Source: Saccharibacter sp. EH611 (GTDB lineage Bacteria; Pseudomonadota; Alphaproteobacteria; Acetobacterales; Acetobacteraceae). Taken from it: a stretch of 64,000 nucleotides of DNA. The DNA lies in the NCBI RefSeq assembly GCF_009834765.1, contig NZ_WVHP01000021.1, positions 62,001 through 126,000 on the forward strand. The letters run 5' to 3'. Each line of letters starts with the position of its first letter. Positions within the stretch are counted from its first letter, which is position 1. This document shows positions 1-64,000 of the stretch, in pieces. Both the position numbers and the translations under genes were made by a program. The notes below the pieces were generated by a model that saw nothing but the letters and a program-made list of their open reading frames with translations, searched no databases and was not told where the DNA came from.

Positions 1-2
1 AG

Positions 3-1859
3 TCCATTATTGAGATGGGCAATGGGCCGGAGGAACCAGCTTCGTCGGAAACTTCTCCTGTGCCGGAGAACTTCGAGCCCGTTGCGTTTGATTTTGGCGG
101 ATTTGATTTCGACGAGCCAGAGGAGAATGCTGAGGGTGGTGATTTCTCCGTTCAGTTTACACCGCATAGTGACCTCTATGTGCGTGGGGATGATGCGCGG
201 AATCTGTTGCTTGGGCTAAAAGAGCTCGTTCCAGAGGAGCATCAGGATGGCTTCCATGTCGTGTGCGATCAGGAAAAGTTACCAGCATCATTGAACGAGC
301 TTCCCGCTGAAGAAGCGCTCTTGTCGTGGACAGTCACGGTTCCGCAGGCCGATGGGCAGGTGACTGAAGAGCAGATTCGTGAAGTTTTCGATTGGGTTGA
401 TGATGTGTGCGACCTAACGATTACGACGACAGGGGGGAATGGCCCCGATGGAGGGGGAGATGGCTCTCTTCCACCGTTGGAGGAAGAGCCTGCGTCTGAG
501 GAAGAGCCGCCGCCGGCCCAACCTCAGAAGGAGACGGTTGCTCCAACGCCTGCGCCAAAGGTGGCGCCTAAGGAAGAGAAAAAAACCGCAAAGCATGTAA
601 AAAAGGCTGAACAAAGCCCCTCTATCCGTGTCGATCTTAATCGAATTTCGATGCTGATGGATATGGTGGGTGAGATGGTTATCGGCCAAGCATCCTTGGA
701 GTCCGTTTTGGAAAAAAGCGGTGCGTTAGACAATCAGGAGCTTTTAAAAAGCCTCTCCGTGATGCGTTCACTGACGCGCGATATTCAGGATGCTGTGATG
801 GCCGTGCGGGCGCAGCCTGTTCGTAGTGTGTTTCAACGCATGCACAGGGTTGTGCGTGAGGCTAGCAACTTGGCGAAAAAAGATATTGCGCTGGTCTTGG
901 AAGGAGAAGAGACGGAGATCGATCGTACCTTGATCGAGAATTTGACCGATCCTCTTACCCATATGCTGCGCAATGCAGTGGATCATGGCGTTGAAAGCCC
1001 TGAAAAACGGCGTGAAGCGGGGAAATCTGAGCAAGGCACGATATGGCTATCCGCGTATCATCGTTCTGGGCGTATTCTCATTGATATTAAAGATGATGGC
1101 GGTGGGATTAATCGGGAGCGGGTTTTTCAGATTGCGGTGCAAAAAGGCATCGTGGCTCCTGACGCTCAATTGACTGAAGATGAAGTAAATGAGCTGATTT
1201 TTGCACCGGGCTTTTCGACGGCGGAGAAAGTGTCAGACCTTTCAGGTCGTGGTGTTGGCATGGATGTGGTGAAACAGGCTATTCAAAATCTTGGAGGGCA
1301 CGTTTCCATTAAAAGTACGCCAGGGGAAGGAACACTCTTTAGCCTGAGCTTGCCGCTGACGTTGGCTGTGCTGGATGGGATGCTGATTGAATGTCGCGGT
1401 TCAACCATGGTGGTGCCGGTGACGTCCGTTGTGGAGCTGATGACCGTGAAGGTGCCGCAGGAGATTCATGTTATTCCAGATGGCACCCGTGTGATCTTGG
1501 TGAGGGGGCGTTGTATTCCCCTGATCTATCTTGCTGATGCGCTGACGCTACCGTGGATTGAGCAAAAAGAGAAATCAGCAGCCAAACGTACCGAGCAAGA
1601 GGATCAGCTCATTGTTTTGATCGTAGAAAACGAAGCGGGGGCACGTGCTGCTTTGGTTGTGGATGGTATCCGTGACCAAGCACAGGTAGTGATTAAAAGT
1701 ATTGAGAAGAATTATCGTCGGATTGAAGGGATTTCGGCAGCAACCATTTTGGGTGATGGAAGTGTTTCGCTGATTTTAGACATATCGACGTTGATTGCCG
1801 CAACGACAAAGCGTGTTGACACACGAGCGATGGAGCAGCTTGTCAGAAATGCTGCATAA
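3..1859 (+). CDS. cheA: Chemotaxis histidine kinase CheA (5'-truncated by window edge)
   Basis: Cytoplasmic histidine kinase that passes phosphate from chemoreceptors to CheY and CheB. The frame is open to the window's left edge, so the first in-frame ATG (15) is probably internal. The N-terminal Hpt domain with the phosphorylated His is not in the window. Counting from that ATG, one sees an acidic Pro-rich linker (about 130-200), the P3 dimerisation helices (about 203-260), an ATPase N-box with RNAVDHG (about 310), G1 DDGGG (about 362), G2 GRGVGMD (about 408) and a C-terminal CheW-like domain (about 450-600). It is the first visible gene of the che operon, and cheW follows closely. Identity is secure; only the start is missing. 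Confidence 0.96.
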   Translation, partial: SIIEMGNGPEEPASSETSPVPENFEPVAFDFGGFDFDEPEENAEGGDFSVQFTPHSDLYVRGDDARNLLLGLKELVPEEHQDGFHVVCDQEKLPASLNELPAEEALLSWTVTVPQADGQVTEEQIREVFDWVDDVCDLTITTTGGNGPDGGGDGSLPPLEEEPASEEEPPPAQPQKETVAPTPAPKVAPKEEKKTAKHVKKAEQSPSIRVDLNRISMLMDMVGEMVIGQASLESVLEKSGALDNQELLKSLSVMRSLTRDIQDAVMAVRAQPVRSVFQRMHRVVREASNLAKKDIALVLEGEETEIDRTLIENLTDPLTHMLRNAVDHGVESPEKRREAGKSEQGTIWLSAYHRSGRILIDIKDDGGGINRERVFQIAVQKGIVAPDAQLTEDEVNELIFAPGFSTAEKVSDLSGRGVGMDVVKQAIQNLGGHVSIKSTPGEGTLFSLSLPLTLAVLDGMLIECRGSTMVVPVTSVVELMTVKVPQEIHVIPDGTRVILVRGRCIPLIYLADALTLPWIEQKEKSAAKRTEQEDQLIVLIVENEAGARAALVVDGIRDQAQVVIKSIEKNYRRIEGISAATILGDGSVSLILDISTLIAATTKRVDTRAMEQLVRNAA

Positions 1860-1892
1860 TAGTGCGTGAAGGCAATAAGGAAGGATAAATTC

Positions 1893-2405
1893 GTGGACGA
1901 AAAGCAGCCAGTTCAGCCCGACACAGATGGCACTGCAGGTCATAAAGAACAGATGATTATCTTTGTGATAGGTGATCAGGAATATTGCATTCCTATTTTG
2001 AGCATTAAAGAGATCAGAGAATATGAAAAGCCTACATATTTGCCACATTGCTTGCCTTATGTAGAGGGAGCTATCAATATCCGTGGGAATATTGTGACTG
2101 TGGTGAATTTGGCAAAATATCTTGATGTGCCTGCCCAAACGGATAATGAACGCCGGGTCGTGATTGTTATTGAGTCGGACGAACAGACAACATGCGGCCT
2201 CCTCGTCGATGGTGTCGTGGGCATTACTGACATTCTTTTGAGTGATGTTCAGCCGATTTCCGTAGAAGGTGGCGCGGCGGAACTGAGCGGTTTGGTAACT
2301 GTTGGGGAGCGTGTCATCCGCATTTTGCAGCTTGATTCGGTCATTTCTCAGCTTTTAGGGCAGGAAGCAGCCGGGACGGCAACGACCCCGACAGCCCTGT
2401 CGTGA
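1893..2405 (+). CDS. cheW: Chemotaxis coupling protein CheW
   Basis: Adaptor that links chemoreceptors to CheA. A single CheW/SH3-like domain fills the protein: it opens with a strand reading IIFVIGDQEYCIPI and continues through ISIKEIREY-like and INIRGNIVTVVNL segments typical of the family. I chose GTG 1893 because AAGGAAGGA (1877-1885) sits 7 bases upstream; an upstream GTG at 1866 would add nine residues but has no comparable ribosome site. About 170 residues, normal for CheW. It lies between cheA and cheR in the same operon. Confidence 0.93.
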   Translation: MDEKQPVQPDTDGTAGHKEQMIIFVIGDQEYCIPILSIKEIREYEKPTYLPHCLPYVEGAINIRGNIVTVVNLAKYLDVPAQTDNERRVVIVIESDEQTTCGLLVDGVVGITDILLSDVQPISVEGGAAELSGLVTVGERVIRILQLDSVISQLLGQEAAGTATTPTALS

Positions 2406-2415
2406 GGGAAGTCTG

Positions 2416-3258
2416 ATGTCGTTTCCAGATGCAGCGGGTGATTTTTCTTATTCGGAGCATGACTTCCAGCGTGTGCAAACTATTGCTTTGCGAGAAGCAG
2501 GTATTAGCTTGCCTGTTTCTAAGCGGAGCCTTGTGTTCTCTCGCGTGTCACGTCGTATTCGGGCAACAGGGAAGGAGTCTTTTGGCACCTATCTTGATTA
2601 TGTAAGCTCGCCTGATGGTATGGAAGAAATGCAGGAGCTTATCTGCGTTCTAACAACGAATGTGACGCAGTTCTTTCGTGAGAAAAGCCATTTTGAACAT
2701 CTGGAAGACCATGTTGCTCCGCACATGAGTCGAACGCTTCGTTCTGGAGGGCGTTGTCGTATGTGGTCGGCAGCATGCTCTACGGGGCAAGAGGCGTGGA
2801 GCATGGCGATGTCGGTTGTTGATAAAATATCCGATGCCCCGTGGTTGGATATGAAGATCCTCGCCACAGATATTAACCATTCGGTGGTTAACTTTGGCCA
2901 AGCAGGTCAGTATCTTGCTGAAGAAGTGCAGACAGTGCCAGATCATATGCGGCGTAAATTTATGGAGCCGAATGGTGTTGGTGGTTTCCGCATGACGGGA
3001 GAAATTAGGCGTTTGCCGGTTTTTAAGCCGTTAAACCTAAATCGTGTATGGCCTTTTCATGGATCATTTGACGTGATTTTCTGTCGGAATGTTGTCATTT
3101 ATTTTGACGATGAAACACGCAATGCGCTGTGGAAAAGGCTTGCAGGCCGGCTCGTCCCAGGTGGCTTTCTGTATGTTGGTCATTCTGAACGTGTTGAGAA
3201 CATGCGCGACTGTGGTCTTGAGGCGGTCGCTCCCACGATTTACATCAAAAGGGCTTAA
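2416..3258 (+). CDS. cheR: Chemoreceptor glutamate methyltransferase CheR
   Basis: SAM-dependent methylation of chemoreceptor glutamates, the adaptation arm opposed by CheB. The 280-residue protein has the helical N-terminal domain (about 10-75) and a Rossmann methyltransferase domain. Visible signatures are TTNVTQFFRE, the SAM loop region WSAACSTGQEAWS, ILATDINHSVV and FDVIFCRNVVIYFD. The ATG at 2416 follows a GAGGGAAG ribosome site just after the cheW stop. The stop abuts cheB, suggesting translational coupling. Confidence 0.96.
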   Translation: MSFPDAAGDFSYSEHDFQRVQTIALREAGISLPVSKRSLVFSRVSRRIRATGKESFGTYLDYVSSPDGMEEMQELICVLTTNVTQFFREKSHFEHLEDHVAPHMSRTLRSGGRCRMWSAACSTGQEAWSMAMSVVDKISDAPWLDMKILATDINHSVVNFGQAGQYLAEEVQTVPDHMRRKFMEPNGVGGFRMTGEIRRLPVFKPLNLNRVWPFHGSFDVIFCRNVVIYFDDETRNALWKRLAGRLVPGGFLYVGHSERVENMRDCGLEAVAPTIYIKRA

Positions 3259-3261
3259 GTG

Positions 3262-4308
3262 ATGCAGAAGCGTGTTAGGGTACTCATTGTTGATGATTCA
3301 AAAACAGCGCGAGAACTCATCAAGCGCTCCTTGCTGAAATATCCCGATCTTGAAGTGATTGGTGAGGCTGCTAATCCTATTGAGGCGCGTGATATCATTG
3401 TGCAAGATCAGCCCGATGTCATTACCTTGGATGTGGAAATGCCGGGTATGAACGGGTTGCAGTTTCTTGAAAAGATTATGCGCCTGCGTCCTATTCCCGT
3501 CGTGATGGTTTCTAGTCTGACAGCTCAGGGGGCTAATGTGGCGATTAAGGCGCTGCAAATGGGTGCCTTTGAGTGTTTTCCGAAAAAAACGTCTGGCGGT
3601 GCGGGGGAGGCGTTTGCTGGATTAGGACGTATTTTGCTGGAGGCGGCTTCTTCTCATCCGGGGCATCGCGGTGGGGGTATAAAAACACGCAAACCTGCCG
3701 ATGATAGGCCTCATGCTCATGTCACGGGTGTTTGGAAAACGCTCTTTGATGTCATAGCCATTGGCTCTTCTACCGGTGGCGTGGAGGCCGTGGAGGAAGT
3801 GCTCAAAGGCTTCCCTGCAGGGAGCCCCCCTGTCGTTATTTGCCAGCATATGCCACCCCTTTTTACGGCGAGTTTTGCGTCACGGCTGGATAGTCTCATC
3901 CCTCATTTATCCATAGCAGAAGCGCATGATCGGGAAGTATTGGCGCCGGGGATGGTGCGGATTGCGCCAGGCGGTGAGCGCCATGTGACGGTAGAAGGTG
4001 GGCCGCAGTTTGTGATGACGCGTCTTGTGGCCGCTCCTCCTGTGGGAGGACACTGTCCTTCTGTTGATGTGTTGTTCTCTTCAGTAGCCCGTCATGTGGG
4101 AAGAAATGCCTTGGGGATTATCCTGACAGGGATGGGCCGAGATGGTGCCCAGGGGCTTTTGGAGATGAGGGAGCATGGAGCACAGACTATTGCACAAGAC
4201 CGTGCATCTTCTGTGGTTTATGGTATGCCGCGTGTCGCAACAGAAATTGGAGCGGCGGGGCGTACTGCTCCATTAAAAGAGATCGCGAGGGTGGCTATGC
4301 ATCTTTAA
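3262..4308 (+). CDS. cheB: Chemoreceptor methylesterase/deamidase CheB
   Basis: Response-regulator methylesterase that removes receptor methyl groups. It has an N-terminal receiver domain with phospho-acceptor D57 in DVEMPGMNG, a short linker, and a C-terminal esterase domain. The probable triad is S170 (in SSTGG), H196 (CQHMP) and D294 (GMGRDGA). ATG 3262 is preferred; GTG 3259, directly after the cheR stop, is the alternative. About 348 residues, full length. A gap of about 100 bp separates it from cheY, so a second promoter there is possible but I cannot define one. Confidence 0.96.
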   Translation: MQKRVRVLIVDDSKTARELIKRSLLKYPDLEVIGEAANPIEARDIIVQDQPDVITLDVEMPGMNGLQFLEKIMRLRPIPVVMVSSLTAQGANVAIKALQMGAFECFPKKTSGGAGEAFAGLGRILLEAASSHPGHRGGGIKTRKPADDRPHAHVTGVWKTLFDVIAIGSSTGGVEAVEEVLKGFPAGSPPVVICQHMPPLFTASFASRLDSLIPHLSIAEAHDREVLAPGMVRIAPGGERHVTVEGGPQFVMTRLVAAPPVGGHCPSVDVLFSSVARHVGRNALGIILTGMGRDGAQGLLEMREHGAQTIAQDRASSVVYGMPRVATEIGAAGRTAPLKEIARVAMHL

Positions 4309-4414
4309 AAAATCATCCCGTGCAATGTGCTCTTGGTTGTTTTAACACGCTGAGACACATGTTTGCCTCAACTTTTATGTATCATTACCGTCTAGAAAGC
4401 AGAAAGGTGACACT

Positions 4415-4804
4415 ATGCCATCCGCTTCACAAATTCGCGCTCTTATTGTGGATGACCAACAATCTATTCGCCAAGTTCTTGCAAGCCATATGGCCTCGCT
4501 TGGTTTCCAAGGTGTTGCGCAGCGTAAAGATGGGAAAGAAGCCCTAGAGTATTTAGAGGCCAATCCAACGCATCTCATTATTTCTGATTTCAACATGCCG
4601 GAGATGGACGGGCTGGCACTTCTGAAGGCTGTGCGTGCGAACCCTAAAACGAAAAAATCGGCTTTCATTATCCTAACAGGCGAGGCTAATGCCGGGTTGG
4701 TGCAGGAAGCTGTGGCCGCAGGGGTGAATAATTTCCTTGCGAAGCCCTATACGGTTGCCAAACTTAAGGAAGCTCTAGAGAAGGTGTTTGGGCCTATTCG
4801 GTGA
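4415..4804 (+). CDS. cheY: CheY-type single-domain response regulator
   Basis: A 129-residue stand-alone receiver domain that carries the chemotaxis signal to the flagellar motor or serves as a phosphate sink. The acidic pocket is VDDQQ near the N-terminus, phospho-acceptor D58 lies in SDFNMPEMDG, the conserved Thr in ILTGEA and the Lys in LAKPY. A clear AGAAAGGTGA ribosome site precedes ATG 4415. Its stop overlaps the cheD GTG by four bases (GTGA). Its position after cheB matches the second CheY of alphaproteobacterial che operons, the motor-binding one, but that role is inferred. Confidence 0.93.
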   Translation: MPSASQIRALIVDDQQSIRQVLASHMASLGFQGVAQRKDGKEALEYLEANPTHLIISDFNMPEMDGLALLKAVRANPKTKKSAFIILTGEANAGLVQEAVAAGVNNFLAKPYTVAKLKEALEKVFGPIR

Positions 4805-5295
4805 TTGCTGGGCTTAATATCGTCACGATTGTCCAAGGGGATGTCGTTGTTTCAGATGATCCAGCGGTCGTCTTTGGCACACTTCTTGGCTCCTGTGTTT
4901 CGGTGTGTTTGTACGATACCTATGCGGCTGTCGGGGGGATGAACCATTTCCTCATCCCGGGCGGAGCATATGGTCATAGTCACAACGAGTCTGCATATCT
5001 TTATGGGGCAAACGCGATGGATTGCCTTATTGAGAAAGTGCTGCAGGCAGGAGGACGACGCGGTAATTTAGTGTGTAAAGCGTTTGGTGGGGCGGCTCTT
5101 CATTCTAAATTCGGTGATATTGGGCAAGAGAATGTACGCTTTCTTTTGAGTTATCTTCAGAAGAAGAATATTGAGTGCGTCTCCTACAGTTTTGGCGGAC
5201 AACATGCGCGTCGTATTCGCTTTTGGCCGACAACAGGGAAAGTGTTGCAAGCCACAGCACCCGTTCGGAAATTGCCGCAAGGGTTGGAATATTGA
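4801..5295 (+). CDS. cheD: Chemoreceptor glutamine deamidase CheD
   Basis: Deamidates specific receptor glutamines and in some bacteria binds CheC or CheY. Catalytic Cys32 lies in LGSCVSVC and the His49 in GGMNHFL; the third conserved element KAFGGAAL is also present. The length of 164 residues is normal. GTG 4801 overlaps the cheY stop, consistent with coupled translation. No CheC gene is visible in the window. Confidence 0.95.
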   Translation: MIAGLNIVTIVQGDVVVSDDPAVVFGTLLGSCVSVCLYDTYAAVGGMNHFLIPGGAYGHSHNESAYLYGANAMDCLIEKVLQAGGRRGNLVCKAFGGAALHSKFGDIGQENVRFLLSYLQKKNIECVSYSFGGQHARRIRFWPTTGKVLQATAPVRKLPQGLEY

Positions 5296-5307
5296 AGGGG
5301 ATGAGAA

Positions 5308-5664
5308 ATGCCAAAGACCACAGTGCATAGTTCGACATTGCTCGCACGTTTGGCTGATATTGCGCATGATGCGCGTATTCACCTTCAGGAAAGCCAGCGC
5401 GTTGTCTCGGAGACGGTTCAGACAGGGACTGTCACGGGTAAGCAGTTAGAACAGCTTCAAACTTTGGATGCGGCCACGCAAGAGGTTGAAGCGGTTGAAA
5501 CGGTTCTAGAGGCTGTTTCTGCACAGCTTGCAGAGGGGAATGATCCAGTCTGGTTACTGAAAGGCCTCATTAAGGATGTCAGGTTGAGTCATGTTGTGGA
5601 TCATCTCAAGGGAGTGATGGCAACAGACCCAGCTGATAAAGGGGATGAGGTAACGTTCTTCTAA
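5308..5664 (+). CDS. cheT: CheT-like small chemotaxis protein with CheZ-style DxxxQ motif
   Basis: A 118-residue, mostly helical soluble protein encoded last in the che operon, 12 bases after cheD. The sequence shows D54-A-A-T-Q58 inside a long predicted helix, matching the DxxxQ signature by which CheZ and CheX dephosphorylate CheY-P. The C-terminus ends DEVTFF, an acidic-then-aromatic tail reminiscent of the CheZ peptide that docks on CheY. Established knowledge: Sinorhizobium meliloti has a similarly sized CheT at the same operon position with a DxxxQ motif. Assigning CheT rests on position, size and motif; I cannot align the rest, so a phosphatase role is inference. Confidence 0.62.
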   Translation: MPKTTVHSSTLLARLADIAHDARIHLQESQRVVSETVQTGTVTGKQLEQLQTLDAATQEVEAVETVLEAVSAQLAEGNDPVWLLKGLIKDVRLSHVVDHLKGVMATDPADKGDEVTFF

Positions 5665-5709
5665 CCATGAGAGAGAAGCCTTTTGCGTTATAAAAGGGTA
5701 GAGGCAAAC

Positions 5710-6969
5710 ATGATGAGACGTCTAAACGTGGGACGCGTGTTTTTACTATGTTTAGCGGTCAGCATGGTCTCTCAGGCCCATGCGCAAGACCGGCGGCAGG
5801 TTGGGGAGCCTCATTATCCTCAGCATATTTGTGCGACGGTCACGCCGGCTGATCAGGCAAGGCTTCAATCTGTCATTGACCATTGTCCCGCTGGGCAGGC
5901 TGTCCATTTTGCAAAGGGGCGCTATGTAAGCGACCCGTTGACTGTTTCGACAGGGGTCTTTCTATGGTTGGATCGTGGGGCTATCCTTAATGCGACGACC
6001 AACCCACTGGCGTATGATCGTGGCACTGGAATGTGCGGCATGTTGGATCATGACGGCAAAAGCTGCCGGCCTTTTCTGACGTTTGACCACACAGATGGGG
6101 GCGGCCTTGTCGGGGAAGGTCGCATTGATGGTCAAGGCGGCCAGCTTATTGATGGGCAGCCTGTTTCGTGGTGGCAGATAGCGCGTCAGGCGCAGCAAGT
6201 TGGGTCAAAGCAGAATAACCCACGTCTTATTGTGCTTGATCATGCACGTAATGTCACATTCTACCATATTACGTTACAAAATGCGGCCAATTTCCATGTT
6301 ATGGCGGATCACGTGCGTGGAGCAACCTTTTGGGGGGTCGTGATTGATGCTCCAGCTGACGCACGGAATACAGATGGGATTGATCCTGCCTCAGCAGAGG
6401 ATGTGACGATTGCGCATAGCTTCATCCGCACAGGAGACGATAATGTGGCTATCAAAGCTGGGGCGAATGGTGGAGGCAGCCATTATATCTCTTTGACGGA
6501 TAACCATTTTTATTGGGGACATGGCCTGTCGATAGGCAGTGAAACAGCAGGCGGTGTGCAGCATATTTTAGTGAAGAATCTGGCATTAGACGGCACAACT
6601 TCGGGATTGCGGATAAAGAGTGATACAACCCGAGGAGGTGAGGTACAGAACGTGACGTACGAAAATATATGTCTTCGTTCTAATCGCTGGCCGATCTTTT
6701 TTGACACGCACTATGAGGGGCGTGATGGGGGAAATTTGATTCCCGTTTATCGGAATATCGCTTTAGATCATCTCAGAGGTTCTGGCGGAGAGGCCGTGTT
6801 TAATGGTTATGACGCAAAGCACATGATGAGCGTTTTTTTAAGAGATGCTGTCGTGACTGGCGTTTCTTTAAAGCAAAATTACGCAACGCTCACCCCGGTT
6901 GTTTCAGCGAGTGGGGAGCAGACAAAGATTTTTGATTGTACGGGGGCATGGCTCCCTTTCCCTCAATAA
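5710..6969 (+). CDS. Secreted glycoside hydrolase family 28 polygalacturonase
   Basis: Right-handed beta-helix pectinase, probably cleaving galacturonan outside the cytoplasm. A Sec signal peptide (about 1-25, cleavage after AHA) is followed by repeated short strands. Catalytic motifs are NTDGID (220-225, D222), GDDN (242-245), GHGLSIGSE and RIKSD, the full GH28 set. ATG 5710 is chosen over a TTG at 5683 because GAGG (5701-5704) lies just upstream and the signal peptide then starts correctly; ATG 5713 is equally possible. About 419 residues, normal. It follows the chemotaxis operon on the same strand but is not obviously part of it. Endo versus exo activity cannot be told. Confidence 0.92.
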   Translation: MMRRLNVGRVFLLCLAVSMVSQAHAQDRRQVGEPHYPQHICATVTPADQARLQSVIDHCPAGQAVHFAKGRYVSDPLTVSTGVFLWLDRGAILNATTNPLAYDRGTGMCGMLDHDGKSCRPFLTFDHTDGGGLVGEGRIDGQGGQLIDGQPVSWWQIARQAQQVGSKQNNPRLIVLDHARNVTFYHITLQNAANFHVMADHVRGATFWGVVIDAPADARNTDGIDPASAEDVTIAHSFIRTGDDNVAIKAGANGGGSHYISLTDNHFYWGHGLSIGSETAGGVQHILVKNLALDGTTSGLRIKSDTTRGGEVQNVTYENICLRSNRWPIFFDTHYEGRDGGNLIPVYRNIALDHLRGSGGEAVFNGYDAKHMMSVFLRDAVVTGVSLKQNYATLTPVVSASGEQTKIFDCTGAWLPFPQ

Positions 6970-7010
6970 TCATTTAAAATTGTCCTAATGGTGTGGGGGA
7001 GGGTTGCTGT

Positions 7011-7040
7011 ATTGTTTCGAATAAACAATAGTTGTTTTTT
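7011..7040 (+). terminator. AT-rich hairpin with T-tract, possible weak terminator
   Basis: ATTGTTT (7011-7017) and AAACAAT (7023-7029) form a perfect 7-bp stem with a 5-base loop, followed by GTTGTTTTTT. It lies between the GH28 and peptidase genes. The stem is AT-only except for one pair, so it could instead be an operator or chance structure. Confidence 0.35.
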
Positions 7041-7068
7041 CTCGATCCGCCGCTGTGAGGGTACCACC

Positions 7069-9198
7069 ATGCGTCTAAAACGATGGCTTCTTCTTGCTGG
7101 GGTTGCATCAATGGGAGCTCTTTCCTTTGGTGCAGCTCACGCTGCCTCTGCCAATCCCTTTTTCCAGCCTAGCCCCTATCCCTATCAGGCGCCTGCTTTT
7201 GATCGGATTAAGGAAAGCGATTATCAGCCGGCCTTTGAACGTGGAATGGCGGATCACCTTCATGAGGTCAATGCGATCGCGAGGAGCAAGGAGGCGCCGA
7301 GCTTTGAGAATACGATTGTTGCGCTTGAAAAGTCAGGGCGTTTGTTAGACCGCGTGACGGAAACATTCTTTGGGGTGTATCAGGCCAATAGTACTCCTGT
7401 GTTGGATCGTGTGCAGAGCCGGGAAGCACCACGTCTTGCCCAGCATCAAGATGAGATTAACCTTAATGCGCGTCTTTTTGCGCGGATTAAGGCACTGTAT
7501 GACCAACGAGCCACTCTTGGGCTGAATGCGGAGCAATCTCAGCTTTTAGAGGTTTATTACCAGCAATTCGTGCATGCGGGGGCTTTGCTGTCTCCTGCGA
7601 AGAAGACACGGTTACGGGCGATTAATAAACGTGAGGCCGAGCTTGAATCCGCCTATCAGCAGCGCCTCGTAGCGGCGGCGCGTGATGGTGCGCTTGTGGT
7701 GGATCAGAGAGAGGCACTTGCTGGGCTAGATGACGCAACGATAAAGAACGCTCAGAAGGCAGCTTCAGACCGCCATCATCCCGGGAAGTTTTTGCTGAGT
7801 TTGCAAAACACGGTGCAACAGCCCGAGCTTGAGGCTCTACAGTCCCGCACGACGCGGCAGGCTTTGTTTGAGGCGAGCTGGACGCGGGCTGAACGAGGGG
7901 ACGCTCATGATACACGGGCAATTATTGCGGAGCTAGCGCAGTTGAGAGCGGAGAAGGCGGCTTTATTTGGCTATCCGAACTATGCGGCCTACGTGCTGTA
8001 TGACCAAATGGCCAAAACACCCGAGGCGGCGACGGGGTTTATGCAGCAGCTTGTTTCGGCTTTAGCAAAAGCTCAAAAACGTGAAGCCTCGCTTTTACAG
8101 AAGGCGATGGAGCACGATAAGCAAACAGGCACGCTCCAGCCATGGGATTGGCCGTATTATGCTGCACAGGTTAAACGTGAGAAATTTGCGTTTAATCAAG
8201 ATGAGCTAAAGCCCTATTTTGAGCTTAATCATGTCCTCACTGATGGTGTTTTCTATGCAGCGGAACAGCTCTATGGGCTGCATTTTAAGCAACGCCATGA
8301 CATCCCAACCTATCATCCCGATGTGATGGTTTATGAGGTATTTGACCACGATAATAGCCCGCTGGGCTTGATGTATTTTGATTATTTTAAGCGTGACACG
8401 AAGTCAGGTGGTGCGTGGATGTCCAATTTCGTTGGGCAATCTCATCTGCTTGGCACGAAGCCCGTGATTTATAATGTGGCAAATTTTGCCAAAGCGTCTG
8501 CAGGTCAACCACAGCTGATTACCTCAGATGATGTGGTGACGATGTTCCATGAATTTGGGCATGCATTGCATGGGCTGTTTGCTAACCAGACTTATCCGAC
8601 GCTATCAGGCACCAATGTTGCGCGTGATTTTGTGGAATTCCCGTCCCAGTTTAATGAGAATTGGGCTTTTGAGCCAAAAGTGCTCGCTCATTATGCGCGG
8701 CATTATCAAACGGGCCAGCCGATCCCAGAGGCTTTAGTGGCAAAGATGAAGAAAGCGGCACATTTCGACCAGTCTTATGCGCTGGGCGAGATTGTCACCG
8801 CAGCAACGCTTGATCTGCGTTGGCATGGGCTGTCTGCCATTGCACCACGCCAGAAGGTGGACATGTTTGAAGCGCAGGAGCTTGGGTCGATGGGGTTGGA
8901 TGTAGCCCAGGTACCGCCACGGTACCGATCCAGCACGTTCCTTCATATTTGGTCTAATGGGTATGCGGCGGGCTATTATGCATATCTCTGGACAGAAATG
9001 CTTGATCAGGATGCTTTTGCGTGGTTCAGCGCACATGGTGGACTCACGCGGGCCAATGGGCAGCGTTTTCGTGACTTGATTCTCTCGCAAGGTCATACGC
9101 AGGATTACGGTACAATGTTCCGGGCCTTTTATGGTCAAAACCCTGATATTGAGCCCATGTTGCGCCATCGTGGGCTCATGGAAGGCATGACACCCTAA
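7069..9198 (+). CDS. dcp: Exported M3 family peptidyl-dipeptidase (Dcp-like)
   Basis: Zinc metallopeptidase that removes dipeptides from peptide C-termini. The zinc site HEFGH is at 494-498, with the third ligand E523 in FVEFPSQF; active-site helper motifs near the C-terminus (YRSSTFLHIWSNGYAAGYY) are present. Starting at ATG 7069 gives a 709-residue protein with a clear Sec signal peptide cleaved near AHA|AS, placing it in the periplasm. An upstream GTG (6988) would bury this signal and is rejected. The ribosome site is GTGAGGG at about 7055. Full family length; possibly used for peptide scavenging. Confidence 0.94.
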   Translation: MRLKRWLLLAGVASMGALSFGAAHAASANPFFQPSPYPYQAPAFDRIKESDYQPAFERGMADHLHEVNAIARSKEAPSFENTIVALEKSGRLLDRVTETFFGVYQANSTPVLDRVQSREAPRLAQHQDEINLNARLFARIKALYDQRATLGLNAEQSQLLEVYYQQFVHAGALLSPAKKTRLRAINKREAELESAYQQRLVAAARDGALVVDQREALAGLDDATIKNAQKAASDRHHPGKFLLSLQNTVQQPELEALQSRTTRQALFEASWTRAERGDAHDTRAIIAELAQLRAEKAALFGYPNYAAYVLYDQMAKTPEAATGFMQQLVSALAKAQKREASLLQKAMEHDKQTGTLQPWDWPYYAAQVKREKFAFNQDELKPYFELNHVLTDGVFYAAEQLYGLHFKQRHDIPTYHPDVMVYEVFDHDNSPLGLMYFDYFKRDTKSGGAWMSNFVGQSHLLGTKPVIYNVANFAKASAGQPQLITSDDVVTMFHEFGHALHGLFANQTYPTLSGTNVARDFVEFPSQFNENWAFEPKVLAHYARHYQTGQPIPEALVAKMKKAAHFDQSYALGEIVTAATLDLRWHGLSAIAPRQKVDMFEAQELGSMGLDVAQVPPRYRSSTFLHIWSNGYAAGYYAYLWTEMLDQDAFAWFSAHGGLTRANGQRFRDLILSQGHTQDYGTMFRAFYGQNPDIEPMLRHRGLMEGMTP

Positions 9199-9210
9199 CG
9201 GAATAGGTTG

Positions 9211-9247
9211 ACGGGAGCTGCCAGAGGCGTGACAGTGGCGCTCCCGT
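9211..9247 (+). terminator. GC-rich hairpin after dcp, possible terminator
   Basis: ACGGGAGC (9211-9218) pairs with GCTCCCGT (9240-9247), with an additional GCCA/TGGC inner pairing. No T-tract follows, so it may be a Rho-independent terminator remnant, a transcript-end protector, or incidental. Confidence 0.35.
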
Positions 9248-9272
9248 AACAGGGAAAAGAAGGAATATGTGT

Positions 9273-9608
9273 ATGTCTAATTCTCTCACCGTAATTGCAG
9301 AGTTTGAAACGACGGCTGAGACGTTCCAGTCATTTTTAGATGTTTGCCATTCTGATGCAGAACGTTCCGTTACCGATGAGCCGGGTTGCTTGGATTTTGT
9401 GATTTTGACACCGCAAGATGAGCCCAATGTCATTGTATTGTACGAGATCTATAAAGATAAGGCAGCATTTGAGGAGCATGAAAAAGCCCCCCATTTTGCA
9501 GAATTCTCAGCTGCCTTAAAACGCTTGAATATCGTTACACGTCGTGTGCGGTTACATGAACGCCAAAATGACGTAAAGGCCTCAACATTCGGGGACGTTG
9601 ACTGCTAG
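9273..9608 (+). CDS. Antibiotic biosynthesis monooxygenase (ABM/YgiN-like) domain protein
   Basis: Small cytoplasmic dimeric alpha-beta barrel protein of the ABM superfamily, which includes quinol oxidases and haem-degrading enzymes; substrate unknown here. Family features are the opening strand LTVIAEFET, EPGCLDF, and the sequence VLYEIYKDKAAFEEHEKAPHF with its conserved YE...A...H.....F pattern. ATG 9273 is chosen because GAAGGA (9259-9264) is 8 bases upstream; ATG 9267 is too close. The C-terminus overlaps the convergent sdaA gene by 27 bases. Confidence 0.85.
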   Translation: MSNSLTVIAEFETTAETFQSFLDVCHSDAERSVTDEPGCLDFVILTPQDEPNVIVLYEIYKDKAAFEEHEKAPHFAEFSAALKRLNIVTRRVRLHERQNDVKASTFGDVDC

Positions 9609-10940
9609 CCCGCCAAGCGAGGTCTCTTTATAGCGGTGGTTCATGTCCCGGCCTGTTTCCGCCATCGTGCGGATGACATGATCAAGCGATACATAATGCG
9701 TGCCGTTTCCATGCATCGCGAGTGAGGTTGCGTTTACCGCTTTGACGGCACCAAAGGCGTTCCGCTCAATGCAAGGGATTTGTACGAGTCCCGCGACTGG
9801 GTCGCATGTCATTCCCAAATGATGTTCCATGGCGATTTCAGCGGCATTCTCAATATGGACGGCTTCTCCGCCTAGTGCGGCGGTAAGGCCACCTGCGGCC
9901 ATAGAAGAGGCAACGCCTACTTCCCCTTGGCAGCCGACTTCAGCACCAGAAATGGATGCGTTAAGCTTAAAAAGACCGCCGATAGCGGCGGCGGTGAGAA
10001 GAAACGTTCGACGTGTATTGCGCGAGTTTTCTGGACAGAAATCGTGAAGGTAGCGCAGCACAGCGGGGATAACGCCTGCGGCGCCATTTGTGGGAGCGGT
10101 AACCACACGCCCTCCCGCAGCGTTTTCTTCATTCACCGCCATAGCAAAAAGGCTAATCCAGCTCATAACGCGATGAGGTGAAGGCTGGTTATTGCCGCGG
10201 TCTTTTTCAAGTTTGTGATAAAGCTCGGCAGCACGTCTCTTAACATTAAGACGGCCGGGGAGAGGGGCCGTATGGTGTAGTCCATCTTCAACGCAGCTCA
10301 TCATGACGTGGTCAATACGGTCTAAGTAAGCGTTCACCTCATGTTGTGGGCGAAGAGCGCATTCATTGGCCATGACGATCTCAGCGATGGTCATGTTGTT
10401 CTCGCGGACATGATGGAGAAGCTCTTGGCTACTCTGGAACTCAAACGGCCCATCAGGAAGGGTATAGGAGGTTGTTTGAGCGGTTTCTTCGGAGGTAATG
10501 AACCCGCCTCCAACGGAGCAATAACGTTGCTTGAAAAGACTAGTGTCGTTGCTGTCGAACGCTTCAAATTGCAGTGTATTGGGGTGGATGGGAGGCGTGA
10601 CAGAGGTATCAAGAATGAGGTCTGTTTCAAGGTTAAAGGCGATAGAGTGATGGGGAAGAGTTAATTGATTTTCTTTCGTAACCGTTTTGATGATCTGCTG
10701 AGCGGCATGAGGATCTACTGTCTCAGGGGTTTCTCCTGTTAAGCCAAGCAATACAGCACGGCTAGTGCCGTGCCCGTCGGCTGTAAGGGCGAGAGAGCCA
10801 TAGAGTGTGATGACAAGGCGAGCAACGGGAAAATTTGGTGGAAGTTCTTCAGCAAAACGATGAGCGGCCCTCATCGGGCCGACTGTATGGGAAGAGGAAG
10901 GGCCAATACCAATCTTAAAGAGATCGAATAGGCTAATCAT
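9582..10940 (-). CDS. sdaA: L-serine dehydratase (iron-sulfur type, single chain)
   Basis: Deaminates L-serine to pyruvate and ammonia using a 4Fe-4S cluster. The 452-residue protein joins the beta domain (opening [21 protein letters not shown]) to the catalytic alpha domain, with conserved Cys in [17 protein letters not shown] and QIPCIERN that should bind the cluster. This is the fused, one-gene form. The 3' end overlaps the convergent ABM gene. No adjacent serine transporter is seen. The divergent upstream region (10941-11170) separates it from a small exported protein gene. Confidence 0.95.
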
Positions 10941-11099
10941 GAGAAGCAGCTCTCCGTCGGTGCGATGGTCTCCTCACTTTATGGGACGGTAGCACTAGTT
11001 TTATAAGGGGTTAAAATTTATTTTTATATCGTATTGATCTGTCATCATGTTGTCACATAAGCTGACTGTCCCGCGCGATATGAAGAAAACACATTATTG

Positions 11100-11114
11100 T
11101 GATAATAATTGCAA
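11100..11114 (+). promoter_or_regulatory. Weak Fur-like half-palindrome
   Basis: TGATAATAATTGCAA matches 11 of 15 positions of the 7-1-7 Fur consensus TGATAATNATTATCA, with a perfect left half only. It lies about 57 bases before the small exported protein gene. Suggestive at best. Confidence 0.25.
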
Positions 11115-11170
11115 AAGACCTCGCATAGCTCCATGTCTAAGGATACAAAATAGGTGAGGAGTATGGTGTT

Positions 11171-11626
11171 ATGACAATGGTATTCCCGCGAATGAATGCG
11201 CTTGTATCAGGGGCTGTGGCGGCGATGTTGGTCTCGAGCCCTGCTTTGGCGCGAGAAATGCCCGCAAAGCCTGTGGGCCATGTGAGCTTTGAAACTCATT
11301 CAGCTGATTTAGGTGTTGGTTATACATGGGGAGAGGGGAAGCTTACCTATGGTCATCACACATACCGTTTTAAGATCAAGGGTGGAAACGCGGTTTCGCT
11401 TGGCTACTCATCGTTAAAAGCCGAAGGGGAGGTGTATAACCTCAAACATCTTCGTGATTTTGATGGCGCCTATGGAGCGGTGACAGCGGAAGCGACGATG
11501 TCGAAGGGGGTTGGCGCCTCTCTTTTGAAAAACAGTAATGGTGTTCGTCTGAAGTTGACGTCTAAGGCGACGGGTGCACGTTTGGCAGCTGGGCTGCAAG
11601 GTGTAAACTTTGAGATCGAGAATTGA
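11171..11626 (+). CDS. Small exported protein of unknown function
   Basis: A 151-residue protein with a Sec signal peptide (hydrophobic stretch about 9-26, cleavage after ALA) and a mature part rich in Gly and beta-strand-like alternation (GVGYTWGEGKLTYGHHTYRF). The C-terminal half resembles the small glycine-rich envelope proteins grouped near DUF1134 or YSC84-like families, but I cannot assign a family with confidence. ATG 11171 follows GAGGAG (11155-11160) at about 10 bases. A partial Fur-like site lies upstream. It stands alone, with about 1 kb without intact genes downstream. Confidence 0.65.
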   Translation: MTMVFPRMNALVSGAVAAMLVSSPALAREMPAKPVGHVSFETHSADLGVGYTWGEGKLTYGHHTYRFKIKGGNAVSLGYSSLKAEGEVYNLKHLRDFDGAYGAVTAEATMSKGVGASLLKNSNGVRLKLTSKATGARLAAGLQGVNFEIEN

Positions 11627-11652
11627 GCAGGCACGCTTATTTGATGTGAAAC

Positions 11653-11697
11653 GTGGGTTTGTGGGATAGCGATAGAAAGCATCGTTCACAAACCTAC
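11653..11697 (+). terminator. Inverted repeat downstream of exported-protein gene
   Basis: GTGGGTTTGTG (11653-11663) pairs with CACAAACCTAC (11687-11697), 11 bp with one G-T pair, and an inner CGAT/ATCG pairing. It sits 27 bases after the stop codon. No T-tract follows, so terminator function is uncertain. Confidence 0.4.
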
Positions 11698-12240
11698 GGA
11701 GCAGAAAAAGTAGCTGCTCTTGCCGTGTTGAGTAAGCTGTTTTCAGATAAAAAAGCTGAAGAGAGAGCTTGGTTTGCTACAATTTACTCCAGCTTGTGTG
11801 ATGCACCCCGTTAACGGGGATCGGATAAGCTGGGGTTTGTTAGGGTGGAGAGCTGTAGTCTATCGGATGATCCTTAAATGATGTATGTGGATGTTGGGAC
11901 TGAGTGCATCTCAGGAAGAGAATGATACGGTGATTTACTGAATTTTTACCTATCGATCCATAACCAACAGTCAGAAGATTTGTCCGCTGAAATGCTTTTC
12001 TGGCAGTGTTTAATACGCGTAGTGATATAAAGCGATCTATTTAGGTCACGTTGACAAAAGATCCATGCGATTTTCTAAAAATCTGATTTATTCCCTACGT
12101 GAAAAGATAACGGGCGGAAAAACAGGCATAACACGAGAGTGATTCGATAATTCTAGAATGGGTGGCGATCACCGACTCACTTTTGCTTCCTGAATGTGGA
12201 CGCTGGGCACGTTCGGCTTGATGGAGCTGTCTGTTTCAAA
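11698..12240. other. Non-coding stretch without recognised gene
   Basis: About 540 bases with stops in all frames and no motif I recognise. Because a transposase remnant follows directly, this may be further decayed insertion-sequence DNA, but no terminal inverted repeats or target duplication are visible. Confidence 0.5.
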
Positions 12241-12450
12241 CCCGAAAGCTATGCTGGTCGTTCGAGGCAAGACAGTGACAATTTCCGACAGATATTGCGA
12301 ATCCATGCGCTCTTGCCCATGTCATTCCATCACGTAAAGGCCGTAACTACATTGAGCGATGTTCAATAGCTCGTGCGGTTCTGACGCATCGCTTTTTGAT
12401 ATGACAAGACAGCCCTTTCTCTCATGAGTTTTTCAATCACGCCCCTACAA
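12241..12450 (+). pseudogene. Degenerate IS5-family transposase C-terminus
   Basis: Fragments of the conserved C-terminal part of IS5/IS1031-type transposases can be read in order but in shifting frames. CGAGGC-AAGACAGTGAC gives RG(Y)DSD followed by NFRQ near 12263-12290. IPSRKGRNYIER is read around 12321-12360, a broken IERMF segment follows, and RIAF-stop-YDKTA near 12388-12420 corresponds to the family's RRIATRYDK. At least two frameshifts and one stop make it non-functional. The N-terminal half and the element ends are not recognisable. The call rests on motif order recalled from the family, so it is moderately sure. Confidence 0.6.
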
Positions 12451-12667
12451 GGCTCTGGAGCAAATTTACTGCCAACATGACTTAGAAAATACGATGTTTC
12501 TCGTCAGAGCGCTCATTTATAACCTCCTGAAGAGGGTCTCAATAAGCTGACCTATAGGATTATTCATTGCATGAATCGAAACATTGGCTTGGTTAAACGG
12601 CAGTGTTTTTTCTTTTGTGTGAAAACAGGGTAGAAGCAAGTGACCTCATGTGAAGGAACGTGCCTTT

Positions 12668-13912
12668 ATGCCTTGTGATGCTCAGTTGATGCCACCGTCG
12701 TTTCGCTCTTCCCGCGCGCAACGATGGCAAGCTGTTTTCGGTTCTGCTGTTGGGTATATGATGGATGGGTTCGACCTGTTGGTCATGGGGTTTATGATTC
12801 CTGTTTTATCTCAGGATCTGCACCTTCTTCCTGTACAAACAGCATCTCTCGTAACGGCTACATTGCTGGGGACGGTTATCGGAGGGGTTTTCTTCGGGGC
12901 GCTGTCTGATCGTCTCGGACGTGTACGGGTGCTCGCTTGGAGTATTTTACTTTTCGCTGTGGCATCAGGGCTAAGTGCTCTTGCCTATGGTTATTGGGAC
13001 TTGCTTTGTTATCGCGTGATTACCGGGATTGGGCTCGGGGGAGAGTTCGGAATAGGGATGGCACTCGTCGCTGAGAGCTGGCCTGCGGCGTATCGTACGC
13101 GCGCATCGTCTTATGTTGGGTTAGGATGGCAGCTAGGTGTCTTGGCTGCAGCGCTGTTAACGCCTTTGCTTCTCCCCCTCGTCGGTTGGCGGGGTTTGTT
13201 TGCCCTCGGTGCTGTCCCAGCTCTCGTAGCCTATGGCTTCCGTAATGGCATGGTTGAGCCTGTGAGAAATGATAATTCTTCTGGGGAAGGGACAAAGGCC
13301 GTTCTGTACGCTTTTTTTGCTGATAAAAGACGATGCTGCACAACGCTTGGTGTGTTCCTGATCTGTGCTATTCAAAACTTTGGTTATTATGGGGTGATGA
13401 TTTGGTTGCCCAATTATTTGAACAGCACGTTAGGCTATAGCACGACACGTTCAGGACTGTGGACGGCAGTGACAATACTGGGGATGATCGCTGGTATGAT
13501 GGTCTTTGGTTATGTTGCTGATCGTATCGGCCAAAAACGGGCATTCCGGTTCTGGATGATGGGGGCAGCTGTCATGGTCGTTGTCTATGCAATGCTTCAT
13601 ACGCCTCTTACCTTGTTAATCGGTGGCGCCGTGATGGGTTTTTTCGTTAATGGGATGATTGGCGGTTATGGCGCTTTGATCAGCACACTTTATCCGCGCG
13701 CTGTACGTGCAACAGCTCAGACCGTGTTGTTTAATGCAGGCCGGATGGTTGGTGGTTTTGGGCCAGTTATCATCGGTATTTTAGCCGAGCATATTGGTTT
13801 TAGTGTAACGATTAGCCTACTGGCGTGCCTTTATCTTGTTGATATGGCAGCGCTTGCGCTTATCTTCCTGAAGGGAGGAGAAGCGGAGGATATGACCGCT
13901 GTTAACAACTGA
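12668..13912 (+). CDS. MFS transporter, aromatic acid/sugar symporter-like
   Basis: Inner-membrane permease of the major facilitator superfamily with about 12 hydrophobic segments. The N-terminal DGFDLLVMG and GALSDRLGRVR (loop 2-3 signature) and the repeat YVADRIGQKRAF in the second half resemble the aromatic acid:H+ symporter branch, so an organic acid substrate is likely, but substrate cannot be fixed. ATG 12668 is supported by AAGGAA (12653-12658) at 9 bases; a GTG at 12650 is less likely. About 414 residues, intact. It lies between an IS remnant and a J-domain gene with no metabolic partner nearby. Confidence 0.85.
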   Translation: MPCDAQLMPPSFRSSRAQRWQAVFGSAVGYMMDGFDLLVMGFMIPVLSQDLHLLPVQTASLVTATLLGTVIGGVFFGALSDRLGRVRVLAWSILLFAVASGLSALAYGYWDLLCYRVITGIGLGGEFGIGMALVAESWPAAYRTRASSYVGLGWQLGVLAAALLTPLLLPLVGWRGLFALGAVPALVAYGFRNGMVEPVRNDNSSGEGTKAVLYAFFADKRRCCTTLGVFLICAIQNFGYYGVMIWLPNYLNSTLGYSTTRSGLWTAVTILGMIAGMMVFGYVADRIGQKRAFRFWMMGAAVMVVVYAMLHTPLTLLIGGAVMGFFVNGMIGGYGALISTLYPRAVRATAQTVLFNAGRMVGGFGPVIIGILAEHIGFSVTISLLACLYLVDMAALALIFLKGGEAEDMTAVNN

Positions 13913-14016
13913 TTGGCTATTGTATCTTTAAAAGACAGGCACCTTGGCAGAATTGATCGAGGATTATAAAATGTGAAGACAGTGCTGGGCTGCTTCATTG
14001 CATTAAAGGATATCAG

Positions 14017-14493
14017 ATGACTGAGCGGACACGGCGTTATGTCGTTTTGGAAAGAGAAGACATATGGCTGGCTGTCCTTGATAATAGTCAGAATGATATG
14101 GGTTTTTTGGATATCTATGTAGAACAAGGATTCCGCCCATATGATTATGCTTTTAGGCATTTCTACTCGTCTATTACCGCAAAAACTCCGCAGGAGGCGG
14201 TTGATATTGCAAAAGAGGATAAAGCATTAGAAATTAATACGCTGCGATCCGAAATTTTTCGTTTAAAAGAAGAGTTGAGGCGGTTTCATCATCAAGAACA
14301 ACGTCAATTTACCCCCGATATGTTAAATCCTTATGATGTTCTGGGCGTTTCACGGACAGCAGATTTTAACATTATTCGAGAAAAAAGACGGCAATATTTG
14401 CGTTTTTTCCATCCAGATCACGGTAATGGCTCGAAACTTCTTTTTCAGATTATTAATAGGGCCTTTCAGAGGATTGAGGAACGGCATAAATAG
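14017..14493 (+). CDS. J-domain (DnaJ-like) protein
   Basis: A 158-residue cytoplasmic protein. The N-terminal 75 residues are of no family I recognise (RYVVLEREDIWLAVLDN...); a charged helix follows (about 75-100), then a C-terminal J-domain (about 108-158) with NPYDVLGVSRTA and the Hsp70-stimulating HPD at 132-134. Canonical DnaJ has the J-domain at the N-terminus and a Gly/Phe region, so this is a specialised co-chaperone or a protein that only borrows the fold. No dnaK is adjacent. The gene is AT-richer than the housekeeping genes around it. Confidence 0.78.
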   Translation: MTERTRRYVVLEREDIWLAVLDNSQNDMGFLDIYVEQGFRPYDYAFRHFYSSITAKTPQEAVDIAKEDKALEINTLRSEIFRLKEELRRFHHQEQRQFTPDMLNPYDVLGVSRTADFNIIREKRRQYLRFFHPDHGNGSKLLFQIINRAFQRIEERHK

Positions 14494-14584
14494 GGTTTTG
14501 TGATGGTAGTATTGAATAATGTGGAGATATTTATCTATCAACATGTTACGTGCATTGCAAAAGTGAAGTGGGGAATGGTTATTT

Positions 14585-15793
14585 ATGTCTGAATTGTCTG
14601 AATTGTCTGATGTAAAGATTGGTATTGATGGCCTTAATCTAGCACTTAGTCGTGGCACGGGGGTCGCGACTTATGCACGTGTGCTGGCGGCAACTTTGCA
14701 GGGGATGGGGGCTCAGGTGGATGCTCTTTATGGTTTGCCTGCCCCCCCCTTATATACCGCGGCATAAAAGAGAAGAACATTTTTTCAATAGCTTAGCTCA
14801 TAATGATGTTGGGGCACCACGACCGCGCTGTCCTCATCCTTTTTGGTTGTATGAGACGCTTCATCATTTTATAGGGCACAAAGCGGTCTCTGTTCCTGTA
14901 ACTGATGAGAAACACGCTCAAGGCTATCAAAGAAATATTCCATCGGGGGTAGGAGTTTTCAACGTCCCCCATCTTTTTCGTGTAGCGCAAGGTTTTTTCG
15001 AAAGACAGGACGGTTTGTCCCTGTAATAATGCCTGAGACAACCTTAGATGATCTTCCTCTTTATTCCAAAATGATTAGGAAAATTGCGCAAGATTCTGCG
15101 GTAATTTGCACGGTATCAGAAACGTCTAAGAGTGATATCATACGTCTTTTTCCAGAAAGTAATGGTAAGGTCTTTAATACGTATCAAGCGCACGTACCTC
15201 ACCAAACGCATGGGGACGAGAGGGTAAAAGATGACTTGGTTATGAAAAAATTTAGGTTGAGTGCAGGTCATTATTATCTCTTCTTCGGGCAGTTGGAACC
15301 TAAAAAGAATATCGGTCGTCTGTTGGAGGCTTTTCTCGCGTCTCCTGCCAAACGCCCTCTCGTGCTAGTGGGATCTCATGGTTGGAAGCAAGATGAAGAA
15401 CTGCGCCTTTTGCCAAAGGCACTAGAGAGTGGTCGGGTTGTGCATATTCCCTACCTTCCCGAAGAGGAGCTTCTTGCGTTGATTAGGCAGACACGAGCTG
15501 TGCTGTTCCCTTCCATTGCAGAAGGGTTCGGGCTTCCTGTGTTTGAAGCTTTTAGCCAAGGAACGGCTGTTTTAACCTCAAAAAGAGGAGCTTTAGGTGA
15601 AGTTGCGGGTGATGCTGCTTTGTTAGTGGAGCCCTACGATGTGTCATCTATTCGTGATGGTATCATGATTCTAGATCAAGACGATGCTTTATGTTCCCGA
15701 CTTCAAAAAAGAGGATTGGAGCGGTGCGAATATTTTAATATTGAGCGTTATCAAGGGCGGCTACGTCATTTTTATCATGATGTATTATCATAA
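14585..15793 (+). pseudogene. GT4 glycosyltransferase broken by two homopolymer frameshifts
   Basis: Family 4 glycosyltransferase, probably for exopolysaccharide. The start (KIGIDGLNLALSRGTGVATYAR) reads in one frame to a C8 tract (14742-14749), after which the protein continues one frame over (PRHKREEHFF... to FNVPHLFRVAQGFF). It returns to the first frame at a T6 tract (14993-14998), reading KTGRFVPVIMPETTLDD, CTVSETS, EPKKNIGRLLEAF and EGFGLPVFEAF, the donor-binding end. C7 and T7 would restore one frame of about 400 codons. A segment with the usual HWTYP and HDLVP motifs also seems missing between FVPV and MPETT. The 9-base repeat TCTGAATTG occurs at the 5' end. manC follows. Confidence 0.75.
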
Positions 15794-15908
15794 TCCTTTG
15801 CTCATTATATTTTCGTGGATTGTAAGAATGAATATTATTTAGATGATTATCAAATATGGAAGGGAGTGTTAAATGACATAGTTGTGTTTTCTAGAAAATG
15901 GCGATTTT

Positions 15909-17327
15909 ATGTGTATGGTGGTACCTGTTATCCTGTCTGGCGGTTCTGGAAGTCGGCTTTGGCCCGTGTCACGGAAGGCGTATCCGAAGCAGTTTTGTCC
16001 GATTTTGTCAGAGGAAACCCCCTTTCAGGAAACAGTACAACGTGCGCAACAGATTGGCGTCACGGCGCCACCTATTGTAGTAGCCAATAGGGATCATCGT
16101 TTTATTGCGGCGGAGCAGCTAAGGCAACTCGCTGTTGAAGATGCCAGTATTATATTAGAGCCAGTCGCTCGCAACTCTGCGGCTGCGATGGCAGCAGCAG
16201 CTTTTTGGCAAGCTGATAAAGACCCAGATGCTGTTTTATGGTTTATGCCTGCTGATGCTGCGATTGAAAATTTCGATGCATTGGCGACAGCCCTCTTTCA
16301 AGCCAAGCAAGCAGCCGAGCGTGATTATATCGTAACATTTGGCATGCAGCCTAATCGACCAGAGACAGGTTACGGCTATATAGAGCAAGGTTCTTCTGTA
16401 GAAAATACGGATAATGTTTATCAGATTGCACGGTTTTTAGAAAAACCTGATGCAGAAACTGCAGAGCATTTTCTGAAATACGGGCATTATTTGTGGAATT
16501 CAGGCATGTTCATTGCTCGTGCTCGTGTTTTTCTGGAGGAGCTTTTATTGCTTGCTCCTGATATCTATCATGCGGTTAAAAGCTCTCTATCTTCTAGTGG
16601 CTCAGACCTTGGTTTTGTGCGGCTGGATGAAGAAGCTTTTAGTCGCGCTCCATCAATTTCGGTTGATTATGCTGTTGCAGAAAAAACCACGCGTGCTGCT
16701 GTGGTTCCTGCCTCTTTTGAGTGGATGGATGTGGGAAGTTGGGATGCCGTGTGGGAGCTAACCCATAAAGATGGTGATGGCAATGCAGCGCATGGAAATG
16801 TCTTTCTAGATCACGCCCATAATTGTTACGTGCATTCAGAAGGAGCCGTTACAACGGTTACAGGTGTAGACGATCTTATTATCGTCGTAACACGTGATGC
16901 TGTGATGGTCTCTCATCGAGACCGGGCACAAGATGTTAAAAAAATGGTTGAACGGCTCAAAAAAGAGGGGCGCCCTGAAGCAGAGCAGCATGTGCGCATG
17001 TACCGTCCGTGGGGCTTCTATGAAAGCCTCAATAAAGGAGAGCGCTTTCAAGTTAAGCGCATTCAGGTGAGCCCTGGGGAAAAGCTTTCATTACAGAAAC
17101 ACTTTCATCGTGCTGAGCATTGGGTCGTTGTGGAAGGCACCGCCCTTGTGACACGGGATGATGAAAATGTGCTCGTGCGTGAAAATGAGAGTATTTACTT
17201 GCCATTAGGATGCGTCCATCGCCTTGAAAATCCGGGTCGTATTCCGCTTGTGTTAATCGAGGTTCAATCTGGTTCTTATCTTGGAGAGGATGACATCGTA
17301 CGCTTACAGGATGTGTATCAGCGTTGA
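15909..17327 (+). CDS. manC: Mannose-1-phosphate guanylyltransferase / mannose-6-phosphate isomerase
   Basis: Bifunctional type II enzyme making GDP-mannose for exopolysaccharide or lipopolysaccharide. The N-terminal nucleotidyltransferase has GGSGSRLWPVSRK (about residues 10-22) and the sugar-phosphate motif FLEKP; the C-terminal cupin isomerase has RPWGFYESL, QVSPGEKLSLQKHFHRAEHW and a metal-binding HRLENPG. About 472 residues, normal. The start is unsure: ATG 15909 or 15915 lacks a strong ribosome site, and a TTG at 15882 would add nine residues. It follows the broken GT4 gene and may be the surviving member of a small polysaccharide cluster. Confidence 0.93.
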   Translation: MCMVVPVILSGGSGSRLWPVSRKAYPKQFCPILSEETPFQETVQRAQQIGVTAPPIVVANRDHRFIAAEQLRQLAVEDASIILEPVARNSAAAMAAAAFWQADKDPDAVLWFMPADAAIENFDALATALFQAKQAAERDYIVTFGMQPNRPETGYGYIEQGSSVENTDNVYQIARFLEKPDAETAEHFLKYGHYLWNSGMFIARARVFLEELLLLAPDIYHAVKSSLSSSGSDLGFVRLDEEAFSRAPSISVDYAVAEKTTRAAVVPASFEWMDVGSWDAVWELTHKDGDGNAAHGNVFLDHAHNCYVHSEGAVTTVTGVDDLIIVVTRDAVMVSHRDRAQDVKKMVERLKKEGRPEAEQHVRMYRPWGFYESLNKGERFQVKRIQVSPGEKLSLQKHFHRAEHWVVVEGTALVTRDDENVLVRENESIYLPLGCVHRLENPGRIPLVLIEVQSGSYLGEDDIVRLQDVYQR

Positions 17328-17335
17328 CATTCGCA

Positions 17336-17376
17336 GGACGCTCTCAATTGGCAGTCGTTTGGTTGAGAGCGTTCTT
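17336..17376 (+). terminator. Hairpin terminator after manC
   Basis: GGACGCTCTCAA (17336-17347) pairs with TTGAGAGCGTTC (17363-17374), 12 bp with one G-T pair, 9 bases after the manC stop. Only a short T-rich stretch follows, so it is a plausible but not ideal intrinsic terminator. Confidence 0.6.
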
Positions 17377-17467
17377 ACTGTGTAATTATTAAAGACTATA
17401 TATCGGAAAATAAGATGTAATTTTTAAAGAGTATCTATTGATATAAAAATCGTTTATATTGTCTTCT

Positions 17468-18994
17468 ATGGACCTTGATTTCAATGAATTTGCATTCTCT
17501 TTAAGAGGATTGCTCGATACTGATCCCTCAGAAGCCATTAAACAAGCTCAGTGTATCAATATTTCTGAGGATAATCGTCTTTCTGTACAGCTTAAAGTGC
17601 TAAAAGGTAGCATCTTAGTAGATGGAGGAAAAATAACACGTCAGACAGAGGTCATTCAAGAAGGCCTTACGTTATTTTACGAAGTATATATGCAATGTCC
17701 CACCGGGAATAATGCTTATAATTTGGGGAATGGCATAAGCGCTACCGTTGGCTTTCCTCCTCACAATGATCAATGGTTAGATCATCAAGAACAGACGAGA
17801 GAAGACCGTGCTAAGGCTCGGCAATATTTTTGGGAGGCCGTAAAAAAAGACGATATTGATAATGAATTAAAAACGCAAATATTAACAAATATGGGCAATG
17901 AATTAAGTGCTAGCTATCGTTACGGAGAAGCTCATGATGCATGGTTTTTTGCATTGAAGACTGATCCTCGAAATGGGGTTGCCGCATATTGTGCGGCACA
18001 AAGTTTATTATGGCTTCATTTTCATGGATGTAGTTCGGATGCTACTTTTGAGCAAATTGCTAGACTGGCTCAGATTATACGCATCAATCATGATCAGGTT
18101 GTGTCCTATACTGGAGCTCAGGCGGCCGAAAAGATTTTAGATTTCGCACAGAAATGGCCCGAACCTCCAACGCAAACAGCTTGTAAAGATCCATTTATTC
18201 GGTGGATTAAGGATGAACGTCTGGCTTTAGCACCGACGTTGGAGGTTACTGACAATAATTTAGAAGAGTTAGATTGGCTTACGCTTCCTGCTATGAGATA
18301 TCCTCTGTCACGATTTGAGGGTACGCCGCCTATATTTAGTATGTTTAATGTATTAAAAAGTGACTTCATTTTAGCACGTGATCTTACATGGCGTGCTTTT
18401 GATCGGCATCATTGGTCTGTTGTAGAAGGGTTTGCGGATACGTTCGATGGCGCTATGTACGGGCCTGATGTTTCCGCCTTTATATTAGCGCACCGCGCTG
18501 TATTGGACTTGTTAGATAAAGTAGCAGTAGTCGCTAATCATTATTTCGATTTAGGAGAAGTTGCGGGTAAAGTGTCTTTCGGAACATTATGGCGTGCCGC
18601 TCCTGATAAGATAACAAAGAAAAGGCCCTTGAGAAAAAAGGTTGAGAACATAATTCGTTCGGGAGTGCGTGCTCTTTATGGCTTAATTGAGCTTTCAGGA
18701 GACTATACTCGTAATGTGGGCATATTAAATTCTCATAAAAAGATACGCAATGCTGCTACACATCGGTTTATTATATTGCATGATTATTTATTCGATTCTC
18801 ATGAGCATCATAATGAAATCGATAGACACCTCTATGAGCCATTTTTACAGGAAGCTTTACAAGCGTTACGTATTTCGCGTTCTGCTATACAATTACTTGT
18901 ATTGGCAATAGCCCAGAACGAGCAGACCCGGCGTGAGACGAGCGACGAAATTTTGTTAGAACAGCAATTGCCAAACTATAAGAGAGATTTTTAG
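17468..18994 (+). CDS. TPR-like protein with C-terminal LA2681-type HEPN domain
   Basis: A 508-residue soluble protein. The N-terminal half is helical and TPR-like (about 1-225). The C-terminal half resembles the LA2681 HEPN family, including FIRWIKDERLALAP, LPAM and PPIFSMFNVLKSDFILAR. The HEPN ribonuclease signature Rx4H is at R427-H432 (RNAATH). HEPN proteins are often metal-independent RNases used in defence or toxin systems; that activity here is inference. ATG 17468 lacks a good ribosome site; TTG 17459 is an alternative. The gene is visibly AT-rich and ends about 55 bases from tRNA-Arg, both suggesting acquisition by transfer. No antitoxin partner is visible. Confidence 0.7.
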   Translation: MDLDFNEFAFSLRGLLDTDPSEAIKQAQCINISEDNRLSVQLKVLKGSILVDGGKITRQTEVIQEGLTLFYEVYMQCPTGNNAYNLGNGISATVGFPPHNDQWLDHQEQTREDRAKARQYFWEAVKKDDIDNELKTQILTNMGNELSASYRYGEAHDAWFFALKTDPRNGVAAYCAAQSLLWLHFHGCSSDATFEQIARLAQIIRINHDQVVSYTGAQAAEKILDFAQKWPEPPTQTACKDPFIRWIKDERLALAPTLEVTDNNLEELDWLTLPAMRYPLSRFEGTPPIFSMFNVLKSDFILARDLTWRAFDRHHWSVVEGFADTFDGAMYGPDVSAFILAHRAVLDLLDKVAVVANHYFDLGEVAGKVSFGTLWRAAPDKITKKRPLRKKVENIIRSGVRALYGLIELSGDYTRNVGILNSHKKIRNAATHRFIILHDYLFDSHEHHNEIDRHLYEPFLQEALQALRISRSAIQLLVLAIAQNEQTRRETSDEILLEQQLPNYKRDF

Positions 18995-19050
18995 CTTTTG
19001 ATAAGTTTAGACTATAATTCTACGTAAGTAGGTAAAAGCGAAAAGGGGGA

Positions 19051-19127
<77 letters not shown>

Positions 19128-19263
19128 ATGGGCGTCCTTTTATCGTGTTGGAGGAGATTTGGCCAGCCCTTCTGTGAGAAAAACTGCTGCTGTTATGAAT
19201 AAGTACCTTGAGAAAATGTTATACTCTTATAAAGCGCAGGCAATACGTATGGGAGTGTAAACG

Positions 19264-20760
19264 GTGAGCATAGAATTCATTTTATTAATTGTCATTATTA
19301 TTCTTCTCATCGTGAATGTGTTTCTTTCGTTGCGCAAAACAACACCATCACCGCTTGATACACGATATTTGGCTTCTATCGAACAGCTTCCCGCTGCTTT
19401 GCGTGAAGAGGGGCGTTTTGCGCGGGAGGATGTGCGCAGCGTTTTGCAGGATCAGTATCACAAAACACAGACATCTTTTGGAGAATTGGGAAAATTTCAA
19501 GCTGAGCAGCTTTCTGCCATGCGACGGGAGGCGATGGAAGGGCGAAGGCATTTAGAAGAGGCTTTACAGCGTCATGTGGAAAGCTTTTCCAGTGCGCAGA
19601 CATCGCGTCTGAAAGAGATGAATGAGGCGGTGCAAGGGCTATCTGATCGCTTGCTCGCAGGGCAAGAGAAGGGCTTTGATGATGTGCGTTTTTCTCTGAA
19701 GGAAGTCACCGACAAGGTGAGCTCGCTGATTGAGGTGAACGCGACGGCGCAGGAGAAGCTCCGTGAGACCGTGTCAGGGGCGTTGACTAACTTGCAGCGT
19801 GATAATGCGGAAAAACTTGAGCGGATGCGCGCGACGGTGGAAGAAAAACTGCAGGGCACTCTCGAAAAGCGCCTCGGTGAATCCTTTCGGCTGGTGAGTG
19901 ACCGCCTCGAGCAGGTTCATCAAGGGCTAGGTGAAATGCAGTCGATCGCAACGGGGGTGGGAGACCTCAAACGTGTTCTGAGTAACGTAAAGTCGCGCGG
20001 TGGCTGGGGAGAAGTGCAGCTTGGGATGTTGCTTGAGGATATGCTGACGGCTGAGCAATATCAAAGTAATGTGCATATTCCTCCAACCAGCACAGAGGTT
20101 GTGGAATACGCCGTTAGATTACCGGGGAAAGAGCATGATGATCAGCCTGTTTGGCTCCCGATAGACGCAAAGTTCCCTTACGAAGATTATGATCGTCTCC
20201 TTAACGCGCAAGAGAGTGGCGATGTTGAGGCAACAGAACGTGAAGGCAAAGCATTAGAACGCGTGGTGAAGGCTCAAGCGAAAAAAATTTGCGAGCATTA
20301 TGTGCATCCGCCTTATTCGACTGATTTCGCTATTATGTATCTCCCAACAGAAGGGCTTTTTGCGGAGGTTATTCGCAGACCTGGTCTGATCCGTCAGCTA
20401 CAAAAAGACCACCGTGTGATTGTGCAAGGGCCAACGACGTTGTCAGCTTTATTGAGCAGCCTGCAAATTGGGTTCCGCACCCTCGCGATCGAAAAGCGTT
20501 CAAGCGAAGTGTGGCATGTGCTGGGTGCGGCGAAGGCTGAGTTTGGGAAATACGGACAGGTCTGGGAAAAGCTGGGCAAGCAGCTTGATACCGCACGACG
20601 CACGGTGGAAGAAGCCGGGCGGAGAACGCGCGCTGTTGAACGCAACTTGAAGCGGGTGGAAACGCTGGAACAGCCAGAGGAAAGCTCAAACCATGGAGGG
20701 CTTCCATATGATCTAGGGCACTCCTTTGATGCGTCGGAGGATGAAGAGCGCTTATTATAA
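19264..20760 (+). CDS. rmuC: DNA recombination protein RmuC
   Basis: Membrane-anchored protein of the RmuC family, which limits DNA inversions at short inverted repeats. Residues about 3-23 form a single N-terminal membrane helix, a long coiled coil follows (about 50-220), and then comes the conserved nuclease-like core with GGWGEVQLGMLLEDML, LPIDAKFPYEDY and IMYLPTEGLFAEV. The start is GTG 19264 with GGGAG at 19251-19255. At 498 residues it is typical. It is monocistronic, just downstream of tRNA-Arg. Confidence 0.94.
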   Translation: MSIEFILLIVIIILLIVNVFLSLRKTTPSPLDTRYLASIEQLPAALREEGRFAREDVRSVLQDQYHKTQTSFGELGKFQAEQLSAMRREAMEGRRHLEEALQRHVESFSSAQTSRLKEMNEAVQGLSDRLLAGQEKGFDDVRFSLKEVTDKVSSLIEVNATAQEKLRETVSGALTNLQRDNAEKLERMRATVEEKLQGTLEKRLGESFRLVSDRLEQVHQGLGEMQSIATGVGDLKRVLSNVKSRGGWGEVQLGMLLEDMLTAEQYQSNVHIPPTSTEVVEYAVRLPGKEHDDQPVWLPIDAKFPYEDYDRLLNAQESGDVEATEREGKALERVVKAQAKKICEHYVHPPYSTDFAIMYLPTEGLFAEVIRRPGLIRQLQKDHRVIVQGPTTLSALLSSLQIGFRTLAIEKRSSEVWHVLGAAKAEFGKYGQVWEKLGKQLDTARRTVEEAGRRTRAVERNLKRVETLEQPEESSNHGGLPYDLGHSFDASEDEERLL

Positions 20761-20767
20761 GAGAACG

Positions 20768-21784
20768 TCACTGGCTTTCGTAGAGCCAACGCCATTGCGT
20801 GGCGGCGAAGTCTCCACCAGAGGGGAGAAACGCTTCAGGGTTGTTGATCCATGCGAGAATATCGTCACTCACGCCTCGTTTGTCACGCGTAAGGAGATGG
20901 TGCGCGCCATCAATGGAGTCAAAGCGCGCTGTTGCGGGGAGGCGCTGGAGCAAGGCGCGTGTGGAAAAGGGGGGGACGAACTGGTCATTACTGCCGTAAA
21001 TCAGCAGCACGGGGGTTCGTACAAAGGGAGCGTCCTGAAGGGCCTGCGTCATGAGGTGGGTTAGACCATCAAGCGCCCGAACAGTGGTGCCATGTTGGGT
21101 GAGGGGATCAAAAAACATCCGGCGCAGAGCGGCGAGATTGTCGGTCGCAATGCGGCGATGGCCGGGGATGTGGGCTCCTGTGAGGCGTTCATTGGGGGTG
21201 AGAAGTGCCCAACCATCGAGGATCGCTTGCAAAGGTTGGCCAATATCGACCGTGGCCGGGGCGAGCAAGATGGTTCTGACGGAAAAGGGCGTGCTGGGTT
21301 GGGCTGCTAGCAGCAAGGCTGTTGCCCCGCCCATACTTTCTCCCATGAGATAGAGAGGGGTATGGGGCCAATGTTGTTGCACCCAAGCGAGTTCTTCTGT
21401 TGCATCAGCACGCATACGTGCGGTGCTGCTCCACTGATGAGGGACAGTGGCTTGGCCAAAACCGCGCGCATCAGGCGCGATGATAAGGATATTCTGGGTG
21501 TTAAAGGTTGGTGCCATGCTCTCCCACGCGTCTCGACTGTCACCAAATCCATGAAAGGCCAGAATAACTGCGCGTGGTTTTTGAAGTGCAGGCGAAGGGT
21601 AAAAGCGTAGAGGAATAGAGGCCCCATCGCTCATCGTTAGGTGGGTGTCTGCGGGGATGAGCGCAGCCTCTTGGGCCGTATGGCGGAAATGCGATGGGGG
21701 TGGTACGTGTGCGCAGCTGGCCGCGGCGCAGAGGGGGAAGAAGCGCAAAAAATGACGAAGTGAAGAAAGGCGTTTTGAAACCAT
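20768..21784 (-). CDS. Alpha/beta hydrolase, monoacylglycerol lipase-like, probable lipoprotein
   Basis: Serine hydrolase of the lysophospholipase/monoglyceride lipase group. The oxyanion region is AFHGFGDSRDAW, the nucleophile Ser lies in GESMGG, the acid in LLIYGSNDQFVPP and the catalytic His in DGAHHLL. From ATG 21784 the protein opens with KR-rich residues and a hydrophobic stretch ending AASC, a plausible lipobox, so it may be membrane-anchored outside the cytoplasm. ATG 21802 and an ATG at 21868, which would overlap polA, are alternatives; none has a strong ribosome site. Substrate is not known. Confidence 0.83.
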   Translation of the reverse strand: MVSKRLSSLRHFLRFFPLCAAASCAHVPPPSHFRHTAQEAALIPADTHLTMSDGASIPLRFYPSPALQKPRAVILAFHGFGDSRDAWESMAPTFNTQNILIIAPDARGFGQATVPHQWSSTARMRADATEELAWVQQHWPHTPLYLMGESMGGATALLLAAQPSTPFSVRTILLAPATVDIGQPLQAILDGWALLTPNERLTGAHIPGHRRIATDNLAALRRMFFDPLTQHGTTVRALDGLTHLMTQALQDAPFVRTPVLLIYGSNDQFVPPFSTRALLQRLPATARFDSIDGAHHLLTRDKRGVSDDILAWINNPEAFLPSGGDFAATQWRWLYESQ

Positions 21785-21852
21785 TAGGAAGTCGCTTATC
21801 ATGGCAGCATTATTGATGAGTATAGGCTGAGAAAGCCGAATGGGGGAAGTGC

Positions 21853-24609
21853 GTGGCGTCAGAGACAAAGCATCTGGTCTTAGTGGATGGGTCTGGATTT
21901 ATTTTTAGAGCATTCTACGCCATCCCTGCGATGAGCAGTCCCGACGGGGTGCCTGTTAATGCGGTGTACGGCTTTACCAACATGCTCTCGCGCTTGCTAA
22001 AAGACCATGAAGGCCAGCCGATTGCTGTTATTTTTGACGCGGCGCGTAAGACGTTTCGTAACGATATTTACCCCGACTATAAGGCACATCGTCCACCGCC
22101 ACCGGAAGATCTGCGTCCGCAATTTGATCTGATCCGTAAAGCAACCGAAGCGTTCGGCGTTCCGGCTATAGAGCTGCCGGGATGGGAGGCGGACGACCTT
22201 CTGGCGACCTATGCGCGGTTGACGGTGGAGCAAGGGGGAACCTGCACGATCATCTCATCTGACAAGGATTTGATGCAGCTTGTGCGCCCCGGTGTTATGC
22301 TTAAAGACCCGCTGAAGCAGAAACCCATTGGGGAAGCCGAGGTTGAGAAGAAGTTTGGCGTCTCACCGGCTCAAGTGGTGGATGTGCAAGCGTTGATGGG
22401 CGACGCGACGGACAACGTGCCCGGCGTGCCGGGGATTGGCCCCAAAGGCGCGGCACAGCTGGTGCAGGAGTATGGCAGTTTAGAAGCGATTTTAGACGCT
22501 GCACCGTCGATGAAGAAGTCCAAACGCCGTGAAAATTTGATTGAACATGCGGATTTAGCGCGGATTTCCAAGCAGCTTGTATTGTTGGCTGACCAAGTGG
22601 CGGTGCCGCGCCCTGTTGAAGAGCTTCACGTGCAGCCAACGGAAGGGGAAACCCTGCGTCACTGGCTTGAGAGCATGGGCTTTGGCTCTATTTTGCAGCG
22701 GATGGGCTTTACTCGTAAGGTGCGCCACCCTGCTGCGCAACCATCAGCGGAGGTCGCAGAGGAAGAAGCCTCTCCTGAACCGCAGGCGGCGTTTGGGCCG
22801 TATGAAACGGTCATGACGGCTGAAGCCTTGGAGAGCTGGATTGCGGCGGCTCGTAAAGCGGGGGCGGTGGCGGTTGATACCGAGACAACGGGGCTCAATG
22901 CGCGTACAGCGGAGCTTGTAGGCATCTCTTTAGCCACAGAAGCGGGGAAGGCATGCTACATTCCCCTCCGTCATGAAGGCACGTTGGAAGCTCCTGTTGG
23001 TCAACAGCTTGATGTAAAGGCTGTGTTAGATACGCTGGCCCCCTTAATGAAGGATGAGAGCGTTCTCAAAATCTTTCAGAATGCAAAATATGATCTCACC
23101 ATCTTCCGTCAAGCGGGGCTGCGTGAGATTACCCCAGTCGATGACACGATGTTACTTTCCTACGTTCAGTCCGCTGGGGCGCATGGGCAAGGGATGGATG
23201 AGCTTTCCCGACGTCATCTTGGGCATACGCCGATCACCTATGACGAGGTGACCGGGAAAGGGCGTAACCGTATTGCCTTTACGCATGTTCCCCTTGAGCG
23301 CGCGACGGCTTATGCGGCGGAAGATGCCGATGTGACGTTGCGTCTCTGGAAGGTTCTGCGCGCTTCATTGCCGCATCAACAGGCTGTGGCGCTGTATGAG
23401 GAGATGGAACGCCCGCTTATGACTGTCCTTGCGGACATGGAAGAGGTGGGCATTGGCGTGGATGCGGATGAATTGCGCCGTCTGTCAGATGATTTTGCAC
23501 AGCGTATGCGCGCTATGGAAAGTGCGATTTATGATCGCGCAGGGCGAGAGTTTAATATTGGCTCGCCCAAGCAGTTGGGTGAAATCTTGTTTGACGAGAT
23601 GGGCCTTCCCGGCGGGAAGCGCACCAAAACAGGTGCATGGGGCACGGATTCCAGCGTGCTGGATGGGTTGGCTGAGAAGGGCCATGATCTGCCCACGCGT
23701 ATTCTCAACTGGCGTCAGTTGGCCAAGCTGAAATCAACCTATGCCGATGCGTTGGTGAAGTTGATGGACCCGAAGACGCACCGCATCCATACAACCTTCC
23801 AAATGGCGGTGACGACGACGGGGCGTTTGTCGTCCAATGAACCGAACTTGCAGAATATTCCGATCCGCACAGAGGAAGGCGCGCGTATTCGTCAGGCGTT
23901 TAAAGCGCCGAAGGGGCGGAAGATCGTTTCTGCCGACTATAGCCAAATTGAACTACGTCTCTTAGCGCATGTGGCCCAGATTGAGCCGCTCTTGGAGGCG
24001 TTTCGTTTAGGGCAAGATATTCATGCACGCACCGCGTCTGAAGTGTTTGGCGTGCCGCTGGAAGGGATGGACGCGCTTACGCGCCGCCGGGCGAAGGCGA
24101 TCAATTTCGGTATTATTTACGGTATTTCCGCCTATGGATTGGCGCGTCAGTTACAAGTGCCGCAGGCGGAGGCGAAACGTTATATTGAGGCCTATTTTGA
24201 GCGTTATCCGGGTATTTTAGCCTATATGGAAGGCGTGAAAGAAGAAGCACGAGACCAAGGCTATGTGCTGACGCCGTTTGGGCGCCGTTGTTATGTGCCT
24301 GAAATTAAGGCAAAGCAGGCAGCCCGTCGTTCTTATGCCGAGCGTCAAGCGATTAATGCTCCGCTTCAAGGAGGGGCTGCGGATATCATCAAGAAAGCGA
24401 TGGTGCGTCTTGCACAGGTCTTACCACAGAGTGGTCTTCAGGCCCGTATGATGCTGCAAGTACATGATGAGCTTCTTTTTGACGTTGCTGATGAAGACGC
24501 AGAAAAGCTTGCCGCCCTTGTGCGGCAGGAAATGGAACAGGCTGCCACGCTGGATGTGGCATTGTCGGTTGAAACAGGAATAGGACAAAGCTGGTCAGAT
24601 GCGCACTAA
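21853..24609 (+). CDS. polA: DNA polymerase I
   Basis: Repair and Okazaki-fragment polymerase of 918 residues. Domains in order: 5'-3' flap exonuclease (1 to about 300), proofreading 3'-5' exonuclease (about 310-510) that keeps VDTETTGL, FQNAKYDLTIF and YAAEDADVTLRL and so looks active, and polymerase (about 530-918) with motif A DYSQIELRLLAH, motif B RRRAKAINFGIIYG and motif C VHDELLFD. The start is GTG 21853 with GGGGGAAG at 21842-21849. The stop overlaps the next gene by 11 bases. Confidence 0.97.
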   Translation: MASETKHLVLVDGSGFIFRAFYAIPAMSSPDGVPVNAVYGFTNMLSRLLKDHEGQPIAVIFDAARKTFRNDIYPDYKAHRPPPPEDLRPQFDLIRKATEAFGVPAIELPGWEADDLLATYARLTVEQGGTCTIISSDKDLMQLVRPGVMLKDPLKQKPIGEAEVEKKFGVSPAQVVDVQALMGDATDNVPGVPGIGPKGAAQLVQEYGSLEAILDAAPSMKKSKRRENLIEHADLARISKQLVLLADQVAVPRPVEELHVQPTEGETLRHWLESMGFGSILQRMGFTRKVRHPAAQPSAEVAEEEASPEPQAAFGPYETVMTAEALESWIAAARKAGAVAVDTETTGLNARTAELVGISLATEAGKACYIPLRHEGTLEAPVGQQLDVKAVLDTLAPLMKDESVLKIFQNAKYDLTIFRQAGLREITPVDDTMLLSYVQSAGAHGQGMDELSRRHLGHTPITYDEVTGKGRNRIAFTHVPLERATAYAAEDADVTLRLWKVLRASLPHQQAVALYEEMERPLMTVLADMEEVGIGVDADELRRLSDDFAQRMRAMESAIYDRAGREFNIGSPKQLGEILFDEMGLPGGKRTKTGAWGTDSSVLDGLAEKGHDLPTRILNWRQLAKLKSTYADALVKLMDPKTHRIHTTFQMAVTTTGRLSSNEPNLQNIPIRTEEGARIRQAFKAPKGRKIVSADYSQIELRLLAHVAQIEPLLEAFRLGQDIHARTASEVFGVPLEGMDALTRRRAKAINFGIIYGISAYGLARQLQVPQAEAKRYIEAYFERYPGILAYMEGVKEEARDQGYVLTPFGRRCYVPEIKAKQAARRSYAERQAINAPLQGGAADIIKKAMVRLAQVLPQSGLQARMMLQVHDELLFDVADEDAEKLAALVRQEMEQAATLDVALSVETGIGQSWSDAH

Positions 24610-25231
24610 AAACAAACAACCTCTTTCACCAGAGCGGCTGCGGCTTCGACGTTTTGGCGTTGTGGTGGCAGCGTGCTTTGTGTTGGGCAGTCTGTTGGGC
24701 TATGGCGGCTTCTATTGGGCCTCTCATGCAGGGCGTGGTGCTTTGGTGAGCTCAGAGGGAAACCCCGTTGGTGGGAATTTCCGCGTCGCTTCAATGGGTG
24801 GGTCTATTGTGACAGAAGGGGAGTTCCGTGGCTCTTGGCTGATTGTCTGGTTTGTTGATCCACGCTGCCCTGCTCAACGCTGTATGCCAGCGCTGAAGCG
24901 CCTCGATAGCGTGGCGGTCCGTCTGCATCAGGAAGGTCATTCTGTGTCACCTCTGGTGGTATCGCTGGATGCAACGGCCCCCAATACGGATGATCTGCAA
25001 GATTATGTGATGAACAATGCGCCTCATACCGTGCCGGCTTATGCAAGTCAGAGCATGATTGAAGCGATGACGGATCTGTATCATGCGCCTTTGACGAAAG
25101 AAGATGGCTATTATATCCCAGCTCCTTCTTTTGTTGTGATGAACCCTCAGGGCCGCTACGCTGCAAGCGTGCCGACGGCCCTGGATGAAGAAAGCCTGAT
25201 GCGGCGCCTTCATGCTGTGATTACCCCATAA
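24599..25231 (+). CDS. Sco1/SenC-like membrane thioredoxin-fold protein with altered metal site
   Basis: A 210-residue protein anchored by one N-terminal membrane helix (about 18-40) with a periplasmic thioredoxin-like domain of the Sco/PrrC type, normally a copper chaperone for cytochrome oxidase. Here the usual CxxxC is DPRCPAQRC (Cx4C), and the conserved copper-ligand His before the final strands is absent (YYIPAPSFVVMNPQGRY). So the fold is kept, but classical copper binding looks lost. It may be a thiol-redox protein instead. The ATG overlaps the polA stop, so the two are probably co-transcribed. Family assignment is moderately sure. Confidence 0.72.
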   Translation: MRTKNKQPLSPERLRLRRFGVVVAACFVLGSLLGYGGFYWASHAGRGALVSSEGNPVGGNFRVASMGGSIVTEGEFRGSWLIVWFVDPRCPAQRCMPALKRLDSVAVRLHQEGHSVSPLVVSLDATAPNTDDLQDYVMNNAPHTVPAYASQSMIEAMTDLYHAPLTKEDGYYIPAPSFVVMNPQGRYAASVPTALDEESLMRRLHAVITP

Positions 25232-25243
25232 GAAAGACGGTTT

Positions 25244-25909
25244 ATGCCCCGCTTCCCTGTTTTGCTCCTTGATTATGACGGCACGTTGGCCGAAACACGT
25301 CCTGCTATTTTAAAGAGTTTGAGTGAGGCCTTTGCCGATCAAGGGCTAACGCCGCCATCACCTGAAAAATTGGGGCGCCAGCTTGGGCGTGGTGGAACAC
25401 TGAAAGAGTTTTATCAGGCGATGGTTTCAGGGAGCACGGCAGAAGAGGGGCTGGCTTTTGCCGCTGCTTATCGCAAGCATTATATCCAAGCGGACTTGGA
25501 AGAAACTCATCTGTATGATGGTGTTCACGAGGTCTTAGCTGAACTGGTCAAACGTGGTCATCAGCTTGTCGTGTTGAGCAACAAACATGCTCCAACGCTT
25601 GGTCCAAGCTTGGAACGTTTTGACCTCAAGAAATATCTGACAGCCTTTATGGGGGCAGAGGATGATAAGCCACGCAAACCCCAAAAAGAGGTGCTGACGG
25701 AGCGTGTGCGTCCGTTGTTCCCTCATACGCCGATCTCGGATTTTCTGATGGTTGGCGATACAACGGCTGACCTTGGGTTTTCCCATAATACAGGGATCGC
25801 CTCGTGCTGGGCCAGCTACGGCCATAGCACAGAAGAGGCGATCACGAGCCGTTGGACGCCGGATTATCGCATTGACCGGCTGTCCGAGCTTCTAGACGTT
25901 CTTGCCTAG
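25244..25909 (+). CDS. HAD-superfamily phosphatase, phosphoglycolate phosphatase-like
   Basis: Cytoplasmic Mg-dependent phosphatase of HAD subfamily IA. Motif I is LLDYDGTL with the nucleophile Asp, motif II is VVLSNK, and motif IV is FLMVGDTTADLGF. A helical cap lies between about residues 15 and 85. At 221 residues it matches Gph/PpaX-type enzymes that remove phosphoglycolate or pyrophosphate; the substrate is not determined. It starts 13 bases after the Sco-like gene and shares its CTAG stop region with the convergent glycosyltransferase remnant. Confidence 0.85.
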   Translation: MPRFPVLLLDYDGTLAETRPAILKSLSEAFADQGLTPPSPEKLGRQLGRGGTLKEFYQAMVSGSTAEEGLAFAAAYRKHYIQADLEETHLYDGVHEVLAELVKRGHQLVVLSNKHAPTLGPSLERFDLKKYLTAFMGAEDDKPRKPQKEVLTERVRPLFPHTPISDFLMVGDTTADLGFSHNTGIASCWASYGHSTEEAITSRWTPDYRIDRLSELLDVLA

Positions 25910-26791
25910 AATTTCGTCAATCTCCGAATAGCGACATTGACTTGGTCAAAGACCCGTGTGAATTCGCTGGCATAGTCTCCATCAGGGTCGATCCATGGTT
26001 TGGAGCTTCCGCCATAATGGATGATATGAGGGTCTTGGCGGGTCTCGAAATACCGCTTTTTCCACGGTTCGGGTAGATCACGCGCTAAAGAGAGAGCCTC
26101 ATTCCCACATAGGACATTCCAATGTTCGTCGAATAGACAAAGAGTGTCTTTGAAGACGGCGTTGAGAATGTCTTGGTCAGGCAGCCAATGCGGTGTTTTG
26201 AGTTTTTGAAAACACTGAGTGACTTTTTCATCGTCAATGCGTGGAATATTGTACACCAGCACGCCAGACTGAAAATAGTCATCAGGGTTTGAAAGGCCGA
26301 GATTGGTGCGTTCGTACTCTTCTTGCGGTTGCCCTCCACAATCTGGGGGAGCGTTGGTGTTATTGACGCGTGAGGTCTTGCGGAGTGTGTCATGCACAAC
26401 GCCGAGGGATTTTTGATCATCCATCGCGTCAAGCAAACGACCGAGATCGTCTTTTACGACGATGTCTGAATCAAGGTAGATAACCTTGTTGAGGTCTTTA
26501 AAGATACGAGGGATGGCGAGACGATAGTAGATCGTCCGTGTAAAATACATTGGGATGATAAGGTCTGTATTCTCGAAATACGGCTTAACATCGACACAAC
26601 GAATAGATGAACGACACGTATCAAAAAGCTTGTGAGCTTTATTAATGAGTATTGGATCTATTTCCTCATAGAGGACGAAGAAAGAAAAAAGATCGATCCG
26701 AACGGTTTAGAATAGACTGTAAAACCGTAAATCCGTAAGTCGCATATTTCTCATCAAACGCCATAACGACGGGGATTGTTTCGGTGCTCAC
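25906..26791 (-). pseudogene. Family 8 glycosyltransferase with a frameshift near the 5' end
   Basis: GT8 (LgtC-like) enzyme that would transfer a hexose onto a surface glycan. Reading begins at GTG 26791 with AAGGAC upstream (STETIPVVMAFDEKY, then TVLQSILNRSD) but hits a stop after the A6/T6 run at 26685-26690. One frame over, the protein continues FVLYEEIDPILINKAHKLFD and then runs open to 25906. The open part has the metal-binding DxD in IYLDSDIVVKDD, FQSGVLVYN and the late HYGGSSKPW. A single base change restores the frame. If real, the protein is inactive unless a start near 26550 is used, which would lack the nucleotide-binding N-terminus. Confidence 0.75.
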
Positions 26792-26878
26792 TCATTTTGT
26801 CCTTATGTGAAAATAGTGTTTGTAGATCTATAGGGCGGCTACCAGCGGTCGTAACTGGCAGCCGTACCGCTGTCCTCT

Positions 26879-28114
26879 TTACACAGCGCCAATATCGCTG
26901 CGGAGCATTTTATCATCCCATTGGATGGTTGCGGCAGCTTCATAGGCACGAGCGCGTGCTTGCGCAGGGGTTTTGCCAGTGGCGCAGACGGTCAAAACAC
27001 GTCCACCAGAGGCGACAAGCTTCCCGTCTTTCAGCGCTGTTCCCGCATGGAAGAGCTGAACTCCTGGGAGGGTTTCAAGCCGTTCTGTCCCTTCAATAAT
27101 GCCTCCTTTTTTAGGGGCATCTGGGTAGCCCTTGGCCGCTAAGACGAGCGCGATAGATGGTTTTTCGGAGAAAGTAATCGCCTCTTGAGACAGCGTTCCG
27201 TCTGCCAAATTCTTTAAAATAGGCAGGAGGTCACTTTCAAGACGAATGAGAAGCGCTTGTGCCTCTGGGTCTCCAAAGCGGACATTATATTCAATCAGCT
27301 TTGGGCCTTCTTCCGTAAGCATCAAGCCCGCGAAGATGACGCCACGGAAAGGCGTACCGCGGCGTTTCATCTCGGCAAGCATGGGGCGAACGGTGAGATC
27401 GAGGGCGTGTTCTTGGGCATCGCGATCAAAGTCAGCAGGAGGGCAAATGGCGCCCATGCCGCCTGTATTGGGGCCGGTATCGCCATTACCAACGCGTTTA
27501 TGGTCACGCGCGGCACCAATCAGTACGGCGTCATCATCGGCACAGAAGGCAAAGAGAGAGACTTCCCGCCCAACGAGACACTCCTCAATGACTAGGGGCA
27601 GACCCAACTGATGCACAGCGTTTTCGGCTTCTTCCACCGTTTGGGCGACGATCACGCCTTTCCCGCCGGCAAGTCCATCAGCCTTAATGACAATAGGGGC
27701 CCCTTGCTCGCGGATATAGCGTAGGGCTGCGTCTTTATCATGGTCAAAACGCTGCCAGCGTGCTGTCGGAATGCCCGCTGCATCAGCGACTTCTTTGGTG
27801 AAGGCTTTGCTCCCCTCAAGCGCTGCTGCTGCTTGGGAAGGGCCTGCACATGCAATGTTCGCTTGGGCACATGCATCGGTAAGCCCGGCGACTAATGGGG
27901 CTTCAGGCCCAGGCACGATCAGGTCGATGTTATGTTCACGAGCGAACTGAACGAGCGCGTCAATGTCATCCGCGCGAATATCCACACATTGTGCCGATTC
28001 GGCCATGCCGGGATTGCCTGGAGCTGCGTAGAGCGTTTCAAGCAAAGGAGAGCGGGCAAGGGCTGTGGCCAGCGCGTGCTCGCGCCCTCCAGAACCAACC
28101 AGAAGAACACGCAT
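26879..28114 (-). CDS. purD: Phosphoribosylamine-glycine ligase (GARS)
   Basis: Second step of purine synthesis: ATP-dependent joining of glycine to phosphoribosylamine. This is a 411-residue monofunctional enzyme with N-terminal VLLVGSGGREHAL, AAPGNPG, ATP-grasp segments KADGLAGGKGV and EECLVGREVSLFAF, and the metal site EYNVRFGDPEAQ. It is full length. It is transcribed divergently from xseA, with about 70 bases between them that must hold both promoters. Confidence 0.97.
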   Translation of the reverse strand: MRVLLVGSGGREHALATALARSPLLETLYAAPGNPGMAESAQCVDIRADDIDALVQFAREHNIDLIVPGPEAPLVAGLTDACAQANIACAGPSQAAAALEGSKAFTKEVADAAGIPTARWQRFDHDKDAALRYIREQGAPIVIKADGLAGGKGVIVAQTVEEAENAVHQLGLPLVIEECLVGREVSLFAFCADDDAVLIGAARDHKRVGNGDTGPNTGGMGAICPPADFDRDAQEHALDLTVRPMLAEMKRRGTPFRGVIFAGLMLTEEGPKLIEYNVRFGDPEAQALLIRLESDLLPILKNLADGTLSQEAITFSEKPSIALVLAAKGYPDAPKKGGIIEGTERLETLPGVQLFHAGTALKDGKLVASGGRVLTVCATGKTPAQARARAYEAAATIQWDDKMLRSDIGAV

Positions 28115-28183
28115 GCAGGAATTTCCTTTCGATGACCTAATTTCGGGCTTCGTTTGTACCTAAGCTTAGCATAAACTGCCCCC

Positions 28184-29701
28184 ATGATGGAAAGTGAGAG
28201 CGTGTTCCCCTCTGATCAGTCAGGCGCGAAAGCGTCGAATATTCCTGAATATTCCGTATCGGATATTTCAGGTGCGATTAAACGTACGCTTGAAAACGCC
28301 TTTGGCCGCGTGCGTATTCGCGGTGAAATTACAGAATTAAAGCGCTACGCATCGGGGCATATGTATTTATCGCTTAAAGATGAAGGCGGTAAGATTTCAG
28401 GTGTCATCTGGCGTGGCAAAATCCCTCACCTTGGCCTCACACCCGAAAATGGCACGGAAGTGATCGCGACAGGGCGGGTTTCTTCTTATGGAGAGCGCTC
28501 GAACTACCAGTTTTTGATCGACCGGATGGAGTTTGCTGGGGAAGGGGCCCTGCTTGCTCGGATAGAACGGCTTCGTGTTCAGCTTCGTGACGAGGGGCTG
28601 TTTGCGAGCGAGCGGAAAAAGCCGCTTCCTTTCTTGCCGCGCACGGTTGGTGTCGTGACGTCACGTTCTGGTGCCGTTTTGCACGATATTTGCACGACGA
28701 TTTCACGGCGGTTCCCTCGGCCTGTGACACTTTGGCCCGTGGCGGTGCAAGGTGAGGGGGCTGTGAAACAGATTGTGCAGGCGATTAAGGGGATTGCACA
28801 GCTCCCATCCCCTCCTGATGTCTTGATCGTTGCGCGTGGTGGTGGGTCACTCGAAGACTTGATGGCGTTTAATGATGAAGCCGTTGTTCGTGCTGTTGCG
28901 GCGTGCCCATTGCCGGTGATTTCTGCTGTTGGACATGAAACAGACACAACCTTGATCGACTATGCGTCTGATCGCAGAGCGCCAACACCAACCGCCGCGG
29001 CGGAATTGGCGGTGCCGTTGCGGTCGGAATTAATGGCGGATCTTACCCATCGCACAGCGCGGCTAACAGGTGGGCTGTCCTCCTTATTGCAGCACTATAA
29101 AATGCAGCTGCAACACATGACGAGCCGGATGCCAGATTTGCCGAGTATGCTCGATACCGCGCGCATGCGTTTAGATGACCGTGGGCAGAGGCTGGAGCTT
29201 GCGCTTCCGGCTTTTGTCATGCGGGCTCGTGCCCGACTGGGCGGGGCTGCGCACCATCTTCCGACGCCGGAAACATTGCTCACGCGCCGGAGCGTTGCGC
29301 TTGAGAGGGTGTCTTCTGTGCTGGAAGGGAGTTGGCAGACCCTTCTGCAACAACGGCGTATGGCCTTGCTTCGCTATCCGTTAAGGCTTGAGACTATCCG
29401 TGCGCAGATGACCTTACAAAAGACACGGCTAGATGGCGTGGCTGGGCATTTAGAAGCGGTTTCTCCACAGGCCATTTTGGAGCGAGGCTACGCGATGGTG
29501 CAGGATGGTGACGGGCAACCCATTACGCGATCCAAACAAGCAGCGGATAAGGCGACCGTTTCTCTCCGTTTTGCGGATGGTCAGCGTCAAGCGCAGCTAG
29601 ATCCCGAAGCCGGAGAGAGTAAGGTTTCTTTGTCAGGGAAAAAACGTCGCGTGGTAACGAAAAAAAGACCCTCTCCCTCACAAGGTGAACTCGGGCTATG
29701 A
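28184..29701 (+). CDS. xseA: Exodeoxyribonuclease VII large subunit
   Basis: Catalytic subunit of ExoVII, which degrades single-stranded DNA in repair. It has an N-terminal OB-fold (about 25-120, FGRVRIRGEIT, LKDEGGKISGVIW), the catalytic domain with GVVTSRSGAVLHDI, ARGGGSLEDLMAFNDE and SAVGHETDTTLID, then a helical C-terminal region. 505 residues, normal. The start is ATG 28184 or 28187; no strong ribosome site is seen. No xseB lies next to it. Its stop overlaps a possible upstream ATG of the following lipoprotein gene. Confidence 0.96.
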   Translation: MMESESVFPSDQSGAKASNIPEYSVSDISGAIKRTLENAFGRVRIRGEITELKRYASGHMYLSLKDEGGKISGVIWRGKIPHLGLTPENGTEVIATGRVSSYGERSNYQFLIDRMEFAGEGALLARIERLRVQLRDEGLFASERKKPLPFLPRTVGVVTSRSGAVLHDICTTISRRFPRPVTLWPVAVQGEGAVKQIVQAIKGIAQLPSPPDVLIVARGGGSLEDLMAFNDEAVVRAVAACPLPVISAVGHETDTTLIDYASDRRAPTPTAAAELAVPLRSELMADLTHRTARLTGGLSSLLQHYKMQLQHMTSRMPDLPSMLDTARMRLDDRGQRLELALPAFVMRARARLGGAAHHLPTPETLLTRRSVALERVSSVLEGSWQTLLQQRRMALLRYPLRLETIRAQMTLQKTRLDGVAGHLEAVSPQAILERGYAMVQDGDGQPITRSKQAADKATVSLRFADGQRQAQLDPEAGESKVSLSGKKRRVVTKKRPSPSQGELGL

Positions 29702-29739
29702 CAAATGGTAGGCCCAAAGGATATGATGGTGGAGGCAGT

Positions 29740-30102
29740 ATGCAGGTAAAAAAGACGGGTTTTTGGAGTGTCGCGATCATGGCCATAGGGGTGTCTGGCT
29801 GTGCGTCAACGCCTCCGGCTCCAACGTCCCATATTGAGCATACGGCACAGGGTTTTGCTGCTGAAACGCAAACACAGCAGGTTGCACAGACGAGCGCAGC
29901 AGAGCCACAAAAAACGAATCTTCCTTCCGCTCCGCTGAATACTCCGCTTTGCGGTGCTGCTTTGAGAGAGCAAGCGCAGACGGGGGCGTCTCTTTATACG
30001 CAGGGAATGACCAGCGGTAATAGCTGCACACAGAATGCGTGCTTCCAACCTTTAACGGGTACTTTTATTGCTCAAAATGGCACGAATAGCGTTTGTCGGT
30101 GA
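29740..30102 (+). CDS. Small lipoprotein of unknown function
   Basis: A 120-residue protein with a short lipoprotein signal: KK, a hydrophobic stretch, then lipobox VSG|C. The mature part is Gln/Thr/Ala-rich and low in complexity, then has a C-terminal region with four Cys (about 80-119) that may form disulfides. ATG 29740 is preferred because GGAGG lies at 29731-29735 and the signal peptide then starts correctly; ATG 29698, overlapping the xseA stop, would add 14 residues. I recognise no family. Confidence 0.65.
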   Translation: MQVKKTGFWSVAIMAIGVSGCASTPPAPTSHIEHTAQGFAAETQTQQVAQTSAAEPQKTNLPSAPLNTPLCGAALREQAQTGASLYTQGMTSGNSCTQNACFQPLTGTFIAQNGTNSVCR

Positions 30103-30144
30103 GGCAGACGCGCTGTGGCGTTGAGCCGTATCGGAGGCTTACTG

Positions 30145-30160
30145 TCGTGCGTAAGCACGA
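30145..30160 (+). other. Small perfect hairpin in the 3' region of the lipoprotein gene
   Basis: TCGTGC-GTAA-GCACGA is a 6-bp stem with a GNRA-type tetraloop; a flanking CGGAG/CTCCG pairing (30132-30136 and about 30169-30174) could extend it. It has no T-tract. It might be a transcript-end structure or part of a small RNA in the 330-base gap before the rne terminator. Confidence 0.35.
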
Positions 30161-30373
30161 TGATTAGCGGCGAATGCTCCGACTATACAGCGTCTTCAGC
30201 CTTCTCTGAACCTTGTCGGAATCTTATTGCATTCGTTTAGTATGATATTGGGCTATGGAGGGCGTGTTCAGTGATCCGTGCTTCCGTGGAAATGATGGAG
30301 AACGCTTCATGTAAGGCGCTCCTAAGGGAATAAGCCGCGTTATGTGCGCCATGATGGCGAGCTATGAGCGATA

Positions 30374-30410
30374 CAAAAAAGGCGGCCGGAATACCGGGCC
30401 GCCTTTTTTG
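30374..30410. terminator. Strong bidirectional intrinsic terminator after rne
   Basis: AAAAAAGGCGGCC and GGCCGCCTTTTTT flank a short loop, giving a 7-bp G-C stem with A- and T-tracts on both sides. It lies 24 bases past the rne stop on the minus strand and can also end transcripts from the xseA side. Confidence 0.9.
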
Positions 30411-30433
30411 TATCCTTGAAAGGAAGAAGCGTT

Positions 30434-33088
30434 TTAACGCTTCCACCATCCAACACGCCGTTTAACCGGCTTGGCTTCATCCACATTGATGGGTTGAGGG
30501 GCAATCATTTCCTCTTGAGGAGCAGCTTCAACCTCTGTTTTTTTACGCCGTGTTGTGCGGCGTTTGCGCACAGGTTTAGCAGCTTCCTTCGCAGGTTCTT
30601 CCTCTGTAGGAGCAGAGGACGGCTCCTCAGTTTGCGCAACAGGCTCTACAGCTGGTGCCGTCTCTTCTGTCTTGCGAGTGCGACGACGACGGCGCGGTGC
30701 CTTAGGCGTTGGTGCCTCTTCCTGCGTAGGTGCTGGGCCCTCTTCTGCTCGCTGTGTCCCCTTATCCGTTTCAGTCGGTGCTGTCGTATCTACGTCACTA
30801 ACGTCCGTCTTCTTATTGCGTGTGGAGCGTTTGCGGCGTGTACGACGTGTGGGCTCGTCTTTTTCTTGAGGTGTTTCCTCAGTAGCCGAAGGTTCAGCTG
30901 CTGCTTCTATGGCACGAGCTGCTTCGGTCTGCTCAATCGCATCAAAGATGTCGAACCCTTGGAATGGATCAGCCGGTGTCGGCCCCTGATACGCTTTGGG
31001 CTTGCGCAGTTCAGATTTGCGGCGTGTTTTGCGTTCAGCCATTTTGTCCGCTGGCGTAGCATCGGTCTCTTTTTTGGAGGAGGCTACGCGTCGCACACGC
31101 GTGCGGCGACGGCCGGGCATGAGTTCCCCTTCATCGCGCTTCGGCTCACTGGTTGGCTCAGTAGAAGAGGTTGCTTCGACAGCTTGGTGACTTTCTGTAT
31201 TGAGTGTCTCAGCTTGTACGTCCTGCGGCATGTTGGAGCGACGACGACGGCGTGTACGACGACGGCGCGGATTATTATCGCTTTCTTCATCATGCTGAGG
31301 CGCGGCGGCGATCGTCGTCGTTGAGGCTTCAGGAGCTTCGCCTTCCACAATCTCAATAGTGCGAACATGATCCGCATTCTGAGGGGCTGGAGCAGGTGCT
31401 GGAAGGTCACGAGCCTGACGAGGACGCACGCGATCAATACGGTTGTCAGCCCCAACAAAGCTATCGTCTGCTTCAAATGTCACTTTGATGTTATGGCGTT
31501 TCTCCAGCTCAGCAAGAGAAGGCCGTTTGCTGTTGAGCATGTAAAGCACGATATTAGGCGACACATGAACGGCGAGCTCGGCAGCGCGCTGACGGCACGC
31601 CTCTTCCTCAATACTGCGCAAGACATGCAGCGCGGTGCTTTCCACACCACGAACGGTGCCTGTTCCTTGGCAATGAGGGCAAGGAGAGAGCATGCTTTCA
31701 GCAAGGGACGGACGCAAGCGTTGGCGTGACATTTCCAGCAGGCCGAAATGCGAAATACGACCGATCTGAATTCGTGCACGGTCAAGACGAAGAGAGTCTT
31801 TCAGGCGCTTTTCAACCTGATGGTTGTGACGACGGCTTTCCATATCGATGAAGTCGATCACGATCAGGCCGGCAAGATCACGTAGGCGAAGCTGACGCGC
31901 CACTTCTTCAGCTGCTTCCATGTTGGTACGCAGAGCCGTGTCTTCAACATTGCGCTGAGAGGTCGATTTCCCAGAGTTTACGTCAATAGCAACGAGGGCT
32001 TCGGTTTGGTTGATGACCAAGTATCCGCCAGATTCGAGGCGAACCGTTGGGGAGAACATGGCATCAAGATGGCTCTCAACATGATAATGGGCGAAGAGGC
32101 TTTGCCCACGATTTTGCCAGAGGCGAATGCGGTTTGCATTGTTGGGCATGAGCAGGCGCGTGAATTCACGCGCATTCTTCCATGCTGCTTCTCCATCCAC
32201 ATACACATTCTCAATATCACGAGTGAACAGGTCGCGAATGGCCCGCTTAATGAGGCTTGCTTCCTCATAGACAAGAGCAGGCGCGACAGAGGTGAGTGCG
32301 TGTTGACGAATATCGTCCCATAATTGCAGCAAATAGTCGCAATCACGTGTAATTTCCGCTTCAGGACGACCTGCACCCGCTGTGCGGATGATCATCGCCA
32401 TAGAGCGTGGGAGATTGAGGTGAGAGACGATCTCACGCAGGCGTTTACGGTCGGTATCTGACGTAATTTTACGGGAGACTCCACCACCACGCAGGGCGTT
32501 TGGCATCAACACCCCATAACGACCAGCCAGCGATACGTATGTCGTAAGAGCAGCCCCTTTATTGCCGCGCTCTTCTTTAACCACTTGCACCAGAATGATC
32601 TGACGGCGGCGGATCACTTCTTGAATGCGGTAGTTACGCAAAAAACGTGCTGTGCGACGGCTCGCTGTTTGCTCTTCGCCAGTGTCGTGTTCACCACTGA
32701 CAATTTCTGGATGATGGTCATCATCACTATCATCGCTTGGCTCGTCTTCCTGGGTGGAGTCGAGCTCATCTTGGTTTTGGCTGCGTTGTTCGGCAGCGTA
32801 TTCTTCTTCCTGCAGTTCCAGCAATTTCTCGCGGTCTGCGACAGGGATTTGGAAATAGTCAGGGTGGATCTCACTAAAAGCGAGGAAGCCGTGCCGGTTG
32901 CCACCATAGTCAACAAAGGCCGCCTGAAGGCTTGGTTCAACGCGGATCACCTTAGCGAGGTAAATATTGCCTTTGAGTTGACGGCGAGCTGACGTTTCAA
33001 CGTCATAATCGTCAATATGTTTGTTGTTCATAACCACAACACGCGTTTCTTCGGCGTGCGTAGCATCAATGAGCATCTGTTTTGTCAT
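30434..33088 (-). CDS. rne: Ribonuclease E
   Basis: Endoribonuclease that starts mRNA decay and processes rRNA and tRNA, and serves as scaffold for the RNA degradosome. The N-terminal catalytic half has an S1 domain (about 35-130), unusually split by an acidic insert (SDDDHHPEIVSGEHD region). It also has the RNase H/DNase I-like core with metal-binding AIDVNSGKST and IDFIDM, and the zinc-link CPHC. The C-terminal 350 residues are low-complexity Ala/Pro/Glu with Arg-rich blocks (RRRRTRRRRRS type) for RNA or partner binding. ATG 33088 (MTKQMLIDA) matches the family start; a start at 33112 is less likely. Confidence 0.95.
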   Translation of the reverse strand: MTKQMLIDATHAEETRVVVMNNKHIDDYDVETSARRQLKGNIYLAKVIRVEPSLQAAFVDYGGNRHGFLAFSEIHPDYFQIPVADREKLLELQEEEYAAEQRSQNQDELDSTQEDEPSDDSDDDHHPEIVSGEHDTGEEQTASRRTARFLRNYRIQEVIRRRQIILVQVVKEERGNKGAALTTYVSLAGRYGVLMPNALRGGGVSRKITSDTDRKRLREIVSHLNLPRSMAMIIRTAGAGRPEAEITRDCDYLLQLWDDIRQHALTSVAPALVYEEASLIKRAIRDLFTRDIENVYVDGEAAWKNAREFTRLLMPNNANRIRLWQNRGQSLFAHYHVESHLDAMFSPTVRLESGGYLVINQTEALVAIDVNSGKSTSQRNVEDTALRTNMEAAEEVARQLRLRDLAGLIVIDFIDMESRRHNHQVEKRLKDSLRLDRARIQIGRISHFGLLEMSRQRLRPSLAESMLSPCPHCQGTGTVRGVESTALHVLRSIEEEACRQRAAELAVHVSPNIVLYMLNSKRPSLAELEKRHNIKVTFEADDSFVGADNRIDRVRPRQARDLPAPAPAPQNADHVRTIEIVEGEAPEASTTTIAAAPQHDEESDNNPRRRRTRRRRRSNMPQDVQAETLNTESHQAVEATSSTEPTSEPKRDEGELMPGRRRTRVRRVASSKKETDATPADKMAERKTRRKSELRKPKAYQGPTPADPFQGFDIFDAIEQTEAARAIEAAAEPSATEETPQEKDEPTRRTRRKRSTRNKKTDVSDVDTTAPTETDKGTQRAEEGPAPTQEEAPTPKAPRRRRRTRKTEETAPAVEPVAQTEEPSSAPTEEEPAKEAAKPVRKRRTTRRKKTEVEAAPQEEMIAPQPINVDEAKPVKRRVGWWKR

Positions 33089-33112
33089 GAAAGACTGGAC
33101 TCCGTGGCGCAT

Positions 33113-33671
33113 TCAGCAGGTAGGCTCATCTGGCGAATGCGCGGATTGTCATAGCGGGCAGAGGTCATCACGGTGCAGGTCGCGCAAGAAGGCCCTATAA
33201 AATAGCAGCTCGTTATTGACGCACTATGTTGCATGACGCCCCTGAGTGAAACGGTCCGGCAGTAGCCTCGACATACCGGAAAAATATATGGTCAGCCTTC
33301 ACAACATTAAAATGTCATGGAGGCTTCTTTTACACAGCCGGAGTGCCTCTATCAGGGTGTGTCAGCTATGAAACAGCTTTTTGCACACCAAACGATAACA
33401 GGCACATCACGACAGAATCTACGCGAGATGGGAGCCTAACAGCCTCATCGGATTATCCCACCGGGGCCCATATGAAGGATCGAACCACTCTCACTATAGT
33501 CTTGTGCGTTAAGATGGCGCAAATATGGTGCTATGGCAAGTTTAGGGATAATTGAAGTATTTTCTGTGATAAAAGAGAGTGTCTTTTAAGGCTATTAGCG
33601 AGCAAATTGAGCAGATGCGTTTGCCATAATGGCACAGTCAGGACGTAGAGAATGAGCAAAGGAGGGAGGTC
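33113..33671. other. Long divergent intergenic region between rne and the amidase gene
   Basis: About 560 bases with no gene I can support. Two divergent promoters must lie here. In enterobacteria, RNase E controls its own level through a long 5' untranslated leader, and this gap leaves room for one, but I see no recognisable hairpin set. It could also hold a small RNA. Confidence 0.5.
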
Positions 33672-34511
33672 ATGCTTTTAACGCGACGTGGCATGATTGG
33701 CCTGGCAGCTAGTGGATTATGGCTCCCTTCTGGAGGTGAGGCACGGGCGCCGTTGCATGTGCGATCACATCCTCCAGCCATTTTACGGCAGGCTCGGAAA
33801 CGCCCTGTGATTATGCTCGACCCCGGCCATGGTGGGAAAGACCCGGGCGCGATTGGGGTTTCTGGCACCTATGAAAAGCATGTGTCTGTTGCCGTTGCGC
33901 AGGAGCTGCGTCGCCTTCTGATGCACTCCGGGCAGTATCAGGTGGTGTTAAGCCGTGAGGATGACCATTTTATTCCCCTAGAAGGGCGGGTTGAGCGTGC
34001 TCATCGACATAAAGCACAACTTTTTATGTCAATTCATGCTGATGCGCTCCATCAAGCGACTGTGCGTGGGGCGAGTGTCTATACTTTGTCGCATAAAGCG
34101 TCAGACCATCAGACGGCGCTTTTAGCGGCAACGGAGAATAGCGCGGATCGTTACGCTGGTAGTTCTATCCAAGGGGTCTCTCCTGATGTGGAGCAGATTT
34201 TGGGCAGTTTGGTGAGTGAGGAAACACGGCGTGGTTCGGCTCATATGGCAGCGAGTGTGATTGACTCTTTCCAGAACCATGTGCGGCTTTTACGCCATCC
34301 TGTAAGGCATGCTCATTTTGTGGTGCTAAAATCAGCCGATATTCCTTCTGTATTAGTGGAAATGGGCTTTATGTCTAACCATTTAGATGAACAAGCGTTG
34401 CGGATGACACGTCATCGTCAGAAAGTGGCTCACGCGATGAAACAGGCTATTGACCGCTATTTTATGAACGGGGCGGGGTATGCTCAGCTTAATACATCAC
34501 GCCTTTTGTAA
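33672..34511 (+). CDS. N-acetylmuramoyl-L-alanine amidase (AmiC-like), Tat-exported
   Basis: Zinc amidase that cuts the bond between MurNAc and the stem peptide, probably for daughter-cell separation. The N-terminus TRRGMIGLAASG is a twin-arginine signal. The Amidase_3 domain (about 40-270) has zinc ligands in LDPGHGGKDPGA, the conserved Glu in YEKHVSVAVA, SIHADA and VLVEMGFMSN. No AMIN domain is present, so it is a short form of 279 residues. A GGAGGGAGG ribosome site precedes ATG 33672. tatB and tatC lie near the window's right end. Confidence 0.9.
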   Translation: MLLTRRGMIGLAASGLWLPSGGEARAPLHVRSHPPAILRQARKRPVIMLDPGHGGKDPGAIGVSGTYEKHVSVAVAQELRRLLMHSGQYQVVLSREDDHFIPLEGRVERAHRHKAQLFMSIHADALHQATVRGASVYTLSHKASDHQTALLAATENSADRYAGSSIQGVSPDVEQILGSLVSEETRRGSAHMAASVIDSFQNHVRLLRHPVRHAHFVVLKSADIPSVLVEMGFMSNHLDEQALRMTRHRQKVAHAMKQAIDRYFMNGAGYAQLNTSRLL

Positions 34512-34578
34512 CGCTTTTAAAAAATAAACAACGATCGTCTTGCGTTGAGTGGCAATTCCATATACCGTTCATCGTGAT

Positions 34579-34665
34579 ATGACATTTGATGCACGCCTCA
34601 CCCTACGACTTATCAGCCCCTGAACGCTCTATGATGCGGACGGGATGGTCTGCTGCGTTCAGGGG
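34579..34665 (+). promoter_or_regulatory. Candidate leuA leader peptide and hairpin
   Basis: A 14-codon open frame (34579-34623) reads MTFDARLTLRLISP, with Leu codons CTC, CTA and CTT plus Ile ATC clustered just before its stop. Its stop overlaps the first arm of an 11-bp perfect hairpin: CCCCTGAACGC (34617-34627) with GCGTTCAGGGG (34655-34665), which encloses an inner GCGGAC/GTCTGC stem. leuA starts 50 bases later. Clustered cognate codons overlapping a hairpin suggest attenuation by leucine. However, no T-tract terminator is visible and the leader has a weak ribosome site, so this is a candidate only. Confidence 0.45.
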
Positions 34666-34714
34666 AAGCCAATAACAACTGCGCTTTTAATGATAAATTT
34701 AGGTGAGGCAAGCG

Positions 34715-36289
34715 ATGTCCTTTCAGCATCCTTCTTTTGGTTCTGTGTCTGATGATCGTGTTATTATTTTTGACACGACATTGCGCGATGGTGAGCAATC
34801 CCCCGGATTCTCAATGAATTTGAGCGAGAAGCTGCGTATGGCGCATGCTTTATCTGCGTTGGGTGTGGATGTTATCGAAGCTGGTTTCCCTGTTGCATCC
34901 GAGGGCGACTTTGAAAGTGTGCGGCAAATCGCTGAAAATGTGGATGGCTCGGTCATTTGTGCGCTGGCTCGCAGTGGTGGCAAGCGTGATATTGAAGCCG
35001 CTGGTGAGGCACTGAAAAAAGCGAAACGTGGACGGATCCATAACTTCATTTCCACGTCGCCTCTGCATATGAAGTATAAACTGCGCATGGCGCCAGAACG
35101 TGTGCTGGAGTTGATCGCAGAAGGGAATAAGCAGTCTCGTCAATACACCGATGATGTGGAATGGTCTGCTGAAGACGGGTCACGTACAGAGCCAGATTTC
35201 CTGTGTCGCTGTGTGGAGACCGCTATTCGTCACGGTGCCACAACGATTAATATTCCCGATACAGTTGGCTTTGCGACGCCTGATGAGATGCAAGCCATCT
35301 TTACGATGCTGCGTGAGCGTGTTCCGGGTGCAGATCAGGTTATTTTCTCCACACATAACCATAATGACCTGGGCTTAGCGGTCGGAAATACGTTGGCTTC
35401 TCTCGAGGGTGGGGCTCGGCAGATTGAATGCACCATCAATGGGATTGGTGAGCGTGCCGGTAATGCCGCGCTGGAAGAAATCGTTATGGCGTTACGGACA
35501 CGTCATGATCGCTATGGTTTGAACACGCAGATTGAAACGCCGCGCTTGTTGAGTGTGTCGCGCTTGCTGGCGGCAACGACAGGATTCGATGTTCAGCCCA
35601 ACAAAGCGATCGTGGGACGGAATGCCTTTGCCCATGAAAGTGGCATTCATCAGGACGGCGTGCTGAAACATGCGGGTACCTATGAAATTATGACGCCTGA
35701 GAGCGTGGGCTGGAACAGCACGTCCTTGGTGCTGGGGAAACATTCTGGCCGTGCGGCTTTCCGCGATAAATTGCGCGCTCTGGGGTATGAAGAGATTGAT
35801 GATGCGACACTCTCTGCTGCTTTTAAACGTTTCAAAGAGTTGGCGGATCAGAAAAAGGTCGTGTTTGATGATGATGTGCGGGCTTTGGTGGATGAGGAAG
35901 GCCGCGATCATGACCGTGTTGAGTTGCAGTCCTTAACGCTGCAAGGCGGTACACGCCATGCCGCGCATGTCAGCTTGGAAATGACGGTTGATGGAGAGCT
36001 TCGTCAGGTTGAAGCAGAAGGTAATGGCCCGGTTGATGCGGCCTTCCGTGCGATTGGGGAAGCCTTCCCGCATGAAGCAACGCTTGCGTTGTTCTCTGTT
36101 GGGAATGTGACAGAAGGAACTGATGCGCAAGCACGCACAACGGTGCGTCTGCAAGAAGCAGGGCGGCTTGTTGATGGGCAAGGGAGCGATGCTGATACGG
36201 TTGTGTCTGCAGCGCGAGCCTATATCCATGCGCTCAATAAGTTGTTGGTCAAGCGGGAACGTCGTGCTCCAGAAGAATTGACTGTTTAA
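34715..36289 (+). CDS. leuA: 2-isopropylmalate synthase
   Basis: First committed step of leucine synthesis: acetyl-CoA plus 2-oxoisovalerate to 2-isopropylmalate. The TIM-barrel domain has IFDTTLRDGEQSPG near the start, the metal-binding STHNHNDLGLAVGN, and GIGERAGNAALEE; the C-terminal regulatory domain (about 390-515) binds leucine for feedback inhibition. ATG 34715 sits 7 bases after AGGTGAGG; GTG 34703 is the longer alternative. About 524 residues, the LeuA type 1 length. No other leu genes are adjacent. Confidence 0.97.
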   Translation: MSFQHPSFGSVSDDRVIIFDTTLRDGEQSPGFSMNLSEKLRMAHALSALGVDVIEAGFPVASEGDFESVRQIAENVDGSVICALARSGGKRDIEAAGEALKKAKRGRIHNFISTSPLHMKYKLRMAPERVLELIAEGNKQSRQYTDDVEWSAEDGSRTEPDFLCRCVETAIRHGATTINIPDTVGFATPDEMQAIFTMLRERVPGADQVIFSTHNHNDLGLAVGNTLASLEGGARQIECTINGIGERAGNAALEEIVMALRTRHDRYGLNTQIETPRLLSVSRLLAATTGFDVQPNKAIVGRNAFAHESGIHQDGVLKHAGTYEIMTPESVGWNSTSLVLGKHSGRAAFRDKLRALGYEEIDDATLSAAFKRFKELADQKKVVFDDDVRALVDEEGRDHDRVELQSLTLQGGTRHAAHVSLEMTVDGELRQVEAEGNGPVDAAFRAIGEAFPHEATLALFSVGNVTEGTDAQARTTVRLQEAGRLVDGQGSDADTVVSAARAYIHALNKLLVKRERRAPEELTV

Positions 36290-36303
36290 GCTTCTATAAA
36301 CAG

Positions 36304-36336
36304 CGCCTCTGTGACGAGATGTAGCGTGTAGAGGCG
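36304..36336 (+). terminator. Short inverted repeat after leuA
   Basis: CGCCTCT (36304-36310) pairs with AGAGGCG (36330-36336), 14 bases past the leuA stop and just before the permease gene. No T-tract follows, so terminator function is doubtful. Confidence 0.3.
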
Positions 36337-36350
36337 AGGGAGAGTTACCG

Positions 36351-37121
36351 ATGGTACATGGGTGGGTTTATACACTCTCAGGATTGCTGGTTGGTTTTCT
36401 AGTCGGCATGACCGGTGTTGGTGGCGGCTCACTCATGACGCCTTTGCTGATTTTGCTCTGCGGTGTGAAGCCGCAGACAGCTGTCGGGACAGATCTTATT
36501 TATGCAGCCGTTACGAAGTTGGTGGGGACGACGCTTAACCGACATTTAGGAACGGTTGATTGGCGGATCGTTGGTTGGTTGATGGCAGGGAGCCTGCCTG
36601 GTGCGCTCATCTGCCTCATTTCCCTACATCATATGGGGGCATCGTCGGCCTCAACGGCTCATCTCATTCATGTCGTGCTTGGGGTGAGTTTGTTGATTAC
36701 TGCTCCAGCTATTTTGTTTCGCCCTCACTTGCAGGCATGGGTGTCTAAGAGAGCTGTTTTTGGCGAGGCACGGGTGCGGGGCTTAACGGTATTACTGGGA
36801 TTAGTTCTTGGTGGTATGGTGGCTCTGTCTTCAGTTGGGGCTGGGGCGATTGGAATGGCCGCTCTTGTGATGCTGTATCCTAAAACACCGATGAGAACGC
36901 TCGTTGCTGTTGATATTGCTCATGCGGTTCCGCTTGCGTTGGTGGCCGGAGGAGGGCACTGGCTAGAAGGGTCAACGGATTTTTACGTGGTTGCGTGGCT
37001 TTTAAGTGGGTCGATTCCGGGGATCTTGTTAGGCACGACATGCGCTGGGCGGTGTCATGAAGGCTTGCAGCGTTGGGTGCTGGGCTTGTTGCTGCTTTTA
37101 ATCGGTTTTAGGATGATATAG
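36351..37121 (+). CDS. TSUP-family permease (TauE/SafE-like)
   Basis: Inner-membrane permease of the TauE/SafE family, which exports or imports sulfite, sulfonates and related anions; the substrate here is unknown. There are about eight hydrophobic segments, with the family repeat GMTGVGGGSLMTPLL near the N-terminus and VALSSVGAGAIGMAAL in the second half. 256 residues, normal. It starts at ATG 36351 after GAGGGAGAG. No sulfur genes are adjacent; it lies between leuA and mreB. Confidence 0.86.
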   Translation: MVHGWVYTLSGLLVGFLVGMTGVGGGSLMTPLLILLCGVKPQTAVGTDLIYAAVTKLVGTTLNRHLGTVDWRIVGWLMAGSLPGALICLISLHHMGASSASTAHLIHVVLGVSLLITAPAILFRPHLQAWVSKRAVFGEARVRGLTVLLGLVLGGMVALSSVGAGAIGMAALVMLYPKTPMRTLVAVDIAHAVPLALVAGGGHWLEGSTDFYVVAWLLSGSIPGILLGTTCAGRCHEGLQRWVLGLLLLLIGFRMI

Positions 37122-37315
37122 AGATTATCTCTGTAAAGTTTCTTATAGTGAATGGGATGGAAAACTCTCTTTTGGGGGATTCATTCTATTTTCTTTGTAA
37201 TAATTGCTTTTCATTGTGAAGATAGCCTTGCTGAAGAGGGGTTCCTGCCTCTAAATTGCCGCCGGGTACATGGTAGTATTCAGCGTTTTCTGTTTTTATC
37301 CTCACGGTTTTGTGA

Positions 37316-38383
<1,068 letters not shown>

Positions 38384-38407
38384 TCCCATTCCGGAGCTGA
38401 AGGGGCG

Positions 38408-39343
38408 ATGTTATCGATTCATGCACGGCAGATTGTTGAAGGGTTGGTGCTACCAGTCCTTATCTTTGTGGCTATTGCACTTGTCTTTGTTGGGCAGGTA
38501 TGGCCGCATAAAGTGCAAGCTGTACGTTTGGCTGTTGCAGGAGAGATGGCACCGCTTTACAGCGTATTGACCTATCCACAGCGTAAGGTCATCCAATGGG
38601 AGACCGTGCTAGAGGGGGTAACGAATATTGCGGAGGAAAATGCTCGCTTACGGAAGGAGAACCGTCAGCTTCAGCATTGGTACGCGCTTTCTACCTCTTT
38701 AGCGGCGGAAAATACGCGTCTTAAGTCGATCTTACATTGGGGGAATGACCCTAATTTAGCCGATATTAGTGGTTGGGTTGTGCGTGACGAAAGCGGCCCT
38801 TACCTACATGCTGTTTTGCTGGATATAGGTGAGCAGAACCCTGTGCATATGGGTAGTGTCGCTGTCGATGCGAATGGCCTCGTTGGGCGCGTGAGTGAGG
38901 TAGGCGCACGTGTCGTGCGGGTATTGCTCATCAATGATGCGACAAGTCGTATTCCCGTTCGGCTTGTTTCGTCTCATGCCGATGCTATTATGGCTGGGGA
39001 TAACTCACTTTATCCGCGCCTGATGTATTACAATCAGGATGTTCACCCTGTGGAAGGCGAACGCGTGGAAACGCGTGGTCAAACGGGGATTACAGGAGGA
39101 GTAGCTATTGGGCGTGTGCATTATCTAAATGAGCGGCGGCCTGTCATTGTGCCTGATGCTGACTTGGCTCATCTAGATTTAGTGCGTGTTTTTGACAATG
39201 ACACAGCGCTTGAGTCTCCCCCTGCAGCGGGACGTGTGAAAGAGAAGCCTTTTTTGAGAAATACGCCAGATGATAAAAAAGAGGGCGCTTTCTCACAGGG
39301 GCTGAAGCATATTTGGCCTTTTTCCCAGTTTAGTCATGAGTAA
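38408..39343 (+). CDS. mreC: Rod shape-determining protein MreC
   Basis: Bitopic periplasmic scaffold that links MreB to the wall synthases and activates PBP2. It has one N-terminal membrane helix (about 10-32), a coiled coil (about 68-105, AEENARLRKENRQLQH) and the paired beta-barrel domain (about 110-275) with VDANGLVGRV and TSRIPVRL. The C-terminal tail is charged. 311 residues, normal; it follows mreB by 24 bases. Confidence 0.95.
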   Translation: MLSIHARQIVEGLVLPVLIFVAIALVFVGQVWPHKVQAVRLAVAGEMAPLYSVLTYPQRKVIQWETVLEGVTNIAEENARLRKENRQLQHWYALSTSLAAENTRLKSILHWGNDPNLADISGWVVRDESGPYLHAVLLDIGEQNPVHMGSVAVDANGLVGRVSEVGARVVRVLLINDATSRIPVRLVSSHADAIMAGDNSLYPRLMYYNQDVHPVEGERVETRGQTGITGGVAIGRVHYLNERRPVIVPDADLAHLDLVRVFDNDTALESPPAAGRVKEKPFLRNTPDDKKEGAFSQGLKHIWPFSQFSHE

Positions 39344-39354
39344 GGGGGGAGCGC

Positions 39355-39921
39355 ATGTCAGCTCATTATGATCGCGCGTCTCTCCGGCAGAATAATCTAT
39401 CACAACGGACGATGAGGCAGACTTTACGCATGCTTTGGAAGACGCTGCTTCCAAGCCTTTTTATGATCGTGCTGAGCATCGTTTTCGCAGCTCCTTTTCG
39501 TATCCTTGGTCAAGGTGAGCTTCAAACGGGATTAGTTTTAGGAACTGTGTGGTTTTGGTCGCTCTATCGCCCTGCTTCAATGCCGATATGGTTGCTCTTG
39601 ATAAGCGGATTAATCATTGAGCTTTTTGTTTCCACCCCTCCGGGGCTTTTGCTGCTTTGGATGCTGGTTGTTTATGGTGTGGCACATATGGTGCGTTTCC
39701 ATTTTGCAGAAGGGGGCTTTTTTCGCTACTGGGGGCTATATTCCTTGACAGTGCTGGTGGGTGCGGTCTTGGAATGGTGCTTGTTATCCGTGCGCGCTAT
39801 GATGATCCTTTCGCCTTCTGCGCTGTTTTTCCAGTGGAGCTTGAGTGTAGGGGTTTATCCGCTTCTTCACGTTGCGTTTGTTTTAGGGCGTCATTTTTCT
39901 CATCCGTCTGATCATCCCTAA
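39355..39921 (+). CDS. mreD: Rod shape-determining membrane protein MreD
   Basis: Small integral membrane protein of the elongasome with about five hydrophobic segments and the loosely conserved PDLL-like region replaced by RPASMPIWLLL. 188 residues, with a charged N-terminal tail. Identity rests on hydropathy and on its place between mreC and the PBP2 gene. It starts 11 bases after mreC with a GGGGGGAGCG ribosome site. Confidence 0.85.
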   Translation: MSAHYDRASLRQNNLSQRTMRQTLRMLWKTLLPSLFMIVLSIVFAAPFRILGQGELQTGLVLGTVWFWSLYRPASMPIWLLLISGLIIELFVSTPPGLLLLWMLVVYGVAHMVRFHFAEGGFFRYWGLYSLTVLVGAVLEWCLLSVRAMMILSPSALFFQWSLSVGVYPLLHVAFVLGRHFSHPSDHP

Positions 39922-39981
39922 GGGGAGTAAGCCTTCGGGCGAGCTTCTCTGCCTGTGGTTATCTCTTACTGTTTTGTTTTC

Positions 39982-41940
39982 ATGATCTTCCAGCGCCCGT
40001 CATCATTTAAAATATTTGAGGCGTCGTCTCCTTCCAAAGAGGCGGAGCGTGGAGCGGGTGGGCGCGGTGTGTTTACACGGCGTGCTCTCTTGATGATGGC
40101 TGTGCAGGTAGGTGTGTTGGGGACGCTGGCTCACCGACTGTATAATTTGCAAGCCGTGCAGGGGGAGCAGCTGCGCGCGTTAGCGCGGCGCAACCGTACG
40201 AGTAAGCGTCTAATTGCGCCTGCACGAGGGCCGTTGTACGATCGTTGCGGTGTGTTGCTAGCGGGTAGCCGCCCCAATTGGCGGGCGCTGTTGATGCCTG
40301 AAGAAACAACCGATATCGGGGCAGTTATTGAGCGGTTTGCGCATATTGTCCCTCTTGATGAGCGTGATCATGCGCGTATTGAGCGTGATCGGCGTCATTT
40401 GCGTCGTTATGTTCCGCTTACGTTAAAAGAGTTTTTGTCGTGGGATGATATGGCCCGTATTGGGCTTAATGCTCCGACCTTACCGGGTGTGTTGGTTGAT
40501 GTTGGGTCAACGCGTGAATATCCTCTTAAAGAGCTAACGGCGCATTTGGTGGGCTATGTGGCTCCGCCTAATGAAAAAGATGTGCAAAAAGATGGTACGT
40601 TTGCTCTTCCGGGAATGCGCGTAGGGCGTGCTGGGCTTGAGCAAACGCAGGATGAGCGATTGCGCGGACATCCTGGCTCTGTAGAGATGGAAGTAAATGC
40701 GGTTGGGCGTGTTGTCGGTGAGGTGGAGCGCACAGAAGGCCTGCCCGGCAATACATTAGGCCTCTCTCTTGATAGCGCCTTGCAAGCGCAAGTGCGCGAC
40801 CGGTTGGGCGAGAGGATTGCGAGTGCGGTGGTGATGGACTGCCGCAATGGGGAGGTGATGGCGATGGTCAGCACTCCTTCTTTTGATCCATCGTTGTTTG
40901 ATTCAGGCGTGAGCCATGCTCAGTGGAATAGCTGGATGTCTGACCCACGGACACCGCTTGTTGATAAAGCGGTGTCGGGCCTTTATCCGCCCGGTTCCAC
41001 TTTTAAGCCGGCTGTAGCGATGGCTGCACTAAGTTCAGGTTCTGTGGCGCCTGAGGAGCGTTTTACGTGCCCTGGTTATTATGATGTGGGTGGGGTGCGT
41101 TTCCATTGTTGGAACCGGTATGGCCACGGGTCTATCAACATGCGGCAGGGGCTAAAATATTCGTGTGACGTGTATTTTTATCAGGTGGCGCGTCGTTGTG
41201 GCATTGATGTTATCCATCAGGCTGGTGGAACCTTTGGGCTGACGGGTAAGCTGGGTATTGAGCTGCCACATGTCAGGGCAGGTTCGATCCCTACTCCGGC
41301 GATGCGTCGTAAGCAGGGCTTCCATTGGAATGGCGGTGATACCGTTAATGCGGGGATCGGGCAGGGGCTAGTGCAGGTTACACCACTGGCCTTGGCCACT
41401 TATGCATCGCGTTTAGCGACGGGGCGCTTGGTCACCCCGCATTTATTGCGCACGGTAGAACACTCTCTTGTACCAGAGGCAGAGCCGGGATTGTTTGGTA
41501 AAATGCCTTTTACGGCAGCGCATCTTGATGTGGTAAAGGGCGGTATGTTCGCGGTGGTCAATGAGCCACAGGGGACAGCACCGGCTGCGCGGCTTTCTCT
41601 TCCCGGTATTAAAATGGCCGGCAAAACGGGCTCGGCTCAGGTGCGGCGTGTCCCGAGAGCTTTGCGAGAGAGTGGGCACTTTAATTCGATGAATCTTCCT
41701 TGGGAATATCGCCCTCACGCGCTTTTTATTTGCTTCGCGCCTTATGACAATCCACGTTATGCTGTTTCTGTTGTTGTTGAACATGGGAATGCCGGAGCAA
41801 CGGAAGCTGCTCCTCTCGCTGCGCGCATCATGACGGATACGTTATTGCGTAACCCTGCGGAGAGAACGCCTTTCTCGCGTGAAGGGCAGTCCCCGCCAGT
41901 GGCCCCTTCTGAGCATGAGAGTCATGGAAAGTCGTCCTAA
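39982..41940 (+). CDS. mrdA: Penicillin-binding protein 2 (transpeptidase)
   Basis: Elongation-specific transpeptidase that crosslinks peptidoglycan with RodA. One membrane helix (about 35-55) precedes the dimerisation/pedestal domain and the transpeptidase domain with SxxK in PPGSTFKP, SxD in YSCDVYFYQ and KTG in AGKTGSAQV. ATG 39982 gives 652 residues; GTG 39955 would add nine, and neither has a clear ribosome site. Its TAA overlaps the rodA ATG by one base. Confidence 0.95.
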   Translation: MIFQRPSSFKIFEASSPSKEAERGAGGRGVFTRRALLMMAVQVGVLGTLAHRLYNLQAVQGEQLRALARRNRTSKRLIAPARGPLYDRCGVLLAGSRPNWRALLMPEETTDIGAVIERFAHIVPLDERDHARIERDRRHLRRYVPLTLKEFLSWDDMARIGLNAPTLPGVLVDVGSTREYPLKELTAHLVGYVAPPNEKDVQKDGTFALPGMRVGRAGLEQTQDERLRGHPGSVEMEVNAVGRVVGEVERTEGLPGNTLGLSLDSALQAQVRDRLGERIASAVVMDCRNGEVMAMVSTPSFDPSLFDSGVSHAQWNSWMSDPRTPLVDKAVSGLYPPGSTFKPAVAMAALSSGSVAPEERFTCPGYYDVGGVRFHCWNRYGHGSINMRQGLKYSCDVYFYQVARRCGIDVIHQAGGTFGLTGKLGIELPHVRAGSIPTPAMRRKQGFHWNGGDTVNAGIGQGLVQVTPLALATYASRLATGRLVTPHLLRTVEHSLVPEAEPGLFGKMPFTAAHLDVVKGGMFAVVNEPQGTAPAARLSLPGIKMAGKTGSAQVRRVPRALRESGHFNSMNLPWEYRPHALFICFAPYDNPRYAVSVVVEHGNAGATEAAPLAARIMTDTLLRNPAERTPFSREGQSPPVAPSEHESHGKSS

Positions 41941-43115
41941 TGCCTGACCTAACCGTTCCCCGTGCTGCGCGCCGTTTTTTGCGGGAAGAGCCAAAGCTTA
42001 AGCTCTTCTCACTTTTATTGCGGATTAATTGGATTTTTGTCCTATTGATCTGTCTATTAGCAGGCGTTGGGTATGGGGCGCTCTATTCTGCAGGAGGGGG
42101 AAAGCCCATTCCGTTTGCCGAACCGCAGCTTATTCGCTTTGGCTTTGGCGTGCTGATGATGATTGTGGTGGCGCTCCTGAGCCCGCGTGTGCTGCGTCTG
42201 CTCTCTGTCCCGATCTATATCCTGTCTATCTTGATGCTGGGATTGGTGTTGAAGATGGGGCATGTCGGGAAAGGCGCTGAACGCTGGATTAACATGGGTG
42301 GTTTTCAGTTCCAGCCCTCTGAATTTGCTAAAATAGCCCTCGTTTTGATCCTCGCGACATGGTTTCACAGAGTAGGGCGTGAAAAACTTGGGAATCCCCT
42401 ACGGCTTATTGTCCCGGCACTGTTGGTTTTATTGCCGGTCATTCTTGTGCTTAAAGAGCCGAACTTAGGAACCGCCAGCATTGTTGGGATGATTGGGGCC
42501 TCTCTCTTTTTTGTAGCGGGGATGCGTTGGTGGCAAATCTTCGTTCTTGTTGCACCAATCCCTTTTCTTGGGAATTTTGTGTACAGCCATCTCCACGACT
42601 ATCAAAAAGCGCGTATTGATACGTTTCTACATCCCGAGCATGACCCGCTTGGAGCGGGGTACAATATTATTCAGTCCAAAATTGCCTTAGGGTCTGGTGG
42701 TATTTGGGGGGAAGGCTATCTGCATGGGAGTCAGGGGCAGCTTAACTTCCTTCCTGAAAAACAAACTGATTTTATCTTCACGATGATTGGTGAAGAATGG
42801 GGCTATGCAGGAGGCGTGGCGGTTATTGTTCTGCTGGGTGTCATTGTCCTGAGCGGGATGGTGATGGCGCTGCGTTGTCGTAATCGTTTTGGTTGTTTAG
42901 TGGGATTGGGGATTTCGGTTGATTTCTTTCTCTATTGCGTTGTCAATTTGTCGATGGTGATGGGGGTTATCCCGGTTGGTGGCGTGCCTTTGCCGCTGAT
43001 TTCTTATGGTGGTTCTGCCATGTTGACGATGATGTTCGGCTTCGGTTTGCTGCTTTCCACATGGGTTTATCGCGATGACCTTGATTTAGGGACTGATCAA
43101 CAACATTCTTCATAG
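41940..43115 (+). CDS. rodA: Peptidoglycan glycosyltransferase RodA
   Basis: SEDS-family polymerase with about ten membrane helices that makes glycan strands in the elongasome. Conserved parts include MGGFQFQPSEFAKIALVL, KEPNLGTASI, GSGGIWGEGYLHGSQGQLNFLPEKQTDFIFT and PLPLISYGGSAMLT. 391 residues, normal. It is translationally coupled to mrdA through a one-base overlap. Confidence 0.97.
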   Translation: MPDLTVPRAARRFLREEPKLKLFSLLLRINWIFVLLICLLAGVGYGALYSAGGGKPIPFAEPQLIRFGFGVLMMIVVALLSPRVLRLLSVPIYILSILMLGLVLKMGHVGKGAERWINMGGFQFQPSEFAKIALVLILATWFHRVGREKLGNPLRLIVPALLVLLPVILVLKEPNLGTASIVGMIGASLFFVAGMRWWQIFVLVAPIPFLGNFVYSHLHDYQKARIDTFLHPEHDPLGAGYNIIQSKIALGSGGIWGEGYLHGSQGQLNFLPEKQTDFIFTMIGEEWGYAGGVAVIVLLGVIVLSGMVMALRCRNRFGCLVGLGISVDFFLYCVVNLSMVMGVIPVGGVPLPLISYGGSAMLTMMFGFGLLLSTWVYRDDLDLGTDQQHSS

Positions 43116-43172
43116 GTAGAAGCGGGGCATGATAACCGCAGAGTGGAAGCGGTGGGAAAGCGGAGGTTGGTT

Positions 43173-43826
43173 ATGTTGCATCATTACGTCGTTCCTTTAG
43201 CTGCTTTTGCGGTTGCGGCGTTGGTTTTTACGATTACACCGGGGCTGGATACGGTGATGATCCTGCGCACCGCGGCAGCGGATGGGCGCCGTTGTGCAGC
43301 AGGGGCCATTTTGGGGATCGGCGCTGGGCTCAGCCTATGGGGGATTGGCGCTGTCTTTGGGCTCACAGCCCTGCTGGCAGCGTCCGCAACGGCGTTTATG
43401 GCTGTGAAATTTGCTGGGGCTCTTTATTTGGCTTGGATGGGGATTGGGCTTTTATTCCGCCCTCGGTCGGGCCTGACAGCTCCAGAGGGGCAGACGTCAG
43501 ATCATAAACAGAGCACTCATCCTTTTTGGATGGGGTTTCAGCGGGGTTTGTTGACGGATATCTTGAACCCCAAGGTGGGGATTTTTGTTATTACGTTTTT
43601 CCCGCAATTTATTCCCCACCATGTCGACATGGCGCTGTTTACGTTGCTTCAAGCCTTTATACAGGTAGTTCTGTCGGTTCTATGGCTAGGGCTTTTGGTG
43701 CTGTTGACGGTGCCTTTGGCGGGTTTTTTCAATCGTCCAACAGTGATGCGGCGTTTAGATCGTCTGACCGGGCTGATCTTTATCGGGTTTGGGGCCAAGC
43801 TCTTTATGACCCATAATCCGCATTAA
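43173..43826 (+). CDS. LysE/RhtB-family exporter
   Basis: Inner-membrane exporter of amino acids or similar metabolites, with about six hydrophobic segments. It shows family features near the N-terminus (TPGLDTVMILRTAAADGRR, GIGAGLSLWG), and FQRGLLTDILNPKVGIFVITFFPQF in the middle. ATG 43173 is 6 bases after GGAGG (43162-43166); a GTG at 43143 is less likely. About 217 residues. The substrate is unknown. It lies after rodA, but function gives no reason to count it in that operon. Confidence 0.88.
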   Translation: MLHHYVVPLAAFAVAALVFTITPGLDTVMILRTAAADGRRCAAGAILGIGAGLSLWGIGAVFGLTALLAASATAFMAVKFAGALYLAWMGIGLLFRPRSGLTAPEGQTSDHKQSTHPFWMGFQRGLLTDILNPKVGIFVITFFPQFIPHHVDMALFTLLQAFIQVVLSVLWLGLLVLLTVPLAGFFNRPTVMRRLDRLTGLIFIGFGAKLFMTHNPH

Positions 43827-43840
43827 AAGCGCTGCTTATA

Positions 43841-43880
43841 AAAAACCCCTGCTTCGGTGAAACCGGGCAGGGGTTTTTTT
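43841..43880. terminator. Bidirectional intrinsic terminator between lysE-type gene and glyS
   Basis: AAAAACCCCTGC (43841-43852) pairs with GCAGGGGTTTTTTT (43867-43880), with an inner CGG/CCG pairing. A- and T-tracts on both sides serve the two convergent genes. Confidence 0.92.
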
Positions 43881-43903
43881 GTGGGTATGAAAGAAGAGCC
43901 GCT

Positions 43904-46009
43904 TTACCCTTCAATTTTCCCAAAGTCGGCAATCATCCGAGCACTGTCACAGAAGGCTGCCAGCAGACGGAGGCGATTGAGCCTCTGTTGAGCCTCTTCT
44001 GCATTAACGGTCACGTCTTCAAAGAAACGATCCATCACAGGGCGCAGCTGCGCTAAGCTTTGCATAGCGGCGGTGACATTGTCGTGTGTCAGATGCGTTT
44101 GTATCTCAGGGCCAACCTGCTGTAGGGCGTCACCCAAAGCACGTTCAGCGTCTTGCGTGTAAAGGGAATCATCCGGCTGGCCAGTATGGGGGCCGTCTTT
44201 CTTATTCTCAATGCGCAAGATATTGGCTGCACGGCGATAGGCGGCGAGGAGGTTTTTTCCATCTTCAGAACCCACCATCGCAGAGAGCGCCTCGACCCGA
44301 TTAAGGAGGCGGAGCAGGTCTCCATCAAGGAATTCTGTAAAGAGGGTATTGTCCCCTTCCGTTGTGCCGACAGCCAGCGTTGCTTCCAGCACATCATGAC
44401 GCCGTCCTTCACTGCGAAGCTGGACGGTAAGCCGATCCGCAAAGAAGCTTTCCAGACCGGCGAGAGCGCTGTGCTTGGTGGTGGTATGGGTCAGCGCCAT
44501 GCTGGCTGTCATCAGCAACGCACCAAGGTCGATACGGAGGCCATTATCGCGAATCGTGCGGATCACCCCAAGCGCTGCACGGCGCAGGGCGTATGGATCG
44601 CCTGAACCACTGGGTGTTTCGCCAATGGTGTAGAACCCGGCCAGCATATCCAGCCGATCCGCAAGGGCCACAGCGACAGCAACAGGCGCGCGGGCCGTAT
44701 CGTCATTGAGGCCGCGGGGCATATAATGTTCGGCAATCGCTTGAGCAACAGCGTTATCTTCCCCGTCATGGCGAGCATAATAGCCCCCCATAATACCTTG
44801 CAGCTCGGGGAATTCTCCCACCATGCCGGTGGTGAGGTCGGCTTTCGCGAGAAGCCCGGCGCGTTGGGCTTGCTTCTGCTGCGTTTCATCAAGCCCCATA
44901 GCCTGCGCAACCGTCCCGGCAAGGGCGGCAATCCGCTGGGCGCGCTCTTCCTGAGTGCCAAGCTTGGCGTGGAACGTCACCGCTTTGAGGGCATCGACAC
45001 GTTGGTGGAGCGGTGTTTTGCGGTCGAGATCCCAGAAATGACGGGCATCTGCAAAGCGAGCACTGAGGACGCGTTCATTGCCTGCGATACTGAGCGCGCC
45101 GCCATCGCTAAAGGTGCGGTTCGCCACGAATGCAAAATACGGTGCTGCGGTGCCGTCTTGATGACGCAGGGCAAAATAGCGCTGATTAACGCGCATGGAG
45201 ACCTGCATGACCTCGGGGGGGAGCCCCATAAAGGCGTCGTCGATACGACCGAGCAGAGGCACGGGATACTCCACAAGGCCGCTAATTTCGGCAACGAGCC
45301 CGTCATCCTCAACAAGGGCGAGGTCTTTTTCTTTCGCGAGAGCATGCACCCCGTCAGAGATCAGCGCGCGGCGCTCATCGTCAGACACAACGACATGGCG
45401 TTGTTTGAGCTCGGTGAGCCATTGCTCGGCGTTTTTGACCTCAAAACAGCCGGGGGAGAGAAAGCGATGGCCTTCTGTCATGTTGGAGGTCGTGAGTCCA
45501 TGAGCGTCATCGCCGTCGCGTGCCAAGGAAACAGGCACGACGGCGCCGTCTAACACGCAAACGATGTGGTGAAGTGGGCGCACCCATGAGAAGAGCGATC
45601 CATTTCCCCAACGCATCGCTTTTGGCCACGGGAATTTCCAGAGGAGGTCTGGCAAAATCTCCGCAATACGCGTGGTGGCGTTCACCGCCGGGAGCGTACG
45701 GTTAAGCACCCAAAAGCCATTTTCTTTGGTCAGCTCATCAGGTGTGACGCCATGCTTGCGCGAAAAACCGGCCAAAGCTTTTTCTGGTGCCGTTTCACGA
45801 GGGCCGCGCTCTGAGACGGAGCGGGCTGGTATCATGTCATCCAGCTCAATAACCGCAGCAATGCGCCGTGTGCTGTAAAAAGCGCGAACCTGACGCGGGT
45901 TAAGGTCCTTGAGTGCTTGGGTTAGCAATCGCGTGAGATCATTGGCACCACGCGCCTGCATGCCAGAAGGGATTTCCTCACAGAAGAGGTCAAGAAGCAG
46001 TTCAGCCAC
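43904..46009 (-). CDS. glyS: Glycyl-tRNA synthetase beta subunit
   Basis: tRNA-binding subunit of the bacterial alpha2-beta2 glycyl-tRNA synthetase. It has N-terminal LLLDLFCEEIPSGMQ, FPWPKAMRWGNG, HRFLSP, an HD-like region (ADLTTGMVGEFPELQGIMGGYYA) and a C-terminal DALR-type anticodon-binding region (about 590-690). 701 residues, normal. It follows glyQ by two bases. Confidence 0.97.
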   Translation of the reverse strand: MAELLLDLFCEEIPSGMQARGANDLTRLLTQALKDLNPRQVRAFYSTRRIAAVIELDDMIPARSVSERGPRETAPEKALAGFSRKHGVTPDELTKENGFWVLNRTLPAVNATTRIAEILPDLLWKFPWPKAMRWGNGSLFSWVRPLHHIVCVLDGAVVPVSLARDGDDAHGLTTSNMTEGHRFLSPGCFEVKNAEQWLTELKQRHVVVSDDERRALISDGVHALAKEKDLALVEDDGLVAEISGLVEYPVPLLGRIDDAFMGLPPEVMQVSMRVNQRYFALRHQDGTAAPYFAFVANRTFSDGGALSIAGNERVLSARFADARHFWDLDRKTPLHQRVDALKAVTFHAKLGTQEERAQRIAALAGTVAQAMGLDETQQKQAQRAGLLAKADLTTGMVGEFPELQGIMGGYYARHDGEDNAVAQAIAEHYMPRGLNDDTARAPVAVAVALADRLDMLAGFYTIGETPSGSGDPYALRRAALGVIRTIRDNGLRIDLGALLMTASMALTHTTTKHSALAGLESFFADRLTVQLRSEGRRHDVLEATLAVGTTEGDNTLFTEFLDGDLLRLLNRVEALSAMVGSEDGKNLLAAYRRAANILRIENKKDGPHTGQPDDSLYTQDAERALGDALQQVGPEIQTHLTHDNVTAAMQSLAQLRPVMDRFFEDVTVNAEEAQQRLNRLRLLAAFCDSARMIADFGKIEG

Positions 46010-46011
46010 GG

Positions 46012-46884
46012 TTATTTCTCCTCCTCTTCACCCGCAAGCCACGCTTCGCAGGCTGCTCTGGCGAGTGTCCGCACGCGCCCAATGTAGGACGCACGTTCAG
46101 AGACGGAAATGACCCCGCGTGCATCCAGCAAGTTAAAGGTATGCGAGGCTTTCAAGCACTGGTCATACGCTGGTTGAGCCACCCCAGCTTCAGCAAGGCG
46201 GATGGCTTCTTTCTCAGCATTATTGAACTGGGTGAGCAGCATGTCTGTGTCAGCGAGTTCAAAATTATAGCGTGAATAGTCACGTTCTGCGCGTAAGAAG
46301 ACGTCACCATAGGTTAGACCGCGACCGTTAAAGTCGAGGTCATACACATTTTCAACTCCTTGGACATACATCGCGAGACGCTCAAGCCCATAGGTAAGCT
46401 CGGTTGACGGAACGACGGTTGGAATACCGCCAACTTGCTGGAAGTAGGTAAATTGGGTGACTTCCATCCCATCACACCACACTTCCCAGCCGAGGCCCCA
46501 AGCGCCAATCGTGGGGTTTTCCCAATCATCTTCGACAAAGCGAATATCATGCTTCTCAGGGTCAATCCCAATCGCACGATAGCTGTCCAAAAGCAGCTCT
46601 TGGCTGTTTTGTGGCGTGGGTTTGATAAGGACTTGGTACTGATAATAATGCTGGAGACGGTTGGGGTTTTCCCCATAGCGACCATCAGACGGGCGACGGC
46701 ATGGCTGCACATAGGCCGCCGCCCAAGGCTTGGCGCCAAGAGCGCGAAGGGTTGTATGGGGCGAGAGCGTCCCCGCACCAAGTTCGGTATCGTAAGGCTG
46801 CAAGATGGCGCAGCCTTTCTCTGACCAGAACTGATGAAGACGCAGGATCAATTCCTGAAAGCTGGGCGGCCGGGTTACGGACAA
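46012..46884 (-). CDS. glyQ: Glycyl-tRNA synthetase alpha subunit
   Basis: Catalytic class II subunit that activates glycine. Signatures are [59 protein letters not shown] and YGLERLAMY. There is no ATG or GTG near the conserved N-terminus; a TTG at 46884, with GGAG nine bases upstream, is the likely start and gives 290 residues. glyQ and glyS form an operon. Confidence 0.96.
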
Positions 46885-47076
46885 TTCACTAGGCTCCGAT
46901 TGAACAGACGATACATACTATCTTATCGAATGGTGCGGATAATCTCTAGTGAGCCTTTTAAGGAGAGTGGATGTTCTCTACAGGAGCCCTTGCGAGGCTC
47001 ATGATAGCGTATCATATTTCCAAGAGACGGCTCGGCGATGAGTCGGCTCTGAATAGTGTTTAAGGACAAGCTAGCG

Positions 47077-47913
47077 ATGAACTCCGAAGAACGGGATGTA
47101 ATCAGCCGTTTTATTGCCCGCGTTGGCGGCGGTCAGGGAAGTGGCGGTACGCCAGCAGCAGGCAATCTCCCTGCTATTGACCCCGAAGCAGACCGTTTTA
47201 TTGCGGAAAATTTCCAGCAATATCCTGAAGCACGTTATCGCGTGACGCAGCTTGCCGTTGTGCAAGAGGCCGCTTTAGCGCAAGCACAGAATCGTATTCG
47301 CGAGCTTGAAATGCAGCTCCAGCAGGCGCGCACTCAGCTCAGCCAGCAGCAAGCGCAACAATCAGCTCCTCAATCTGGCGGTGGCTTCTTGTCCAATATG
47401 TTTGGTCGTTCTGGGGCTGCTCAGCCGCAACCACAGCAGCGTAGTTCGGCTTTACCCCCAGGGTGGGGGCCGGCTGCTGGTGGTGGCGCTCCAACGGCGG
47501 CCGCTGGGAATTATGCTCCTGCACCGGGAGCGCAGGCCGGGATGTTCCCGCGTTCTGGTTCTGGCTTTTTAGGCTCTGCCTTGACCACAGCTGCCGGTGT
47601 TGCTGGTGGGATGATGGCGGCGAATGCCTTAGAAGGGCTCTTCTCGGATCATCACGGTCATGAAGGTGGTGATGCAGCTGGAGGTTTTGGTGCTGATCAC
47701 GGCGGTGACACCTATATTACCAATAATTACGGTGATGCAGCAGGCGACGCTGCGCAGCAGAGCGATCCTTTCGGTGGTGCTGGAACCGACGCAAGCGGTT
47801 TTACACAGCAGGATTTTGGCGGCAATGATGGCTTTGCGCAAGAAGACACCGGCCAAGATATGGGAGGTGGTAGCTTCGATGATGGTGGCGGCTTTGATGA
47901 CAATTCTTTCTAA
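47077..47913 (+). CDS. DUF2076-domain protein
   Basis: The N-terminal 80 residues match the DUF2076 style: NSEERDVISRFIARV, then IDPEADRFIAENFQQYPEARYRVTQLAVVQE, followed by a Gln-rich coiled coil. The rest is a low-complexity Gly/Ala/Gln region, then an Asp/Gly-rich tail (DDGGGFDDNSF at the end). Some homologues carry Cys or are membrane-linked; none of that is seen. ATG 47077 follows AAGGAC (47062-47067); a GTG at 47056 is rejected. 278 residues. Function unknown. It lies 14 bases upstream of an oxidoreductase gene and may be co-transcribed. Confidence 0.8.
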   Translation: MNSEERDVISRFIARVGGGQGSGGTPAAGNLPAIDPEADRFIAENFQQYPEARYRVTQLAVVQEAALAQAQNRIRELEMQLQQARTQLSQQQAQQSAPQSGGGFLSNMFGRSGAAQPQPQQRSSALPPGWGPAAGGGAPTAAAGNYAPAPGAQAGMFPRSGSGFLGSALTTAAGVAGGMMAANALEGLFSDHHGHEGGDAAGGFGADHGGDTYITNNYGDAAGDAAQQSDPFGGAGTDASGFTQQDFGGNDGFAQEDTGQDMGGGSFDDGGGFDDNSF

Positions 47914-47927
47914 GGAGTCATCAAGCT

Positions 47928-49481
47928 ATGTCCGACCGCACTGAGCAACAGAGCTTCCACGATGTCGCGTCTTTGGAAGAGATTAAAGAAGATGGTCTAA
48001 AGATCGTCACTATTGGCAAGCGTTCCATCGTGTTGATGCGTCGAGAGGGGCGTATTCACGCTCTTGGGGGGAAGTGCCCACACAAGGGCGCTCCTCTCAA
48101 TAAGGGAGCGTATTGCAAGAGCGCGTTTCACGGTGATGTGCTCGTGTGCCCGTGGCATAAAGCTGTGTTTAGTGCGGAAACGGGTAAAGTCGTTGAGCCG
48201 ATCGCCTTTGAGGATTTGCCACGTTATCCGGTGGAAATTGTGCAAGGGCGTGTCATTGTCGGCGCTCGCCCTTTGCCATCGGCTCCAGCTGTCGCGCGTC
48301 AGGAAGGCGAGCATGTTCTGGTCTTGGGAGGCGGTGCGGCGGCTGCCAGTGCGGTGTACACCCTCCGTCATGAAGGATTTGCCGGAGATATCACGCTTAT
48401 TGGGGATGAAGAATGGGCTCCTTATGACCGGACGATGCTCAGTAAGTCATTTCTTCTTGCAGAGCCATCACGGCGACAGGCGCCGGATATTTTAGATAAA
48501 AATTATTACATTCATCATAACATCACGCGCTTGCAGGGGCGTGTTACAGCATTAGACCATCATACGAAGACCGTTACTCTTGAGGATGGTCGAACATTAC
48601 AAGGCGATCATATCGTGATCGCGACAGGGGCGCGGCCGCGTAGGTCGGACATTACTGGTATTGAGCGTGATGGGGTGATGAGCCTCCATAGCCAAGCCGA
48701 TGCGTTAAAAATGGCTGAAGAGATTACGCCGGATCAGCCCGTTATTCTTATTGGTGGAGGGTTGATTGGTCTGGAGGTTGCGTCTTCTCTCCGTCAAAAA
48801 GGCGTAGGGGTCACGATCATCATGAATGAGGACGTGCCCATGGAAGCGCAGCTAGGGCGAGAGATTGGCTTGCGCTTGCTTCAGCTTCATGAAGAAAACA
48901 GCGTTGCTTTTATTTCGGATGCTCAGGTCACGCATATCTACGGTGACGGGCGTGTTGAAGGGGTAGAGCTGGACGATGGTATGCGCCTTCCGTGCCGGCA
49001 TGTCTTGATTGCAACAGGCGTTCAGCCGCAGAGCGATTATGTTCGTGATAGTCTCAAAGGGCCTGAGGGCAGTGTGTTGGTCGATGAGGTGATGCGGGCT
49101 GCGCCGGGGGTCTATGCGGTTGGTGATGTTGCCGCTGTGACGAAGGATGGCCGTGTATGGCGAGTCGAGCATTGGCGTCATGCGCAAGTGCAGGGGCGCA
49201 TCGCGGCCCAAGCGATCATGGGACTGCCTATAGGAAAGGTGCCAATGCCGTGGTTCTGGACACAGCAGTTCGGCAAGAAGATTGAATGGTTGGGTTGGGG
49301 AGAACCCTTTGACCATGTGTTGATTGAGGGGGCGCTTGAGGATTTTAAATTCCTAGCGACTTATCGGTCTGGCAATCGTGTTGTTGCATTAAGTGGCGCT
49401 GGACGTGCAACAGAGATGGCGCGAGCCGCGGTTAGCTTTGATGAATTCGCTGAGAAAGAGGCCCCGAGCGTGCCTTTGTAA
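47928..49481 (+). CDS. Rieske-domain FAD-dependent NAD(P)H oxidoreductase (AIFM3/ferredoxin reductase-like)
   Basis: Flavoprotein fused to a Rieske domain. The N-terminal Rieske part (about 10-115) has the 2Fe-2S ligands in CPHKG and CPWHKAVF. A pyridine nucleotide-disulphide reductase follows, with FAD-binding VLGGGAAAASAVYTLR (about 128), NAD-binding LIGGGLIGLEVASSLR (about 270) and FAD-binding YAVGDVAA (about 400), and a C-terminal reductase-like domain (WFWTQQFGKKIEWLG). 517 residues. The partner electron acceptor is unknown. ATG 47928 follows AAGGAG at 47913-47918. Confidence 0.9.
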   Translation: MSDRTEQQSFHDVASLEEIKEDGLKIVTIGKRSIVLMRREGRIHALGGKCPHKGAPLNKGAYCKSAFHGDVLVCPWHKAVFSAETGKVVEPIAFEDLPRYPVEIVQGRVIVGARPLPSAPAVARQEGEHVLVLGGGAAAASAVYTLRHEGFAGDITLIGDEEWAPYDRTMLSKSFLLAEPSRRQAPDILDKNYYIHHNITRLQGRVTALDHHTKTVTLEDGRTLQGDHIVIATGARPRRSDITGIERDGVMSLHSQADALKMAEEITPDQPVILIGGGLIGLEVASSLRQKGVGVTIIMNEDVPMEAQLGREIGLRLLQLHEENSVAFISDAQVTHIYGDGRVEGVELDDGMRLPCRHVLIATGVQPQSDYVRDSLKGPEGSVLVDEVMRAAPGVYAVGDVAAVTKDGRVWRVEHWRHAQVQGRIAAQAIMGLPIGKVPMPWFWTQQFGKKIEWLGWGEPFDHVLIEGALEDFKFLATYRSGNRVVALSGAGRATEMARAAVSFDEFAEKEAPSVPL

Positions 49482-49633
49482 GGCATGCCAGAGCGAAGTA
49501 CTGTTTGCGTGGCTTCTGCAATGCGGTGTTAAATGTTAAGAGGTTGCTTGACAGTGGAGGGGCTGGCAGGCTTTCTCCCTTGGCATTATGATTATGCGCT
49601 TGTTCAGCCGTAAGAGAGACGAGGTTATTATTC

Positions 49634-51427
49634 ATGCACCAGTACCGTACCCACACTTGTAACGCCTTGCGGGCTGTTGATGCAGGCAAGACTGTACGGC
49701 TCTCTGGCTGGATTCATAGCAAGCGCGATCATGGCGGTTTGCTCTTTATCGATTTACGTGACCATCACGGTATGACGCAGATCGTCGTGCCAGCCGGTGG
49801 GGCGCTTTTGGAGCAGGCAGAGCGCCTGCGTGTTGAAAGTGTCATTACAGTAACCGGTGAGGTCGTGGTGCGCGATGAAGGACAGCGGAATCCTTCGCTG
49901 CCAACCGGTGAGATTGAAGTTCGTGCTGAAAGCATTGACGTGCAATCCAGTGCTGATGTGCTGCCGTTCCAAGTGGCCGGCCAAGAGCATTACCCTGAAG
50001 ATTTGCGCCTGAAATATCGTTATCTCGACCTGCGTCGTGAAAAGATGCACCGCAATATCATGCTGCGCAGTCAGGTGATTACCAGCATGCGTCGCCGGAT
50101 GGTGGAGCAGGGCTTTACCGAGTTTCAAACACCTATTCTTACCGCGTCTTCTCCTGAAGGAGCGCGTGACTTCTTGGTGCCGGCTCGACTGCACCCGGGC
50201 AAGTTCTATGCACTGCCACAGGCCCCGCAGCAATTTAAGCAGCTCGCCATGGTGGCCGGTTTTGAGCGTTATTTCCAGATTGCACCATGTTTCCGTGATG
50301 AAGCGTCACGTGCGGATCGTAGCCCGGGTGAGTTCTATCAGCTGGATTTCGAGATGGCGTTTGCCACGCAGGAAGATATTTTTGGGGTTCTTGAGCCCGT
50401 CCTAGCCGGCATCTTTGATGAGTTCACCCCAGAAGGCTGGAAAATTACGGAAGGGACATTCCCGCGCATTCCGTATGCTGATGCCATGCGTGACTATGGT
50501 TCTGACAAGCCTGATCTGCGTAATCCGCTGCTGATTAAAGACGTGACGGACTCTTTTGCGGACTCTGGCTTTGGCCTGTTTGCGAAGATCGCAGCGTCGG
50601 GCGGACGTGTGCGCGCTATTCCAGCACCGGGTGCGGGGGATCGTCCACGGGCGTTCTTCGATAAGCTCAACAATTGGGCACGTGAGCAGGGCGCTGGTGG
50701 TCTGGGCTATATCATCTTTGGTGAAGAGGGCGGGAAAGGCCCTATCGCTAAGAATCTAGAGCCAGAGCGTGTTGAGCAGATCCGCCAAGCCTGCGGATTA
50801 AAGGCTGGTGATGCGGTCTTCTTTGCAGCTGGTAAGGGCGACGAGGTCGTGAAGTTCTCGGGTCTGGTGCGCACCAAGATTGCAACAGACCTCGACCTGA
50901 TTGAGAAGAACGCTTTCCGCTTCTGCTGGATTGTGGACTTCCCGATGTATGAACGGAATGAGGAAACAGGTGAGATTGATTTCTCCCACAACCCATTCTC
51001 CATGCCGCAAGGTGGACTTGAAGCGCTGAACACGCAGGATCCGCTCACGATCAATGCGTATCAGTATGACATTGTCTGTAATGGTGTGGAGCTTTCTTCT
51101 GGGGCTGTGCGTAACCATCGCCCAGATGTTATGCTGCGTGCGTTTGAAATTGCCGGTTATGGCCCAGAAGTGGTGGAAGAGCGCTTTGGCGGGATGCTTA
51201 ATGCGTTCCGTTATGGGGCACCCCCACATGGTGGGGCGGCACCGGGTGTGGATCGTATCGTGATGTTGTTGGCTGATGAGCCTAATATTCGTGAGGTGAT
51301 CCTCTTCCCGCTGAGCCAGAATGGGTCTGACCCCATGATGGAAGCCCCAGCGCCTGTTGAACCGTCTCGCTTAAAAGAGCTTTCCTTGAAGCTGGATCTT
51401 CCTAAGCCGAAGACAACGTCCAAGTGA
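49634..51427 (+). CDS. aspS: Aspartyl-tRNA synthetase
   Basis: Class II synthetase of the bacterial type, 597 residues. It has an N-terminal OB-fold anticodon domain (about 1-105), catalytic motif 2 [24 protein letters not shown], the GAD insertion (about 280-420) and motif 3 [14 protein letters not shown]. In alphaproteobacteria these enzymes are often non-discriminating (charging tRNA-Asn too); the sequence alone does not settle that. It ends at a strong terminator. Confidence 0.97.
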
Positions 51428-51450
51428 TATATTCTCGTCTATGAGAACGT

Positions 51451-51490
51451 AAAAAGCCCGGCTCTCTTATGGGGGAGCCGGGCTTTTTTA
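51451..51490. terminator. Bidirectional intrinsic terminator between aspS and the TonB receptor gene
   Basis: AAAAAGCCCGGCTC (51451-51464) pairs with GAGCCGGGCTTTTTTT (51475-51490), a G-C-rich stem flanked by A- and T-tracts, serving both convergent genes. Confidence 0.94.
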
Positions 51491-51508
51491 TAGAAGTTTG
51501 GGGGAGTG

Positions 51509-53680
51509 TTAGAGTTCCACCCCGACACTCACGCGAATGGTGCGACCTTGCCCCCATGAGACACGGTTGGCGGTGCCGGCAGTCGAGGTGAAGTAGGCTT
51601 TATTGGCGATGTTCTCAGCATTCACCTGAAGAGAGGCCGTGTGGTGATAAATATTGTGGAGCTTCCAAGAGGCAAACATATCGACTGTAGCGTAGCCGGG
51701 CAGCCAGAATGTATTGCGAATATCCCCCGGACGGCGACCGACATAACGTGCGCCAGCCCCGATACGGAAAGCGGATTGGTGCCACGGCATCGTCGTTTGA
51801 TAGGTCAAAAAGCCGCCACCGGTATGTTTAGCGACATTATAAACCAGTTTCCCGGCAGTTTGTGGTGTGTCTTTAATTGTCCGTGCGTAGGTGAAGGCGT
51901 AGTTGGCTAAGATATTCCAATGACGGGTTAGATGACCCGTTACTTCTGCTTCAATACCTTTAGAGGCGACAAGGCCTGAGAGACGTTGAAGGATAGCGTT
52001 ATCCGCCGATAGACCAGCCGCCTGAAGAACATTCTTTTTATGAATATTGTAGAGGGCGACATCAGCGGTCAACAGAGCGTTTTGGTAACGCGCGCCCACT
52101 TCAAATTGCCGCCCGCTGGTGGGTTTGTAAGGGCCGCTGAGTAGGCTTCCAGCAGAAATCTGATTGGGATTGAACGATTGTGAATAGTCCCCAAAAAGAG
52201 AGAAATGTTTGGTTGGCTGGTACACAATACCGATGAAAGGCAGCGCTTTGGTGTAAGACGCATCGGTCATTTTTACGAAAGGATAGCGCCCGCCATAGCT
52301 GTAATGGAACCATTGATAGCGCACACCCGGGGCAATCGTGATGCCATGCCCAAGGTGAATACTATCTTTAAGATACCATGAGGCACTATTGATTCGTGTA
52401 TGGAAGCCGCTCAAATTATTGTCCACGGCGGCGCTGGGCGTGATCGTGCCATACACAGGGCTATAGGGGTTAAAACCGCCCGTATTCTTCCCGGTTAAGA
52501 AGTCACCTTGGGTAATGCGACGATTTTCGTAATCTCCACCGGTGACGAAATCATGCGTCATGCCCAAAAAGTGATGGTTAGAAATAAAATCGAGTGAGAT
52601 ATAGCTATTGGCACGAACCGTGCCCGTATTACTGCGGAAACGGCGTGTTAAGAGCCCTGTTGTTGGGTTGTAGGAGGAAGGATCAGCTTGACGGTCATGA
52701 TAGTTATCCTCATTCCACCCGCTGGAAAGACGGAGTTTATCATGGTCGGTGAGGCGATAATTGATCGACCCTGCCAAGAGATGACGTGTGCCATAGTCGG
52801 CCGCCCAATGTTCATCAAGCCGGTGTTTGCGCCCACTAATAGGGCTACCATTATAAAAGACAGCACCGCGATCTAGGACGTTATGGTAGTCAGTCCATTG
52901 ATACGAGACTTCTGCACTTAAAGGCCCGTGCGTGTAGCTCAGCGAAGGGGCAACAAGCTTTTGTTTGTTAGCACCAAAATTACGCCAGTAATTCTCATTT
53001 TTGAACCCACCAATCAGACGGAAGGCCAGCCCCGGTGCGAGGGGCCCGCCCACATCAATATTTCCAAAGCCGCCCCCTAGAGAAGCCCAGCTTGTATCAA
53101 CAGATGCGCCCCATCTTTTACGCGGCTGTTTGGTGATGACATTAATCACACCGCCGGGTTCCTGCATGCCATAAAAGAGAGAGGCAGGGCCTTTAAGAAC
53201 CTCGACACGTTCAGTCGTTGCAGGGTCAAAGTTGCGCCCAATGGGCATACGCACCCCATTACGAAGAATAGACCCGTCATCTGGGCCCCCAAAACCTCGT
53301 TTGAGCAGACTGTCTTGCGTGCCACCAAAGCTGTTGCCGATCGAAATACCGGGAACATATTTGCTCACATCTTCCATTGTTTGAGGGGCCATATCCTCAA
53401 TAGTCTGATGGGTGACGGTGTTCGTTGTCTGCGTTTGTTGCAGGAAACTGGTGGGGGTTTTGTCACCAATAGAATTGCTCAGGGCCGCATAAGAAGGTTT
53501 TTCTCCACGGACATGTAGATGTTCTTTACGTGGCGGAGGCATTTGATGGTGCGACTGTTTTTCGTGCGGGGCTGTTTCCTTTTCAACAACATTGCTGGTG
53601 GCACTATAAGCACGCTCAATTGAGCAGGGGAGGAAGACAGCACTAGCACAAGCCAAAAAGGAGGCTCTTCTGGTGAGCAT
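51509..53680 (-). CDS. TonB-dependent siderophore receptor
   Basis: Outer-membrane beta-barrel for uptake of ferric siderophores, powered by TonB. From ATG 53680 (GGAG upstream) the protein has a signal peptide ending near AYSA, a His/Pro-rich linker, the plug domain (about 90-210: MEDVSKYVPGIS, ERVEVLKGPASLFYGMQEPGGVINVITKQP) and a barrel to the final strand WGQGRTIRVSVGVEL ending in a hydrophobic residue. 723 residues, typical. A TTG at 53698 is the longer alternative. A Fur box overlaps the upstream region. The ligand is not known; the FhuA/FoxA-like plug suggests hydroxamates only weakly. Confidence 0.93.
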   Translation of the reverse strand: MLTRRASFLACASAVFLPCSIERAYSATSNVVEKETAPHEKQSHHQMPPPRKEHLHVRGEKPSYAALSNSIGDKTPTSFLQQTQTTNTVTHQTIEDMAPQTMEDVSKYVPGISIGNSFGGTQDSLLKRGFGGPDDGSILRNGVRMPIGRNFDPATTERVEVLKGPASLFYGMQEPGGVINVITKQPRKRWGASVDTSWASLGGGFGNIDVGGPLAPGLAFRLIGGFKNENYWRNFGANKQKLVAPSLSYTHGPLSAEVSYQWTDYHNVLDRGAVFYNGSPISGRKHRLDEHWAADYGTRHLLAGSINYRLTDHDKLRLSSGWNEDNYHDRQADPSSYNPTTGLLTRRFRSNTGTVRANSYISLDFISNHHFLGMTHDFVTGGDYENRRITQGDFLTGKNTGGFNPYSPVYGTITPSAAVDNNLSGFHTRINSASWYLKDSIHLGHGITIAPGVRYQWFHYSYGGRYPFVKMTDASYTKALPFIGIVYQPTKHFSLFGDYSQSFNPNQISAGSLLSGPYKPTSGRQFEVGARYQNALLTADVALYNIHKKNVLQAAGLSADNAILQRLSGLVASKGIEAEVTGHLTRHWNILANYAFTYARTIKDTPQTAGKLVYNVAKHTGGGFLTYQTTMPWHQSAFRIGAGARYVGRRPGDIRNTFWLPGYATVDMFASWKLHNIYHHTASLQVNAENIANKAYFTSTAGTANRVSWGQGRTIRVSVGVEL

Positions 53681-53699
53681 AAGGGAAAAGCTCCGCAAA

Positions 53700-53714
53700 T
53701 GAGAATTATTTTCA
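53700..53714 (-). promoter_or_regulatory. Fur box upstream of the TonB receptor gene
   Basis: TGAGAATTATTTTCA matches 13 of 15 positions of the 7-1-7 Fur consensus TGATAATNATTATCA. It lies about 20 bases before the receptor ATG, where bound Fur-Fe would block transcription or the start of it. Confidence 0.7.
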
Positions 53715-53888
53715 ACATGAATATGAATTTTTTTTTAGATTCGGCAAGGGTTATTTTTTAAGGTTTTCTTGAGAGTGTTCTGAAAACATAATATAAGTAC
53801 TATAAAGGTAATATAAATATTACCTAAGTAAATAAACAAAAATCCCTATGTAGATATAGATTATTTCTATACGAGAAAGGTAAGTACC

Positions 53889-54497
53889 TTGGTTTATCTG
53901 AAGGTTATCAAAAAAATAGGCAACATTATTCCCGGTCGGATAGGCGATGAAATGGTTGGTTTCTCTGTCAGACAAGGGAATGTGCGACAAACGATGAAGC
54001 GTACTATTTTGATGGCAATCAAAAATCAAAATAGATTCCTCGGCAAGAGTGATTTAAAAATTCTTGTTATAGGGACAGAAGCATGTAGCAAATTTGATGC
54101 AGACCAAATTGGTAATAAAGAGGACGAGGTTTGGACGCTTGATCTTAAAGAGAGAAACCATGTCTATGGCCTGAGAAATGGACGACATATTACAGCTTCG
54201 ACAGCAGATATAGATAAGTATTTTAAGAAAGGTTATTTTGATATTGTTCTGCTCAATGGTGTCATTGGTTGGGGGATCAATAGTCGTTCTGAGCAAGAAG
54301 AGGCGATAAAAGATATTCATTACCTCTCTAAAGAAAATGCTTTATTGATGATTGGATGGAATACACATAAAACGATTGACCCTCTGGTGAGTAGTATTAC
54401 GTCCGGATTATACACCCATCAAGATTTTCCAGGACTACCAAAAAGAATGGTGGTAACAGAGAGCACTCATGTTTTTGATTTTTTTGCGAAGACTTGA
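53889..54497 (+). CDS. Predicted SAM-dependent methyltransferase-like protein
   Basis: A 202-residue cytoplasmic protein with a Rossmann methyltransferase pattern: KILVIGTEACSKF (strand 1, but without a clear GxGxG), EVWTLDLKE (acidic end of strand 2), FDIVLLNGVIGWGIN (strand 4) and ENALLMIGWNTHK (strand 5). TTG 53889 has AAAGG about 8 bases upstream; ATG 53952 would remove 21 residues. The gene is clearly AT-rich compared with its neighbours. It converges on a GT2 glycosyltransferase gene, so surface-glycan methylation is possible but unproven. Confidence 0.6.
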   Translation: MVYLKVIKKIGNIIPGRIGDEMVGFSVRQGNVRQTMKRTILMAIKNQNRFLGKSDLKILVIGTEACSKFDADQIGNKEDEVWTLDLKERNHVYGLRNGRHITASTADIDKYFKKGYFDIVLLNGVIGWGINSRSEQEEAIKDIHYLSKENALLMIGWNTHKTIDPLVSSITSGLYTHQDFPGLPKRMVVTESTHVFDFFAKT

Positions 54498-54507
54498 TGC
54501 TGTTGTG

Positions 54508-54550
54508 CACACAGCCAGCTGATGGTGAGATTCTTCAAGCCGGCTGTGTG
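54508..54550. terminator. Inverted repeat between convergent methyltransferase-like and GT2 genes
   Basis: CACACAGCCAGCT (54508-54520) pairs with AGCCGGCTGTGTG (54538-54550), 13 bp with one mismatch. It sits in the gap between two convergent stops. A T-tract is lacking, so this is a probable but not certain bidirectional terminator. Confidence 0.5.
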
Positions 54551-54557
54551 TGAGGGG

Positions 54558-55532
54558 TTATTTCATATTCTTCTCAATAGAAGAGACTTTACGATTAAGA
54601 TTTTCGAGTATTTCTGCGAGAAGTTTAATGTTCTTCTGAATGTGAATATTACTTTCTACGATATGTTTAATGATGTCTTCATGGCTTGTTTGTAGAAGGG
54701 CGCCTGTATAGTCTGCGTAGCCGCGGTCGGCATTGAGAAGGCTGCGCAAGGTGTTTAATGTGTCACCTTCCGATAGAGCCTCTCGAATTTTACTGTTCAT
54801 ATAAAGGGTGGTTTGTTCTTCTTTAACGGGCCGTGTGGTGTCGTCTTCGGTGTTGGCAGCGCGGATAGAATAAACAGCAAGTGTTTCATCTAAAGTTGCA
54901 AGTTCACCATGCTTCATCAGGTCAATGAATAGATCGACATCTTCATTGTAGTTGCGTGTGTAACTGTCTGTTTTTGCATCTTTAACAGCACTTTTGCGGA
55001 AGAGTGTGCTGATCGGGGGGAAGACCCCATTCGATTGGCTGAGGAAAGAGAGAAAGCTGATATAGCCGTTTGTGCGTTTGCCAGAGGTTGCATCGCGGGA
55101 AAGCTCTCGCAGGCCACCGGGCGTAACGGCTTCAATGATGTCGCTATTGCTCGTAACAACACCAGCACAGCTTTTATTCTCGGGTTTTTCTAAGAAATTT
55201 ACCGTGACACGCAGAAAATCGGGTTCGAGATAATCATCATCATCGTGAAGAAGAAGATACGTCTCAGACGCTGCACAGAGAAGCTGGGAAAGCGCACGAC
55301 CACGACCGACAGATGCAGTGTTGTGCATAACGGTGACGTGGCTCTGAAAAGCCTCGTCATGCTGTGCCAGAACGGTTTGAATCTGCTCTTCATTTCCACC
55401 ATCATTGAGAAGATGAATATGCCAATGTGGGTAGCTTTGCGCTTTAATTTTCTTCAGCGCGCGGTCGAGAAAAAGCGGACGATCTTTTGTGCGAAGAAGA
55501 ATACCAACCGTGGCAGACTGAGGATGAGCCAT
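54558..55532 (-). CDS. Family 2 glycosyltransferase
   Basis: Cytoplasmic GT-A glycosyltransferase of 324 residues. Donor-binding features are VGILLRTKDRPLFLDRAL at the start, the SVGRGRALSQLL stretch, and the metal-binding acidic cluster LLLHDDDDYLEPDF (DxD). The C-terminal 80 residues end in a coiled coil (NIKLLAEILENLNRKVSSIEKN), perhaps for oligomerisation. The acceptor is unknown; a role in surface polysaccharide or protein glycosylation is inferred. Unlike the GT4 and GT8 genes in this window it is intact. Confidence 0.86.
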   Translation of the reverse strand: MAHPQSATVGILLRTKDRPLFLDRALKKIKAQSYPHWHIHLLNDGGNEEQIQTVLAQHDEAFQSHVTVMHNTASVGRGRALSQLLCAASETYLLLHDDDDYLEPDFLRVTVNFLEKPENKSCAGVVTSNSDIIEAVTPGGLRELSRDATSGKRTNGYISFLSFLSQSNGVFPPISTLFRKSAVKDAKTDSYTRNYNEDVDLFIDLMKHGELATLDETLAVYSIRAANTEDDTTRPVKEEQTTLYMNSKIREALSEGDTLNTLRSLLNADRGYADYTGALLQTSHEDIIKHIVESNIHIQKNIKLLAEILENLNRKVSSIEKNMK

Positions 55533-55626
55533 TATTATAAGCCTTCATGACAGCGTTATTGTACCATTTAATGTAAAAGAACCTAACATTGTCATACGCT
55601 TCGGTGATACCCAATAAGAGGGCCGT

Positions 55627-56400
55627 CTAATTTTTAATCGTTACCATAAGGGGTACATGGTCAGAGGGGCGTTCTTGCCCGCGTTCGTCACGGTCAATGG
55701 TGCTTTTAAGGAAGCGGTCGGCGAGTGTGGGGGAGAGAAGGGCATGGTCAATGCGCAAGCCGGCATTACGCTGGAAGGCGCCTGCTTGATAGTCCCAGAA
55801 TGTATAAAGATGCGTTGTCGGATGGTCGATCTTTACCGCATCGGTGAGGCCAGACCAAAGAAGACGATGGAAAGCCGCGCGACTTTCCGGGCGGACAAGG
55901 GCATCGTCAGGTGAGAGCGCACCGGGGGCGAAGTCTTGGTCTGTTGGGCACAGATTATAATCCCCCATGAGAGCGAAAGGCTTGCCTGCTGCACGGAGGG
56001 ACTGTGCTCGCTTATAAAGCGCATCAAAGAAAGCGAGCTTTGTTTGAAAGCCAGCATCACCACCGGAATTCCCGTTGGGAAGGTACAGATTGCCGATCAC
56101 CACACCATTGAGCTCACATTCAATGTAACGCGCGGCGGGGTCATCAAAGCCGGGGAGATGGTCGGTCGTGATCGTGAGCGGTGCGCGGCTGATAAAGGCC
56201 ACACCATTATAGCTTTTCTGTCCAACAACGGCGGTGTGAAGGCCTTCCTCTTCAAAGAGTTTGGGGAACTGGGTCGCTTCACATTTGATCTCTTGAAGCC
56301 CCAAAAGCTGGCAGTCTTGATGACGATCCAGCCAATCCTTCACCAGATGTGCACGAACGCGGATTGAGTTAATGTTCCAACTGGCAAAGGTGAGGGGCAT
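55627..56400 (-). CDS. xthA: Exodeoxyribonuclease III (AP endonuclease)
   Basis: Mg-dependent AP endonuclease and 3'-phosphatase of base excision repair. Family motifs are FASWNINSIRVR, LLGLQEIKCE (catalytic Glu), YNGVAFISR, PNGNSGGD, LMGDYNLCPTDQD, LRIDHALLS and RPSDHVPLM (catalytic Asp-His). ATG 56400 follows AAAGGAAC; ATG 56418 is less likely. 257 residues, normal. It lies downstream of the iscA-like gene on the same strand. Confidence 0.95.
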   Translation of the reverse strand: MPLTFASWNINSIRVRAHLVKDWLDRHQDCQLLGLQEIKCEATQFPKLFEEEGLHTAVVGQKSYNGVAFISRAPLTITTDHLPGFDDPAARYIECELNGVVIGNLYLPNGNSGGDAGFQTKLAFFDALYKRAQSLRAAGKPFALMGDYNLCPTDQDFAPGALSPDDALVRPESRAAFHRLLWSGLTDAVKIDHPTTHLYTFWDYQAGAFQRNAGLRIDHALLSPTLADRFLKSTIDRDERGQERPSDHVPLMVTIKN

Positions 56401-56428
56401 CAGAGACGTTCCTTTCAAAATATGTCGT

Positions 56429-56767
56429 TTAGGTTAGCGAAAAGCTACTACCACACCCACAGGCAGAAGCCGCATTGGGATTGCTGATCGTGAAATGTGC
56501 CCCCATGAGTTTATCGACAAACTCCAGCTCAGAATCTTCGAGAAGTTCCAAACTGTCGGGATCAATCAGCACCCGGGCACCATTGTCTTCGATAAGATGA
56601 TCATCCTCCTGGCGGTCACGCTCAAGTTTGAATTGATATTGGAAGCCGTTACAGCCACCTGCCAGCACGGCGACGCGGAGGGCAAGTGTATCGGCGTTGG
56701 GTTGTGCGTTCACAATCTCGACGATGCGGGCTGCAGCGGCCGGAGAAATACGGAAAGAGGGGCCCAT
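56429..56767 (-). CDS. A-type iron-sulfur carrier protein (IscA/ErpA family)
   Basis: Small cytoplasmic carrier that passes Fe-S clusters to target proteins. The three cluster cysteines are present: one in GGCNGFQY and two in ACGCGSSF near the C-terminus. 112 residues. The family does not let IscA, ErpA and SufA be told apart by sequence alone; with no isc or suf genes beside it, ErpA is the likelier role. xthA follows 28 bases downstream. Confidence 0.92.
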   Translation of the reverse strand: MGPSFRISPAAAARIVEIVNAQPNADTLALRVAVLAGGCNGFQYQFKLERDRQEDDHLIEDNGARVLIDPDSLELLEDSELEFVDKLMGAHFTISNPNAASACGCGSSFSLT

Positions 56768-56916
56768 AAATCCTTCCTTATGGAAAAACGTTTCTCAACA
56801 GAGAGAGATAACATGGTTGACTATATAGGAAGCACAGCTGAGAATCGAAGGGAAAGAGGAGGAACTCTGTCCATCTTCTTCTATGATGACCTCCAAAAGG
56901 GGAGAAGAATGCCGCC

Positions 56917-58101
56917 ATGACTGCTTGTTATGCTGTGCAAGATAAGGAGGCCCGAGGGCGCCAATTCTCTGAAGAAGAGAGTGCAACGCGCTCACCTTGG
57001 CAACGTGACCGTGATCGTGTGCTCCATTCGGCGGGTTTTCGCACGCTGCAATATAAGACGCAGGTTTTCCTCAATCATGAGGGTGATTTTTTCAGAACAC
57101 GTTTGACGCATTCCCTTGAGGTTGCGCAAATATCGCGCTCTATTGCCCGCGCACTGGGGGTGAATGAGGATCTCGCTGAGGTGATCGCTCTTGCGCATGA
57201 TTTGGGGCATACGCCATTTGGCCATGCTGGGGAAGATGCTCTGCAAGAGGCCATGGCGCCTTGGGGAGGGTTTGACCATAATGTGCAGTCTTTGCGTCAG
57301 GTGACAGAAATCGAATCTCGCTATCATGGCTTTAATGGGCTCAATTTGACGTGGGAGAGTTTGGAAGGCCTCGCGAAACATCATGGCCCCGTGCGTAGGC
57401 CATCAGCGTGGCTGAAAACATTCGACGAGCGCTACCCGCAAGAAGGCGGGCTGCTCTTAAAGACACATGCGTCTGTTGAAGCGCAGATTGCAGCCATTTG
57501 TGATGATATTGCGTATCATGGGCATGATCTTGACGATGGATTGCGGGCCGGGCTGCTCAGTTTGGACGATATTGAAGCCGTGCCTCTTTTAAATGAATGT
57601 CTAACAGAGGCTCGTTCCCTTGACTGGTCTGGCTATAGCTCGTTTGAGTGTGAGCAGCGGATTCGTCATGAAACAGTGCGGCGTGTCATTAATCGCCTTG
57701 TAAGTGATCTAACCGAACGCACGCGTCTCAATCTTGCCGAGCTAGCACCGACATGTGCTGATGATGTGCGTTATGCTGGTAAAGATGTGGTGGCTTTTTC
57801 ACCGGCTATGGCTCGGAAGAATAAAGAGATTCGCATCTTTTTGTATGCGAATATGTATCGGCATTGGCGCGTGGTGCGTATGGCGCGTAAAGCGCGTTTA
57901 GCTCTAGGGCAGATATGTACGATCTTGGGTGATGAGCCACAGCTTCTCCCACCGCCATGGCGTGAGAAAGCCCTCCATTGCCAAAAACAGAGCAACGAAA
58001 TGGCGGCACGCCGCGTTGTGGCAGACTTTATCGCCGGTATGACAGACCGCTTTGCGATGGAAGAACATCGTCGTTTGATGGATCTTTCTGTGCTGGGATA
58101 A
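56917..58101 (+). CDS. dgt: dGTP triphosphohydrolase-like protein
   Basis: HD-domain dNTP triphosphohydrolase that releases triphosphate from dGTP or other dNTPs. The metal site is built from RTRLTHSLEVAQ, ALAHDLGHTPFGHAGE and ICDDIAYHGHDLDDG. The N-terminus has RDRVLHSAGFRTLQYKTQVF, typical of the short type-2 family. 394 residues. ATG 56917 follows GGGGAGAAG at about 9 bases. It is divergent from the iscA-like gene. Confidence 0.93.
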   Translation: MTACYAVQDKEARGRQFSEEESATRSPWQRDRDRVLHSAGFRTLQYKTQVFLNHEGDFFRTRLTHSLEVAQISRSIARALGVNEDLAEVIALAHDLGHTPFGHAGEDALQEAMAPWGGFDHNVQSLRQVTEIESRYHGFNGLNLTWESLEGLAKHHGPVRRPSAWLKTFDERYPQEGGLLLKTHASVEAQIAAICDDIAYHGHDLDDGLRAGLLSLDDIEAVPLLNECLTEARSLDWSGYSSFECEQRIRHETVRRVINRLVSDLTERTRLNLAELAPTCADDVRYAGKDVVAFSPAMARKNKEIRIFLYANMYRHWRVVRMARKARLALGQICTILGDEPQLLPPPWREKALHCQKQSNEMAARRVVADFIAGMTDRFAMEEHRRLMDLSVLG

Positions 58102-58217
58102 GAGAGTTTTAGAGTGTGAGAGCAGAGGGTGCGTTCCCTAAACGGCTCTCCCCCTCTATAAGCACAACAGATTGATTGCATTGTCTTTGACGTTGAATAA
58201 ACAGGATCACCGTGACC

Positions 58218-60032
58218 ATGGCTGGCATTACCGCGACCCCTTCTTCTCCTGACTGTCTATTTGGGCTTCTGCGCACACGTGTGTGCACGGTTCTTAAAGA
58301 GGTCTTGCCAGAGATTGATGACGCCATTGTAGCACGTGTCGAAGTAACCCCTACGCGTGATCCTGCTCATGGTGATATGGCGACTAATGCTGCGCTGTTG
58401 GCGGCGAAGCCAGCACGGCGTAAGCCCCGTGATATTGCTGAAGAACTCGTTGAAAAACTGGCTCAATGTCCAGAAATTTCCGAGGTTTCTGCCGCAGGCC
58501 CAGGCTTTGTGAATATGACACTCAAGCCTGCGATCCTCCAAAATGTAGCACGGACGGTCTTAACGCGCGGAGAGCACATTTACGGGCGCTCCACCCTAGG
58601 GGAGGGAAAGCGCGTTAATATTGAGTATGTCTCTGCCAACCCGACAGGGCCGATGCATGTCGGACATTGCCGCGGGGCCGTTGTTGGGGATGCGTTGGCA
58701 AATTTGCTTGGGGCAGCGGGCTATCAGACAACCAAGGAATATTACGTCAACGATGCAGGCACGCAGGTTGTTGCGTTAACATGGGCGACCTACTGGCGCT
58801 ACCTTCAGGCGATTGGCACGGAGATTGACGCAGAAACCTTTGCGGAATTCACACCCAATGGTTTGCAATATCAAGGCGCTTATTTAATCCCGGTTGGGGA
58901 GGCGTTGGCAAAAGAGCACGGCCGAGCCCTTGCCACTGATGAGGGCGGTGTTGCTCCGCAGGATGTCTGGTTTGAGACGGTTCGCCGCGTCGCTCTTGAG
59001 CATATGATGGCCGCTATTAAGGAAGACCTTTCTGCCCTTGGGATCCATCATGAGCTGTTTAGCAGTGAAGCTGAGGTGCTCAAAAGCGGGCAGGTTGATG
59101 AAGCGATCGCGACGTTAGACCGTAAAGGCTTGCTTTATGAAGGTGTGCTTGAGCCCCCAAAAGGTAAGAAGCTTGAGGATTGGGAAGCACGTCCACAGAC
59201 CCTGTTCCGCTCGACAGAGTTTGGGGATGATACTGACCGTGCGTTGAAAAAGTCTGACGGAACAAACACCTATTTCGCCAACGATGTGGGCTATCACGCG
59301 CGTAAAGCCAGCCGTTCGGATATGCTTATTGATGTGCTGGGTGCCGACCATGGCGGCTATGTCTCTCGTATGCGGGCTGCGGTATCAGCTCTGACAGAGG
59401 GTAAAACAGGCTTTGAAGCAGTTCTGTGTCAGATTGTGCGCGTGGTGAAAGACGGTGAGCCTGTGCGGATGTCCAAACGTGCGGGGACGTTTGTCACCTT
59501 GCGTGATTTGCTCGATGAGGTGGGGCGTGATGCGGTGCGCTTTACGATGCTGACACGCAAGGCCGATGCGCAAATGGAGTTTGACCTTAACGCTGTGGTC
59601 GCACAAACGCGTGATAACCCCGTGTTTTACGTCAATTACGCTCACGCACGTTGTCGCTCTGTGCTGCGTTTAGGCGCAGAGAAATATGGCGCAGACGCTG
59701 TGTCAGAAGCCGCTCTTGCGCAGGTTGATCTCTCGTCCATCCATGCGGAGGAAGAGCTTGCGGTGTTGCGGCGTATAGCGGGCTTGCCACGGCAGATTGA
59801 AGCCGCAGCCCTTGCACGTGAGCCGCATCGTATCGCAACCTATTGCATTGACCTTGCGTCAGACTTCCATGCGTTGTGGAATAAGGGACGTGAGGAGACC
59901 AGTCTGCGTTTCATCCAAGAGGATGATCAGCCTGCCAGCATGGCACGTCTGGCGCTGGTGGCTGCTATTGCAGCAACCTTGCGAGCAGGGTTGGCTATTC
60001 TGGGTGTCGAGGCCGTAGAGGAAATGCGCTAA
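58218..60032 (+). CDS. argS: Arginyl-tRNA synthetase
   Basis: Class I synthetase with an N-terminal Add1 domain (about 10-110), HIGH-type motif in SANPTGPMHVGHCRG (about 140), the KMSKS-like site PVRMSKRAGTFVTL (about 420) and a DALR anticodon domain (about 485-604). ATG 58218 gives 604 residues; GTG 58212 would add two. argS starts a run of close genes (SPOR protein, scpA, scpB, tatB, tatC, serS), a common alphaproteobacterial order. Confidence 0.97.
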   Translation: MAGITATPSSPDCLFGLLRTRVCTVLKEVLPEIDDAIVARVEVTPTRDPAHGDMATNAALLAAKPARRKPRDIAEELVEKLAQCPEISEVSAAGPGFVNMTLKPAILQNVARTVLTRGEHIYGRSTLGEGKRVNIEYVSANPTGPMHVGHCRGAVVGDALANLLGAAGYQTTKEYYVNDAGTQVVALTWATYWRYLQAIGTEIDAETFAEFTPNGLQYQGAYLIPVGEALAKEHGRALATDEGGVAPQDVWFETVRRVALEHMMAAIKEDLSALGIHHELFSSEAEVLKSGQVDEAIATLDRKGLLYEGVLEPPKGKKLEDWEARPQTLFRSTEFGDDTDRALKKSDGTNTYFANDVGYHARKASRSDMLIDVLGADHGGYVSRMRAAVSALTEGKTGFEAVLCQIVRVVKDGEPVRMSKRAGTFVTLRDLLDEVGRDAVRFTMLTRKADAQMEFDLNAVVAQTRDNPVFYVNYAHARCRSVLRLGAEKYGADAVSEAALAQVDLSSIHAEEELAVLRRIAGLPRQIEAAALAREPHRIATYCIDLASDFHALWNKGREETSLRFIQEDDQPASMARLALVAAIAATLRAGLAILGVEAVEEMR

Positions 60033-61049
60033 ATGGATGAGCAGGACGACAAACATGCCGAGGCCGTCACAGCTCCACGGCAGGATGAGCGTTTAAACAA
60101 TAGCCCCTATGCAGATGGCCCTCGGGCTCGGCTTGGGTCTGCTCCTGAAGGGGAGGGGGCGGGGCCGCCTTTGGGGCCGTCTCGAGGCGGTGCGTTTAGC
60201 GCAATTCTTGGGCATGATCCTGCGACACGTAAGCTGATGGGGTTTGCGTTAGCGCTTGTTGCTGTCCTGCTCCTTATTGCAGGTATTTGGTCGCTCATTG
60301 GAAGCCGTCATCAGGGCATTCCTGTCATTGGGCCACCTGCTTTTGCTGTGAAAGACCGCCCGACAGACCCGGGGGGTATGCAGATCATGAGTGACGACAC
60401 CGCTCATAGTGATGTGACGGGTACGGGGGCTGTCCATCTCGCACCCCCACCGGAGCAGCCTGATGCGCGTCTTCTGGCACATCGTGAAGAAACAGGGGCC
60501 CAGCCAGCAGCGCGGCCAGCTGGTGAGGCTGTGAATACGCCATCATCTTCACAGTCACAGTCACAGTCACAGTCACAGCCACAACAACCACAAACGCAGC
60601 GGCAGACGGCACCATCTCAGCAGTCTTCTGCACCGGCTGACGTGCCTTCTTCCCGTGTGGCTTCCTCCGTTCCACCACATGATGCGCATAAGGACGTGGA
60701 AAAGGCCGCACCGAAGACATCAGCTTTACCGCCACCTGTTGCGCCCCAAGCGGAGGAAGCGTCCTCGTCAGACACGTCTGCTACAGACGAAACCTCAGCG
60801 GAAGGACGGTATCAGGTACAGCTAGGAGCGCTTGATAGCCAAGCGAAAGCCGAGCATGCATGGGCTTCTTTTCAGCATAAAGCGCCAGATATTGTGGGTG
60901 GTCATACGCCGCGTTATCAGGCGATCAGTCGGAATGGAAAGAATTTTGTGCGGTTGAGAATTGGTGGTTTTACCAATGCGAAAGCGGCGCGGCATTTCTG
61001 CGCTCGGCTGCATGCACAATCTCTAGCCTGTGCGCCAGTCGCGTTTTAG
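60033..61049 (+). CDS. SPOR-domain membrane protein
   Basis: Bitopic protein with a cytoplasmic N-terminal tail (about 70 residues), one membrane helix (LMGFALALVAVLLLIAGIW, about 69-88), a long Pro/Gln/Ser-rich periplasmic linker, and a C-terminal SPOR domain (about 260-338: YQVQLGALDSQAKAEHAWASF and KNFVRLRIGGFTNAKAARHFC). SPOR domains bind denuded glycan at the division septum. The linker has an SQ repeat coded by five TCACAG units. The ATG directly follows the argS stop. 338 residues. Confidence 0.88.
   Translation: MDEQDDKHAEAVTAPRQDERLNNSPYADGPRARLGSAPEGEGAGPPLGPSRGGAFSAILGHDPATRKLMGFALALVAVLLLIAGIWSLIGSRHQGIPVIGPPAFAVKDRPTDPGGMQIMSDDTAHSDVTGTGAVHLAPPPEQPDARLLAHREETGAQPAARPAGEAVNTPSSSQSQSQSQSQPQQPQTQRQTAPSQQSSAPADVPSSRVASSVPPHDAHKDVEKAAPKTSALPPPVAPQAEEASSSDTSATDETSAEGRYQVQLGALDSQAKAEHAWASFQHKAPDIVGGHTPRYQAISRNGKNFVRLRIGGFTNAKAARHFCARLHAQSLACAPVAF
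60549..60578 (+). repeat. Tandem TCACAG hexamer repeat (5 units)
   Basis: Five perfect copies of TCACAG inside the SPOR-protein linker encode alternating Ser-Gln. Because the unit is 6 bases, copy-number change keeps the reading frame and only alters linker length. Confidence 0.9.
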
Positions 61050-61061
61050 AAAGGTGAACTG

Positions 61062-61808
61062 GTGAGCGACACGTTACAGTTACATCTTGATGGTTTTGAG
61101 GGCCCGCTTGATCTGCTTTTAGAGCTGGCACGAACCCAGAAGGTTGACCTCAGTAAGATTTCTATCTTGCAGCTGGCCGAGCAATATCTAGCAGTGGTTG
61201 AAGGGGCGCAGCAGCATTCAGAGACATTCCGTCTGGAGAAGGCCGCAGATTGGCTTGTCATGGCCGCGTGGCTCGCTTGGCTAAAATCGCGTCTCTTAGT
61301 GCCGTCTCTTGATGAGGGAGATGAAGCTGAGGAAGCTGCAGGCTTGTTACAGGAGCGATTGGTTGAGCTTGAGCGGATACGCCGGGCAGCGCAATGGCTC
61401 ACGCAGCAGCCGCGTTTAGGCAGAGAGATGTTTGAGCGGCCTGAGGCTGAAAATCATACGCATATTGATCGCACCCAGCTGCGTGCTGATCTGTCAGCTT
61501 TGGTGTTGTCCTACCTCAAGGCTCGTCGACGTGGTGGACGCAAGCGGGTCTATGCCCCGCGTATTGTGCGCTATTGGAGTGCCCAGCAGGCACGGGCAGC
61601 TCTTGTGCGCTTGTTAGGTCATCAGCGTGTTGTGGGGTGGCAATGTTTACATTCTATTTTGCCTAACAGTGATGATGAGGAGCCTATTAGTCGTAAGGCA
61701 GCCCTTGCTGGCGCATTGATGGCGGGGTTGGAAATGGCAAAGGGCGGGGCGTTGGAGCTTCGTCAAGAGCAGGTTTTTGGTGAGATTGAGTGGCGAGGGG
61801 CGTCATGA
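61062..61808 (+). CDS. scpA: Segregation and condensation protein A
   Basis: Kleisin subunit that bridges the SMC heads in chromosome condensation. The N-terminal winged region has LDGFEGPLDLLLELARTQKVDLSKISI (family signature), a central acidic linker follows, and the C-terminal winged helix is at about 190-245. 248 residues. The start is GTG 61062 with AAAGGTGA upstream. Its TGA overlaps the scpB ATG (ATGA), the usual coupling. Confidence 0.94.
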   Translation: MSDTLQLHLDGFEGPLDLLLELARTQKVDLSKISILQLAEQYLAVVEGAQQHSETFRLEKAADWLVMAAWLAWLKSRLLVPSLDEGDEAEEAAGLLQERLVELERIRRAAQWLTQQPRLGREMFERPEAENHTHIDRTQLRADLSALVLSYLKARRRGGRKRVYAPRIVRYWSAQQARAALVRLLGHQRVVGWQCLHSILPNSDDEEPISRKAALAGALMAGLEMAKGGALELRQEQVFGEIEWRGAS

Positions 61809-62395
61809 GTACAGAGCAAGCGTCATTTGAACGAGCCGTTTCGTTGGTGGAGGCGCTGATTTTTGCCAATGCCGAGCCAGTCAAACCAAAGCAGTTGGTT
61901 GATATGCTCACAGCTCAGGGTCTAGAGCCGATGGTGGAGCAGCTGGAAGAGGTCGTTGCAGCTGTCGAGCAGCGCTATGAAGGCCATGCTGTCGAGCTTT
62001 GTGCTGTGGCAGGAGGGTGGCAGCTGCGCACGCGTGAATCTGTTGCGCCGGCATTAGCCAAGACGGTTGAAAAGCCACGGCGCCTTAGCCGCAGCGCGAT
62101 GGAGGCACTGGCTGTCGTCGTGTATCACCAGCCATGCACACGGGTGGAGATTGAAACGATCCGTGGTGTGACGTTAGGGCAGAATATCCTCGACCGTTTG
62201 CTTGAGGAAGGGCTGATTGCTCCCAAGGGGCGCAAAGCGGTGCCGGGACGTCCGGTTCTATGGGGTACTACCCCGATGTTCCTGAGAGTGTTTGGACTGG
62301 ATACGTTGAGCGACCTGCCACGGCGTGAAGAGCTTGTCGTGGAGCCGTCATCAGACGATGATAGCGTTCATGGCCGAACAGAGACGGCATCATGA
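61805..62395 (+). CDS. scpB: Segregation and condensation protein B
   Basis: Winged-helix partner of ScpA in the SMC complex. The SVVEALIFANAEPV-like opening, LCAVAGGWQLRTRE, RLSRSAMEALAVVVYHQPCTRVEIETIRGV and the GRKAVPGRPVLWGTT segment match the family. ATG 61805 overlaps the scpA stop; a GTG at 61790 is rejected. 196 residues. The acidic, Ser-rich tail is family-typical. Confidence 0.94.
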   Translation: MSTEQASFERAVSLVEALIFANAEPVKPKQLVDMLTAQGLEPMVEQLEEVVAAVEQRYEGHAVELCAVAGGWQLRTRESVAPALAKTVEKPRRLSRSAMEALAVVVYHQPCTRVEIETIRGVTLGQNILDRLLEEGLIAPKGRKAVPGRPVLWGTTPMFLRVFGLDTLSDLPRREELVVEPSSDDDSVHGRTETAS

Positions 62396-62410
62396 TGAAA
62401 GGGAGCGGGC

Positions 62411-63028
62411 GTGTTTGACCTCAGCTGGACTGAAATTGCCCTTTTGGTCGTTGTTTCACTCATTTTTATTGGGCCGAAGGATCTTCCTGTTGCCATGCGG
62501 GCGCTCTCTAAGGGTATTCGCACGGTTAAGCGTATGGCCAGTGAGTTCCAGCAGCATATTGATGAAATGGTGCGTGAGGCTGACCTTTCTGAAACACGCG
62601 ACCAGCTCAATGAATTGCGGCAGTTTAATCTTCGTGACCAAGTGCGTCGTGCGGTGGATCCTCATGATGATATTCGCCGTCACGTTGAAAGCAATACTGC
62701 CTCACAAGCGGCAGAACCCGGAATGCCTCCACCGCCGGACGGCGTTTTAGATGATGAAGGCCCAGCGGAAGAGCCCTATAATGCGCGGATGAAAGCGCGC
62801 GCTGAGGCTCTTGAAAAAGCGCCGGTTTTTCTCCCTCCCACAACAGCATTACGGTTGATTGAAGACGTGCCTCATTGGAAACGTCCTGCTATTTTACCAC
62901 CAGAAATAGCGCTTCATGAAGGGCGGCGTGTGCCAATCATGACGGAAGGTGCTTCAACGCATGGCCCTCAAGGGGCTGAGCAGGCGATGACGACGGAAAA
63001 GAAAGAGGATGAGCATGGCCGCATCTGA
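62411..63028 (+). CDS. tatB: Sec-independent protein translocase protein TatB
   Basis: Part of the twin-arginine receptor complex with TatC. Residues 1-22 form the membrane helix, with the Glu at about position 8 and the GPKDLP hinge that favour TatB over TatA. An amphipathic helix follows (about 25-60), then a long Pro-rich acidic tail. GTG 62411 follows AAAGGGAG. 205 residues, longer than the enterobacterial form, as is common in alphaproteobacteria. No tatA precedes it, and only 15 bases separate it from scpB. Confidence 0.92.
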   Translation: MFDLSWTEIALLVVVSLIFIGPKDLPVAMRALSKGIRTVKRMASEFQQHIDEMVREADLSETRDQLNELRQFNLRDQVRRAVDPHDDIRRHVESNTASQAAEPGMPPPPDGVLDDEGPAEEPYNARMKARAEALEKAPVFLPPTTALRLIEDVPHWKRPAILPPEIALHEGRRVPIMTEGASTHGPQGAEQAMTTEKKEDEHGRI

Positions 63029-63857
63029 GGAGAGCACGGATAAGCCGATGCCTTTATTGGATCATTTGGTGGAGCTTCGTCGCCGTTTGATCTGGTCGAT
63101 TGCGACCTTCATCATTGCTTTTGGAATTTGTTATCATTTCTCTGGTGAGATTTATCGCTTTCTCGCGGCTCCCCTAGCGGAGATTATGCGCCAGAAGAAC
63201 GAGCAGCCGCATCTGATTTATACGGCCTTGTATGAGGCATTTTTCACCTATTTGCGGGTGGCCGTTTTTGGCGCCATTTTCCTGTCTTTCCCGATGATCG
63301 CGATCCAAGCGTGGATTTTTATCGCTCCGGGCCTTTACCGCGATGAAAAACGGGCTTTTGCTCCGTTCTTGGTAGCGACACCGGTGCTGTTTCTCTTAGG
63401 GGCTGCGCTGGCGTATTATCTCGTTTTCCCGATGGCGTGGAAGTTCTTTCTCTCTTTCCAACAAACGGGAGGGGCGAGCGATATGGGCATTCAGTTGCAG
63501 GCGCGTGTGTCGGAATATCTTGATCTTGTCACGAAGATGATCTTGGCGTTTGGCACATGTTTTGAGCTACCCGTAGTGCTGACCTTGCTGGTGCGTGTTG
63601 GGTTAGTGCAGACCGCGCAGCTCCGTCGTGTGCGGCGCTATGCGTATGTTGGGGCCTTTGCGGTTTCGGCTGTTATTGCCCCGCCGGATGCCATTACGAT
63701 GTTAAGCCTCGCCATTCCTTTGGTGATTTTATATGAAATTTCCATTCTCGCTGCTCGGTTGGTAGAACCCCGTCGCGTGGACGAGGATGATGACGAGAAC
63801 GATGATGAGCCCTCTCATCCTCATGAGACGACAACGACGACAGACGGAGCCTCTTAA
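63015..63857 (+). CDS. tatC: Sec-independent protein translocase protein TatC
   Basis: Six-helix inner-membrane receptor for twin-arginine signals. The N-terminal [16 protein letters not shown] motif, the F-ITPLE-like region, YFKLFVPGL-like [16 protein letters not shown], and the conserved Glu in [11 protein letters not shown] are all present. ATG 63015 (GAAAGAGGA upstream) gives 280 residues; ATG 63009 would add two. The start overlaps tatB, and the C-terminus is a charged Asp/Glu tail. Confidence 0.96.
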
Positions 63858-63859
63858 TC

Positions 63860-64000
63860 ATGCATGACCTGAAAGCCCTTCGTGCAGACCCTGCGGGTTT
63901 TGACGCCGCTCTCGCTCGCCGTGGGCTAGACCCTGTTGCTGAGCGTTTAGTAGCAGAGGACGAGCAGCGCCGGGCCGCCTTGGCAGAACTTCAGCAGGCT
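63860..64000 (+). CDS. serS: Seryl-tRNA synthetase (3'-truncated by window edge)
   Basis: Only the first 47 codons are in the window: [15 protein letters not shown], then [14 protein letters not shown] and a charged helix with [13 protein letters not shown]. This matches the N-terminal tRNA-binding coiled coil of bacterial SerRS. ATG 63860 lies two bases after the tatC stop. The catalytic part is outside the window. Confidence 0.88.

Follow-up and report, generated by a model that had tools for sequence, protein, structure and literature searches.

The stretch of DNA analysed here (the window) comprises 64,000 nucleotides of the genome of Saccharibacter sp. EH611 (contig NZ_WVHP01000021.1), and its first part carries chemotaxis genes that all lie on the forward strand. 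These are the 3' part of cheA (1..1859; PF02518, PF02895 and PF01584), the start of which lies upstream of the window; cheW (1866..2405; PF01584); cheR (2416..3258; PF01739 and PF03705); cheB (3259..4308; PF01339 and PF00072); cheY2 (4415..4804; PF00072), whose best PDB match (E 3.4e-40) is the CheY2 entry 1p6q, from S. meliloti; cheD (4801..5295; PF03975, E 8.2e-21); and, after a gap of 12 bases, cheT (5308..5664), the subject of this report. In a stretch of the same genome that reaches upstream of the window (locus L101) the whole of cheA encodes 743 amino acids (6629-8860), and upstream of the window there are also genes for a receptor (508 aa, ending GWDNF), for CheS (95 aa, STAS_2) and for CheY1. 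The resulting order, MCP-CheS-CheY1-CheA-CheW-CheR-CheB-CheY2-CheD-CheT, is the set reported for Sinorhizobium, and in the S. medicae operon a receptor-like gene and the genes for CheS, CheY1, CheA, CheW, CheR, CheB, CheY2 and CheD follow one another in the same way. The chemosensory system of S. meliloti is assigned to class F7 in a review (PMC8429497).

The window's genome has a single MCP-domain match and ten receiver-domain matches (nine above the cut-off), two of them in frames short enough for a single-domain CheY, and PF04344 (CheZ) finds no match across it at E 0.001; with one receptor gene and no CheZ match, it therefore offers a very small system in which the role of CheT could be tested. 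The che operon of a more distant genome (G456) contains, between cheY2 and cheD, a gene for a 398-aa protein that looks pentapeptide-repeat-like by eye (L102 8261-9457). Matches to CheT and to CheW are both missing from a third genome of the window's own genus (G001), which suggests that chemotaxis has been lost there, within the genus.

The reading frame of cheT

The cheT frame runs from an ATG at 5308 to a stop ending at 5664 and encodes 118 amino acids, with D54-AAT-Q58 in its interior and KGDEVTFF at its C-terminus, and is thus present just as an earlier note on this DNA had described it. Its assignment rests on the open reading frame, on the profile match of its group to rhizobial CheT, and on a QxxDxxxQ signature that recurs in all 42 homologues found in the bacterial family to which the window's genome belongs (hereafter the family). 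A second genome of the genus holds a copy with 94% identity; between the two, the codon changes are 15 synonymous and 7 non-synonymous, and 19 of the 26 base changes fall at third positions, a synonymous excess and a positional bias that together mark cheT as protein-coding. In the copies searched, Pfam gives the protein no match near its cut-off and NCBIfam none, and a plasmid collection queried with the window's CheT and with the G456 homologue likewise returned no match. The silence of Pfam and NCBIfam is the one point in favour of a chance or non-functional frame closing the operon, a reading to which, given the third-position bias and three polar residues fixed in 42 family genomes, we allow practically no probability, and which conservation rules out.

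Eighteen bases past cheT a gene for a GH28 glycosidase begins on the same strand (5683-6969), and a gene for an M3 peptidase follows at 6988. The description of cheT as the last gene of the che operon holds in so far as it is the last che gene, but the gap that separates it from the glycosidase gene contains no terminator-like site.

CheT and CheZ among alphaproteobacteria

A review names CheT from rhizobia and Caulobacter (PMC12654446). Our rhizobial set was reached from the CheY2 sequence of 1p6q and consists of the best 80 loci listed, which include S. medicae, several loci titled only 'Rhizobiales bacterium' and none titled S. meliloti; the first long frame after cheD was taken in each, by position alone. 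All 80 frames from these best loci listed combine QxxDxxxQ with a tail of the form [DE][FLIMV][DE][FAL]F, and the motif counts obtained when frames were picked by position only (80/80 rhizobial, 42/42 family) are the same as those from motif-guided picks.

A relation over the full length emerges from the comparison of profiles. Between 42 non-redundant rhizobial CheT sequences and 11 of the 12 rows of the window's group, hhalign aligned 124 columns with a score of 45.1 (probability 93.3, E 2.6e-7), against 17.9 at most in 40 column shuffles and 19.3 for the reversed control, and the D, the Q and the terminal F of the two profiles fall opposite one another. The rhizobial HMM alone matched the window's CheT at E 0.025; the test set was small, and reversed sequences in it reached 0.0036 (one of them) and 0.063 and worse, while relatives were matched down to 7.2e-6 and the intermediate sequence from G650 at 8.8e-11. 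Profile, motif, tail and place, taken together, make the window protein, as judged from sequence, a CheT by descent and not a CheZ, which bears out the homology that the earlier note had proposed from the DxxxQ motif.

A search of 299 family genomes with the single window sequence gave matches in 18 (E 0.0044 or better), and in all 18 of the operons concerned tblastn finds receptor, CheS, CheY1, CheA, CheW, CheR, CheB, CheY2 and CheD in that order; CheT itself is seen by tblastn in 16 of them, the copies in G068 and G233 having been placed by the single-sequence search. Among the CheW-positive genomes, 51 had neither CheZ nor a single-sequence CheT match; scanned with a profile, they yielded nine further CheT genomes, and the remaining 42 gave 14 more with a wider profile (A3). 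Altogether the CheT genomes of the family span 15 genera, and the matched frame carries QxxDxxxQ in each of the 42. The weakest match accepted (G074, E 0.0058) was retained as it follows cheY2, and the copy in G011, which has a stop within the matched stretch and lacks the tail, entered the motif count unaltered. Left out of the counts were L254, which has no che genes nearby, and L257-L266 and L282-L289 (E 0.0017 or worse, mostly long frames); the weak A3 matches L256 and L280 have no CheT-like frame nearby. In the class as a whole, a scan at E 0.1 matched 16 of 385 genomes, of which the window's, G057, G456 and G650 were accepted, L078 and L079 were rejected on inspection, and the others were left out; QxxDxxxQ is found in five loci of the class outside the family (G057, G456, G650, G336 and G680).

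The view, stated in the earlier note, that alphaproteobacteria generally lack CheZ fails in this family, where PF04344 matches 166 of the 299 genomes at E 0.001 (163 above the curated cut-off). All 30 CheZ loci read carry DITGQ, and their C-termini resemble SDIDKLLASFD in 28 and read VDDLFN in two. PF04344 does not match the window's CheT protein at E 1, and the CheT and CheZ profiles of the family score 12.6 against each other, a value reached by 11 of 60 shuffles, so that CheT as a diverged CheZ was rejected at the sequence level. Only one genome was found with both (G008, locus L255); its CheT follows cheD in the che operon, and its CheZ match lies on another contig.

CheW is present in 233 family genomes, 69 of them without CheZ. 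CheT occurs in 41 of these 69 (none was found in the other 28), compared with one of the 118 CheZ-positive genomes scanned with A3; the CheZ-positive, CheW-positive genomes number 164, and the other 46 were searched with the single sequence only. Fisher's p for this exclusion is 1.6e-21, with genomes treated as independent though they are related. None of the first 18 CheT genomes, which were found regardless of CheZ, has CheZ, and a single genus (g18) holds both CheT genomes and CheZ genomes. The distribution shows that CheT and CheZ are near-alternative solutions within one family.

Invariant residues, predicted fold and C-terminal tail

In an alignment of 34 diverse sequences, whose identity to the window protein goes down to 12%, the only invariant columns are Q51, D54 and Q58, which make up the QxxDxxxQ signature (5458..5481, forward strand); D54 and Q58, on whose conservation the earlier note had staked its reading, are thus kept in every row, the aligned motifs being QKLDSATQ in G086 and QMLDLMSQ in G203. 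The DxxxQ motif quoted for CheT in the review PMC12654446 excludes Q51.

AlphaFold2 predicts helices at residues 8-39 and 44-74, arranged as a hairpin, and a flexible end (mean pLDDT 79.9, pTM 0.68; pLDDT below 50 at residues 105-117), so that the motif falls within a predicted helix and is presented by a helical hairpin, as the earlier note had expected; confidence in the hairpin models is middling. On an ideal-helix wheel the hydrophobic centre of helix 44-74 is 149 degrees away from Q51, 151 from D54 and 169 from Q58, which puts all three on the polar face of predicted helix 2, as would be expected of residues that bind or catalyse at a surface and not of core residues. The comparison of structures with CheT and CheZ that had been proposed yielded the hairpin, but all the structure matches are weak: Foldseek with the CheT model gave only weak, generic hairpin matches, none of them significant, and no CheZ among the 50 matches listed per search, and VIA-align gave weak generic hairpins and again no CheZ among the 50 matches listed. 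These weak Foldseek and VIA-align matches are no evidence for a fold unlike that of CheZ. In PDB sequence searches with profiles, the matches listed are mostly coiled-coil or other helical proteins, with no CheZ among them.

The C-terminal tail DEVTFF (5644..5661, forward strand), which lies in the part of the model with pLDDT under 50, is a conserved feature of CheT. A tail of the form [DENG][VIFLM][DETRN][LFAM]F ends 36 of the 42 family proteins; it stands two to five residues short of the end in those of G008, G187 and G229, one protein ends in VLDFF and one in AAEFF, and the G011 copy has none. Among the five class relatives outside the family, two end in EIW and that of G336 has no tail. 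Of 42 alphaproteobacterial CheD loci, six did not parse by the pattern and were left out of the count; 34 of the other 36 encode a CheD with a similar ending, of the kind of GDVELF or SIEFF, and 29 fit the strict pattern [VILM][DE]LF. The two CheD proteins without such a tail are that of L122 and the window's own, which ends QGLEY (5278-5292). In the window's genus and in genus g33 the CheD tail is absent from eight of eight genomes while the CheT tail is retained, and CheD of the best 80 rhizobial loci listed ends [IV]EFF. The earlier note had likened DEVTFF to the CheY-docking tail of CheZ; a conserved tail of the DEVTFF type does exist, but it has a motif of its own, mostly G[DE]-hydrophobic-x-x-F, distinct from the prevailing CheZ ending, and most CheD tails are similar to it. 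A FliM N-terminus with which the tail might be compared was sought by pattern in L152, where none was found.

Possible roles of CheT

We propose that CheT is a hairpin that, by means of Q51, D54 and Q58, acts as a phosphatase of the sink CheY1~P and docks CheR or a CheY through its tail, a reading that, taken whole, we consider reasonably probable. The predicted helical hairpin would dimerise, probably to a four-helix bundle, with Q51, D54 and Q58 exposed to solvent on its second helix; there, D54 and Q58 may act like their counterparts in CheZ. In CheZ, the glutamine orients a water molecule to attack the phospho-aspartate, and the aspartate contacts the active site of the receiver. The putative substrate would be CheY1~P, a phosphate sink whose gene lies farther upstream in the che operon; CheS would direct phosphate to CheY1, and CheT might reset this sink. 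Docking of the partner would fall to the C-terminal tail, which a flexible linker carries.

The sink CheY1~P is more probably the target than the motor CheY, because the operon encodes CheY1 and CheS and because the protein is homologous to that of S. meliloti, which reportedly acts on CheY1; the 18 operons read all have CheY1 and CheS, which fits this role. To our knowledge, no activity has been described for any CheT in the window's family. The gain in CheY1~P dephosphorylation in S. meliloti is said to be about two-fold, and phosphatase mutants there reportedly differ from the deletion, so that the main role of the protein may lie elsewhere. According to a review, CheT of S. meliloti dephosphorylates one of two CheYs and forms a complex with CheR (PMC12654446).

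CheT could, on this last point, be mainly an adaptor, whose tail mimics the C-terminal pentapeptide of receptors, occupies CheR and makes methylation depend on the state of CheY1, with dephosphorylation as a secondary function; we regard this as rather unlikely, and the odds that we give to it and to the CheY2~P alternative overlap with each other and with those of the CheY1~P phosphatase. The receptor pentapeptide is xZxxZ, with an aromatic residue (F, W or Y) at each Z and acidic ones at the other positions (PMC7390727). It is fitted by 76 of the 80 CheT tails from the best rhizobial loci listed, and the operon receptors of 18 family genomes end GW[DE]xF; yet only 2 of the 20 window-family CheT rows in A3 fit it, most having V, I, L or M for the aromatic (DEVTFF of the window included), and most CheD proteins bear a similar tail. 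We know of no CheD-CheR complex. The strict invariance of D54 and Q58, moreover, argues for catalysis.

We give a similarly small share of the probability to the motor regulator CheY2~P as substrate, in which case CheT would fully replace CheZ, its tail docking CheY as that of CheZ does. Such a replacement would agree with the rarity of genomes that hold both CheT and CheZ in the family, and a CheT tail such as GEIDLF is loosely like the CheZ tail core SDIDKLL. Three observations speak against it: according to the review PMC12654446 the S. meliloti protein acts on one CheY only, CheS and CheY1 are retained in the 18 operons read, and CheT and CheZ are without sequence relation.

The conserved C-terminal tail, with its likeness to that of CheD, is the best lead. 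The form G[DE]-hydrophobic-[DE]-[LFA]-F, common to CheT and CheD in much of the alphaproteobacteria, might imitate the receptor pentapeptide and serve as a common docking tag, in which case receptor, deamidase CheD and phosphatase CheT would compete for a single adaptation enzyme, CheR or CheB; we think this conjecture more apt to fail than to hold by a good way. If true, a shared docking tag would couple signal termination to adaptation.

Comparison with known systems

The range of CheT, so far rhizobia and Caulobacter, is widened here by 15 genera that belong to another family of alphaproteobacteria, and a signature, QxxDxxxQ with the tail, can now be given for a protein that the copies of Pfam and NCBIfam searched do not recognise. 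No literature on CheT in this family was found in titles or abstract openings, a search that most subscription journals lie outside.

The DHp hairpins of histidine kinases (SrrB, HK853) and a ChpT-like phosphotransferase recur among the weak Foldseek matches and share the helical hairpin with CheT, but no listed match falls below E 0.8 and the likeness may be that of any hairpin. CheZ (PF04344) resembles CheT in a helical DxxxQ (the helix of CheT being predicted), in a linker and in a short C-terminal peptide, in CheT a putative docking one, and probably in its chemistry; CheT differs in having neither a PF04344 match nor a profile relation, in being about half as long, and in carrying QxxDxxxQ where CheZ has FQDITGQ. 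Closest is the CheT of S. meliloti and its relatives, read here in S. medicae (L152 8987-9364), which likewise follows cheD in an operon with CheS and two CheYs and agrees with the window protein in DxxxQ, in length, in a G[DE]-hydrophobic-x-x-F tail and in profile-level homology. The identity of the window protein to the S. medicae sequence is only 14%, it has T and not V before the glutamine, and position -3 of its tail is aliphatic and not Phe; it is a genuine but ordinary member of the already known CheT.
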